From a virus: 37,015 bases of DNA. The notes beneath the pieces were generated by a model. The model was not told where the DNA came from. It saw only the letters and a list, made by a program, of their open reading frames with translations, and did not search any database. This document shows, piece by piece, positions 1-37,015 of the stretch. Each line of letters begins with the position of its first letter. Position 1 is the first letter of the stretch. The DNA is taken from positions 1-37,015 of the IMG/VR virus record IMGVR_UViG_3300042879_000598; one strand, written 5' to 3'. Position numbers and translations under genes: made by a program.

Positions 1-99
1 CGAATCTTGGGCTTCAGCCGAAGTTGGCACTTCACCAGCCGCAAGCAGGCCCAACAACCGCATGGACTTGTTGATAATGTCCTGCGCAGTAATAGCCAT
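1..99 (-). CDS. 5' part of gp4-like tail accessory factor (duplicate of the right-end copy)
   Basis: This is the first 33 codons of the gene complete at 36274-36987, repeated because of the circular overlap. The start codon is the reverse complement of CAT at 97-99. It is not a separate or broken gene; on the circle the reading frame is intact. Confidence 0.92.
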   Translation of the reverse strand, partial: MAITAQDIINKSMRLLGLLAAGEVPTSAEAQDS

Positions 100-127
100 T
101 ATCCGGCCCTCTAATCGTTAGACGCCG
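1..127. repeat. Terminal direct repeat, left copy (assembly overlap)
   Basis: These 127 bases are identical to 36889-37015. A length of exactly 127 matches a common assembler k-mer, so this is most simply the redundant end of a circularised contig rather than a packaged terminal repeat. The unique genome is then 36,888 bp, and genes on either side of the junction are neighbours. Seen directly; the assembly explanation is inference. Confidence 0.93.
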
Positions 128-326
128 ACTTCCGCCGACGTGTTTTCAATGCGTTCCGTGACACAGAATTCTCCGACGCCGACATTTCTGCCGACGCCGG
201 AGCTTCCGTTTCATCTTCAGATGGGTCGAATTCTTCCCATCCCTGCTCCATATCCTCTCGCGCTTCCAACCACGAGATCGCTATTTTCGTCCCATGTTTG
301 TAGTGACGGAGATAGATATTCGGCAT
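111..326 (-). CDS. Small conserved phage protein between coat-side genes and gp4
   Basis: A 71-residue protein. The N-terminus has the pattern NIYLRHYKHGTKIA, familiar from small proteins next to the coat or gp4 genes of podoviruses. The middle is strongly acidic (WEEFDPSEDETE) and the C-terminus is basic (KTRRRKSASN). No enzymatic motif or membrane segment is visible. The start lies one base from the stop of the upstream gene (328), and its stop is about 11 bases before the gp4-like start, so it is translated within the virion operon. A structural or head-completion role is inferred from position only. Confidence 0.75.
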   Translation of the reverse strand: MPNIYLRHYKHGTKIAISWLEAREDMEQGWEEFDPSEDETEAPASAEMSASENSVSRNALKTRRRKSASND

Positions 327-327
327 A

Positions 328-846
328 TTAGGCCACCGTAAAGTTCAACGCGTAAACCGGGAACGTCACCGTATTTGCAAGCGTGCCGGTTGCGGCAGCT
401 CGAATACGAAGACGATCACCCGCAGCAACAACAAGATTTGCTGCCGTGCCGTTCAACGAGAGAACACGTCGAGCGTTTGCGGTTAGCGCAGTGCCACCCG
501 TCGCCTTAGTCGTGTTGGCATCAGTCGCCGCCAGCATCGCTGCGGTGCCCGATCCAGACGTACCAAGGTTCGTGATGGAGAACGTAATGTAATTGCTGTC
601 GTTAGCCGCCAAAGTATCCGTGCCAGAAAACCACGCGGCCGACAACACGCCTGCCGCCGGAGCAATAACAACAACATCGCTGTTGCCAGTCGTTGCAATC
701 GTCGCGCCCTGCTGAGAAGCAGAAAATCCGCTGCGCACGTTTGAATTAACGAGCGTAGTGGAATCAAGCGTGCCACCAGTAATGGTAGTGCCAGCCGTCA
801 ACTCCGGGTCGGAAAATGCAACACCAATCGCCTTTGTATTAGGCAT
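328..846 (-). CDS. Putative virion protein, beta-rich, downstream of coat
   Basis: A 172-residue protein rich in Ala, Thr, Gly and Ser, with almost no Lys and short alternating hydrophobic stretches typical of beta-sandwich phage surface proteins. There is no signal peptide or catalytic motif. A clear AAGGAG lies seven bases before the start. It sits second after the coat gene, separated from the previous gene by a GC-rich hairpin. A decoration or head-fibre role is plausible from composition and position but unproven. The alternative minus frame in the same stretch is arginine- and leucine-rich without phage-like features and is discarded. Confidence 0.7.
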   Translation of the reverse strand: MPNTKAIGVAFSDPELTAGTTITGGTLDSTTLVNSNVRSGFSASQQGATIATTGNSDVVVIAPAAGVLSAAWFSGTDTLAANDSNYITFSITNLGTSGSGTAAMLAATDANTTKATGGTALTANARRVLSLNGTAANLVVAAGDRLRIRAAATGTLANTVTFPVYALNFTVA

Positions 847-870
847 ATCAATACTCCTTTAAGAAGTGCC

Positions 871-892
871 CCCGGCGGTTTGACCCGCCGGG
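871..892 (-). terminator. GC-rich intergenic hairpin after the coat-proximal genes
   Basis: CCCGGCGG and CCGCCGGG form a perfect 8-bp stem with a 6-nt loop in the gap between the genes at 903-1310 and 328-846. Reading on the minus strand it is not followed by a clear U-run (CACTTCTTAAAGG), so it looks more like an attenuator or 3'-end protector than a full terminator. It could lower expression of downstream genes relative to the coat. Confidence 0.5.
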
Positions 893-902
893 AGCGTTGC
901 TA

Positions 903-1310
903 TTAGCCGAGGCGGTAGCAAGTCCAGGCCGCATCGCCGGTCTTGCGGGCGCGGAAATGAGCCGACGTGCCGTCAGCCACCTCTGCAGAACCCACAATCG
1001 TCCAGCCCGTGCCTGAGAACGTAATGTCGTTGCCGCCATCGTCACCGAGGTTGATGCAGTAAAAGTCGAACGTGCTACCCACTCGGGCGCTCGACACCGC
1101 TTCGTCAACATCAGCCGCATCAGCAAACGAATACGTGCCCGCGCTAGTGCTGCCCGGATCAACGGAGAAAACTCCGTTCTCAAGGTCAGCCACAGCAATC
1201 GTGCCCGACGCGCCAGCGTAAGCAGTGACAGGACCCAGCGTGCCGAGAATCGCCTCGGCGCTATTGCCTGCACCAACCTGGTAACCACCAGAACCATTAG
1301 GAAGTGCCAT
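903..1310 (-). CDS. Putative virion protein directly downstream of coat
   Basis: A 135-residue protein, Gly/Ala/Asp-rich and acidic, with a C-terminal half of short beta-strand patterns ending in WTCYRLG. GGAG lies nine bases before the start. It follows the major coat gene by 30 bases, the place where P22-like and other phages often encode decoration proteins. I do not recognise a named family; a capsid accessory role is inference. A longer minus frame at 848-1297 overlaps it but is an Arg/Leu-rich shadow. Confidence 0.7.
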   Translation of the reverse strand: MALPNGSGGYQVGAGNSAEAILGTLGPVTAYAGASGTIAVADLENGVFSVDPGSTSAGTYSFADAADVDEAVSSARVGSTFDFYCINLGDDGGNDITFSGTGWTIVGSAEVADGTSAHFRARKTGDAAWTCYRLG

Positions 1311-1340
1311 TTTAAGTTACTCCGTGAATTAGATTAAAAA

Positions 1341-2543
1341 TTAGCCCCAGATGCGGCAGGCCATCTGCGGACGAATCACCGAGTAGCCATACAGCACGTC
1401 GATACGGCACGGCATACGGTCGTTGTTGATGTCGTACTGACGGACAACGCGCATGGAGATACCGTTGTGGACCTGGCGCGAAGCCATGTCAACGCCCTGC
1501 GGAAGCAGGAGGTCAGCCGTGGCAAACGTAATCGCGTCCTTGTGGTACACGAGGTTCTGAGCATACTGACCCGACGCAGCACCGAGGAACGTCACAGCCT
1601 TGCTGTTGATAGTCAAGGTGCTGACGGTCGCCAGAGCGTGCGAGGGCGAGTAGAGCGCAGGAGCAACCTTCAACGTGACGGCACCAGCGTTCGACGTGGC
1701 CGCTTGGGTCACAACGAACTGCTGGAGGCTGCCGGTGGACTCGCGGGTCTGCGGGTTGACGGCATACACATCGGCAATCGTGAACACGTCGCCGACCGCG
1801 TAGGTCGTGCCCGAACCAGCCGAAGCCAGAACGATCTCAGAAGCACCTTCCGAGACGTTTCCGTTCACGGTCTGACCCGTGCTGCGCGAACCGTTGGTGT
1901 GCTGCTTGATCGACTGCGACATGTTGACTTCCTCGTAACCGAGGACGCCAACGCCCATAAGGCCGTTCTTGAACTGACGGCTGATGGTGTCGGTCGGGTT
2001 GAAAAGACCCTTCATGCCTTCGACGAGCGAAGCGTTGGCAGCCGGGTTGACGGTCGCATAGCGCGGCGACATCACGGCGGCGGCTTCGTTCAGCTTCTGC
2101 TGGGCCTGCAAGAGAACCAGCGAGGTGCCCGGAGTCGTTCCCGGCGTACCCACAGACTGATAGATGCTCTTGAACGAGTTGGCAACGTCAGCGTCGATGC
2201 TCGAAGCAAGCTGCGAGATACGCGGCTTGAGAACACGCTCGGCGAAGTCGTCCAACTGGAGGGCCATTTCGGCGCTGGTAAAGTTGACGGCAATGTGCTT
2301 CTGCGAGGCGACGGTGAGAGTCGTAAACTGCTCGTTGTCGTCCTGAACCTGAAGCGCAGCGCCGTCGGTCACAAGAGCGCGATCCGGCAGACGGATACGG
2401 AGGGTCGAACCGATCTTGGCACCTTCAACAGCAAAGCTGTCGTCGTACTGACGGTTCACGTTACGGGTGATAACGAGGTTGTTCTCAAGGATTTCGAGAG
2501 CCTTCCTCGTAATCATGTCAATTGTAAGCAGGCTATTAGCCAT
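1341..2543 (-). CDS. Major coat protein, P22 gp5-like
   Basis: A 400-residue protein close in length to P22 gp5 (430). The N-terminal part (ANSLLTIDMITRKALEIL, then the VNRQYDDSF region) and the stretch around residues 90-130 (DDFAERVLKPRISQLAS) have the pattern of P22-type coats. Residues about 220-300 form a beta-rich insertion with VYAVNPQTRESTGSLQQFVV, comparable to the P22 insertion domain. The C-terminus resumes the HK97-like core. GGAG is seven bases before the start. The gene follows the scaffold by 18 bases, the standard order for procapsid assembly. It forms the icosahedral shell. Confidence 0.93.
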   Translation of the reverse strand: MANSLLTIDMITRKALEILENNLVITRNVNRQYDDSFAVEGAKIGSTLRIRLPDRALVTDGAALQVQDDNEQFTTLTVASQKHIAVNFTSAEMALQLDDFAERVLKPRISQLASSIDADVANSFKSIYQSVGTPGTTPGTSLVLLQAQQKLNEAAAVMSPRYATVNPAANASLVEGMKGLFNPTDTISRQFKNGLMGVGVLGYEEVNMSQSIKQHTNGSRSTGQTVNGNVSEGASEIVLASAGSGTTYAVGDVFTIADVYAVNPQTRESTGSLQQFVVTQAATSNAGAVTLKVAPALYSPSHALATVSTLTINSKAVTFLGAASGQYAQNLVYHKDAITFATADLLLPQGVDMASRQVHNGISMRVVRQYDINNDRMPCRIDVLYGYSVIRPQMACRIWG

Positions 2544-2561
2544 TTGAATTCTCCAAAGAAG

Positions 2562-3344
2562 TTAGCGGGTACGAGACGCTTCCCACTTTCTAATCTGTCT
2601 CATACGCTCGGCTTCAATCCACTCTGACGTACTCATCTCCTTGACGGAGCGAGGGTCGGTCGTGTCTCGAACCGGCGTACCTACGGACTTGGCCGTGACA
2701 GGCTTAATCGGCGGGGGCGCACTAGTTGTTCGTTTGACCGGAGGATTGTCGGCCAATCTGGCCTCAATCTTGCCGATCTCCTTTGCTTGCAGGAATTGCG
2801 GCAGGCGGGAGATACGCTCGGCTTCCTTGGGGTTCGCCCCCAGATAGTAGGCCAAATCTGGCCCCATATCGGATGCCTGTATCGTCTGAGCCATCACGGT
2901 CGTAATCGGCAGCGACGGGTTGTACGCGACTTGCTCAAAGTCTTCGTACCGATCCCGAGCTGCTTCCTCGCGCTCGTGATAAGCCTCAAGGAAAGCCATC
3001 TGCTCCCGTTCTGCCTCGCGCTTGGCAAGCAGTTCTTCGGCCTTACGGGCGGCTAAAGCCTCCGCATAGGCGTCTGGGTCTGCTTCCTTGTCGGGCAATA
3101 CGGCAGGCGTAGCCATTTCGGGCTTTGCCTTTAGCGATTGCTCTCTCTCCCACTTGCGACGTTCCCGTGCAAGTCTTTTGCCGACCAGCGCGTCTAGCTC
3201 CTCTTGGGAGAACGTCTTGGCAGGCTTTTCCTCCGGCTGCGTCGCCTCTTGGGCAACCACTTCGGGTTCCGGGGTCGCCGTGACCTCCGGTTCCGGCGCG
3301 GGCGTAGCCGCTACTACTTCAGGGACTTCATTTGTGTCCGACAT
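2562..3344 (-). CDS. Scaffolding protein, P22 gp8-like
   Basis: A 260-residue, highly charged protein. The first 40 residues are Pro/Glu/Ala/Thr-rich and probably disordered. A long helical, coiled-coil-prone section follows (residues about 45-140: FSQEELDALVGKRLARERRK, then repeated Ala/Glu/Arg heptads). The C-terminus is basic (MRQIRKWEASRTR), matching the coat-binding helix-loop-helix expected at the end of P22-type scaffolds. It sits immediately upstream of the coat gene and behind its own predicted promoter (3390-3417). The role is to direct coat assembly, then leave the procapsid. Confidence 0.88.
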   Translation of the reverse strand: MSDTNEVPEVVAATPAPEPEVTATPEPEVVAQEATQPEEKPAKTFSQEELDALVGKRLARERRKWEREQSLKAKPEMATPAVLPDKEADPDAYAEALAARKAEELLAKREAEREQMAFLEAYHEREEAARDRYEDFEQVAYNPSLPITTVMAQTIQASDMGPDLAYYLGANPKEAERISRLPQFLQAKEIGKIEARLADNPPVKRTTSAPPPIKPVTAKSVGTPVRDTTDPRSVKEMSTSEWIEAERMRQIRKWEASRTR

Positions 3345-3389
3345 GTGTTTTCCTTACGGAATCCTGGTCAACCGGGCCAGTACGGGTCA

Positions 3390-3417
3390 AATATAGTCTG
3401 TTGCGTAAAAACGTCAA
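3390..3417 (-). promoter_or_regulatory. Predicted sigma70 promoter for the scaffold-coat operon
   Basis: On the minus strand TTGACG (reverse complement of 3412-3417) and TATATT (3390-3395) are separated by 16 bases. Predicted transcription starts near 3383, giving a leader of about 40 nt to the scaffold start, with AAGGA just before its ATG. The -35 box overlaps the stop codon of the tailspike gene. It would give extra transcription of scaffold and coat, which are needed in the highest amounts. Sequence-only prediction. Confidence 0.55.
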
Positions 3418-4961
3418 GGTTCATCAACCCACGTTCCAAATCTTTCAACAACCCAATCTGTTCCTGCGGCGTTCGCCTTTACGGTTGCTGTGCTGCCAAT
3501 GGTGTTGGATTCCATGTATTTTCCATCCCCAGCGCCGAAAGGCCAGAGGCGATCAGCCGCGTTAGGATCAATACGAATTAGCTGCGCGGCCACTACTTCA
3601 AAACTGAATGATAACCCCGGAGCAACGGGCGGCAGAGTATACGTCATTAAACCGGTATCGCCGGTATTATCAAAAATCCAGCCGGACCAACGCGCTGTCA
3701 AAGATGTATCAGATGTTCGCGTAACTCTAAACGGGGTAGGACTCCATGAAATGTAAGTGTTCGTAATACCGTTGTCAGCGTAAGGTACGGCAGTTCCTAC
3801 AGTATTAACCCACTCTAAATCGTTTATTACAATGTCATCCCAAGGATTTCCGCTTGCTACGTTGATGTAATACGGAGTTCTTGCCGCAACAGAATCAAAA
3901 ATTCTTAAACCGTTAATTCTGATGTTGCCCGGATCGGGATGAATCACGTTATTTGATGAATAAAACGCAACTGGTGTATCACCATAAACACTGTGCTGCC
4001 CAGTATTTGTATCAAGAGCTTGAAAATTGTTAATGGTAACGCCGCTGAAAGTTTTATTTATATTACGTAGCAATAAACCATAGCTGCCTGTGTTTTCGGC
4101 AACGCAGTCGTTTAACGCGCAACGCCAGCCAGTTGTGCCGCCGATTCGAGTATTAGAAATTTCAAATCCTGTAGCATCAACCCCTGTTCCGGCTATGGCA
4201 ACGCAATTTGCAAATTCGATGTCTACATCTTCGGTAATGGTATTAAAATCAACCATAAATCCACCGCCTTCATTATCGTCAGCGATGCAATTTGTAATTT
4301 TTATACCAAATAAAGATGAAATTGACTCCGGCTCAATGTCTATCCCAGCCGCCGGTTCTTTACCATTTGTGTTTGAAAAACGACAGTGATCAACCCATAA
4401 ATCTTTTGCACTAATAATAGACAAGCCTTGGCGCATGTTGTTTTGCGCCACGCAATCTATCAACCAAACATCTTTTGAAAATGCCGGAGTATTGTCGTCA
4501 GCGCCCTGAACTAAAAATCCATCGCCGCTATGGTCAATGCACTTCAAACCGTACACGCGGATGTTTGTAGAACCCGTAATGCTGACGCCAAAACTAATAA
4601 TGTTTGGATGCACGCCCTCACGCAAACCTTGCAGTGTTGCTCCATTTCCATGAATAGTAATGTTATTTTTTTCGTCCATCTTAAAGATAGCTTCGCCAGT
4701 TCCAAAAGTATTTGGCGCTGTTTTGATAACAACACTTGGCTCCATGTAAACGACTGTGTTTGACTGGATAATCAAGTCATCGGATACAAGGTAAAAACTT
4801 CCGCTTTGCGCTGGAAACAATATGCTTTTACCCGCCGCCGCTGACAATGCCGAATTGATCGCGCTTGTGTCATCCGTCACGCCATCGCCAACCGCCCCGT
4901 AATCTTTGATATTTACGGGGGCTGAATCAATTAAGCTAAACGTAGCTTTGGTTAACGACAT
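3414..4961 (-). CDS. Tailspike with pectate-lyase-type beta-helix
   Basis: A 515-residue protein. It begins MSLTKATFSLIDSAPVNIKD, followed at residues 18-31 by the Pectate_lyase_3 signature YGAVGDGVTDDTSA. The following 300 residues have the periodic Asn/Ile/Val/Gly pattern of a right-handed parallel beta-helix (NIRVYGLKCID, DVWLIDCVAQNN). Such spikes bind, and often cleave, surface polysaccharide. There is no separate N-terminal head-binding domain, so it probably attaches through another spike or a short adaptor. It is AT-richer than its neighbours, as is common for exchangeable host-range genes. Substrate and catalytic residues cannot be assigned. Confidence 0.82.
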   Translation of the reverse strand: MSLTKATFSLIDSAPVNIKDYGAVGDGVTDDTSAINSALSAAAGKSILFPAQSGSFYLVSDDLIIQSNTVVYMEPSVVIKTAPNTFGTGEAIFKMDEKNNITIHGNGATLQGLREGVHPNIISFGVSITGSTNIRVYGLKCIDHSGDGFLVQGADDNTPAFSKDVWLIDCVAQNNMRQGLSIISAKDLWVDHCRFSNTNGKEPAAGIDIEPESISSLFGIKITNCIADDNEGGGFMVDFNTITEDVDIEFANCVAIAGTGVDATGFEISNTRIGGTTGWRCALNDCVAENTGSYGLLLRNINKTFSGVTINNFQALDTNTGQHSVYGDTPVAFYSSNNVIHPDPGNIRINGLRIFDSVAARTPYYINVASGNPWDDIVINDLEWVNTVGTAVPYADNGITNTYISWSPTPFRVTRTSDTSLTARWSGWIFDNTGDTGLMTYTLPPVAPGLSFSFEVVAAQLIRIDPNAADRLWPFGAGDGKYMESNTIGSTATVKANAAGTDWVVERFGTWVDEP

Positions 4962-4973
4962 TTAAGTTTACCT

Positions 4974-6062
4974 TTAGGCGCAGATGTAAGTGCCAGCAAT
5001 CAAAACAATGTTTGCGTTAGCGCCCGTGCCGACATCGGCAGCAACAGTATTTGAAGTGCTGCCATCTACGGCGGTTCTATAAAGCAGTTGAATGTTTGTG
5101 TCTCCGCCGCTGATAAAAGCCGCAATAGGCTCCTCACCGGCCCACGCAGAAGAAGCAGATACGGCCAACGATGCGTGCCCGTCAAGTGTTCCGCTCGACG
5201 CAGTTACCGCTGCAAAAGGTAGTCCAGCAATCAACACATCCCCAGATCGACCAACAGTGTTATCTACGGCATCAGTTCGCATGTAGCATTGAACGTGAAC
5301 CATGTTGCCGACCCGCGTATATCGACCGCCACGCAAAGGATCGTAAGTAACACTATTAAAGTTACCGTCCGAACAAGTCAGCGTCGGCGTCCAAGTTCCG
5401 GTTTCGTACCAGTTCAGCAACGAGCTTGTCTCTCCCGCCGCGCCGGTGTTAGCGGAAAAGTCGATGCCTTTGGCGGCGGTTCCAACAATAAGGTTGCCGG
5501 TTTTAACATTTACGTCGCCAGTATTGTTAACCGTCAATCGTTCTACCGGCGCTGCATTGTTGGCCGTCATTATTGAGACATAGCCGGTTCTGCCAGATTG
5601 GCTTGTCGTTTGAACAGCAATTTTTCCAACAGAAACCCCGTTAGATTTCAAAAAATCTAAGGAAGAGAACGTGCCGTCGGTGTTTTGGGTGTTCCAATAT
5701 GTTGCTGATGGGCCTCTATCAGCGGAAGCCTCAATGTTTGTTTGAGTTCCCGCTGCTGAAATGCTTAAGTTAGCTTCTGTTGTGCTATTGCTAATAACAA
5801 CTTTGTCGCTAGTCGTTAAGTTGATTACGCCAAGACCATTTGGAGCAATGGTTACAGCACCATCTGTGTTTGTGCTGCTGATCGTATTTCCATCAAGACG
5901 CAAATTATCAACATTAAGCTGCCCAGCAGAAACTGTACGCCCCGCAGTCAGATCAGAAACCGCTACTTTGACCGTGCTGCCGCTTTGCACAATCGGCAGA
6001 ACTTCTGTACCCGCTAACGGCGTAGTAGCACCAGTAAGTTGTGAAATCTTTTTGTCAGCCAT
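4974..6062 (-). CDS. Tail fibre/spike protein with shared N-terminal module
   Basis: A 362-residue protein. The N-terminus (MADKKISQLTGATTPLAGTE, then LPIVQSG) resembles the start of the proteins at 6074-7657 and 34788-35468. Residues 40-130 carry repeated short strand motifs (LNVDNLRLDGNTISSTNTDG) typical of trimeric fibre shafts. The C-terminal third (from about 225, ETGTWTPTLTCSDGNFNS) is a compact beta domain common at phage fibre tips. It lies between two beta-helix spikes in the same operon. Receptor binding is likely; the receptor is unknown. Confidence 0.78.
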   Translation of the reverse strand: MADKKISQLTGATTPLAGTEVLPIVQSGSTVKVAVSDLTAGRTVSAGQLNVDNLRLDGNTISSTNTDGAVTIAPNGLGVINLTTSDKVVISNSTTEANLSISAAGTQTNIEASADRGPSATYWNTQNTDGTFSSLDFLKSNGVSVGKIAVQTTSQSGRTGYVSIMTANNAAPVERLTVNNTGDVNVKTGNLIVGTAAKGIDFSANTGAAGETSSLLNWYETGTWTPTLTCSDGNFNSVTYDPLRGGRYTRVGNMVHVQCYMRTDAVDNTVGRSGDVLIAGLPFAAVTASSGTLDGHASLAVSASSAWAGEEPIAAFISGGDTNIQLLYRTAVDGSTSNTVAADVGTGANANIVLIAGTYICA

Positions 6063-6073
6063 GGTTTAATCCT

Positions 6074-7657
6074 TCAAGCGTTGTAATAAGGAATTTTAAC
6101 CTGTGTAGTTCCAACGTATGCAATCAAGTACCCGAGCGGATTGGCGGGCGGCGCACTTGCCGCTCCAGACGCCCCAACCGTGCTAGAGGTTGTTGCTCCA
6201 AGCGAAACATGATTAGTTGTAGCCCCAACGCTTGCAGTAGCCGCCGCAGATAACTGCAACTCTCCAGACAAAATGTTTACTCTAGAAGAATCAGAGAATT
6301 CGCTGTTTGACTGGGTAGAAAACCCGTACATATTTGCGGCAACCAGATCAATACAGGCAGAAGAAGGACTTAAAAACCTGTTATTGATAAGGGATATTCT
6401 GTCAATCGGGCCAATAATGTGAATGTTGCCGCTTCCGTGCCCGGTCACGCCGTTGAATTCGCACTCGTTGAAATTTATATTCGACGGAGTTGTAGAACCA
6501 GTTTGATTGACAAAAACGGTTGCGCTAGACGTTGTGCCATCGTCTAAATTTGACTCAAACCAACAAGAGTTAAATGTGATATTGCTGATAGTTGACCCAT
6601 CAACCTTAACAAACTTAACGCCTTCTTTTCCATTGCTTTCAAAGTTGCATTCGTTGAACTGCAATCCCCAAGCCTGTTCGCAATAAAAACCTTCGTTTGT
6701 GTTATTAAAAATCCTGCATCTATTGAACATTGATGCAGTTGAGATGCTGCCTCCATTTGCAGCGGTCAAGCAAACTATGCCGCGATAGTTTCCGTTAATC
6801 GCAAGATCGTTGAAGGATGCAATAGCTTGATACAAAAACAAACCACCAGCAGACGCCGAGGAAATTCTTACTCTAGTAATTTCACCCAAAAACGTCAGAG
6901 GCGAGTTGGCTGATCCAACTTGCAAGCCGTAAGTGCCGCCAATAATAGAGAAGTCCGAAACAGAAATGTCGTGATTAGTGAATGAAGTGCTTGGAGAGTT
7001 TCCAACTATGATTCCAGGCGTAGCGCCCGCAATGTTGATGACTGTTGATGCAATTCCAGCGCCAAAAAAACGCTTTCCCGTCCCGTTGATATATAAAGGC
7101 CCAGTAATACTGTAAGTGCCTGCGGGAACATAAACGCTGTTGGACGCCGCAAGTGCGGCAACAAAAGCAGCAGTGTCATCCGTTACGCCATCGCCGACAG
7201 CGTTAAAGTCTTTAACGCTAACAGTGTCGCGCTCTTTAGACTGCACACTACGCGGAATCGCGCCCGTGCCCGCCTGCAAAAACGTGACCGCATTAGCGTT
7301 AGCGACTTCTGAAGTCTGCGTCTGAACGGTCGAAAACTTGACCAACGCGCCTTCATGCAGCCCTTGGGTAAAAGTGACCGTATTGTTGTCGGTTTCCTGA
7401 TACGACGATCCTTCGTATTGGTTTACGCCGTCCACAAACACCATAAGGTTGTTCGCGCCAGCGGCGTAAGTCATCGTCGTTAGGTTAAATACGGTCTGCC
7501 CAGCCGTTGCGGTCTGGACTTCCTCGAAGCCTACATACGTCTGAATGTCGCTGGCATAGGCTTTCTTTGTCACGTTGTCTTGAACGACAACGAACAAATC
7601 GGTGCCCTCGACCGGCTGATCGACAAGCGGAAGGTCTGAAATCTTAACGATTGCCAT
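6074..7657 (-). CDS. Tailspike with N-terminal adaptor and beta-helix
   Basis: A 527-residue protein in three parts. Residues 1-45 are the shared adaptor (KISDLPLVDQPVEGTDLFVV, then VTKKAY). Residues 45-125 look like a beta-rich collar (TAGQTVFNLT, LMVFVDGVNQYEGSSYQ), a pattern seen in many phage fibres. From residue about 147 the Pectate_lyase_3 motif VKDFNAVGDGVTDDTAA opens a long right-handed beta-helix with Asn-rich turns. The C-terminus contains a low-complexity Ala/Thr/Val linker (SAAATASVGATTNHVSLGAT) and a short end domain. Probably the primary polysaccharide-binding spike and a docking partner for the shorter spike at 3414-4961. Confidence 0.82.
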   Translation of the reverse strand: MAIVKISDLPLVDQPVEGTDLFVVVQDNVTKKAYASDIQTYVGFEEVQTATAGQTVFNLTTMTYAAGANNLMVFVDGVNQYEGSSYQETDNNTVTFTQGLHEGALVKFSTVQTQTSEVANANAVTFLQAGTGAIPRSVQSKERDTVSVKDFNAVGDGVTDDTAAFVAALAASNSVYVPAGTYSITGPLYINGTGKRFFGAGIASTVINIAGATPGIIVGNSPSTSFTNHDISVSDFSIIGGTYGLQVGSANSPLTFLGEITRVRISSASAGGLFLYQAIASFNDLAINGNYRGIVCLTAANGGSISTASMFNRCRIFNNTNEGFYCEQAWGLQFNECNFESNGKEGVKFVKVDGSTISNITFNSCWFESNLDDGTTSSATVFVNQTGSTTPSNINFNECEFNGVTGHGSGNIHIIGPIDRISLINNRFLSPSSACIDLVAANMYGFSTQSNSEFSDSSRVNILSGELQLSAAATASVGATTNHVSLGATTSSTVGASGAASAPPANPLGYLIAYVGTTQVKIPYYNA

Positions 7658-7660
7658 TCA

Positions 7661-7825
7661 TCACTCCAGCAGCAGCAAGCCGCCGTCTTCCTGCGTCAAG
7701 TTGTCGCCCGCTTCGGTCAGCAAGTTACCGACTGAGGCTCCGCTATCACGCGTGCCTGAAAACAGCGTAACGATACCGGCTAGGCCGATAGCCACGCTAT
7801 TTCGCAGTGCGACACCAAAACTCAT
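7661..7825 (-). CDS. Small conserved phage protein, 54 aa
   Basis: ATG at 7823-7825 overlaps the stop of the upstream gene as ATGA, showing translational coupling. The product starts MSFGVALRNSVAIGLAGIVT, a pattern seen at the start of small proteins in podovirus structural operons, and ends with an acidic, Leu-rich tail (EDGGLLLLE). The N-terminal 22 residues form one hydrophobic, possibly amphipathic helix. It ends in two tandem TGA stops, the last immediately before the next start at 7657. Function unknown. Confidence 0.65.
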   Translation of the reverse strand: MSFGVALRNSVAIGLAGIVTLFSGTRDSGASVGNLLTEAGDNLTQEDGGLLLLE

Positions 7826-8124
7826 CGGATGTTAATAGGCTTGGCGTAAATGTCGCCGCTATCCGTCACGCGGATCGCGCTCACTCGCCACGGCGCACCC
7901 GTGCCCTGCGGCACGATGAACGGGATCGGAGTGTAAGCGGGAATCGGCGTGCTGGAGGTCGTCGCGGTGACGCCTTCGCCCACCACCACGTAACACGGGG
8001 TCGTTGCCCACACGACAACGCCCTGCGGGCCAGCGTCCCACGTCGAAGTCGAACCAGCGGTGCCGGTATAAGCGACCGTGCGACCCGGAAATACGCCATC
8101 GGCCAATGGATTAAGAAGTTCCAC
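7822..8124 (-). CDS. Putative virion protein, 100 aa
   Basis: Begins MELLNPLADGVFPGRTVAYT and continues with alternating Gly, Thr, Val and Pro residues that suggest a small beta-barrel or sandwich (GVVVWATTPCYVVVGEGVTA). Ends in VTDSGDIYAKPINIR. Conserved small proteins of this kind are frequent next to portal genes in freshwater and soil podoviruses, but I cannot name a family. It is coupled to the following 54-aa gene by a 4-base overlap and lies two genes downstream of the portal; a head or neck accessory role is inference. Confidence 0.7.
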   Translation of the reverse strand: MELLNPLADGVFPGRTVAYTGTAGSTSTWDAGPQGVVVWATTPCYVVVGEGVTATTSSTPIPAYTPIPFIVPQGTGAPWRVSAIRVTDSGDIYAKPINIR

Positions 8125-8134
8125 TATCGTTACC

Positions 8135-8497
8135 TCACGCTAAATGCTTGAGCTTATAAAGCGTCGATAAGTACAACGCTACAATCTCGTCAATAATGTT
8201 TTGAATTGCGCTGTCTTTTTCCTCGCAAACCTTGTATCGGTTTGCCTCGATTTCCGACAGTGAATCCTCCAAAAACTCAACAATGTTGCCGTTTTTCTTG
8301 GCAGACATCAGCGAAATTGGGCCCATCAGCCCGTGCCGACCTTGATAGGCTTCGGCGAAGTCATCCGCCAAATCCACGATTTTGTCGTAAAACGAACCCA
8401 ACGCCTTGTGTTTGGCGTAGCTACGGGTATTCAGATGCACTGAATGCGCCACATCTCGCGCTAGGAATAAATGACCTACGAAATCTGCCGCCTTCAT
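8135..8497 (-). CDS. DUF5856-like helical protein (possibly ferritin/Dps-like)
   Basis: A 120-residue, almost entirely helical protein (ARDVAHSVHLNTRSYAKHKA, SFYDKIVDLADDFAEAYQGR). The pattern of His, Asp and Glu on successive helices (HLNTRSYAKH, FYDKIVDLAD, EIEANRYK) resembles phage proteins grouped as DUF5856, which have been compared with Dps/ferritin folds. The start overlaps the portal stop by four bases, so it is coupled to portal translation. Family assignment is from memory of the sequence pattern; an iron-binding or DNA-protection function is speculative. Confidence 0.62.
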   Translation of the reverse strand: MKAADFVGHLFLARDVAHSVHLNTRSYAKHKALGSFYDKIVDLADDFAEAYQGRHGLMGPISLMSAKKNGNIVEFLEDSLSEIEANRYKVCEEKDSAIQNIIDEIVALYLSTLYKLKHLA

Positions 8498-10683
8498 TGC
8501 ATCTCTCCGCCCTGCATGGGCATTTCTTCCATCGGAAGCATCGTTTCACGTGGAACCATGGGCGCAACTAAATCGCCGCTTGACAGCATACCGGAAAGTG
8601 TGCCCATCACAATATCTTGTATCTGTTGCTCGTTAAGCGCAGGGCCAACGGTTTTGAGTCGATCCGTCTCGGCTTGGTACGCCTTAACTTCCGCCTCAAA
8701 CTCCTTGACCTGAACCTCGCGGGCTTCCATGGACTGCTGGACGTTCTGCAACATGCTGAACATCTGTTCCATCTCAGCGCCCATCGCTTGAATCTGCTGC
8801 TGCGCGGCCTGTAGTGCCGGGTCTTCATCAGAGGCTTCGAGCAACTTCGGATCAATTGTCTTAGCCAGACGCTGCGCAATTTCCTGCGCACCCGGCCAAT
8901 CCATGTTCTTGACGAAGAGGTCGCCCGCCACAGCCCAAAGCTGCGGGTTCGCCTGCAATATTTCGCCCATCGCCGCCATCGCTTCCTGCCGCTTCGTGTA
9001 GTACGAGGGGCCGGTCGTGACCGCGACGTCGTACTTGCCAACGGACGGGTTGTAAATCTTCTCAATAACGATACCGGCCTGATCAACAATCTTGCGAACC
9101 GGCTCCGGCTGCATCGGGTTGATGCGCACCGTCGAGGTTTCACCGTCAATGCCGATAATCCGCGCAATACGCTGGGTATCGTAGATTTTGGGGATGAGGT
9201 CAACGAGTTGACGCGTGACATAGCGAATGGCGCGAGCCAGGTTATCGACGTAATGGTATGTGCCTGTGTCGCCTTGCCGTTCACGCGCCAAGATGGCTCG
9301 ACCCGACCGCTCGTTAGACGTAGCGCCCAGAGACGAATCATATTGTCCCGTTGTCGCTTTAATGTCATCGGCTGCGCCCATCTTCGCCTGAATAAGCCCA
9401 GTTTGGGCCAGAGGCGGCGGCGCACGCTGCGGCAAGGGCAAAACCGCGCCCTGACCATCGGTGACATCCGGGTTAACCTCCAAATACGGCCAGTTAGTCG
9501 TATTGGCGGTCTTCCACTGTGTTTCGTATCCCTCAAACTGCCCGCCATAGCCGATAAACGGCGCTTTGGGGGCCAACGCCAGCATCTCCGCCTCTTGAGA
9601 TACCCAGTAGTTGTACATGCGCTGGGCGTCCTTAGCGTTACGCACAAGGCCCGACACATAGAGGCGACCTTCAACTTCAAACTCGTTTCCGACGACGCGG
9701 ACGACCGGAATGTACTTACCCGGCCAATCGGCTTCTTCTAAGATTTCGTAGCCGTTTGTCTTGACCCATTTGATCTTGACGACATCGACTTCGCGGGTGC
9801 GCACGGGCTTTAAGCCCATCATCTCGATCTGCTTCGCTTCCGGCGACCCGGCAAACGCCGTTTGGTTCCCCGGATAGAGATTCAGCGTCGCTTTGGAGTG
9901 TTCTTTGTAGAAATACTCGGCAATACGCACCGTATCTTCGTTGATCCACTGCGCCAACGCCGCATCACCGACGCCACGAATGGCAATCGAGGAGATGGGT
10001 TCAGCGGTCGGGAACATGCGCTCAAAGTCAGCTTTGGGCACATCTTCGGTGATAAAACACCACTCTGCGTCCGACCCGCAGGGGTCTTGGATCATCGGGT
10101 CCATGTAAACGCTAAACGAATTACGAATGCGTCCGATTCGCAAGTCTTGGTCGAACGTATTTTCGTCGCAGTATTCCGTCAGGATGCGGATATAGCCTTC
10201 ACCGTAGGTGACTTGGTTGTCACAGGCGGTGTCGTAAGCCACATCGGCATCCGAGATGTACTCAATATGCCGCACGATGCCGTCGAATATCTCGGCGACC
10301 TCAATGTCGGCTTGGTCATCAACCGGAATCACTTTGCCCGCAGGGCGATTCTGGCGCTGGTCGTTCGTGACCTGGCGCACATGCTGCGGGAGCTTATTGA
10401 TCGTCAAACAGGGGCGTGCGTTGACCGTTTGGCCCTGCACGGACCCACGGGTCGCCAGTACGTCCTGCGGCCACTGCCACTGGTTATCGGGCGATCCCGC
10501 CATAAAGCGCAGATCGTCGAGTTCATCCTCGCGGCTATCGGAATACGCCGAAATCGCCGTCGTCATGCGCTGACGGGCGGTCGCTAGGATGTCCGCCGGG
10601 TCGCGAGACTTTTTACCGCGATCCTCGGGGGTCGCAGAGACGTACCCTGCGCCCTTAATACCAGTGGGGTCGTTGCGTGCCAT
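8494..10683 (-). CDS. Portal protein, P22 gp1-like
   Basis: A 729-residue protein, matching P22 portal (725). The N-terminal region (AISAYSDSREDELDDLRFMA, then WQWPQDV) and residues 90-230 (PCLTINKLPQHVRQVTNDQR, GIVRHIEYISDADVAYD, FSVYMDPMIQDPCGSDAEW) follow the P22-type portal pattern. The C-terminal 130 residues are Gln/Met/Glu-rich helices (QQQIQAMGAEMEQMFSMLQN) matching the barrel that senses DNA pressure. The end is Met-rich. Forms the dodecameric channel at one capsid vertex that docks terminase and later the tail. The start overlaps the previous small gene as TAATG. Confidence 0.95.
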   Translation of the reverse strand: MARNDPTGIKGAGYVSATPEDRGKKSRDPADILATARQRMTTAISAYSDSREDELDDLRFMAGSPDNQWQWPQDVLATRGSVQGQTVNARPCLTINKLPQHVRQVTNDQRQNRPAGKVIPVDDQADIEVAEIFDGIVRHIEYISDADVAYDTACDNQVTYGEGYIRILTEYCDENTFDQDLRIGRIRNSFSVYMDPMIQDPCGSDAEWCFITEDVPKADFERMFPTAEPISSIAIRGVGDAALAQWINEDTVRIAEYFYKEHSKATLNLYPGNQTAFAGSPEAKQIEMMGLKPVRTREVDVVKIKWVKTNGYEILEEADWPGKYIPVVRVVGNEFEVEGRLYVSGLVRNAKDAQRMYNYWVSQEAEMLALAPKAPFIGYGGQFEGYETQWKTANTTNWPYLEVNPDVTDGQGAVLPLPQRAPPPLAQTGLIQAKMGAADDIKATTGQYDSSLGATSNERSGRAILARERQGDTGTYHYVDNLARAIRYVTRQLVDLIPKIYDTQRIARIIGIDGETSTVRINPMQPEPVRKIVDQAGIVIEKIYNPSVGKYDVAVTTGPSYYTKRQEAMAAMGEILQANPQLWAVAGDLFVKNMDWPGAQEIAQRLAKTIDPKLLEASDEDPALQAAQQQIQAMGAEMEQMFSMLQNVQQSMEAREVQVKEFEAEVKAYQAETDRLKTVGPALNEQQIQDIVMGTLSGMLSSGDLVAPMVPRETMLPMEEMPMQGGEMQ

Positions 10684-10823
10684 TATTTACGCTTCTTGCC
10701 TTGGGCTCTGCGCTTGACCGAATACGCAATTGCCACAGCCTGCTTAACAGGCTTACCGGCGCGTACTTCGGCCCGCACGTTTTTGCGGAATGCGGCCTTG
10801 CTCGGTGATTTAACGAGAGGCAT
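10683..10823 (-). CDS. Small basic conserved phage protein, 46 aa
   Basis: Translates as MPLVKSPSKAAFRKNVRAEV followed by RAGKPVKQAVAIAYSVKRRA and a Lys/Arg-rich end. This motif (AAFxKNVxAExxAGKPxxQAVAIAYS) is recurrent in small proteins near phage packaging genes. Stop and next start overlap as TAATG on both sides, so it is co-translated with the portal. Strong positive charge suggests nucleic-acid binding, perhaps during packaging; that is inference. Confidence 0.8.
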   Translation of the reverse strand: MPLVKSPSKAAFRKNVRAEVRAGKPVKQAVAIAYSVKRRAQGKKRK

Positions 10824-11020
10824 TACGGTCCCCGTCTGCGCATCGGAGTGGGACGAAACGCGACCGTCGTGCGGATAATGTCCTCATCCGGGCGGCGCAT
10901 CATGGCAGGGCGCATCTGACGACGCTGCATCTGCTTTTGCTGGTTCTGGGAACCGATAATCATGTCCCCAACGACTGCGCCGGGGGCGACTCCGACCATT
11001 CCATACGGATTCTTTGGCAT
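10823..11020 (-). CDS. Small Met/Arg/Gln-rich protein, 65 aa
   Basis: Begins MPKNPYGMVGVAPGAVVGDM, then a Gln/Met/Arg stretch (IIGSQNQQKQMQRRQMRPAM) and ends FRPTPMRRRGP. No family is recognised. It is fused to its neighbours by overlapping or abutting stop/start codons, one of a run of tiny basic genes between HNH/TerL and portal. Low complexity makes homology hard to judge, but the tight operon context supports it as real. Confidence 0.6.
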   Translation of the reverse strand: MPKNPYGMVGVAPGAVVGDMIIGSQNQQKQMQRRQMRPAMMRRPDEDIIRTTVAFRPTPMRRRGP

Positions 11021-11176
11021 TTACTTTCTCCGTTTAGCGGTTTTGGCAGATTGACGGAACGCTTTGGCCGTCGGTGCGCCCTTAGACCCCGGTTTACGCA
11101 TTTTTTCGCCCGATCCGGCAGCAATACGCTTCCGTTTAGCATTGATGTTGAAGTACAAGCCCTTTTTAGCGGCCAT
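11021..11176 (-). CDS. Small very basic conserved phage protein, 51 aa
   Basis: Translates as MAAKKGLYFNINAKRKRIAA, then GSGEKMRKPGSKGAPTAKAF and a Lys/Arg-rich end. The core GSGEKMRKPGSKGAPTA is a recurrent motif in tiny phage proteins near the portal. About one third of residues are Lys or Arg. The stop directly precedes the next start. It overlaps the end of the HNH gene by 11 bases, consistent with HNH insertion just upstream. Probably binds DNA or the capsid interior, by charge only. Confidence 0.78.
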   Translation of the reverse strand: MAAKKGLYFNINAKRKRIAAGSGEKMRKPGSKGAPTAKAFRQSAKTAKRRK

Positions 11177-11672
11177 TTTCAAACCTATTGTGTTTAGAAA
11201 TGTTTTCCGACGCCGTAATTACTTGCAAATTCCAAGGAACATGCAATCCGCACACCAAATCATGCTTTAAGGGAACTATATGGTCAACGTGCCATTCAAT
11301 TTTCGTCAGTTTTGTCCTTGCAAGAGCGGTTTCGTATATCTCTTTAATTAACCATCTATCATCTTCGGACAGCCAATTCGGGGATGCTTGACGTTTTGAA
11401 GCACGCCGTTTAGCCGAATTTGCACAAAAAAGATGTTTGTTGTCTTTCTGAAATTTAAGCATTCTGGCTTTTGCGCGCTCTTGGTTTCTCCGATAGTAGT
11501 CAAGAGCTTGCTTTTGCCGAGATTCTTTCAGTCTTTCATACGCAACTTTGTAGTCCCGCCGCTTGCCGAAAGCAACCGATTTGTGTTTTCGGCAGCAATA
11601 AACGGCATTGGCACGTTTATGGCTAATATCTGCCTCGCAAACCAAACATCGACGAAAATTTAACATTTCCAT
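11166..11672 (-). CDS. HNH endonuclease, probably homing type
   Basis: A 168-residue protein from the ATG at 11670-11672 (an ATG two codons later also fits; the frame is open further upstream but inside the previous gene). The N-terminus has a zinc-ribbon-like set of cysteines (RRCLVCEAD, then VYCCRKHK). The middle is Lys/Arg-rich. The C-terminus has the HNH core EWHVDHIVPLKHDLVCGLHV, then WNLQVITASENISKHN, with the paired His-Asp-His and closing Asn/His. It is AT-richer than the packaging genes on both sides and overlaps both neighbours slightly, as expected of an inserted mobile gene. HNH genes near terminase can also assist packaging cleavage. Confidence 0.85.
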   Translation of the reverse strand: MEMLNFRRCLVCEADISHKRANAVYCCRKHKSVAFGKRRDYKVAYERLKESRQKQALDYYRRNQERAKARMLKFQKDNKHLFCANSAKRRASKRQASPNWLSEDDRWLIKEIYETALARTKLTKIEWHVDHIVPLKHDLVCGLHVPWNLQVITASENISKHNRFENGR

Positions 11673-11920
11673 CTGCGCAAACTTGCTTTTGCCCGTTCTG
11701 CCGGGCCTTTTGCTTTTTTTACCACTCCCGACATTCGAGAGCAAAACGATTTTTTACGGGCGGCATCTTTCTTCGTTTTTGGGTTTGGCGCGGGCGGCTT
11801 CAATTTGCTCCCGGTTTCCCGGTTGTACCGAGCTCGGCCTTTCGCCGTCAATCCTGCGCCCTTAGAAACCGGCTGTTTTTCGCCTCGACCGACCGACAAA
11901 CTGACCGATTTACGTGCCAC
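11660..11920 (-). CDS. DUF6321-like basic protein next to terminase
   Basis: An 86-residue, very basic protein with the pattern KGAGLTAKGRARYNRETGSK, then APNPKTKKDAARKKSFCSRM and ending GPAERAKASLRRWKC. This is characteristic of the small phage family DUF6321. It starts one base after the terminase large-subunit stop, and its last codons overlap the HNH start. The conserved single Cys-containing motif (SFCxRM) and positive charge suggest a nucleic-acid or packaging role; no experimental function is known to me. Confidence 0.82.
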   Translation of the reverse strand: MARKSVSLSVGRGEKQPVSKGAGLTAKGRARYNRETGSKLKPPAPNPKTKKDAARKKSFCSRMSGVVKKAKGPAERAKASLRRWKC

Positions 11921-13447
11921 TTATGCACCCATCCATGAGTTGACGACGCCGCCTTGATACGCATTAACGGTGCGCGGTCGTTCGCGGTATTCGCGGTTTG
12001 CGACCGGGTAAGCAAACGTACACGCGAGGGCGTCAGCCGCGTCGGGCGACGGCAATCCTCGGGATTTCATTTCCTTTTTGCTTTCCAACTGGATCGAACC
12101 TGACGAATTCGGTTTCTGGTGCGGTGCAGACAAATCAGCTTTCAGTTGTTTATCGTTCGGGATGGATGCGCTTTGCAGCCACTCACGCATTAAACCCCAC
12201 AGTTCTGCGCGTTTATTCGCATACATTTGCGGGGTTTTAGATTTCCAACTGAAATTGACGCCTCTGACGACCTTATACCGCTGCTCTTTTAAGCGGTCAA
12301 GAATGCCATAACCCAATCCGCCTTCGTCTAAAACCACCAGCGTGGGTTGCCATTCTTCGATAGCATCAATAATTCGCCCAACCGTTGCCATCGTATCTTC
12401 GCCGTTGTAACGACGGACTGCCACCAGATCGCGGCCTTCTCGGACCACGATGACCGTGGAATCTGCGCCTGTTCGCGCAGGATCGACTCCGATAACTCGT
12501 ACCGCGTTTGGGTCCTGGTGCCGTGGGCGAGAAACTGCTTGGTCAACAAGGCTGGGAGGGATGAACTGGTCGTCGGAGTCGCTCGGGAACTGCCCATAGA
12601 CTTCGACTTTGGCTTGTTTGGAGTCCGCGCCGTATTCCGCGATGATTTGCTCATAGACGCCTTTGTCCGTGTCTTCGACTTCGCGGGCGTCGATGTTTTG
12701 TGTTTGCCAGAAGTTTCTTTTCGCATGGAACGCCTCGAAGAAGTAGCCTTCGTTACGACGGGGGTTAGAGAACGCCAACCAAAATCGGTGCGGGGTGTTT
12801 TCCGTAAAGAAGCCTGCCGTCACCGACCAAATGGAATCGGGGATACCGGAGGCTTCGTCGAAGATGACCATGACGCCTGCCTGGTTGTGGACACCGGCAT
12901 AGGAGTCAGGGTTTTCTTCTGACCACAAACGGCCTTCCACGGACCAGTAACGGGTGCCGACTTTGAGGTCGCGTTCAACGAGTTCGGCGATCCATTTAGC
13001 GGGCATCACGCGGGTCGCGCTAATCTCAAACCAATGGCTATTGAGCAATAAGGCCGCCCACTTGGTGATTTCTGCCCAAGTGACCGAGCGGAGCTGGGCT
13101 TCCGAGTTCGCCGACACAATCGTCGTTGAGCCAATCCGGGTAGAAAGCATCCACAGGATTAACCACGACACGAGCGCAGATTTACCGATACCGCGTCCCG
13201 AAGCAGTTGCCATGCGCAGGACTTCGTAGGCGGTCGCGGTTTTATTCTTGGCAATATGGGCAGCAATATCTCGAAGTATCTTGCGCTGCCATTTGCGCGG
13301 CCCTTTGAAATGCTCTAGCGGCGTGCCGGGTTTCCCCCAAGGAAACACGAGCAGCACAAAGGCTTCCGGGTCGTCCTTGATCTGGGGTGCCCAGATTTTG
13401 GACATCAGCAGTTGTTCGTCTTCGGGGCTATAGATCGGCTGTTGCAT
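11921..13447 (-). CDS. terL: Terminase large subunit
   Basis: A 508-residue packaging motor. The ATPase domain has Walker A GRGIGKS at residues 84-90 and Walker B VMVIFDEA at 192-199, the second acidic residue being the catalytic Glu. The RNase H-like nuclease domain shows its acidic residues in IGVDPARTGADS (Asp322), VVLDEGGLG (Asp374) and PSPDAADALA (Asp469/472). It couples ATP hydrolysis to DNA translocation into the procapsid and cuts the concatemer. It overlaps the small subunit by 20 bases. Upstream start options are unnecessary since the small-subunit overlap fits the usual arrangement. Confidence 0.95.
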   Translation of the reverse strand: MQQPIYSPEDEQLLMSKIWAPQIKDDPEAFVLLVFPWGKPGTPLEHFKGPRKWQRKILRDIAAHIAKNKTATAYEVLRMATASGRGIGKSALVSWLILWMLSTRIGSTTIVSANSEAQLRSVTWAEITKWAALLLNSHWFEISATRVMPAKWIAELVERDLKVGTRYWSVEGRLWSEENPDSYAGVHNQAGVMVIFDEASGIPDSIWSVTAGFFTENTPHRFWLAFSNPRRNEGYFFEAFHAKRNFWQTQNIDAREVEDTDKGVYEQIIAEYGADSKQAKVEVYGQFPSDSDDQFIPPSLVDQAVSRPRHQDPNAVRVIGVDPARTGADSTVIVVREGRDLVAVRRYNGEDTMATVGRIIDAIEEWQPTLVVLDEGGLGYGILDRLKEQRYKVVRGVNFSWKSKTPQMYANKRAELWGLMREWLQSASIPNDKQLKADLSAPHQKPNSSGSIQLESKKEMKSRGLPSPDAADALACTFAYPVANREYRERPRTVNAYQGGVVNSWMGA

Positions 13448-13910
13448 GGTGCTTAGAGTCTAACTCTAAAAGCCGGTTCGGCGAGTGTTCTAGTGCAGGC
13501 GTTTCCTCTCGCAATACTCTGCCCTCGATGACGCGAGACTCCGCCTCTTGCAGTGCCGCAACGATGCTGATTTGCGATTTAATATCAACCTGAACTTGCT
13601 GCCTGGCGACCCAATCGTGCAAGTGGGTGAGGAGCGCGAGAGCCGCCTTGCTATCTCCCTCAAGAGCCGCTCCACGCAAAACGGTAGCCGCCTCAACTTC
13701 ACTGTCGGCACGACCCTTAGCCTCGGCAATCGACGCAGCCTTATCCAACTGCAAAAGCCGACGATACTCTATCGGCAAGAGGCCAGCAGCGAAGGCCAAG
13801 GCATCTCCCTTGATGCCGAGTTTAGCCGCAGCGTAAATCTTCTCTAGAACGTCAGGCGTAGCCTTTAGTTCGCGAGGCTCGAAAGGTATAGATCGAAACG
13901 TATCGTCCAT
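13428..13910 (-). CDS. terS: Terminase small subunit
   Basis: A 160-residue protein with an N-terminal helix-turn-helix pattern (residues about 20-55: VLEKIYAAAKLGIKGDALAF, then PIEYRRLLQ), an Ala/Glu-rich central helical region suited to ring oligomerisation, and a basic-acidic C-terminal tail. Directly upstream of terL, with overlap, it is the expected DNA-recognition subunit that selects the pac site. It is the first gene of the leftward late block; a long non-coding leader lies upstream. Confidence 0.88.
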   Translation of the reverse strand: MDDTFRSIPFEPRELKATPDVLEKIYAAAKLGIKGDALAFAAGLLPIEYRRLLQLDKAASIAEAKGRADSEVEAATVLRGAALEGDSKAALALLTHLHDWVARQQVQVDIKSQISIVAALQEAESRVIEGRVLREETPALEHSPNRLLELDSKHHATADL

Positions 13911-13931
13911 TAGTTCCCCAAGCTCAAGCGT

Positions 13932-14025
13932 GCAGGCTCATCCTGCCGGGAGGCCGCGATCCCGAACATCCGTCGGGCCTGTGTGCCGAGGCGGAGTGCA
14001 AAGCGCAAGGGGGTAACGCTTGCAC
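13932..14025. ncRNA. Cluster of hairpins in the terS leader
   Basis: Three stem-loops lie close together: GCAGG/CCTGC (13932-13946), CGGGA/TCCCG (13947-13964) and a long one at 13996-14025 pairing GTGCA-A-AGCG with CGCTTGCAC around an 11-nt loop. If transcription of the late block starts near 14160 they would be folded in the 5' leader of terS. No tRNA T-arm or riboswitch core is recognised. It may be a structured leader or part of the packaging-start site; low certainty. Confidence 0.3.
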
Positions 14026-14168
14026 CTCTTGCCTTAGGTATCCGGCATGGACTAACCCACCACACCTTCAGTTTCCTCTCGGTCGCTACGTGCGCACCAC
14101 GTCAGACGCTGTGGCAGCAAACATACACAAAACATTTTGGTGTGACAAGAAAGGTTTGGTGAGATGTA

Positions 14169-14197
14169 GAAATAAAAAAAATTGTTTTCGGGTCCAA
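14169..14197 (-). promoter_or_regulatory. Possible leftward promoter for the packaging operon
   Basis: On the minus strand TTGGAC (14192-14197) and TATTTC (14169-14174) are 17 bases apart, with an A/T tract in the spacer. The leader to terS would be about 250 nt. The -10 match is moderate, so this is tentative; no better sigma70 pair is obvious nearby. Confidence 0.3.
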
Positions 14198-14231
14198 CCG
14201 TAACAGTAAAGGACAATCGCTCGGCCCTGTA

Positions 14232-14254
14232 CCCCCCCACCCCTACCCCCTCCC
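14232..14254 (-). other. G-quadruplex motif on the minus strand
   Basis: The plus strand has C-runs of 7, 4, 5 and 3 separated by 1-2 bases, so the minus strand carries four G-runs with very short loops, fully satisfying the G3+N1-7 rule. Short loops and long runs favour a stable parallel quadruplex. It lies just upstream of the possible leftward promoter. Confidence 0.75.
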
Positions 14255-14306
14255 TGCTCAACGCAAACGATTCTCACTAAGGTTGTCTGTCCGCTTGGCG
14301 GATGTC

Positions 14307-14402
14307 GCGTAGACGCAACACAATGTGTAGCGAGTAAGCAACACCACATGGTTATGCGAGAGTGTGGCGTAGATGCAACATAGTTGTTGCGTAGACGCAA
14401 CG
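14307..14402. repeat. Interlocked palindromes with GCGTAGACGCAAC core
   Basis: Three copies of GCGTAGAYGCAAC occur at 14307-14320, 14367-14380 and 14389-14402. The third forms the perfect palindrome GTTGCGT-AG-ACGCAAC (14386-14401). Between copies two and three lies a second palindrome, GCAACA-TAGT-TGTTGC (14375-14390), so the sites share half-sites. This is the arrangement of operators for a dimeric DNA-binding protein such as Cro, or of an origin-binding protein. Confidence 0.65.
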
Positions 14403-14431
14403 GAAAGGTGCGCAAAAGGTATGCCAACACA

Positions 14432-14587
14432 TGACCAAAGGGTGGTCGATGGTCACGATGGTCAAATGGTCACGTTTTTCAACCTGCTACCGTAAATTTC
14501 ACATCTACCCAGTTTCACTTTTCTCTCTTTTTTGACCATCACCTTTATAAACCCCTTGTTTTTCAAGGTATCCGCTAGATGGTCACG
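14432..14587. repeat. TGGTCA iteron-like array
   Basis: Four tandem 8-9-bp units lie at 14441-14474 (gTGGTCG, ATGGTCACG, ATGGTCAA, ATGGTCACG). Further copies lie at 14579-14587 (ATGGTCACG) and inverted at 14432-14437 (TGACCA) and 14533-14539 (TGACCAT). A CCTTG/CAAGG hairpin sits inside the array at 14554-14568. Short tandem repeats next to AT-rich DNA are typical of initiator-binding iterons, but a transcription regulator could use them equally. Confidence 0.6.
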
Positions 14588-14601
14588 GTTGCAGATTCCC
14601 C

Positions 14602-14629
14602 TTGCATCCGTAAAACAATCTTTTATGAT
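14602..14629 (+). promoter_or_regulatory. Predicted rightward promoter of the small-gene block
   Basis: TTGCAT (14602-14607) and a good -10 box TATGAT (14624-14629) are 16 bases apart, giving a start near 14636 and a leader of about 28 nt to the first gene. The last iteron copy (14579-14587) lies just upstream of the -35, where an activator or repressor could act. Confidence 0.5.
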
Positions 14630-14663
14630 TGACCCGTCGAACAACACAACACGGAGTCATGTC

Positions 14664-14876
14664 ATGTCACGCAAGTATGTAGTTGAGTTCCGCGAAGCCC
14701 TACTCGATGAGACAACCCGCAAGCCTTACGCATTCCTGGGTCGTATCTACTCGCAGTTATTTGCGACGGCTGCCGAGGCTAAGGCTTACGTCGTCGCTGC
14801 TAACGCCGACCCGCGATTGTCGCAGCCTTTCCCCAACGTGTATGCCATCGCCGTTTACGCCGGGCGGCTCCGTTAG
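14664..14876 (+). CDS. Small early protein, 70 aa, unknown
   Basis: The product starts MSRKYVVEFREALLDETTRK and has alternating polar/hydrophobic residues, then an Ala-rich helix (FATAAEAKAYVVAANADPRL). No family recognised. GGAG lies seven bases before the chosen ATG. An out-of-frame ATG five bases upstream is only two bases from the GGAG and gives a seven-residue peptide, so it is unlikely to be used. First gene of the rightward block and first of three sharing an almost identical ribosome-binding leader. Confidence 0.65.
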   Translation: MSRKYVVEFREALLDETTRKPYAFLGRIYSQLFATAAEAKAYVVAANADPRLSQPFPNVYAIAVYAGRLR

Positions 14877-14919
14877 TCGTCATCGGATCGGCCAAAAATC
14901 ATTAATTAGGAGTCATGTC

Positions 14920-15141
14920 ATGCAAACCGAAACGCTCGCAGAAGAAACCATTACGTTTTTTGAAGTTTGGATGCTTCGCGAATTGCACACGCCAACTAGC
15001 GAAAACAATCTGAAAGCACGCAACGTCGCAGAAGACCTTATCAATGATGACCCTGAATACTGGAATCGCACCTCTTGCCCTCAACTCTACGAATACGCTT
15101 GCAGCATTGCCAAGGTTCAACCTTGGGTTCGTGGCGAATAA
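14920..15141 (+). CDS. Small early protein, 73 aa, unknown
   Basis: Starts MQTETLAEETITFFEVWMLR, acidic, with an aromatic-rich centre and C-terminal helix ending KVQPWVRGE. No family recognised. The leader AGGAGTCATGTCATG repeats that of the preceding gene; the second ATG has the right spacing. The gap of 43 bases from the previous gene has no clear promoter. Typical of the small host-takeover genes phages express early, but no function can be assigned. Confidence 0.62.
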   Translation: MQTETLAEETITFFEVWMLRELHTPTSENNLKARNVAEDLINDDPEYWNRTSCPQLYEYACSIAKVQPWVRGE

Positions 15142-15155
15142 CGAGGAGCCATGTC

Positions 15156-15341
15156 ATGCAAGTAACCATCACCGCCCAATCATCCAACCCCATCCGCAAC
15201 GCTGCCTATCCGCGCTTCCGCGTCATATGGGGCTGCAACGCCGACAACGTGTCGACCTTTTGGACGGATTACCACGCCGCCCAATATGTCCGCGCTCTAA
15301 CCCTTAACAACACACCCTGCCGATTGGAGGTGCTGCCGTGA
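15156..15341 (+). CDS. Small early protein, 61 aa, unknown
   Basis: Starts MQVTITAQSSNPIRNAAYPR and includes FRVIWGCNADNVSTFWTDY and HAAQYVRALTL, a pattern of beta strands followed by a helix. No family recognised. Third gene with the GGAG-NCATGTC-ATG leader; the upstream, out-of-frame ATG would encode only four residues. Its stop overlaps the GTG start of the next gene. Confidence 0.62.
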   Translation: MQVTITAQSSNPIRNAAYPRFRVIWGCNADNVSTFWTDYHAAQYVRALTLNNTPCRLEVLP

Positions 15342-15484
15342 GAATGTCCCCCATCTTTGGCGGCTTTGCCGTCCTGCTGCTCATCGCCTCCCCTTGGGTT
15401 GTGCCGTCCGCTGCGTGGATTGTTTATTCGATGGGTGCGACGTGTGCCGCTCTTGCTCTTATCCTGCGATTGTTCAACGACTAA
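15338..15484 (+). CDS. Tiny membrane protein, 48 aa
   Basis: GTG at 15338 overlaps the previous stop as GTGA and has GGAGG seven bases upstream; ATG at 15344 is in frame but too far from it. The product has two hydrophobic stretches (FGGFAVLLLIASPWVVP and AAWIVYSMGATCAALALIL) joined by a short turn, then a basic/polar end (RLFND). It is predicted to be a small two-span inner-membrane protein. Position in an early block argues against a holin; membrane-level host interference or superinfection exclusion are possibilities. Confidence 0.6.
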   Translation: MRMSPIFGGFAVLLLIASPWVVPSAAWIVYSMGATCAALALILRLFND

Positions 15485-15515
15485 CCCTGACTCACTAACT
15501 AAAGGAACTAAAACC

Positions 15516-15896
15516 ATGTCAAACACTACAACCCTTGACCTTGCCGCCGACGTTATCGATGTCCGCGACATCATCGCCCGCTTCGAAGAATTGGAGGCAG
15601 CGGTCTACGACGTTCCAATGGCCGATGCCATTGAAGAGTTGGAAACCTTGCGCAACATCCTCGCCGAACTCGCCGGGGATGGCGGCGACGAACAATGGCG
15701 CGGCGATTGGTACCCGGTGACGCTTGTGTGCGACTCGTACTTGGTCGATTACTTTCGCGAATTGCTTGACGACTGCGGAGAGATTCCGACCAACCTTGCC
15801 CCATATATCGAAATCGACTGGGAAGCGACCGCTCGAAATATGCGCATGGACTACTCGTGCATTGAAATCGACGGCCTTACCTACTGGTACCGCTAA
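15516..15896 (+). CDS. Highly acidic conserved phage protein, 126 aa
   Basis: A lysine-free protein with about 29 Asp/Glu against roughly 8 Arg. It has helical acidic segments (IIARFEELEAAVYDVPMADA, IEELETLRNILAELAGDGGD) and a C-terminal part with WYPVTLVCDSYLVDYFRELL and ending CIEIDGLTYWYR. The C-terminal pattern is one I have seen in many phage small proteins, some labelled anti-restriction. The charge distribution fits a DNA-mimic inhibitor, but no ArdA or Ocr signature can be confirmed. AAGGAA precedes the start. Confidence 0.75.
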   Translation: MSNTTTLDLAADVIDVRDIIARFEELEAAVYDVPMADAIEELETLRNILAELAGDGGDEQWRGDWYPVTLVCDSYLVDYFRELLDDCGEIPTNLAPYIEIDWEATARNMRMDYSCIEIDGLTYWYR

Positions 15897-15912
15897 CCCT
15901 TTGCCAACCTTT

Positions 15913-15958
15913 AGCGCATCCGCCCTCGGGGTGCGCTACGGGGTGCCAATGGGGCACC
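15913..15958 (+). promoter_or_regulatory. Two consecutive hairpins before the exported-protein gene
   Basis: AGCGCA/TGCGCT (15913-15937) and GGTGCC/GGCACC (15942-15958, 5-nt loop) fill the gap between two rightward genes. No U-run follows, so they are not ordinary terminators. They may act as attenuators or protect the upstream mRNA end. Confidence 0.4.
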
Positions 15959-15980
15959 GTATAACTTGGAGTATGAACCG

Positions 15981-16337
15981 ATGAAAACTTCAATTCTTGC
16001 CGCTTGTGTGGCGGCTTCGATGACCCCGGCCTTCGCTGACGTGTTCGCCGTCGGCGGCGTCAAGGGCGATAGCGCGGGGCGTACCGTGCTGACGACTGAG
16101 CCGTGCAACCAGAAGCTGGACACCATCGAATTGGGAACCAATAAGCCGACCGTCGCAGGAATGCGCCGAGCGTTCTATTACACGGGCGGCGGCGTCACCA
16201 ATGAGGGGTGCTGGAAGCACGAAGCCGGAACCATTTTGCTCGTGTGGCCTACCGAAAAAGTGCTGCGCCGCTTTCCGATTAAAAATTTCAAGATAGAGGC
16301 CGCGACCGTGGCCCCGTCTTGGGATTCAATCAAGTGA
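15981..16337 (+). CDS. Exported two-cysteine protein, 118 aa
   Basis: An N-terminal signal peptide (MKTSILAACVAASMTPAFA, cleavage before Asp20) predicts export to the periplasm. The mature part has Cys42 and Cys77 in ...EPC...NEGCW..., followed by Trp89, then FPIKNF. The same order and spacing (GC-aromatic, 11 residues to Trp, Val five later, aromatic-Pro-x2-Asn) occur in the exported protein at 18974-19306, so the two look like distant paralogues. TTGGAG lies nine bases before the ATG. Early expression and export suggest interference with adsorption or DNA entry of other phages, which is inference. Confidence 0.7.
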   Translation: MKTSILAACVAASMTPAFADVFAVGGVKGDSAGRTVLTTEPCNQKLDTIELGTNKPTVAGMRRAFYYTGGGVTNEGCWKHEAGTILLVWPTEKVLRRFPIKNFKIEAATVAPSWDSIK

Positions 16338-16570
16338 GGGGCGAGCGAGCCAGGCGGGGCGTTCCAAAAGGGGCGCCCCTGCCCATTAAAGAGCCACAGG
16401 AGCTTTTGACCGACGCGCTGGTGCTTGGCCTGACCGCCGACACCGACGCCGAGGTTGACCGGGCCGTGGCGCTCGCGGAACGGATCGCGGTGCTGTGTTC
16501 TGAGTTCGAAATCTTCGCGGCAAAACGAGACGCGCTCACGCGTGTACGAATGCTGAAGGGGGCGACATGA
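16334..16570 (+). CDS. Small early protein, 78 aa, unknown
   Basis: GTG start overlaps the previous stop as GTGA. The N-terminus is basic and Pro/Gly-rich (RGERARRGVPKGAPLPIKEP); from residue about 25 a helical, acidic segment follows (TDALVLGLTADTDAEVDRAV, LAERIAVLCSEFEIFAAKRD). No family recognised. The stop overlaps the next start as ATGA, so three genes are translationally linked. Confidence 0.58.
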   Translation: MRGERARRGVPKGAPLPIKEPQELLTDALVLGLTADTDAEVDRAVALAERIAVLCSEFEIFAAKRDALTRVRMLKGAT

Positions 16571-16755
16571 TACAGACAGAGGCGATAGAGGTGCCTATTC
16601 GGGTACTGGCTGACGATGTGATGGACGGCGTAGACCGTGACGTATCCGACTATGTGCGGTACAAATTCGGAGACGCGACTATTTCGCACATCACGCTGAC
16701 CGTACACCTTCGCGTGTACACCGACGCAGAGAGGAGGGCTAACCGTGACACTTGA
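16567..16755 (+). CDS. Small early protein, 62 aa, unknown
   Basis: Starts MIQTEAIEVPIRVLADDVMD and contains ISHITLTVHLRVYTDAERRA; mixed beta/alpha, acidic first half, basic end. No family recognised. ATGA coupling to the previous gene and an 11-base overlap with the next. Confidence 0.58.
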   Translation: MIQTEAIEVPIRVLADDVMDGVDRDVSDYVRYKFGDATISHITLTVHLRVYTDAERRANRDT

Positions 16756-16948
16756 AGAATTGCACAAGCTGGCCGAGGAATGCGGCGGATTGCTGATACC
16801 GGACGAAGAGGACGGGCCAGAGGTCGTCTTTGACATCGATGCTTTTGAAAAGTTCACGGATGCCGTGTACCGCTCGGGGACGGTGTTCGGGTTAGACCTC
16901 GCGCAACGGATCGCCGACAAGGTGCGGGTGACTCATGCAAAATCTTAA
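16745..16948 (+). CDS. Small acidic early protein, 67 aa
   Basis: GTG start behind GAGGAGGGC. Begins MTLEELHKLAEECGGLLIPD, followed by an acidic loop (EEDGPEVVFDIDAF) and a C-terminal helix (LAQRIADKVRV). The first half resembles small phage proteins that begin with a helix and an 'ECGG' turn, but no function is known. Overlaps both neighbours slightly, consistent with a compact operon. Confidence 0.6.
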   Translation: MTLEELHKLAEECGGLLIPDEEDGPEVVFDIDAFEKFTDAVYRSGTVFGLDLAQRIADKVRVTHAKS

Positions 16949-17060
16949 ATGGATATGGAGGCGGCTATTCGCACCGTGGCCCCCAGCATGGCCTAGCAAT
17001 TCATGGCGGCGCGTTCCCGCACCAAACTGGCGATGCTCTCGGGGTGGCAACTACTGGTAA
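16935..17060 (+). CDS. Possible Trp-rich basic peptide, 41 aa
   Basis: ATG at 16935 overlaps the previous gene by 14 bases. The product begins MQNLKWIWRRLFAPWPPAWP and has seven Trp, five Pro and seven Arg in 41 residues, ending GGNYW. Such composition is membrane-active or antimicrobial-like. There is no good Shine-Dalgarno site, so it may be re-initiation-dependent or not a gene at all; however, without it a 120-base gap would be left in a packed operon. Confidence 0.35.
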   Translation: MQNLKWIWRRLFAPWPPAWPSNSWRRVPAPNWRCSRGGNYW

Positions 17061-17071
17061 AGGGGTGACTT

Positions 17072-17314
17072 ATGGGGTGGAACTTGTCAGAGGAAGAGGC
17101 GAAGGCGTTATGGGAAGTTGAGGACGTACCGCACGGGCCGAAGGCGCACGAGTGGGAATCGCCCGATGAGCGGTGTATACGCTACGAGAAAGCTCTACGG
17201 GGGATTCTGGCGTGTAGCAGCAACGACCGCATGGTTATCATGCTTCAGGCCGTAGCGGCTGCTGCGCTACGTGAGCATGAGTTGGAAAAATGGTACATGG
17301 AGCGCCTCAAGTGA
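17072..17314 (+). CDS. Small early protein, 80 aa, unknown
   Basis: Starts MGWNLSEEEAKALWEVEDVP, with a His/Glu-rich segment (HGPKAHEWESPDERCIRYEK) and C-terminal amphipathic helices (MLQAVAAAALREHELEKWYM). AAAGGGG precedes the ATG. No family recognised. Its stop overlaps the GTG of the next tiny frame. Confidence 0.6.
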   Translation: MGWNLSEEEAKALWEVEDVPHGPKAHEWESPDERCIRYEKALRGILACSSNDRMVIMLQAVAAAALREHELEKWYMERLK

Positions 17315-17370
17315 CCGCGCTATTGGTAGCGGTCGCCGTGGCGGTGATCGTGGAAATCCTGACCGACTAA
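17311..17370 (+). CDS. Possible 19-aa membrane peptide at the end of the block
   Basis: GTG at 17311 overlaps the previous stop as GTGA. The peptide (TALLVAVAVAVIVEILTD after the initiator) is a single hydrophobic helix with acidic residues near its C-terminal end. Its stop is the base immediately before the stop of the convergent helicase gene. Coupling and composition favour expression, but its size makes it uncertain. Confidence 0.3.
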   Translation: MTALLVAVAVAVIVEILTD

Positions 17371-18678
17371 TTACTTGACGACGTGCAGCCCCGGGGGTGA
17401 CTCCACCATGTTGCGGAGTTGCGCCCGGGGCAGCTCGGCAAACTCTGGCGCGGCCCATAGGTGCTTCGGGGACTGATGCTCCCCGCTATGCGCCCGGCCT
17501 ATATCCTTCCACCCCGCAGCGGTTAACGCTGCAAACATCGTTTCTCGAGAGACGACCTTTGCGCTGCCCTTGCTAATCGCGGCGGCTAACTCGTTCCACG
17601 GGCTACCAACCACGCCGCGCACGAACGGGCCTTCGCGGTTCTTCGCAAGCTCGGCGATGAAGGCTTCACCACCTGAGAGGCCCAAGTCCACCATGGCCAA
17701 CTTAGCCTCAGTCACGGGCGGAGCGGCCCCAGGATTGAAAGCCGACACATCACGAGCGTCAAGCCATGCCGCCACATGTGCCATGCCGCCGTCGTAGTAC
17801 CAGGCCCAAAGGCGCTCGGCCTCATGCGGCGGTAGCGGCCCGGCATCCGACCACACGACGAACCATCGACGATCCGTCGCCGGAATCGTAATCGCAGCAC
17901 GTTCGTTACTAAAGGCCAAAACGAGAATGCGGTTCGCGACGTAGTACGGGTGCTGCTGCTTTTTATTGACGAGCAAGTTATCGGGCGGCGCGGCGATGAC
18001 GGGCTTCAGCGCATTTTCGAGCGCACGCCGGTCAGTGTTCGCGCCCTGCCGTAATTCGTTCAATACGATGACCTCAGACTCGAGCGAGTAGCCCCACGCC
18101 CCGGCGACTTCCTCAGCCCTTGAGGTTGCCACGTTGGCGAGCGTAGAACCGCCAATAGACCACAGGAAAGGCGCATATAGCGTGTCTTTGCCTGACCCGG
18201 GCAGGCCGCCATGAAGGATCGCGTGATTAATCTTTCGGTTCGGGTGCTGCCGCTTGTACGCGAGGACGTTAAGGACGTGTTCGCGCTCCATTGGATTTGG
18301 AATCATTCGCTCAACGTGGCGCAACCAGAGCGTTGCATCCCCAGGCACGCCCTCTGGCCGAGCATTCTGCCAGCGGTTCGCATGGGGCTTGCCACCCTTC
18401 GCCACGAGGACGGTTTCCCCGGCGGCATAAGTCAGGCCAATGACGGCACGACTGCCAAGGGCTTGGCGGTTCTCATCGAAGAAGGTCGCCGCCTCGACGC
18501 GCCGCGACTTGTTGTGGACGCTATAACATGCGTGACCTCGCATAATCGCGTTGAAGGCGTTGCGCGGGTATTCCTGCCGCTCCAGCACATCGAAGTAGTA
18601 ATCGCCCTCGGCAACGTAGACAAATCGCTTAAACCAATCAGCCGGTGCGAGGTCGGCGACATCGCTTGCGTTTTCCAT
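17371..18678 (-). CDS. DUF5906/D5-type replicative helicase
   Basis: A 435-residue superfamily-3-like helicase. Walker A is GGLPGSGKDTLY (residues about 157-168), Walker B is EVIVLNELR (202-210), followed by sensor-type residues (ANRILVLAFSNERAAITIPA, TDRRWFVVW). The N-terminal 110 residues resemble the part preceding the ATPase domain in primase-linked helicases, but no primase active site is visible here or elsewhere in the window. It is therefore the phage's own replicative helicase, used with host primase and polymerase. Last gene of the leftward early block; AGGGG precedes the start. Confidence 0.85.
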   Translation of the reverse strand: MENASDVADLAPADWFKRFVYVAEGDYYFDVLERQEYPRNAFNAIMRGHACYSVHNKSRRVEAATFFDENRQALGSRAVIGLTYAAGETVLVAKGGKPHANRWQNARPEGVPGDATLWLRHVERMIPNPMEREHVLNVLAYKRQHPNRKINHAILHGGLPGSGKDTLYAPFLWSIGGSTLANVATSRAEEVAGAWGYSLESEVIVLNELRQGANTDRRALENALKPVIAAPPDNLLVNKKQQHPYYVANRILVLAFSNERAAITIPATDRRWFVVWSDAGPLPPHEAERLWAWYYDGGMAHVAAWLDARDVSAFNPGAAPPVTEAKLAMVDLGLSGGEAFIAELAKNREGPFVRGVVGSPWNELAAAISKGSAKVVSRETMFAALTAAGWKDIGRAHSGEHQSPKHLWAAPEFAELPRAQLRNMVESPPGLHVVK

Positions 18679-18732
18679 ATAACCCCTCTACGATGCCTCT
18701 CGACATCGGTTCTTTTGACATGACACCCTCTC

Positions 18733-18767
18733 GCCCCGGTTGGCCCCCGCCTTCCGGGGCTTTTTTT
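18733..18767 (+). terminator. Rho-independent terminator, plus orientation
   Basis: GCCCCGG (18733-18739) pairs with CCGGGGC (18754-18760) across a 14-nt loop and is followed by seven T (18761-18767). On the minus strand no U-run follows, so it acts only on rightward transcription. It lies between two leftward genes, 1.4 kb past the end of the rightward small-gene block, with no rightward gene directly before it. The T-run overlaps the stop codon of the gene at 18766-18969. Confidence 0.8.
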
Positions 18768-18969
18768 ACCCCGTCACGCCGTGGCACTTCTCCGCCCAGC
18801 GCACTCCGGCGTAAAACGCGGCCTTCTCCGTTGATGACCAGTTATCGCCGAGAGTCTGCAATTTGAACTCAATCGCATCGTTACGCAGCGGCGAGCCTTT
18901 CTCTGCAAGCATACACCAGGACGTTTCGTCCCCCTGCCGATATGGGCAGATAGCTTCCTTTTCAGCCAT
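18766..18969 (-). CDS. Small protein, 67 aa, unknown
   Basis: Contains CPYRQGDETSWCMLAEKG and ends WAEKCHGVTG. Three cysteines plus His are spread over the chain, compatible with a metal site, but no known finger pattern fits. Central segment LGDNWSSTEKAAFYAGVRWA is helical. Four bases separate it from the upstream exported-protein gene. No family recognised. Confidence 0.6.
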   Translation of the reverse strand: MAEKEAICPYRQGDETSWCMLAEKGSPLRNDAIEFKLQTLGDNWSSTEKAAFYAGVRWAEKCHGVTG

Positions 18970-18973
18970 TCAC

Positions 18974-19306
18974 TTACTTCCTATTGCGATTCATGTAGTT
19001 GAGAAATTCATCCGACGGAATAAGGTTGTCTGCCGGGTAGGTGTACACATCGCCATCTACCCATTTGACAAAAAATTGATTACTGACTAAGCGATAGCAG
19101 CCCGTCAAGGAAATCCTGCCACCGTCAGATTGTGCATACACTAGGTACTGATTCTCGGGGCAATCGCTTTGCACGGTCGTAAACGTGATGTTGTTGTTAT
19201 CACGATTTGGGATCGTTCCAAGTATCGTTGGCGCTCCCGGTGACGGCCCATTTTGCGCACTAGCCAGCGGCATGAACGCAGCCAATAAAACGATATAACG
19301 CTTCAC
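18974..19306 (-). CDS. Exported two-cysteine protein, 110 aa
   Basis: GTG start at 19304-19306 with GAGGG upstream, one base after the previous stop. A signal peptide (KRYIVLLAAFMPLASA, cleavage before Gln18) predicts a periplasmic protein of about 93 residues. Cys49 and Cys70 (SDCPEN and LTGCYR), then Trp82, Val87 and YPADNL match the spacing in the exported protein at 15981-16337. Both probably form one disulfide. It is expressed with the replication/recombination genes. A role at the cell envelope such as superinfection exclusion is inference. Longer upstream starts lack a signal peptide and overlap the HTH gene. Confidence 0.7.
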   Translation of the reverse strand: MKRYIVLLAAFMPLASAQNGPSPGAPTILGTIPNRDNNNITFTTVQSDCPENQYLVYAQSDGGRISLTGCYRLVSNQFFVKWVDGDVYTYPADNLIPSDEFLNYMNRNRK

Positions 19307-19307
19307 G

Positions 19308-19532
19308 TTAAGCCCTCGCTTCAAATGGTAATGACGCCTGCCCCCGCAGGACGTACGCGGCGTAACGCTTGCCGTTACGCGTCTGGGTGACGGTTTCGAT
19401 GTCCATGCCTTCCTTGCGCAGTTCATCGATGCGGGCTGCCAATCGAAAGCATCCGAATTGATTGAGTGCGTCAATCGGTGTGAGCGCCGCGCCTGATTCG
19501 AGCGCAGCTTTGATCTGCTGGGTCTGTGTCAT
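19308..19532 (-). CDS. HTH_39-like helix-turn-helix protein, 74 aa
   Basis: The sequence TQTQQIKAALESGAALTPID, then ALNQFGCFRLAARIDELRKE and a small wing (TVTQTRNGKRYAAYVL) is typical of the phage winged-helix family HTH_39. The start at 19532 is fixed by an ATGA overlap with the preceding gene and by AAGGA upstream; a longer frame exists but is less likely. It probably binds DNA, as a local regulator or a recombination/replication accessory. Confidence 0.82.
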   Translation of the reverse strand: MTQTQQIKAALESGAALTPIDALNQFGCFRLAARIDELRKEGMDIETVTQTRNGKRYAAYVLRGQASLPFEARA

Positions 19533-19849
19533 ACGGTTCCTTGCCTCTTGTTTGCGCATAGTGTTCTAAATACGTCCAAAACGATCCGCTCGGTGTCGCG
19601 CTTGTTCGCCAAGAATGCGTGCGCCTTGAGCGCCTCAACGTACGCATCGTGCGCTTCTACGGTCTTCGGATGCTGTGCAGCGGCGGCTTGGCGTTCAGCC
19701 ACCGTCCCGTCGGCGAGAGAGAAGATCGCCTCACGAGTTCGCTTAAATGCGAACTCCGCTCGTTCGACCTCTCCCTTCGCCACGGCTGCACGCTCGTCGG
19801 TGTCAACGAGAAAGCGCAACGCCTTTTCTGCTCGTTCTTCGGAAATCAT
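19529..19849 (-). CDS. Conserved phage protein of recombination module, 106 aa
   Basis: Begins MISEERAEKALRFLVDTDER and is helical and charged throughout (GEVERAEFAFKRTREAIFSL, then KRDTERIVLDVFRTLCANKR). Proteins with this N-terminus recur next to phage exonuclease/annealase genes, but no function is established to my knowledge. The ATG at 19849 overlaps the previous stop (TGATG) and is preferred over a TTG one codon earlier. Coiled-coil character suggests it partners another protein in the module. Confidence 0.75.
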   Translation of the reverse strand: MISEERAEKALRFLVDTDERAAVAKGEVERAEFAFKRTREAIFSLADGTVAERQAAAAQHPKTVEAHDAYVEALKAHAFLANKRDTERIVLDVFRTLCANKRQGTV

Positions 19850-20169
19850 CAAAATGCGATGTCGTCGTCTTTAAAGTCCGCCGACGCCCAATTGTCTTCG
19901 GTCAGGCCAGAGTTCACGGCCTTCTTCATGGCAGGCGGTGCGCCCTTTGGCTTGACCTTGATTGAGAAGTATTCGTTACCGTTGCGGCCTTTCTTCTTGT
20001 AAAGATCGACCCAGTAATTGACGCCACCAATCAGGCCGCTGCCTTTGTAGTCCGCATCGGTGCGCACCCATTCGGTGCCGTCCGGGTTCTTCATCACCTG
20101 ATCCGGGCGCTTGTCTTCGTTCGCAAACAATGTCGCCGTGTTCGGTTTCGGTTCGTACTTCGTCTTCAC
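19849..20169 (-). CDS. Putative single-stranded DNA-binding protein
   Basis: A 106-residue protein, GTG start overlapping the exonuclease stop (GTGA). The core (TLFANEDKRPDQVMKNPDGT, then GLIGGVNYWVDLYKKKGRNG, YFSIKVKPKG) looks like a small beta-barrel. The C-terminus is ADFKDDDIAF, very close to the acidic tip DDDIPF with which bacterial SSB recruits partner proteins. With the neighbouring exonuclease and ERF annealase it would complete a recombination set. SSB assignment rests on the tip and context, as the barrel itself is divergent. Confidence 0.68.
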   Translation of the reverse strand: MKTKYEPKPNTATLFANEDKRPDQVMKNPDGTEWVRTDADYKGSGLIGGVNYWVDLYKKKGRNGNEYFSIKVKPKGAPPAMKKAVNSGLTEDNWASADFKDDDIAF

Positions 20170-20777
20170 AGGGTCATCTCCTTCAGGGCTTTAACCTTTT
20201 CATCAAGTTCAGCCAAAAACTTCTGAACTTCGTCCTCTAGCACTTTGATGGTGTCGTCGTCGCGCTCAATGCGCACGATGAGAAGCTGCAAGTTCTGCGG
20301 CATACGCGGGTCATACGACACCCAATCGCAAAACGTCGCCATGGCACAGGCCATCTGCCACTGCATCTGGTAGTAATACTTTTGCGGCGGCTCCTTGGTC
20401 ATTAGGTATTCGATGTGCTGCGCCGTGTTCGGGCACTTGATTTCAACGATGCCATTGGGTGGCACAGTGCCGTCAGGTGACGCGCCCGTCATCGGGATCG
20501 TCGGGTGCGGCAGGAAGCCCACCTCCGTCACGAACTCACCGCGTGCGGCGCTATACGCATCACGGGCCATCGGCTCTTTTTCAATGCCCCACATCATGGC
20601 CGTGCTGCTAAAGCCTTCGGTCGGCTTTCCAGTCAGGCGCTCAACCACAAGCTCGGCCATGTAGTTATTGCGAGAAGCGGCGTAGCCAGTCTTTGTGCGG
20701 GCCATCACATCTGCAATGCGTGATGCCGTTACCTTACCGACCCGAGCCTCCCACCATTCCGGTGTTCGCTGATCCAT
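20166..20777 (-). CDS. YqaJ/lambda-exonuclease family 5'-3' exonuclease
   Basis: A 203-residue PD-(D/E)XK nuclease. Family hallmarks are EWWEARVGKVTAS (residues 7-19), MMWGIEKEPMA (61-71), catalytic Asp102 in GASPDGT, and Glu112/Lys114 in IVEIKCP, followed by KYYYQMQWQMA. It would resect double-strand ends to leave 3' tails for the ERF annealase encoded upstream, supporting recombination-dependent replication and circularisation. Abuts the genes on both sides. Confidence 0.92.
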   Translation of the reverse strand: MDQRTPEWWEARVGKVTASRIADVMARTKTGYAASRNNYMAELVVERLTGKPTEGFSSTAMMWGIEKEPMARDAYSAARGEFVTEVGFLPHPTIPMTGASPDGTVPPNGIVEIKCPNTAQHIEYLMTKEPPQKYYYQMQWQMACAMATFCDWVSYDPRMPQNLQLLIVRIERDDDTIKVLEDEVQKFLAELDEKVKALKEMTL

Positions 20778-21001
20778 TAGTCATCTCCCATCATTGCTTT
20801 GAGTTCACGGATTTCACGCTCCAGGCGATAGATGCGCTCCTGCGCTAGGCGCTCACGCATCTCGGCATCGGCTCGGAGTTTGGTCTGCGAGCGCAGACGA
20901 ATTGCCAGCACTTGCGAAAGTTCGGAGGCATCGTCCGCAAGTGCCATGACGTGCCCCACTAACTCGCCTTCGGTCATCCCTTCGTAGTAGTAGAGACTCA
21001 T
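20777..21001 (-). CDS. Small coiled-coil protein, 74 aa
   Basis: Starts MSLYYYEGMTEGELVGHVMA; the second half is a continuous charged helix (EMRERLAQERIYRLEREIRE) with heptad spacing, so a coiled-coil dimer is likely. Between exonuclease and other small genes, with start and stop overlapping neighbours. No family recognised. Confidence 0.65.
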   Translation of the reverse strand: MSLYYYEGMTEGELVGHVMALADDASELSQVLAIRLRSQTKLRADAEMRERLAQERIYRLEREIRELKAMMGDD

Positions 21002-21255
21002 GCGTCACCTCTCGCCCTAATCGCAGCAGCGTAGTTTTCTGCCGTTGGTTCATCGGCTTCATAGCCGAATTCACACGCAGCAGTTTCAAACGTCACCGGC
21101 AATTCTTCGCAAACCCTCGCACACGCCTCCCGCTCGGCGGCGGCAACGAGGGCGGCGAAATGTTCAAGCATATTTGCATCGCCGTCGTCAGATCCGTAAT
21201 CAAACCAAAACATTCCTGCTTCCCGTGCCATACGTTTAATGTCGTCGCGGGTCAT
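20998..21255 (-). CDS. Small conserved phage protein with MTRDDI start, 85 aa
   Basis: Starts MTRDDIKRMAREAGMFWFDY and contains the motif FAALVAAAEREACARVCEEL, then a C-terminal AAAIRARGDA. This arrangement is very common in small early proteins of phages of Burkholderia- and Pseudomonas-like hosts, with no known function. Its start region is a near copy of that of the next gene upstream. ATGA overlaps link it to both neighbours. Confidence 0.72.
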   Translation of the reverse strand: MTRDDIKRMAREAGMFWFDYGSDDGDANMLEHFAALVAAAEREACARVCEELPVTFETAACEFGYEADEPTAENYAAAIRARGDA

Positions 21256-21257
21256 GT
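21237..21257. repeat. Duplicated gene-start sequence, copy 1
   Basis: This 21-base stretch, covering the start codon and first codons (MTRDDI) of the gene ending at 20998, is identical to 21452-21472 at the start of the adjacent gene. The identity stops outside the start region. Confidence 0.85.
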
Positions 21258-21470
21258 CGTTACCTTCCTCAACGCTTTCAATATGTGCTGCAAAGACGGC
21301 GAATGGCTGTAATCACCATGAGCAATCATGTCGTCTGCGTTTTCATTCCAAATGAAATCGCCCTCTGCGGTTACGCGCAAAACTTCGTTGTCTTGCAATT
21401 TGATAACCGTGTTTTCGTTTCGCATCGTATTTACATTCTGTGCTGCGCGAATAATGTCGTCGCGGGTCAT
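21252..21470 (-). CDS. Small protein with MTRDDI start, 72 aa
   Basis: Starts MTRDDIIRAAQNVNTMRNEN, then a beta-rich centre (TVIKLQDNEVLRVTAEGDFI) and a C-terminal helix (SPSLQHILKALRKV). After the first six residues there is no clear similarity to the neighbouring MTRDDI protein. AT-richer than its neighbours. Linked by ATGA overlaps to ERF upstream and the next gene downstream. Function unknown. Confidence 0.68.
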   Translation of the reverse strand: MTRDDIIRAAQNVNTMRNENTVIKLQDNEVLRVTAEGDFIWNENADDMIAHGDYSHSPSLQHILKALRKVTT

Positions 21471-21472
21471 GT
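21452..21472. repeat. Duplicated gene-start sequence, copy 2
   Basis: Identical over 21 bases to 21237-21257, covering start codon and first codons of the adjacent gene. Suggests one small gene was replaced or built by recombination at a shared 5' end. Confidence 0.85.
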
Positions 21473-22012
21473 GAGCGCCTTCTTGCGTGCCTTGAACACG
21501 TCGATATGCGCTTCACGCACGTCCTGCGGGACGCTGTTGTAGAGCTTGTTGAGTTCGTCTGCCGTAGCGGTCGCGGCGATCTTGGCGAGAAGTTCAGGGT
21601 TCTGCGGCGCAGATACCTTGTGACGGCCCTGTGCAGCCTCAGCGTCATCGTCAATCTGAGCAAGACCGACAATCGCAGCGAGTGCGTAACGCCGGGCGTA
21701 GGTGATACCGCTGCCTTGTCCCTGCGGGCTGTCGTCTTTCGTCAGGATCGGGCAGTACGACTTAATCCACTCGCCACTCGAGTGAGCAAGCGTAGTTACA
21801 AGAATGGCGCGGCCCTCACCGACCTCGATGGTCTGGATGACGGCAAGCCCGTTCTCACTGAGTTGCTTGCGGCAGGCATCCCAGCACGCGGCAAGGTCGG
21901 CGTACTTAGACTTGAAAAAAGGGTTGCTGCTGTCTTTGAGTGCGCCTGTGATATTCGCCTGCGCTTTTGACAGTGCCGCTGCGAGGGCGGCGATAGATTC
22001 GGACTGATTCAC
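21467..22012 (-). CDS. erf: ERF family single-strand annealing protein
   Basis: A 181-residue protein, shorter than P22 Erf (204). The N-terminal domain has the family pattern NPFFKSKYADLAACWDACRK, GLAVIQTIEVGEGRAILVTT, and the signature GSGITYARRYALAAIVGLAQ followed by DDDAEAA. The C-terminal part (LLAKIAATATADELNKLYNS) is helical and may bind partner proteins. It anneals complementary strands exposed by the YqaJ exonuclease. GTG start overlapping the previous stop. Confidence 0.92.
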   Translation of the reverse strand: MNQSESIAALAAALSKAQANITGALKDSSNPFFKSKYADLAACWDACRKQLSENGLAVIQTIEVGEGRAILVTTLAHSSGEWIKSYCPILTKDDSPQGQGSGITYARRYALAAIVGLAQIDDDAEAAQGRHKVSAPQNPELLAKIAATATADELNKLYNSVPQDVREAHIDVFKARKKALT

Positions 22013-22236
22013 TTGACACCTCCGAGTTCGGCACGGGCCTTGTCGATGGCGGCAATGATGTCGCGCAGCCCGTTGCTAAATTGCGTGGAACACGCGGCTT
22101 CGATTTCGTTGACTTCGCGCAGGCTGGCAAGCGCATTCCAGGCGGCCTGCTCAACGCGCTGCTGCGCCTCCAGATAACGCTCGGTCATCTCTTGAAGGTC
22201 GCGGCCATATTGCGGCTGATCTTCTTGGTCAATCAT
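22009..22236 (-). CDS. First gene of leftward early operon, 75 aa
   Basis: Starts MIDQEDQPQYGRDLQEMTER, all helical and acidic, with heptad-like spacing (YLEAQQRVEQAAWNALASLR). AGGAG lies seven bases before the ATG, which is preferred over an upstream in-frame start lying inside the promoter region. First gene after the leftward promoter at 22273-22300, directly before erf. Family unknown; an accessory to the annealase or an early regulator are possible. Confidence 0.68.
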   Translation of the reverse strand: MIDQEDQPQYGRDLQEMTERYLEAQQRVEQAAWNALASLREVNEIEAACSTQFSNGLRDIIAAIDKARAELGGVK

Positions 22237-22272
22237 CGGTTGTCTCCTGAGTGGGGCCAATCCCCGTAGCCA

Positions 22273-22300
22273 ATCCTACGCTCTCTAGCGGGCTTGTCAA
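22273..22300 (-). promoter_or_regulatory. Leftward early promoter
   Basis: On the minus strand a perfect -35 TTGACA (22295-22300) and TAGGAT (22273-22278) are 16 bases apart, giving a start near 22266 and a leader of about 30 nt. CTACGC (22276-22281) overlaps the -10. This is the strongest sigma70 match seen in the window. Confidence 0.72.
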
Positions 22301-22322
22301 CACCTCTTGCGTAGCGTATTGT
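22294..22322 (+). promoter_or_regulatory. Rightward cro promoter, leaderless
   Basis: TTGTCA (22294-22299) and TATTGT (22317-22322) are 17 bases apart. The cro ATG at 22330 is seven bases after the -10, so transcription should begin at or within a base or two of the start codon; no Shine-Dalgarno site is present. The -35 overlaps that of the leftward promoter, on the other strand. GCGTAG (22309-22314) mirrors CTACGC at 22276-22281 around this centre. Confidence 0.65.
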
Positions 22323-22329
22323 CCGCGTC

Positions 22330-22518
22330 ATGGACATTGACAAACTCATCAAGCATTTCGGCAGCGTCAAGGAAATGGCAAAAGCCCTCGACGTTTATCC
22401 TCAAGCGATTTATCAGTGGAAAGAGGGCGGCATCCCGTTGCTGCGGCAGTATCAAATTCAGGTCGTCACGAAGGGCCGATTCAAGGCCATCGAAGACGGA
22501 TACCGAGGACCGATATGA
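22330..22518 (+). CDS. cro: Cro-like repressor, 62 aa
   Basis: A 62-residue helix-turn-helix protein matching P22 Cro in length and pattern: KLIKHFGSVKEMAKALDVYP (helices 1-2), QAIYQWKEGGIPLLRQYQIQ (recognition helix and turn), ending VVTKGRFKAIEDGYRG. It would bind palindromic operators as a dimer and repress early promoters, including its own. No CI-type partner repressor or integrase is present, so here Cro is probably a timing regulator of a lytic cycle. ATGA overlap couples it to the next gene. Confidence 0.87.
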   Translation: MDIDKLIKHFGSVKEMAKALDVYPQAIYQWKEGGIPLLRQYQIQVVTKGRFKAIEDGYRGPI

Positions 22519-22862
22519 ACAATCCAGTTACGACATCAAGCGACATCAGCTACGCCAGCCAGGCAGGCATGAAGCATTGGGATGAAAAGGTCGGCACCGT
22601 CATCGGCAAGTTGCATCTAGCCGACGCTTACCTTGCCCGCATCACCGTGGGCGACTGGCAGCAGCGCCGGGAAAAGACCGAGTGGCTGAAGAGTTATATC
22701 GGGCCGCTGGTGCGTCAGGCCGACGCGGCAGAGGTTTTAGGCGATCCGGGGTTGACCGGGATGGTGCGTCAGCTATGGGGTGAGCCAGGCGTGACCCGAC
22801 TTCGTGATAAAGTCAAGGCGTGCGCTACGCCAAACGACGCGACAATAATCACGCAGAAATAG
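22515..22862 (+). CDS. Unknown protein downstream of cro, 115 aa
   Basis: Starts MNNPVTTSSDISYASQAGMK, then HWDEKVGTVIGKLHLADAYL and DWQQRREKTEWLKSYIGPLV; predominantly helical with several Trp. The position directly after cro, coupled by ATGA, is where lambdoid phages encode CII-like or replication proteins, but no helix-turn-helix or initiator domain is evident. The end overlaps the following nuclease gene by 43 bases. No family recognised. Confidence 0.68.
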   Translation: MNNPVTTSSDISYASQAGMKHWDEKVGTVIGKLHLADAYLARITVGDWQQRREKTEWLKSYIGPLVRQADAAEVLGDPGLTGMVRQLWGEPGVTRLRDKVKACATPNDATIITQK

Positions 22863-23128
22863 TCTCCGCCCTGAGACAGTGCGGATTTGAGGTCATTGAC
22901 TTCGCTAGTGCCGGGCATGACATCCCCGACATATTGGCCGTAAAAGCCATTACAGACGACTTGTCGTGGGCCTGCTGGGTAGAGGTGAAGTCCAAGAACG
23001 GACGGCTCTCAGACGGCCAGAAACGGTTTCAGGCCATATTCCAACCGAGAGGCGAGTGGTATGAGGGCCGTGACCCCGAAGAAACGGTCGCTGCGCTACA
23101 GGAAATGTACTTGAAGGCGGCCAGATAA
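22820..23128 (+). CDS. VRR-NUC-like nuclease, 102 aa
   Basis: GTG start. The sequence has the small PD-(D/E)XK pattern of VRR-NUC proteins: RRDNNHAEIVSALRQCGFEV (N-terminal Glu), GHDIPDILAVK (catalytic Asp), then CWVEVKSKNGRLSDGQKRFQ with the ExK pair. The C-terminus (PEETVAALQEMYLKA) is the usual closing helix. Stand-alone VRR-NUC proteins can cut branched DNA, so a Holliday-junction or packaging-substrate role is reasonable. The weak ribosome site and overlap suggest coupling to the preceding gene. Confidence 0.82.
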   Translation: MRYAKRRDNNHAEIVSALRQCGFEVIDFASAGHDIPDILAVKAITDDLSWACWVEVKSKNGRLSDGQKRFQAIFQPRGEWYEGRDPEETVAALQEMYLKAAR

Positions 23129-23139
23129 AACTTTATTCT
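23111..23139 (+). promoter_or_regulatory. Predicted promoter with leaderless start at 23146
   Basis: TTGAAG (23111-23116) and TATTCT (23134-23139) are 17 bases apart. The ATG of the next gene begins seven bases after the -10, and no Shine-Dalgarno site precedes it, exactly as at cro. Would allow the last gene of this block to be expressed independently. Confidence 0.45.
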
Positions 23140-23145
23140 GTGCCC

Positions 23146-23412
23146 ATGGTCGGCACTTGGAAAGAACTCAACGAGTCCATCGCCTCAATGACCGAGGACG
23201 ATGTGAAGGCATCCCTAGACGCGGAACTCACCGGCAAGCGCCGTTGGACGATTGTGAAGCGTCTGCACCAGAGGGCTTGCGCCCTCCGGGCAGCGCGTGA
23301 GCGGGCAGTGCTTAAAAGCGTTTGCGTAGGAACGTCAGATATTCCGCGCCCTGTTCTGGCTCCCACCACACTTTCACCATATCAGGGTGATCCGGCGGCA
23401 GTTCCGGGTTAA
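23146..23412 (+). CDS. Small conserved phage protein, 88 aa
   Basis: The N-terminal 60 residues follow a recurring phage pattern: MVGTWKELNESIASMTEDDV, then LTGKRRWTIVKRLHQRACAL and RAARERAVL. The family usually ends soon after this. Here the frame continues for about 28 less regular, Pro-rich residues and overlaps the convergent metallophosphoesterase gene by 101 bases. GTG at 23140 is an alternative start. Function unknown; small helical early protein. Confidence 0.7.
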   Translation: MVGTWKELNESIASMTEDDVKASLDAELTGKRRWTIVKRLHQRACALRAARERAVLKSVCVGTSDIPRPVLAPTTLSPYQGDPAAVPG

Positions 23413-24379
23413 TCGTCGTCAGGCAGCACGGCGAGAGCGTGTTGTCCCTAAACCCCTTCTCCTTGGCAAATCGGTCGTAGACCTTGTAACTGCTGACCTT
23501 GATCGCGTGCATAGCGATGCCGTGGATGGGGTCTTTCAGCACCGAGTACGCTGATTCGTGCTTGTGCCCGGCGACGTAGATATGGTCACGGGTGCCCAAG
23601 ACTGCCGCCTTCATCGGGCCATGCGCCGGGTTCCAGATTGACGAACCGGAATGATCGTGTCGGGCGTTGATGCGCACCTCGGCCTTGTTCGGAAACTTGA
23701 GCGCAAGACGGGCTTCCGACGACTTGTAAAGCGCATTCTGTTGGCGTGCGATCCAACGCAGCGGGTCGCCAGCCCCTGACCACAGGTCGTGGTTTCCGCC
23801 AATCATATATAGCCAGCGGCAGCGGTTCACGAACCATTCGGCCAACTTCCAGGACTGCGCCGCTGACGTACTCTGCTCACCGTAGAGTCGCGCCAACCGG
23901 CCCGTCCAGTTGTTGGTCGTATCGCCTACGTTGGCGGCAAACAAACCCTCAGTGTTGTTGACGAGCGCCGTGTGACGCTCGATGGCCTCAATGTCGCAGC
24001 CGTCGTCGTCTACGTGCGGGTCGCCAAAGTGCAGAATGCCAATCGGTCCGTTGAGCTTAACGCGGACCGTTATAAGTTTGCTGGCTTCTTCGTGTTCGCG
24101 CTTGTGGCTGAACTTGCGCTTACGCTGGGCGATGAGTTCCTCAATGGGTATGTCATCGTCTGGAATCGGCGTGAACTCAAAGTCTTTGTAGACTTCTTGG
24201 GTAGGATAACCGTCGTAAGACGATTCAGGGATCGCAACGCCGCGTGCTTTGAAGTTATCAAGCCTAAATTGCAACGTTCGGACGTTGATCTTCAACGCCC
24301 TTGCGGCGACTGCCCGTATCCCGTTGGCTTTCTTTAACGCGTCTAATATCTCTTCGTCCGTCGCTTTTTTTGCTGGCAC
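23312..24379 (-). CDS. HTH-metallophosphoesterase fusion, 355 aa
   Basis: Residues 1-50 form a helix-turn-helix of the Fis/resolvase-like type (EEILDALKKANGIRAVAARA, INVRTLQFRLDNFK). From residue 110 a calcineurin-like phosphoesterase follows with all metal motifs: GDPHVDDDG (119-127), VGDTTNN (151-157), GGNHDLW (194-200), ARHDHSG (239-245) and GHKHES (271-276). Such enzymes hydrolyse phosphodiester or phosphomonoester bonds; substrates range from nucleic acids to nucleotides. The HTH suggests it works on or near DNA. GTG start behind GGAG. End of the late block, after the lysis genes. Confidence 0.87.
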   Translation of the reverse strand: MPAKKATDEEILDALKKANGIRAVAARALKINVRTLQFRLDNFKARGVAIPESSYDGYPTQEVYKDFEFTPIPDDDIPIEELIAQRKRKFSHKREHEEASKLITVRVKLNGPIGILHFGDPHVDDDGCDIEAIERHTALVNNTEGLFAANVGDTTNNWTGRLARLYGEQSTSAAQSWKLAEWFVNRCRWLYMIGGNHDLWSGAGDPLRWIARQQNALYKSSEARLALKFPNKAEVRINARHDHSGSSIWNPAHGPMKAAVLGTRDHIYVAGHKHESAYSVLKDPIHGIAMHAIKVSSYKVYDRFAKEKGFRDNTLSPCCLTTINPELPPDHPDMVKVWWEPEQGAEYLTFLRKRF

Positions 24380-24384
24380 AACCC

Positions 24385-24681
24385 CTACTCCATTGTCGTT
24401 AACATTTGTTGCAGGAGGTGGCCAAGCCGATCCACGAGCGCCTCTTGACGAGACAAGTCCTCGTGTCCAGCAACGTCCAAAATGGCATGGATAGCCTCAT
24501 GGCAGAAAGTTTGTTGCCGATGAGAGCCTTTGACGGTACTCAAGATGTCAATGCGGTAATGTTCTGGCAGCCAGATGCCGATGCAGTCTTTGCCATGTCG
24601 CCACTTTGACGGCGGAACTACCCTGACTTTGATCGTGTGCCCCGCAAGCTGAAAACTTGCTGGGATGCCGTCAGAGCGCAT
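24385..24681 (-). CDS. HExxH putative zinc metallopeptidase, 98 aa
   Basis: Begins MRSDGIPASFQLAGHTIKVR. The motif TFCHEAIHAILDVAGHEDL (residues 58-76) contains HExxH at 61-65 with a downstream Glu (74 or 80) as possible third ligand, as in short ImmA/SprT-like gluzincin proteins. The C-terminal helix EALVDRLGHLLQQML is typical of this small phage family. No repressor to cleave is encoded here, so the substrate, if any, may be a host protein. Located between lysozyme and the phosphoesterase. Confidence 0.75.
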   Translation of the reverse strand: MRSDGIPASFQLAGHTIKVRVVPPSKWRHGKDCIGIWLPEHYRIDILSTVKGSHRQQTFCHEAIHAILDVAGHEDLSRQEALVDRLGHLLQQMLTTME

Positions 24682-24691
24682 TCCTACCCCC

Positions 24692-25168
24692 TTATCGCAT
24701 TAAGTTCTCTGCGATTCGCCTCGCCCATCCACGGCTAAAAGATGCCCAGCCGGGTAGACTTGTCATGAAGAGTAGACGCTGACCATTGAATTTGGCAAGA
24801 AATTTTTGACGGTTACAGGTGTTAAGTGCCTGTACGGTGAGTGCGCCTAAGATTCCGTCGTCTTTGAGTGAGAGGATACGCTGCGCCCAACGTGTAGCTT
24901 GTCGCACACCAGAATTCACCGCTGCGTCAAATAAATCAAACCGCACTTCAGGCGGGCACTGATCGAGCCGCATGGCATCCCAATAGTTCTTGCGATAGAT
25001 GCGATGTGCCGTCGTCAGCGGCAATTGCTTCATATCGCCGTGATAGCCCTCTTCTCGGGCTACGGCCTCAGTGATGCCGTACTTAGTCTTGCCGCCAGGA
25101 TCAGCAGCGTGATCGCTAAAGCCGCCTTCGTGTAGCAGCAGCAGATTGAACGCTTCATCGAACGTCAC
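24692..25168 (-). CDS. Endolysin, GH108-type N-acetylmuramidase
   Basis: A 158-residue protein from the GTG at 25166-25168, which has GGGGTGG upstream and overlaps the spanin gene. Residues 11-33 carry LHEGGFSDHAADPGGKTKYG with catalytic Glu14 of glycoside hydrolase family 108. The C-terminal half (DLFDAAVNSGVRQATRWAQR, DDGILGALTVQALN) is the associated peptidoglycan-binding domain. It degrades the cell wall at the end of infection. No signal peptide, so it depends on the holin. Confidence 0.92.
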   Translation of the reverse strand: MTFDEAFNLLLLHEGGFSDHAADPGGKTKYGITEAVAREEGYHGDMKQLPLTTAHRIYRKNYWDAMRLDQCPPEVRFDLFDAAVNSGVRQATRWAQRILSLKDDGILGALTVQALNTCNRQKFLAKFNGQRLLFMTSLPGWASFSRGWARRIAENLMR

Positions 25169-25622
25169 GGACCCACCCCTGTAATGCGCGGAGCTTGGCA
25201 ATCTCCGCATCGCATGATTGTGCTAGGGCGTAGAGGTCGGGGCCGATGTCCGGCCCTGCTTGAGTATTTGGTCCAGACGGTCCTGCGTTGCTCCCGGTGC
25301 TGGTGGAGGAACCATCAGTTCCGGGGGCGGACTCGCGGGGGCTGGGCACTGGCGCGGGGTTGACGCACAAGCGGACAGGGCGAGACACAGGAGGACGATT
25401 ACGAAGACCATCCATCTCACTCCGATACGCATTTGAAGCAGCTTGCGCACGCGCTCGGGCAGATCGCTCCGCTGCCAATTCGGCTTCAAGTCTTTCAATC
25501 TCTGGCCGAAGCTCATTGCGTCCTTCCTCTTTAGCGTTATTCAACGCGCCCCATGACGCTACAACAATGACGACTACGCCTATGGCGTATGGCGCGACAC
25601 GCCACAGCCACCAAGGGATCAT
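25155..25622 (-). CDS. Inner-membrane spanin (Rz-like)
   Basis: A 155-residue protein with an N-terminal transmembrane helix (VAPYAIGVVVIVVASWGAL), then a charged coiled coil (EIERLEAELAAERSARARAQ), a Pro/Ser/Gly linker and a C-terminal helix (LYALAQSCDAEIAKLRALQG). This is the layout of Rz i-spanins. It contains an embedded lipoprotein frame (25223-25432). The pair would fuse inner and outer membranes after wall degradation. Start overlaps the previous membrane-protein stop by four bases. Confidence 0.85.
   Translation of the reverse strand: MIPWWLWRVAPYAIGVVVIVVASWGALNNAKEEGRNELRPEIERLEAELAAERSARARAQAASNAYRSEMDGLRNRPPVSRPVRLCVNPAPVPSPRESAPGTDGSSTSTGSNAGPSGPNTQAGPDIGPDLYALAQSCDAEIAKLRALQGWVRDVR
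25223..25432 (-). CDS. Outer-membrane spanin lipoprotein (Rz1-like), embedded
   Basis: A 69-residue product read in a different frame inside the Rz gene. The signal MRIGVRWMVFVIVLLCLALS ends in the lipobox LSAC, so the mature lipoprotein starts at that Cys. The mature part is Pro-rich (PAPASPPPELMVPPPAPG) as in Rz1 proteins, then a short helix (TQDRLDQILKQ). Fully nested Rz1 is the lambda arrangement. A longer upstream start would bury the signal and is rejected. Confidence 0.85.
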   Translation of the reverse strand: MRIGVRWMVFVIVLLCLALSACASTPRQCPAPASPPPELMVPPPAPGATQDRLDQILKQGRTSAPTSTP

Positions 25623-25855
25623 TTGTCAGCCTTGTTGTGATGCAGTTCGCCGATCAGATCAAAGATGCGGTCAAGCGTAATCTTGATGTGCTTAATGTCG
25701 TCTTTGTAATCTTCCCGGCGGACGTACACATGCGGGAAATCACGGACTTCCCGATCAAGCCGTTCAATCGCTCGACTGATGTTGTTTAGTATCCAGCCAC
25801 CGAAAACGCCTGCGATACCCACCGCGACATTAAACAGAACTTGCATCTCATCCAC
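25619..25855 (-). CDS. Lysis-cassette membrane protein, one span, 78 aa
   Basis: GTG start with GGAG seven bases upstream. N-terminal hydrophobic helix (MQVLFNVAVGIAGVFGGWIL), then a charged segment (LDREVRDFPHVYVRREDYKD) and an amphipathic helix (HIKITLDRIFDLIGELHHNK). Proteins of this layout, often ending in KADK as here, are common beside phage holins. It may be a holin, a pinholin partner or an anti-holin. One base separates it from the two-span protein upstream. Confidence 0.72.
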   Translation of the reverse strand: MDEMQVLFNVAVGIAGVFGGWILNNISRAIERLDREVRDFPHVYVRREDYKDDIKHIKITLDRIFDLIGELHHNKADK

Positions 25856-25856
25856 G

Positions 25857-26051
25857 TCACTTCTCCGATAGTGCCTGTGTGGTGACAGCACGCAGGGCAA
25901 GGTTAGCGATACCACCGGCCAGCAAGATTGCTGCGGCGATCTGATTACCAAACAACGTCGTGAGGTGTGCGCCGACCAGTTCGAGGCCGCCTAGCACAGC
26001 GATTAGGACGTTAAACCAAACAGTCTTAGATTTGAGTGCGCCTTTTAACAT
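25857..26051 (-). CDS. Putative holin, 64 aa, two spans
   Basis: Begins MLKGALKSKTVWFNVLIAVL and shows two hydrophobic helices (WFNVLIAVLGGLELVGAHL and QIAAAILLAGGIANLALRAV) with a short polar tail (TTQALSEK). This pattern (SKTVWFNVL ... LRAVTT) is widely seen in phage proteins placed at the head of lysis cassettes. It is the likeliest holin, timing release of the endolysin. Class II holin topology is inferred. Confidence 0.75.
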   Translation of the reverse strand: MLKGALKSKTVWFNVLIAVLGGLELVGAHLTTLFGNQIAAAILLAGGIANLALRAVTTQALSEK

Positions 26052-26052
26052 G

Positions 26053-28362
26053 TTATGGCCTCAATGCATTTTGATTAGGTTGCTCAATGAGCCGATTGCC
26101 GATCTTAGTAACGGTCACATCCGGTTCCTCGCCGGTCTGAGACACCGCAAAAGATCGAGCGGCGTTGGCGACTTGAGTGCTGAATCTACCCCATGAGTCC
26201 GCGTTCTTAAACTGCGCCAAAAATGCGCTGCGTTCTTTAGTGGGCAAAGCGTTGAGCAGAGCGTTGAAATCGCGTCCGCTCTGTGCGGCCTTGACGATTT
26301 CGTCCATGGTTTCGCGGCCTACTTTCTGCTCAATCGCTTGGACAATTTCGTTCACGGCAGTCGAAGCGCGAGTAAAAAACGGGAATCGCAGACGGGCCGA
26401 TTGCGCCTCAATGATCTCAGCAAGCGGCTTGCGGCCAGCCTTCGCTTGCGCGGCAGCCTTGATGTCTAACTGAACGGCGTTGCCAATGCGCTCAAGGAGC
26501 GGCAAGTCTTTTGCCATCTCTTGCGCAATCCTGTACCGGCCTGACCCAAAGAAGTCTTCCACAACGTCAGGCGACTCGCCCGCCAGCAGATCAACAATCT
26601 TTTTACGGTCGGCAGGCTTGCCGCTTTGATACCACTTACGGATTTGGTCGGCTAACTCCATCCCTCGAATGTCGCTCATGCCGCGCTCAAACGACCGCAA
26701 ATAATCGTTAAAGCCTCTACCGCCAGCCGCCTCAATGCTCTCTTCAATTGCAGGGCGAATTTTCTTTAAAATTGCCGACGCCAGTTTGGCCTGCGAGTCA
26801 GCAGTCTCCCCGCCAGCCAATTCTTTAATGACCCCTGAGATGCCGTTCTTGCGAATGGCATACACGGCTTCCGGCGTAATCACACCATACTGATTCGCCC
26901 AATCGTCAAACATTTGACGGATTTGAGGCAACGCTTTACGCAGCACCGGATTTGTTGCGATGTCCGGGTCGTTCATTAAGTTGTCAATTGGCCCAGTAAA
27001 TCGGTCCACGGTGATCGGCTGAAGACCGCGATCCACCATGCTCTGCAAAGTGTTCTCTGCCGCACGGGCTTGTGCCCCTGCACGCAACGACTCTTCCGCA
27101 GCCGTTCCCGCACGACGCTCTGCGGCAACCGCAATCTCACCGGGGAACGTATAACGACCGGGCGGCCTTACACCAGCTTCGCCAGTGCCTCGGAGATACT
27201 CCCGGGTAAACGTGCCGTCTGGGCCTTCGACCAAACGTGATTGCGTGACCCAGTTCTTCGCCCAATCTTCTGCGCTATCAATCGAAGCCGTAAATTGACG
27301 AACTCGTTGAACAGCGGCTTTGGCGCTTTTTCGAGCAGACGTAGCAATTTCAGCCAAGCGCGGCATGACTTCGCCAGTGCGTCGAGCAGCGGCAAATGAT
27401 TCTTCGCGCATCCGGCCTGTCAGTTCGCTCAATGCGCCCTTGGTCGTTTCACGGGCAGCACGGGCTGTTTCAGCCGTTGGGCCACCGGCAATTCTTGCCA
27501 ATTCGTTAACGGTGTCTTGCGTTTCTTTCAAGCGGAACGCATTGGCAGCGCCCGTCGGACTCATTTCTTCTGCCTTCGCTAGCAACGCAGACAACGCAGG
27601 CAAATCCAACTGTGCCGCAACACGGCTAGGCGGAATGTCTGGTTGAGCGCCGATGTAAGGTATCTGCGTTCGACGCATCGCGTCTTTTAGCGCATTGACC
27701 TCAGTGCCAATCGTTTCGCGCAATAACTTGTTAGCACGCGCCGTCGCTACTCGACCTTGCAGCGCGTCAGCAACGTATCCGCCACCCTTTGCGACGATGC
27801 TGGCAACAGGCGGGGCAAGCAAAGCAACGCCTGTGCTGACGGCAGCGCCCGTTCCAGCCTCATCGACCGGCAACCCACCAATTGCTCCGGGCGCAGCAGC
27901 GCCAACAATACGAGTCGCAACGCGGGTCGGTGCCGCAGCAGTAGTTGGAAGCCCGGTGCGAAATCCGCTCGTCTCAAATGCAGGAGCTAGGGCTTGCGTA
28001 ACACGTTGTATAGCAGGAATCGCCGTACCAGCTAATCGTGTTACCCCGGCCAATACCGGACCAGCCGTAAAGCCGAGACCAACGGCAGCCTGTTGTCTGG
28101 CCTGTTCCTCTAGGGCTTCTTGCGGCAATCGAGCAGTCGTCGATACGTCAACCATACCGGCAGACGGGCCCACAGTGCCCATGCGGCGGAGGAAGCGCCC
28201 AAAGAACCCTTCTTGGCGTTCAGCCGGTATTTCCGTCGGCGCAGCAGGAGGTTCCGCTGCACGCATCCGGCGTATTTCTGCTGCTAAGACTTTCGCGTCA
28301 TCAGTGTTACCCGCCGCGTCAGCCTTAATCAGGGCAGCTTCAAGTTGCGCCACTGTTGCCAT
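26053..28362 (-). CDS. Large ejection (internal virion) protein, 769 aa
   Basis: N-terminus MATVAQLEAALIKADAAGNT with a small helical repeat (DDAKVLAAEIRRMRA), a pattern common to large podovirus internal proteins. Residues about 90-200 are hydrophobic, Gly/Ala-rich (VGLGFTAGPVLAGVTRLAGT, AAVSTGVALLAPPVASIVAK), suiting membrane insertion. The remaining 550 residues are long charged helices. It is probably the P22 gp16-like protein carried in the capsid and injected to form a channel for DNA. No lytic transglycosylase motif was found. Largest gene in the window. Confidence 0.8.
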   Translation of the reverse strand: MATVAQLEAALIKADAAGNTDDAKVLAAEIRRMRAAEPPAAPTEIPAERQEGFFGRFLRRMGTVGPSAGMVDVSTTARLPQEALEEQARQQAAVGLGFTAGPVLAGVTRLAGTAIPAIQRVTQALAPAFETSGFRTGLPTTAAAPTRVATRIVGAAAPGAIGGLPVDEAGTGAAVSTGVALLAPPVASIVAKGGGYVADALQGRVATARANKLLRETIGTEVNALKDAMRRTQIPYIGAQPDIPPSRVAAQLDLPALSALLAKAEEMSPTGAANAFRLKETQDTVNELARIAGGPTAETARAARETTKGALSELTGRMREESFAAARRTGEVMPRLAEIATSARKSAKAAVQRVRQFTASIDSAEDWAKNWVTQSRLVEGPDGTFTREYLRGTGEAGVRPPGRYTFPGEIAVAAERRAGTAAEESLRAGAQARAAENTLQSMVDRGLQPITVDRFTGPIDNLMNDPDIATNPVLRKALPQIRQMFDDWANQYGVITPEAVYAIRKNGISGVIKELAGGETADSQAKLASAILKKIRPAIEESIEAAGGRGFNDYLRSFERGMSDIRGMELADQIRKWYQSGKPADRKKIVDLLAGESPDVVEDFFGSGRYRIAQEMAKDLPLLERIGNAVQLDIKAAAQAKAGRKPLAEIIEAQSARLRFPFFTRASTAVNEIVQAIEQKVGRETMDEIVKAAQSGRDFNALLNALPTKERSAFLAQFKNADSWGRFSTQVANAARSFAVSQTGEEPDVTVTKIGNRLIEQPNQNALRP

Positions 28363-28370
28363 TTACTTGC

Positions 28371-29627
28371 CTACTTGTACTTTTCGAGCAAAGCATCAAT
28401 CGAGGGCGTACCGCCTGTAACGCTTGTTCCGCCCGGACGAATCTTGTTGTACCGCGTTTCCGCCAAGTTCAACAACGATTTAACTTCCGTTTGGAACTCA
28501 CGGGCAGCCTTAATGTATTCTTTTTCATCAACGGCCAAGTTCATGCGATTCAATGCAGCAGTGGCTTTTTCACCTTCTTTTTCCGTGATCTGACCGCCGC
28601 CCTTCAGCGTTTCAAACGCTTGCATAAAAGCAGTTCCGACTGCTTGATCGTGATACGCATTGAAATTTCTTGCGGATGAACCCGGAACAAATCTTGCGCC
28701 AGGAATAATAGATGCGCCCACCGCTTGTTCAAATCCCGCCATGGGCCTTTTGCCCGGCTTGCCGCCTAATTGCGGCACCACAACTTTATTGTTTTGAACC
28801 GTTGCATCACCGAGCATTTGGTCAATAAGCGACAAAGTTCTTTGCGCAGTTGTTTTCGCAGAATTAAACTCGTCAACAAACTTAACGTCAGATTCCGCCC
28901 TTTTACGAGCAGTTGTGACTGAGGCTTGATGCTCTGGCCCTTGAATGTACGCGCTGATGTCTTGTCCGCGTCGTGACACTTCAGCCGATATGTCTTGACC
29001 TCGACGGGTTGTCTCAGCCGTGATGTCTTGACCACGCCTTGTGGTTTCCGCGCCGATGTTTTGGCCGCGTATCGTCGTTTCAGCGGTCAAACGCTCTCCA
29101 GCCGTCGGCGTTGTATATCTTAATTGATCGGCGACGCTCATGCCTTGTGCTTGCAATTGCTGCAATCGAGCGGCTAATTGCGCCGGATCGTCTGGCATTG
29201 CTTCAAACGTCTGCAAGTCCTCCGGGTTCATCAATCCACGACGAACAGCGGAATTTAACCAAGGCGCAACAGACGCCTTATTTAAGCTAGCCGGGTTGTC
29301 TTGATAGGCTTGGAGGAACGATCCTGCCTCTCCAGCAAGTCTTTCAACCTCCAATTTCATAATCTCAAGTTCGTTCTTACGCATCCCTTGACGAGCCGTT
29401 AATGACTCTGCAAGCGGTTTTGCAATTTCTGCACCGCCAGGCCGAACGATCAACTGATTAATGAATCGAGGGTCTTCCAATTGCTCTGGAGTCGCCGCAG
29501 CAAGCATGTTCCGCAATTCTAGGGCTTGGGCTTCTTTTGCGCGTTGCGCACGCGCCTGCCGTCCGAGTTCAAGTCCTTGAACGTAAGAACCCAGTATGTT
29601 GGGAACTTCAATGGGTGTAATAGGCAT
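28371..29627 (-). CDS. Ejection protein with 11-residue repeats, 418 aa
   Basis: Begins MPITPIEVPNILGSYVQGLE and has an alpha-helical first half (LGRQARAQRAKEAQALELRN). Residues 182-225 carry four 11-residue repeats with consensus AETTRRGQDIx. The rest is helical with a Lys-rich end. Proteins with this repeat lie beside large ejection proteins in several P22-like phages, so it is the likely gp20 equivalent. The start overlaps the previous stop (TAATG). It is expected to leave the capsid with the DNA and line the periplasmic channel. Confidence 0.78.
   Translation of the reverse strand: MPITPIEVPNILGSYVQGLELGRQARAQRAKEAQALELRNMLAAATPEQLEDPRFINQLIVRPGGAEIAKPLAESLTARQGMRKNELEIMKLEVERLAGEAGSFLQAYQDNPASLNKASVAPWLNSAVRRGLMNPEDLQTFEAMPDDPAQLAARLQQLQAQGMSVADQLRYTTPTAGERLTAETTIRGQNIGAETTRRGQDITAETTRRGQDISAEVSRRGQDISAYIQGPEHQASVTTARKRAESDVKFVDEFNSAKTTAQRTLSLIDQMLGDATVQNNKVVVPQLGGKPGKRPMAGFEQAVGASIIPGARFVPGSSARNFNAYHDQAVGTAFMQAFETLKGGGQITEKEGEKATAALNRMNLAVDEKEYIKAAREFQTEVKSLLNLAETRYNKIRPGGTSVTGGTPSIDALLEKYK
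28953..29084. repeat. Four 33-bp tandem repeats encoding hendecads
   Basis: Four consecutive 33-base units encode AETTIRGQNIG, AETTRRGQDIT, AETTRRGQDIS and AEVSRRGQDIS. Eleven-residue periodicity corresponds to three turns of an alpha helix and favours a right-handed coiled coil. In-frame units could expand or contract by slippage. Confidence 0.85.
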
Positions 29628-30301
29628 TAGCCTTGCCCTCCGCCAACGCGATCAAAGTACCCGCCTTTGTAAAGGCCGTATCCCATGCCAGCTTGTCCGA
29701 TTGCCTGACCCAGCGCGTTGTATTTAGCGCCATACGCTGACGCACGGCCTTGAGCCGCTTGGCCTGCAATATTGGCGAGTTGCGTTCCGCTTCCAGTAAT
29801 AATGTTTGCTTGCTGGCCTGCAATCGCCGGACCAAGCCCAGCGATAGAAGACAGTACGTTGGTTCGCGCAGCACGCTGACCCATCGCACGGGCCATTGCA
29901 TTTTGGTACTCCTCAGACTTCAATCGTTGGCCGTATTCCGTTACGCCGCGCAACATTGAACCAGAGAGCAACCCGCCACGAGCCGCTGCGGATCGCTCTA
30001 ATGCCCGCATCCCTGCCTCTTCTCGAAGGGCGAACGCAGGATCAAATTGCAGTTCATCGTAACTGGGCATCTTGTAGTATTCGCCACCGGGCGCATAAAG
30101 AGCCGCCAACTGGTTCATTTGCTCCAGCGATATATCGCGGAACGGTTGCGTAGCGGCTAGGGCTTCGCGCTGAGCTGTTAGCGTGGCGTCTTTTTGCTCT
30201 GCGGCGCCTTCGCGAATTGCTCTGGCTTGTTTGCTAGCGCCCCTTGAAGCGACTGCGCCACCAATCAATGCGCTGCCGACAATTGCTGTTGCAATACCCA
30301 T
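29627..30301 (-). CDS. DNA-transfer (ejection) protein, P22 gp7-like, 224 aa
   Basis: Starts with a Gly/Ala-rich hydrophobic helix (AIVGSALIGGAVASRGASKQ), then charged helices and the family-type motif FDPAFALREEAGMRALERSA followed by ARGGLLSGSMLRGVTEYGQR. The C-terminus is Gly-rich (GQAIGQAGMGYGLYKGGYFD). Proteins with this central motif are the smallest of the three ejection proteins in P22-like phages. First of the ejection trio in the leftward order, abutting the GNAT gene. Confidence 0.82.
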   Translation of the reverse strand: MGIATAIVGSALIGGAVASRGASKQARAIREGAAEQKDATLTAQREALAATQPFRDISLEQMNQLAALYAPGGEYYKMPSYDELQFDPAFALREEAGMRALERSAAARGGLLSGSMLRGVTEYGQRLKSEEYQNAMARAMGQRAARTNVLSSIAGLGPAIAGQQANIITGSGTQLANIAGQAAQGRASAYGAKYNALGQAIGQAGMGYGLYKGGYFDRVGGGQG

Positions 30302-30760
30302 TTACGCGACCTCTTTAAAAAACGTCCGCTCCATAGGGCGGTATCCGCTGTTTCTGTAAATTTGCTCCATTTTGGGAGCGTTCTGATCCTCAAGGGCAAC
30401 CATAAACAAGGCTTTTGCGCCACGCTCAGATGCCCACGACTCTATCGCATCATACAATTTCTTACCAATACCATTCCCACGGGCCTCTGGCAGCATCCAC
30501 CACCAAAGTTCCTGTGCGACTTTGTTCTTTCGGCTAAAAAACATTGGGTAAACCACGGCACCGGCAATGCCAATAATCTTCCCATTGTCTTCTACAACCC
30601 AAATGCCCATGTCAGGCTCTTCAATGCCCGATAAAAAAAAGTTTGTAAATCCATTGGCATCGAACGGCAACGCACAATGGACAGGCGATGCCTGCTGGAA
30701 AGCCTCACCCAGCACTAAATACTGGTCTAGGTCTTCAGCAACTGCCTGCCGAATAATCAC
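30302..30760 (-). CDS. GNAT family N-acetyltransferase, 152 aa
   Basis: GTG start overlapping the previous stop. The fold pattern is complete: MIIRQAVAEDLDQYLVLGEA (strand 1, helix 1), GIWVVEDNGKIIGIAGAVVY (strands 2-4), the acetyl-CoA loop PEARGNGIGKKLYDAIESWA with R94-G-N-G-I-G99, and LFMVALEDQNAPKMEQIYRN, SGYRPMERTF at the end. It lies among virion genes, not with metabolism genes. A virion or host protein could be its substrate. Confidence 0.9.
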   Translation of the reverse strand: MIIRQAVAEDLDQYLVLGEAFQQASPVHCALPFDANGFTNFFLSGIEEPDMGIWVVEDNGKIIGIAGAVVYPMFFSRKNKVAQELWWWMLPEARGNGIGKKLYDAIESWASERGAKALFMVALEDQNAPKMEQIYRNSGYRPMERTFFKEVA

Positions 30761-31092
30761 GATACTTCTCGCCCTGACGCCCGAATGTTAATGGCCGTCG
30801 CCGCAGAGGCCAGCGTTGAGATATACCCGCCGGGGGCCAGAATGTGGCCGACCAGTTCGGGAAAGGTATACGTCTCAGACGGCAGCAAGGTCTTAGCCTT
30901 GACGATAAGGTTCTGGTTTCCGGCGTTATCAAAGCCGGTTACAAGGTTGACCGAGATCGTCCGGGCCGTCGTGTCGTAGTTCGTAGCCGTGAACTTGTCG
31001 ATAATGGCCGACACGTTCGTGGCTGTGTACTGCGTCGTCTGGGACGCTTCGGCAATTTTGGCCGGGATTAAAACTCTGAGATTAACTGCCAT
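30757..31092 (-). CDS. Putative virion protein, 111 aa, beta-rich
   Basis: Starts MAVNLRVLIPAKIAEASQTT and is a beta-strand alternation rich in Thr, Asn and Val (NVSAIIDKFTATNYDTTART, ISVNLVTGFDNAGNQNLIVK), ending NIRASGREVS. Small proteins of this type are frequent between fibre and ejection genes in podoviruses and are predicted structural. No family name recalled with confidence. GTGA overlap couples it to the GNAT gene. Confidence 0.68.
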   Translation of the reverse strand: MAVNLRVLIPAKIAEASQTTQYTATNVSAIIDKFTATNYDTTARTISVNLVTGFDNAGNQNLIVKAKTLLPSETYTFPELVGHILAPGGYISTLASAATAINIRASGREVS

Positions 31093-31100
31093 GTGTCACC

Positions 31101-31733
31101 TTAAAACGTAAAGACCATACGGACGCGGCCATTGAGTCCAGCCTCGCCGTCAAAGAACTCTCCGCCGTTGCCGCCTGCACCGGCTGTCAAAGAGTTGACG
31201 CCAGCAATCCCCGTCGCCCCGGCTTGCGTATACAACGCCCCACCGTTGCCAGCCGTGTTAGTCGTATTGCCACCCGAAGCTGAACCGCCAGCGCCTTGCT
31301 GGGCAAACTGGCCTGAGTCGCCACCGTTACCGGCGTTTGAGGTCATGGTCGTAATTGTGTAAGTCCCAGAATATACATTTGAGTATGTACCCGGTTCCCC
31401 ATTAGGCGAAAATCCTGTGCCGCCCGCACCGCCTGCGCCGACAGTGTAATTAATTGTTTTACCAGAATCTGGCCCGGTCAACACCAAGATGGTTTTGCTA
31501 TAACCACCACCACCACCGCCGCCGCCGGGGAACACCTCTGGTTCACCCGGAGCAATAAAGCCGATGTAGCCATAACCGCCGCCACCACCTGCACCCCAGC
31601 ATTCAATCGTGACGCCAATAGCCGACGCCGGGATCGTCACTGACCCCGTGCCTGGTTCAGATGCGTCATAAACGCCCGCACCGGCACCGCCGGTTGAGCC
31701 ATTAATCAAGGATGCAAGGATCGCAGCGCCCAT
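31101..31733 (-). CDS. Glycine-rich adhesin-like protein, 210 aa
   Basis: About one third Gly, in blocks such as WGAGGGGGYGYIGF, VGAGGAGGTGF and GAGGSASGGNTTNTAGNGGA, separated by short strands (TIECWGAG, KTINYTVGAG). The last strand (GRVRMVFTF) is a common ending of Gly-rich phage tip proteins. Such runs resemble polyglycine-II helices in the gp38 receptor-binding adhesin of S16/T2-type phages. It lies directly after a fibre-like gene, so a fibre-tip adhesin is likely. The receptor is unknown. Confidence 0.75.
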   Translation of the reverse strand: MGAAILASLINGSTGGAGAGVYDASEPGTGSVTIPASAIGVTIECWGAGGGGGYGYIGFIAPGEPEVFPGGGGGGGGYSKTILVLTGPDSGKTINYTVGAGGAGGTGFSPNGEPGTYSNVYSGTYTITTMTSNAGNGGDSGQFAQQGAGGSASGGNTTNTAGNGGALYTQAGATGIAGVNSLTAGAGGNGGEFFDGEAGLNGRVRMVFTF

Positions 31734-32533
31734 TAGGTCAAGCCCGCTCCGCTAATCAGCCACGAGGTCGCGCCGATTTTGATACAGGTCGCCACGCCAT
31801 TTTGAGCCAAGGTTCGGGTGCCGGTCGTCGTGCTGTTCACAAGCGTCAAAGTGTCGGACGTAATCGCAATCGACAGAGACGTCGCGTTGACGTTAATGAT
31901 GACGATGACCGTTCCCGTGGGATATGGCACTGACGCGTTAGCCGGAATCGTAAGGGTCAAGCTTGACCCGTTCATTACGATGGTTTTGCTAGCATCTGAG
32001 GCAATCAGCGTGTAGTTGCCCGTCTGACTGTTCTGCGGAGCGTCTCGATACCCAACCGGATAGTTTGTATTGGTCGGTGCGTTATCAGGAATAAGCGCAG
32101 TTCCCGTAAAGGTCGGGCTGGCAATCGGAGCGTAAGTCGTTGCAGCCGTGGCCGCAGACAATGCATCGGTAATGCCATAACCCGCGAGAGTTGTCGGGGT
32201 GCCCGTTACCTCAGTCCACGAAACGCCAGCGACCGTCAAATCGTTGACGCCAGAGATGTCATCATAAGTTCCAATCTGCACGTTGGCAGAAGTTGTCAGC
32301 ACAAACTTGTACGTGACCGCCTCTGACAACCAGACTTCACTTGTGGTGCGTCCAGCCGAATTGAGAACAATAGGATTAGTATTTGGGGTCGCGCCGGAAA
32401 CGCTTGTGTAAGTCGCTTGTGGCGTCGTCGTTCCAGCCGCGTAAGTAAAAATCTTACCGCCAGATAACGGATTTCCGCTGTTGTCGAAAAACTGTGCCCC
32501 TGCTCCGGCAAGAGGCGAAAGGAAAACAGTCAT
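31733..32533 (-). CDS. Tail fibre protein with head-binding-like N-terminus
   Basis: A 266-residue protein. The first 75 residues (PLAGAGAQFFDNSGNPLSGG, KIFTYAAGTTTPQATYTS, NTNPIVLNSAGRTTSEVWLS) match a domain at the start of many phage spikes and fibres that attaches them to the virion. The middle (ALSAATAATTYAPIASPTFT) is a fibre shaft repeat, and the end is a small beta domain (TLAQNGVATCIKIGATSWLI). It overlaps the Gly-rich gene by one base, suggesting fibre and tip adhesin are made together. Confidence 0.82.
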   Translation of the reverse strand: MTVFLSPLAGAGAQFFDNSGNPLSGGKIFTYAAGTTTPQATYTSVSGATPNTNPIVLNSAGRTTSEVWLSEAVTYKFVLTTSANVQIGTYDDISGVNDLTVAGVSWTEVTGTPTTLAGYGITDALSAATAATTYAPIASPTFTGTALIPDNAPTNTNYPVGYRDAPQNSQTGNYTLIASDASKTIVMNGSSLTLTIPANASVPYPTGTVIVIINVNATSLSIAITSDTLTLVNSTTTGTRTLAQNGVATCIKIGATSWLISGAGLT

Positions 32534-33234
32534 AAATTCACCTGAGTAACGGTAAGAATAATAGACGGAATAGCCGGTACAGGCGCTGCCGCCGCAAAAT
32601 AGGCAAGTTGCACGTCAGTGCTGTCAGTCGCCCACATGATCTGAATGTAATCGCCGTTAGACGCTTCTTGGAACACGCTGGCGGACGCAAAAATTTCGCC
32701 GTTGTTTCCTTTAATGCGGATGCGTGACGCCGAATCTGCAATATCCGTCCCGTTCTTGCGGAACCATACGTCAGCAATCGCGTCACCACCAGACGTTTTG
32801 TCAAACTGTATCGAAAAATTAAAGTTAAAAACGCCGGGGTTTTGAATCAAAATTTGCGACGTTGTGGTTCCTCGTCTAACCCCTACGCCATACGCTGTCG
32901 TATTGAACGTAATAGGATAGGCGGTATTTATTGCCGCCGCTGTTTGCGTAGTTGTGTCGTAGAACATGCCGTAGTTCGGCGTATTCAGCGGCAGTAACGG
33001 AGGCGCAATTTTCAACGCGTCAATTTCTTTTTGTAGCTCTGGGATAGCATCTTCTGTCGTCGCCGCCAGCGCCGGGGTCAACTCTAAGTCGGCAGTCGTG
33101 ATCTGCGTCGTGCCACCGCCCGTTAATTGGAACTGGTTATTGAGAAACCGGAACCACTCACGGGAAATCAACCCCGTCCGCTCGTCAATGAACGGTACGC
33201 GTGGGGCTGGAATGTTGGTCGTATTGTCAACCAT
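32530..33234 (-). CDS. Virion/tail protein with jelly-roll-like C-terminus
   Basis: A 234-residue protein. The start (PAPRVPFIDERTGLISREWF, RFLNNQFQLTGGGTTQ) is common to phage structural proteins that sit next to gp10. A helical linker follows (EDAIPELQKEIDALK). Residues about 90-225 (YGMFYDTTTQTAAAINTAYP, FNFNFSIQFDKTSGGDAIAD, VWFRKNGTDIADSASRIRIK) look like a C1q/TNF-type jelly roll. Overlaps both neighbours. Possibly a tail-needle or fibre component; exact role unknown. Confidence 0.75.
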   Translation of the reverse strand: MVDNTTNIPAPRVPFIDERTGLISREWFRFLNNQFQLTGGGTTQITTADLELTPALAATTEDAIPELQKEIDALKIAPPLLPLNTPNYGMFYDTTTQTAAAINTAYPITFNTTAYGVGVRRGTTTSQILIQNPGVFNFNFSIQFDKTSGGDAIADVWFRKNGTDIADSASRIRIKGNNGEIFASASVFQEASNGDYIQIMWATDSTDVQLAYFAAAAPVPAIPSIILTVTQVNL

Positions 33235-34784
33235 TACGCGTCAGTCGGGCTAAGTTGTAGCTCCGCTCCCATAATGGCAACAATTACCGGATCAGTTCCC
33301 GATACCTCATAAACTCGGTCACGAGACTTCATTGTTGCGCCGAGCCGACGCCAGATGACGCGGGTTTCAGTTGCACCAATCGCGCCGACATCGCGCCAAT
33401 ACTCGTTGCTCCAAGTGTGACCGCCATCGTCAGACCAGCGCAGCATAACTTGCGGATCAGAACCAATGTTGGCCCCAATCGTTGCAAATATAGAACTTGG
33501 CTCGGTATTCGGTGAGACGGCTTGTTCTGTCTCCAGTTCTAGCAACGTCTCAGTTGCCAGAATCTGATCGAGCGCAGAACTTGACTCATCCCCCGACAAC
33601 CCAACGCCCGTTTGGCAATCTAGCTGCAACTGGTGATGGATCGTTCGAGTAAGGTTGTTTTGCCCGGTGGGCAGCGCACGCCATCGACGTAGCCACTTTT
33701 GAACGACGTTATCATCCAAATAAGTCGCCAAACTAAACTCGTAGAGATTGCCGTTTTGGAAATCGCCTACGGTTGGATTACCGTTAAACGGCGCATGGCA
33801 GTTCGAACGATGTCGGCGGTATTCGCCGTTAACAAGCGCAGCACGTTCGTGCCACGAACCTGTCGCGGCGTCATACACCCATGTGGTTTGCGCACTCGGA
33901 AAAATAAGTACGTAAAACGCATGGCCGTCTTGCTGGTAGGTATATGCCAGCGCATCCGACATGTTGTCGTATTGCTGGATCGCAAACTCTACGGCGTGAG
34001 TCGATACACGCACACCCTGATAGCCTTGGGCGCGATAGACGATGCCTTGACCTCGTGCGTCGGCTCCAAGCCAAAACACGCTGTTATCGAGTTTGGCTAC
34101 GCTATACGGGGCAATACATCCGATTTCGTTGTATGCACCTTGGATACGCTCAAGCGGGAAATCGGGGTTGCCCGAGTTGTACCAGACTTCAACTGAGTTG
34201 GTGCCAAACAGCCACGCCTCGCGGTGGTCGATGATGATTGATACCAGCCCGTCAGGCGAGCCTTCGGCACTGGCAAAATCAAGCGGATCAACAGACAAAC
34301 CGTCTAAAAGCTGCGTTACCCAGATACGCTGGCTATTGGGTTCGTTGAATACAAAGTACCCATCCAGATACCCGACTGTTACCGCGCCAGGAAAATCTGG
34401 GTCAGTAATTTGCTGAAACGCATTTGTGGTGTAGTTGTAGATGAAACCATCTGGGTTACACGCGACAAACAACTGAAAGCCGTTATCAGCCATCGACACC
34501 GGGCCAGTGCCGGTAATGTTGCCGAGCTTGGTGATCGTAATGTTAGGCGTAACCTTAAAAAGCTCACTGCCCGAAGCAACATATAGGTTGTTATCAAAAC
34601 TCCACAGCCCACGAATCGGCCCTTGACCGACCGAAGCGATCAGCTTCATGCCGGGGCATCGCTGTAGGTAAGCAGGCTCCTTACCGCCCTCGGGTATAAC
34701 TTCGGGATACAAATTGACCATGCGTGCGTCTGCCGCGTTAGGGCTACGCACGACATAGGATGAGCCGAGGATCGGCGTCTTCAT
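33234..34784 (-). CDS. Packaged DNA stabilisation protein, P22 gp10-like
   Basis: A 516-residue protein (P22 gp10 is 472). The N-terminal region (SSYVVRSPNAADARMVNLYP, PAYLQRCPGMKLIASVGQGP) and the series of beta-propeller-like blades (GLWSFDNNLYVASGSELFKV, GYLDGYFVFNEPNSQRIWVT, SIIIDHREAWLFGTNSVEVW) are typical of this family. The C-terminal part has WSDDGGHTWSNEYWRD and EVSGTDPVIVAIMGAELQL. It plugs the tail hub beneath gp4 to hold the packaged DNA. Confidence 0.92.
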   Translation of the reverse strand: MKTPILGSSYVVRSPNAADARMVNLYPEVIPEGGKEPAYLQRCPGMKLIASVGQGPIRGLWSFDNNLYVASGSELFKVTPNITITKLGNITGTGPVSMADNGFQLFVACNPDGFIYNYTTNAFQQITDPDFPGAVTVGYLDGYFVFNEPNSQRIWVTQLLDGLSVDPLDFASAEGSPDGLVSIIIDHREAWLFGTNSVEVWYNSGNPDFPLERIQGAYNEIGCIAPYSVAKLDNSVFWLGADARGQGIVYRAQGYQGVRVSTHAVEFAIQQYDNMSDALAYTYQQDGHAFYVLIFPSAQTTWVYDAATGSWHERAALVNGEYRRHRSNCHAPFNGNPTVGDFQNGNLYEFSLATYLDDNVVQKWLRRWRALPTGQNNLTRTIHHQLQLDCQTGVGLSGDESSSALDQILATETLLELETEQAVSPNTEPSSIFATIGANIGSDPQVMLRWSDDGGHTWSNEYWRDVGAIGATETRVIWRRLGATMKSRDRVYEVSGTDPVIVAIMGAELQLSPTDA

Positions 34785-34787
34785 GGA

Positions 34788-35468
34788 TTAAGCGACGGTC
34801 GCGCCGTTATTCGACACGATCCACCAATCGGTGCCGAGAAACTGCAACAACACGCTCTCGCCCACGGCGTTGAACGTAATCGTCGTGCCGTTACCAAAGT
34901 TGGTCGGCGTCAATATGCCGGTGTCCGCTCCTGCGGCCTCTGCGACGTATACGATGGCCTTAAACTGACCCGCTACACCGTCAGCCAGCGTCAGCGCATC
35001 GCCCGTGCCGGTAGAAGTAAACGCGGTCGTAAAGGTCGTGACGTTCACCGCGCCAGGGCCAGAAAGCGATTGCACACTGCCGACCACTGCGCCAGAAAAA
35101 GTCTGGGTGCCGGTAAATGTCTGTGCCGCATCCGTTCGAGCAATTGTTGCTGACGTGGACGGAAACGTCATCGTCGTCGCATCAGTGCCCGCAAGCGTGA
35201 TGGAGTTGTTGGCCGTCAGCGTCTTGCCATTGGCAATCGTCAACGTCGCACTCGTCGCCGGAGCGGTAATCGCAACCTTGTTAATGCTCGTCGCTACTGC
35301 AACGCCAAGGGTCGGCGTCGTCATCGTCGGGTTCGTCAACGTGGCGTTCGTAAAAAGATTGGTATTCGTAATCTTTTTAGTTAAGCCACTTTGCACCAAA
35401 ACGAACTGATCCGGCCCCGTCGTTGACGAGGTAGCCGGAAGGTTCGCAATCGTAATTTTGGTTGCCAT
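34788..35468 (-). CDS. Fibre-like virion protein with shared N-terminal module
   Basis: A 226-residue protein. The N-terminal 40 residues (MATKITIANLPATSSTTGPD, QFVLVQSGLTKKI) share the KI..L...G...VLVQSG.TKK pattern with spikes at 4974-6062 and 6074-7657. The centre has Thr/Ala/Pro-rich strand repeats (NPTMTTPTLGVAVATSINKV), and the C-terminus is a compact beta domain (ITFNAVGESVLLQFLGTDWW). It is inserted between gp10 and the gp4-like genes. Probably a short fibre or an adaptor for the spikes encoded 30 kb away on the linear map. Confidence 0.72.
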   Translation of the reverse strand: MATKITIANLPATSSTTGPDQFVLVQSGLTKKITNTNLFTNATLTNPTMTTPTLGVAVATSINKVAITAPATSATLTIANGKTLTANNSITLAGTDATTMTFPSTSATIARTDAAQTFTGTQTFSGAVVGSVQSLSGPGAVNVTTFTTAFTSTGTGDALTLADGVAGQFKAIVYVAEAAGADTGILTPTNFGNGTTITFNAVGESVLLQFLGTDWWIVSNNGATVA

Positions 35469-35470
35469 GA

Positions 35471-36265
35471 TTAGTAGTTTCCGGCGTAAATGTTGTAACG
35501 GTTACGACGCGCCATCAGGCTGTACGGCATCGCCATCACGTCATGCGGGTTGTTGATGCGCTTCAAGTCGCGCTTGCTGTACATCGCAATACGGCGCACG
35601 TCCGGGGGCGGCGCAACACCAAACTCCGGCGCAAGTTCGAGCGCAAGGTTGTAGCGGAACGCACGCAGATATCCCGGCGGAAACTCTAGATTGGTCTCAA
35701 GAGTCGTCGGGTTGGCAAGACGCTGAACCGATATAAAGTGAAACTCTAACAGTCTGCTCGGCACCGGATATACCGACAACGTAATGTTCGGAAACGTATT
35801 GTTTACAAACATGACTTGCGGGTACGTACTCGTCACCGTCTTGACTGCAATGTTGTTGTATTGCAGTTGGTTGATAAACTTGATGCCATACGCCACGTTC
35901 GTAGACGGGTCACGGAAAAACGTGGAGTCGTCTAACAGAATAGGGCGCTGCGCAACCGGCGGGTTGCCATCTTCAAGCGCAAGGTAATCATCTCCCTGCG
36001 TGATGATCGGCACTTCGCTTTGTGTGCCAAGCAAATACAAAAAATCGCCCGTGGGTCCAAGCGTTTGAATACGCGCTCCCGGCGGCCACATGTAAGTTTG
36101 ATCTTGCGTACAGAACACCGACAAACGTTCGGTATCCCAGCTTTCAATCATCTGGTTCATCGCAACCAGATTGTCCTGGTACACGGCTTCAGGCAGCACG
36201 TTACCCGAGTTAACCAACCCAAGAAGCCTGTGTGCGCCGCCTAACAACTCACGTACTGTTGCCAT
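35471..36265 (-). CDS. gp4-like tail accessory factor, paralogue 2
   Basis: A 264-residue protein. The N-terminal region RLLGLVNSGNVLPEAVYQDN, then MNQMIESWDTERLSVFCTQ and the C-terminal PPGYLRAFRYNLALELAPEF place it in the P22 gp4-like head-completion family. It shares these motifs with the adjacent gene at 36274-36987. P22 has a single, shorter gp4 (166 aa). It likely assembles on the portal to seal the head and bind the tail hub. Two paralogues imply a two-layer or mixed ring. Confidence 0.88.
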   Translation of the reverse strand: MATVRELLGGAHRLLGLVNSGNVLPEAVYQDNLVAMNQMIESWDTERLSVFCTQDQTYMWPPGARIQTLGPTGDFLYLLGTQSEVPIITQGDDYLALEDGNPPVAQRPILLDDSTFFRDPSTNVAYGIKFINQLQYNNIAVKTVTSTYPQVMFVNNTFPNITLSVYPVPSRLLEFHFISVQRLANPTTLETNLEFPPGYLRAFRYNLALELAPEFGVAPPPDVRRIAMYSKRDLKRINNPHDVMAMPYSLMARRNRYNIYAGNY

Positions 36266-36273
36266 ATCTCACC

Positions 36274-36987
36274 TCAAATCGGCGGCATGTTAAACGTAGT
36301 ATTCGTATTAGGTACGTTATCGGTCTTGTTAACCGGCAACGGCTGAATGTTCGTGCGAATAAGGCTATCAAGATCGGCACGCAAGTTTGCCAGAATTTCC
36401 GGCTTCACTTGTGATCCGTACTCAGGCGCAAGTTCCATCGCAAGCGACAACTCAAGCAACCGCTGATAACCTGGCGGTAGATACTGCGTTGATAACAACC
36501 CGGAATACCGAGAGATCATCTTCTCTGCTTTGATAAAAATAGAAATTGCAGCGTTCGGCGTTGGGTACAACAACACTTGCCCGTAGGGTGTGTTGGGCCG
36601 ATACAACAGCTTCGTCGGCGTGCCTGCCGTCGATTTAGCGACAATGTTCGTCCAATACTGTTCCGTAATCAGCGCAAGCGGCGTGTCAACATTGCCAGCC
36701 CGCACAAACGCGCCAACAATACGAATCGGTCTTTGCGTCACCCAGTTTGCAGCGGGGGACGCGTCAGGATCGTTGCCGATGGTGTATGTGTTTTGCGCGT
36801 TTACAAGCGAGAACTGCTCAGATTGCGTGCAAAAATAATACTGCGGATTGGCCGCATACGAATCAATAATCGAGTTTAGGCTGTAAAGCGAATCTTGGGC
36901 TTCAGCCGAAGTTGGCACTTCACCAGCCGCAAGCAGGCCCAACAACCGCATGGACTTGTTGATAATGTCCTGCGCAGTAATAGCCAT
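36274..36987 (-). CDS. gp4-like tail accessory factor, paralogue 1
   Basis: A 237-residue protein with RLLGLLAAGEVPTSAEAQDS, then LNSIIDSYAANPQYYFCTQ and PPGYQRLLELSLAMELAPEY, matching the next gene at the same positions. The central part (PIRIVGAFVRAGNVDTPLAL, YGQVLLYPTPNAAISIFIKA) is beta-rich. The first 33 codons recur at window positions 1-99 because of the circular overlap. Head completion after DNA packaging, at the portal. Confidence 0.88.
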   Translation of the reverse strand: MAITAQDIINKSMRLLGLLAAGEVPTSAEAQDSLYSLNSIIDSYAANPQYYFCTQSEQFSLVNAQNTYTIGNDPDASPAANWVTQRPIRIVGAFVRAGNVDTPLALITEQYWTNIVAKSTAGTPTKLLYRPNTPYGQVLLYPTPNAAISIFIKAEKMISRYSGLLSTQYLPPGYQRLLELSLAMELAPEYGSQVKPEILANLRADLDSLIRTNIQPLPVNKTDNVPNTNTTFNMPPI

Positions 36988-37015
36988 TATCCGGCCCTCT
37001 AATCGTTAGACGCCG
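36889..37015. repeat. Terminal direct repeat, right copy (assembly overlap)
   Basis: Exact copy of 1-127. It includes the start codon of the gp4-like gene and the stop of the next gene on the circle (111-326), showing the reading frames continue cleanly through the junction. Confidence 0.93.

Follow-up and report, generated by a model that had tools for sequence, protein, structure and literature searches.

The cI-cro regions of lambda, P22, N15, phiKO2 and PY54 carry divergent promoters and a P22-type Cro as the first rightward gene, and the same was observed in the viral DNA analysed here, which is the entire 37,015-base virus record IMGVR_UViG_3300042879_000598 (hereafter the window). In lambda/P22-type regions the divergent gene is cI, whereas in the window it is a 75-aa gene followed by genes for an Erf-type and a YqaJ-type protein; phiKO2 and LC3I3, which are temperate and have a related Cro, also differ from the window in that their divergent gene is annotated as a repressor. 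The cro mRNA of the telomere phage PY54 was mapped by RACE as leaderless, according to the available portion of that report (PMC4488713), and the same is predicted for the window. Opposite overlapping promoters that likewise serve a regulator gene and a main operon are described for Pc/Pr of pLS20, and in the accessible part of that study (PMC4207663) the polymerase is proposed as part of the switch, with the overlap used together with the regulator. The same part holds that the -10 and -35 boxes of pLS20 are thought to coincide crosswise and that its weak promoter needs activation by RcoLS20, whereas in the window one -35 is present on both strands and both sites are consensus-like. The bidirectional promoters of E. 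coli, as far as the available text of Warman et al. (PMC12825309) describes them, likewise combine symmetry with a polymerase that binds in two orientations, one at once, but they share a -10, with starts beside or within it, whereas the window shares a -35; overlapping E. coli promoters compete, in the same text, only if one direction is strongly active. Both overlapping divergent promoters and a leaderless cro have precedents. No phage promoter pair of this kind was found in the literature searched, subscription journals lying largely outside its coverage, and what is new here is a variant in which the two occur together, with no recognisable CI, on a single -35 that both promoters share and that is conserved and slides among relatives.

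The virion genes of the window are P22-like and include portal, scaffold, coat, head closure Hc3, DNA ejection and terminase genes, as revealed by the PHROGs scan. The PHROGs and Pfam scans covered selected ORFs of a total of 196, the rightward ones being those at 22330, 22515 and 22820 in both scans and those at 17072 and 23140 in the Pfam scan. At the thresholds used, 24 of the 26 ORFs with PHROGs matches lie on the minus strand, a tally in which most scanned ORFs were leftward ones, and the plus strand contributed cro (22330) and the VRR-NUC gene (22820). The nearest portal proteins, at 70-73%, are those of DSL-LC05 and of a Manatee Spring record, and the annotated early genes of those phages differ from those of the window. 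The search for near-identical phage records found none, the Rfam search gave no match, no tRNAs were found in the window, and scans of genome contigs provided no prophage relative as a host clue. Directly downstream of the portal gene, the minus-strand stretch 8135-8497 matched PHROG 858, a family named 'starvation-inducible transcriptional regulator'.

A total of 93 bp separates the ATG of the leftward gene (22236) from the ATG of cro (22330), and the promoter pair lies inside this interval. On the left, the minus strand carries the 75-aa gene (22009-22236), which has no family match, an AGGAG ribosome site and homologs in relatives, followed by the gene for the Erf-type ssDNA-annealing protein (21467-22012; PHROG 2324, E 5e-41; Pfam ERF, E 6e-24) and that for the YqaJ-type exonuclease (20166-20777; PHROGs/Pfam scans), which bears out the original prediction that recombination genes lie on this side. 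On the right, where cro had been proposed, the plus-strand gene at 22330-22518 encodes a 62-aa Cro-type repressor (Pfam P22_Cro, E 1.3e-19, 70.2 bits for a cut-off of 30.2). It is followed by a 115-aa gene without a family match that is kept alongside cro in relatives (22515-22862) and by a VRR-NUC-type nuclease gene (22820-23128; Pfam VRR_NUC, E 1e-6), which ends the short rightward unit.

The two promoters are arranged on the heptamer TTGTCAA (22294-22300), which reads TTGTCA on the plus strand (22294-22299) and TTGACA on the minus strand (22295-22300), so that the two hexamers together occupy exactly seven bp, as had been claimed; all the coordinates check. The leftward -10, TAGGAT (22273-22278, minus strand), follows TTGACA after a 16-nt spacer with 10 of 12 consensus matches, while the rightward -10, TATTGT (22317-22322, plus strand), follows TTGTCA after a 17-nt spacer with 9 of 12 matches and sits 7 nt ahead of the cro ATG. 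The leftward -35 is perfect and the rightward -10 matches at only four of six positions when judged by the sigma70-type consensus, from which the sigma factor of the host may differ. The -10 boxes are separate, 44 bp apart from centre to centre, and the pair does not belong to the bidirectional type with a shared -10; opposed promoter sites with overlapping core elements, as in overlapping divergent promoters, are what was found. These are the only promoter-like sites between 20500 and 24500 (shuffle mean 1.8), and the whole window holds one overlapping pair of such quality. With weight-matrix frequencies based on E. coli promoter compilations, the leftward site ranked second (11.35) and the rightward site seventh (10.36) among the 111 sites of the window above a score of 7. 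When the 93-bp intergenic region was shuffled 5000 times with its dinucleotides preserved, no equal overlapping pair appeared; the opposed sigma70-type pair is not due to chance, and the shuffles and matrix ranks agree with the earlier proposal of back-to-back promoters with a common -35.

We consider it probable that the interval serves early control in a P22-like phage, with PL- and PR-like promoters under Cro control fused on one -35. The leftward promoter would be the equivalent of PL, for the recombination and replication genes, and the rightward promoter the equivalent of PR, for cro. Since region 4 of sigma would hold the palindromic TTGTCAA in one direction at once, we infer from the geometry that occupancy is probably mutually exclusive, with the polymerase bound in one orientation at a time. 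Direct competition between the two directions, as the earlier proposal had it, may be lacking if the promoters are weak (PMC12825309).

The loci compared came from IMG/VR scans and from two phage records, with the locus of the window itself added. The 275 loci obtained included 264 with a Cro match and 262 with a usable upstream region, giving 163 distinct upstreams inclusive of the window's own, and the 25 distinct upstreams from loci in which the window's leftward gene has a homolog as well formed the aligned close set; locus L105, in which this homolog was not found, stands outside it. The block CTTGTCAA (22293-22300) was unchanged in all 25, and the intergenic DNA outside it had a mean pairwise identity of 0.66 and a minimum of 0.42. 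Only 24 of the 93 intergenic columns are invariant, eight of them forming this block, and the two spacers average 0.63 and 0.67 in the same alignment. Positions 1, 2, 5 and 6 of the leftward -10, which reads TATGAT in many relatives, and A2 and T6 of the rightward -10 were also invariant (25/25); positions 2 and 6 of the -10 count most for sigma70 recognition. The leftward score exceeded the rightward one in each of the 25, ranging from 11.35 to 13.52, and the leftward TTGACA was exact in 123 of the 163 distinct upstreams, which have differing Cro types. C22293, which lies beyond both hexamers, was equally invariant (25/25), and TTGC(G) at 22307-22311 in the right spacer was conserved (0.92-1.00 for TTGC) with no obvious role, which means that other constraints also act at the region. 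In other families, a TTGC-type box near 22307-22311 (offset -11 to -13) is the rightward -35.

Variations in the geometry were observed even within the close set, 21 of whose 25 members take their right -35 from the shared heptamer. In L135, L143 and L144 the right spacer counted from TTGTCA is shortened to 12, against 17 in the window, and a compensating TTGACT, absent at that position in the other 22, stands 17 nt from the -10; these three are close kin, and the change of spacer and the TTGACT may represent one event. L100, the exception among the 25, lacks the shared geometry and has a longer right spacer, only a weak TTTGCA at 18 bp and a weak right promoter. Among the 100 of 163 upstreams that passed the score filters, the offsets between the -35 boxes were +1 (23), -13 (19), +11 (17), -11 (15), -12 (4), +12 (4), +6 (3) and other values (15), a spread showing that other Cro clusters have separate back-to-back or interlocked -35 boxes. 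In L041 and L042, one promoter's TTGACA falls inside the spacer of its partner, and the region is palindromic throughout. Upstream of cro in L041, L042, L053 and L206, interlocked palindromic promoters were seen with TTGACA/TGTCAA about 11-12 bp apart and an identical -10 word, TATCAT or TATCCT, on both sides.

This spread bears on an unlikely alternative, in which both promoters are real and the shared -35 is mere compaction, firing being too rare for competition and Cro alone acting as regulator. At basal level, five of the five E. coli bidirectional promoters tested showed no competition, according to the available part of PMC12825309. In addition, exact sharing is not required, since the -35 boxes of other Cro families of the group lie 10-14 bp apart or are interlocked (+11, +12). 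Against compaction stand the perfect leftward -35 and the leftward scores of all 25 relatives, early phage promoters being usually strong. It is also very unlikely that TTGTCAA is kept mainly as a binding site for Cro or a host factor, its resemblance to two -35 boxes being secondary; the palindromic form of the heptamer and the invariance of C22293 outside both hexamers would suit such a site, but both -10 boxes hold promoter spacing, the TTGACT accompanies the shortened spacer in the three kindred loci, and the exact leftward TTGACA recurs across differing Cro types.

The reading of a promoter fusion on one -35 is also consistent with the predicted 5′ ends of the two mRNAs. In all 25 aligned relatives the right -10 is 6-7 nt from the ATG of cro and a ribosome site (SD) is absent, so the cro mRNA looks leaderless. 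That the leftward promoter alone is real, with cro read from elsewhere and the rightward match a by-product of palindromy, is hardly credible, for although TATTGT is a weak -10 in a site of 9/12 matches and L100 lacks the shared geometry, A2 and T6 of the right -10 are invariant and this distance is fixed, with no ribosome site, in 25/25.

On the leftward side, the minus-strand element GGGGATTGGCCCC (22254-22266) is a predicted 5′-terminal stem-loop that begins 7 nt past the leftward -10, about where a start is expected, and the putative leftward start is supported by this position. The stem takes the form GGGG/CCCC or GAGG/CCTC in a covarying manner. Across 20 of the 21 distinct leaders, including that of L105 and omitting that of L106 (stem 6 nt after the -10, start codon unclear), 97.5% of the cells for the four stem pairs hold standard pairs, seven double changes were seen (six from G-C to A-U and one from G-C to C-G), and the covariation score was matched in none of 500 shuffles; L129 has lost the stem. 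The stem of GGGGATTGGCCCC could equally be a DNA palindrome as an RNA hairpin, and the covariation fits either. Beyond the window's clade the sequence is unrelated, yet a hairpin tends to occupy the same place. One comparison of hairpin position and energy took 131 of the 163 upstreams; in another, with up to five members per cluster, 20-mers at offsets 4-7 averaged -3.39 kcal/mol over 20 Cro clusters, compared with -1.27 (sd 0.29) when shuffled. No clear 5′ hairpin was observed in six of these 20 clusters (L010, L138, L166, L165, L206 and L085; shuffle fraction ≥0.45), and that of L207 is weak (shuffle fraction 0.18). A 5′ hairpin reportedly prolongs the life of some E. coli mRNAs (work of Emory in 1992 and Bricker in 1999).

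Two inverted words flank the shared -35 as candidate Cro contacts: CTACGC (22276-22281), three bases of which lie within the leftward -10, and GCGTAG (22309-22314), which is located in the right spacer and overlaps the conserved TTGC(G). A distance of 33 bp separates the centres of the two words, whose midpoint is 22295, the -35 centre being 22297. The original prediction had the positions, the 33-bp distance and the contact with the leftward -10 and the right spacer correct, but on its own the pair lacks significance, since 1678 of 5000 shuffles also held one or more perfect 6-bp inverted pairs, and the hexamers were discarded as stand-alone evidence. The idea that a single Cro dimer bridges CTACGC and GCGTAG was also rejected as the main idea: the known operators of this Cro family measure 16 bp, as given in the accessible parts of PMC4997575 and PMC4488713, and 33 bp exceeds what a single dimer would span. 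A possible 16-bp operator, CGTAG-CCAATC-CTACG (22265-22280), a perfect inverted pair, was seen by eye in the window's nearest relatives only.

Recognition of both -10 regions by a single Cro would lead one to expect arms that match within a locus and change together. The arms were compared in 105 of the 163 upstreams from 13 Cro clusters, namely those with a left score of at least 9, a right score of at least 3.8, no ribosome site and arms of sufficient length. For the best ungapped arm match, the mean was 6.35 when both arms came from one locus; with right arms swapped between clusters it was 4.43 (sd 0.40), and none of 2000 swapped draws exceeded the within-locus value; with the -10 hexamers masked, the values were 4.11 and 3.28, respectively (fraction 0.008). 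A score of at least 6 was reached by 79 of the 105 loci, and by 918 of the 8354 pairs formed across clusters. The window itself (L098, with an identical upstream) has an arm score of 6, which is the GCGTAG word. Paired with 99 right arms of other loci, its left arm reaches 6 in five cases, and its right arm does so with 13 of 99 left arms from elsewhere; taken singly, the window is therefore no more than suggestive. Scores of 7 were found in L106 and in L143/L144, and scores of 3-5 in L100, L104 and L105, near relatives that do not keep the GCGTAG words despite an almost identical recognition helix. Since the loci are related, most reliance should be placed on the cluster-level test, and the comparison across Cro families suggests, indirectly, a role of CTACGC/GCGTAG as Cro sites.

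As for the order of events, the leftward promoter would fire first and more often, and the early genes should dominate until Cro acts, given the higher leftward score in all 25 relatives. Transcription from the rightward promoter would be less frequent and give a leaderless cro mRNA, and accumulating Cro may then bind the words at both -10 regions, which would lower both leftward early transcription and its own synthesis. In the available parts of the reports on phiKO2 (PMC4997575) and PY54 (PMC4488713), however, Cro binds OR3 only and self-repression is not thought to occur, so repression of both promoters by Cro is not to be assumed; the E. coli findings (PMC12825309), together with those on pLS20 and phiKO2, keep dual repression hypothetical.

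The lifestyle of the group was assessed from 20 large records, the window and 19 relatives, which were chosen by hand and may be fragments. P22_Cro was found in all 20, the window thereby sharing the P22-family Cro of lambda/P22-type immunity, and the positive controls were matched. In these possibly incomplete records, neither a tyrosine integrase (PF00589) nor a serine recombinase (PF00239) was matched (0/20 each), and the Peptidase_S24 repressor domain was likewise matched in none of the 20. HTH_3 gave no match above the cut-off in the window, where the gene divergent from cro has no family match. It stayed below the cut-off everywhere; matches with E no higher than 0.001 occurred in 14 of the 20 records, and the majority of them fall on Cro. 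Apart from Cro, G014 (locus L148, which does not belong to the window's group) holds a repressor-like frame of 222 aa that diverges from it, and G012 has a second 78-aa frame. The window thus has no recognisable CI or integrase, and a highly diverged repressor is possible.

A further reading, which we put forward tentatively and regard as rather doubtful, is that this Cro, with no recognisable CI or integrase beside it, has no role in a lysis-lysogeny decision and is the sole partner of a polymerase-exclusion switch. PL and PR would have collapsed onto one -35, so that the orientation of the polymerase sets the ratio of Cro to lytic transcription, and each side would keep its own 5′-end strategy, a leaderless cro or a hairpin-started leftward mRNA, as the geometry slides between relatives (offsets from near -14 via +1 and +6 up to +12). 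The locus raises the question of what job Cro performs in phages apparently unable to lysogenise. It offers a compact, conserved case in which the orientation of the polymerase on a seven-base site may balance the repressor against the lytic programme without a lysogeny repressor. Separate, shared, shifted and interlocked -35 boxes within one Cro family could reveal the weight of the overlap in promoter competition, a point left open by current work on E. coli bidirectional promoters. Elsewhere in the window, the top-scoring promoter-like site was located on the minus strand at 3390-3417 (TTGACG, a spacer of 16, TATATT), ahead of the scaffold and coat genes.
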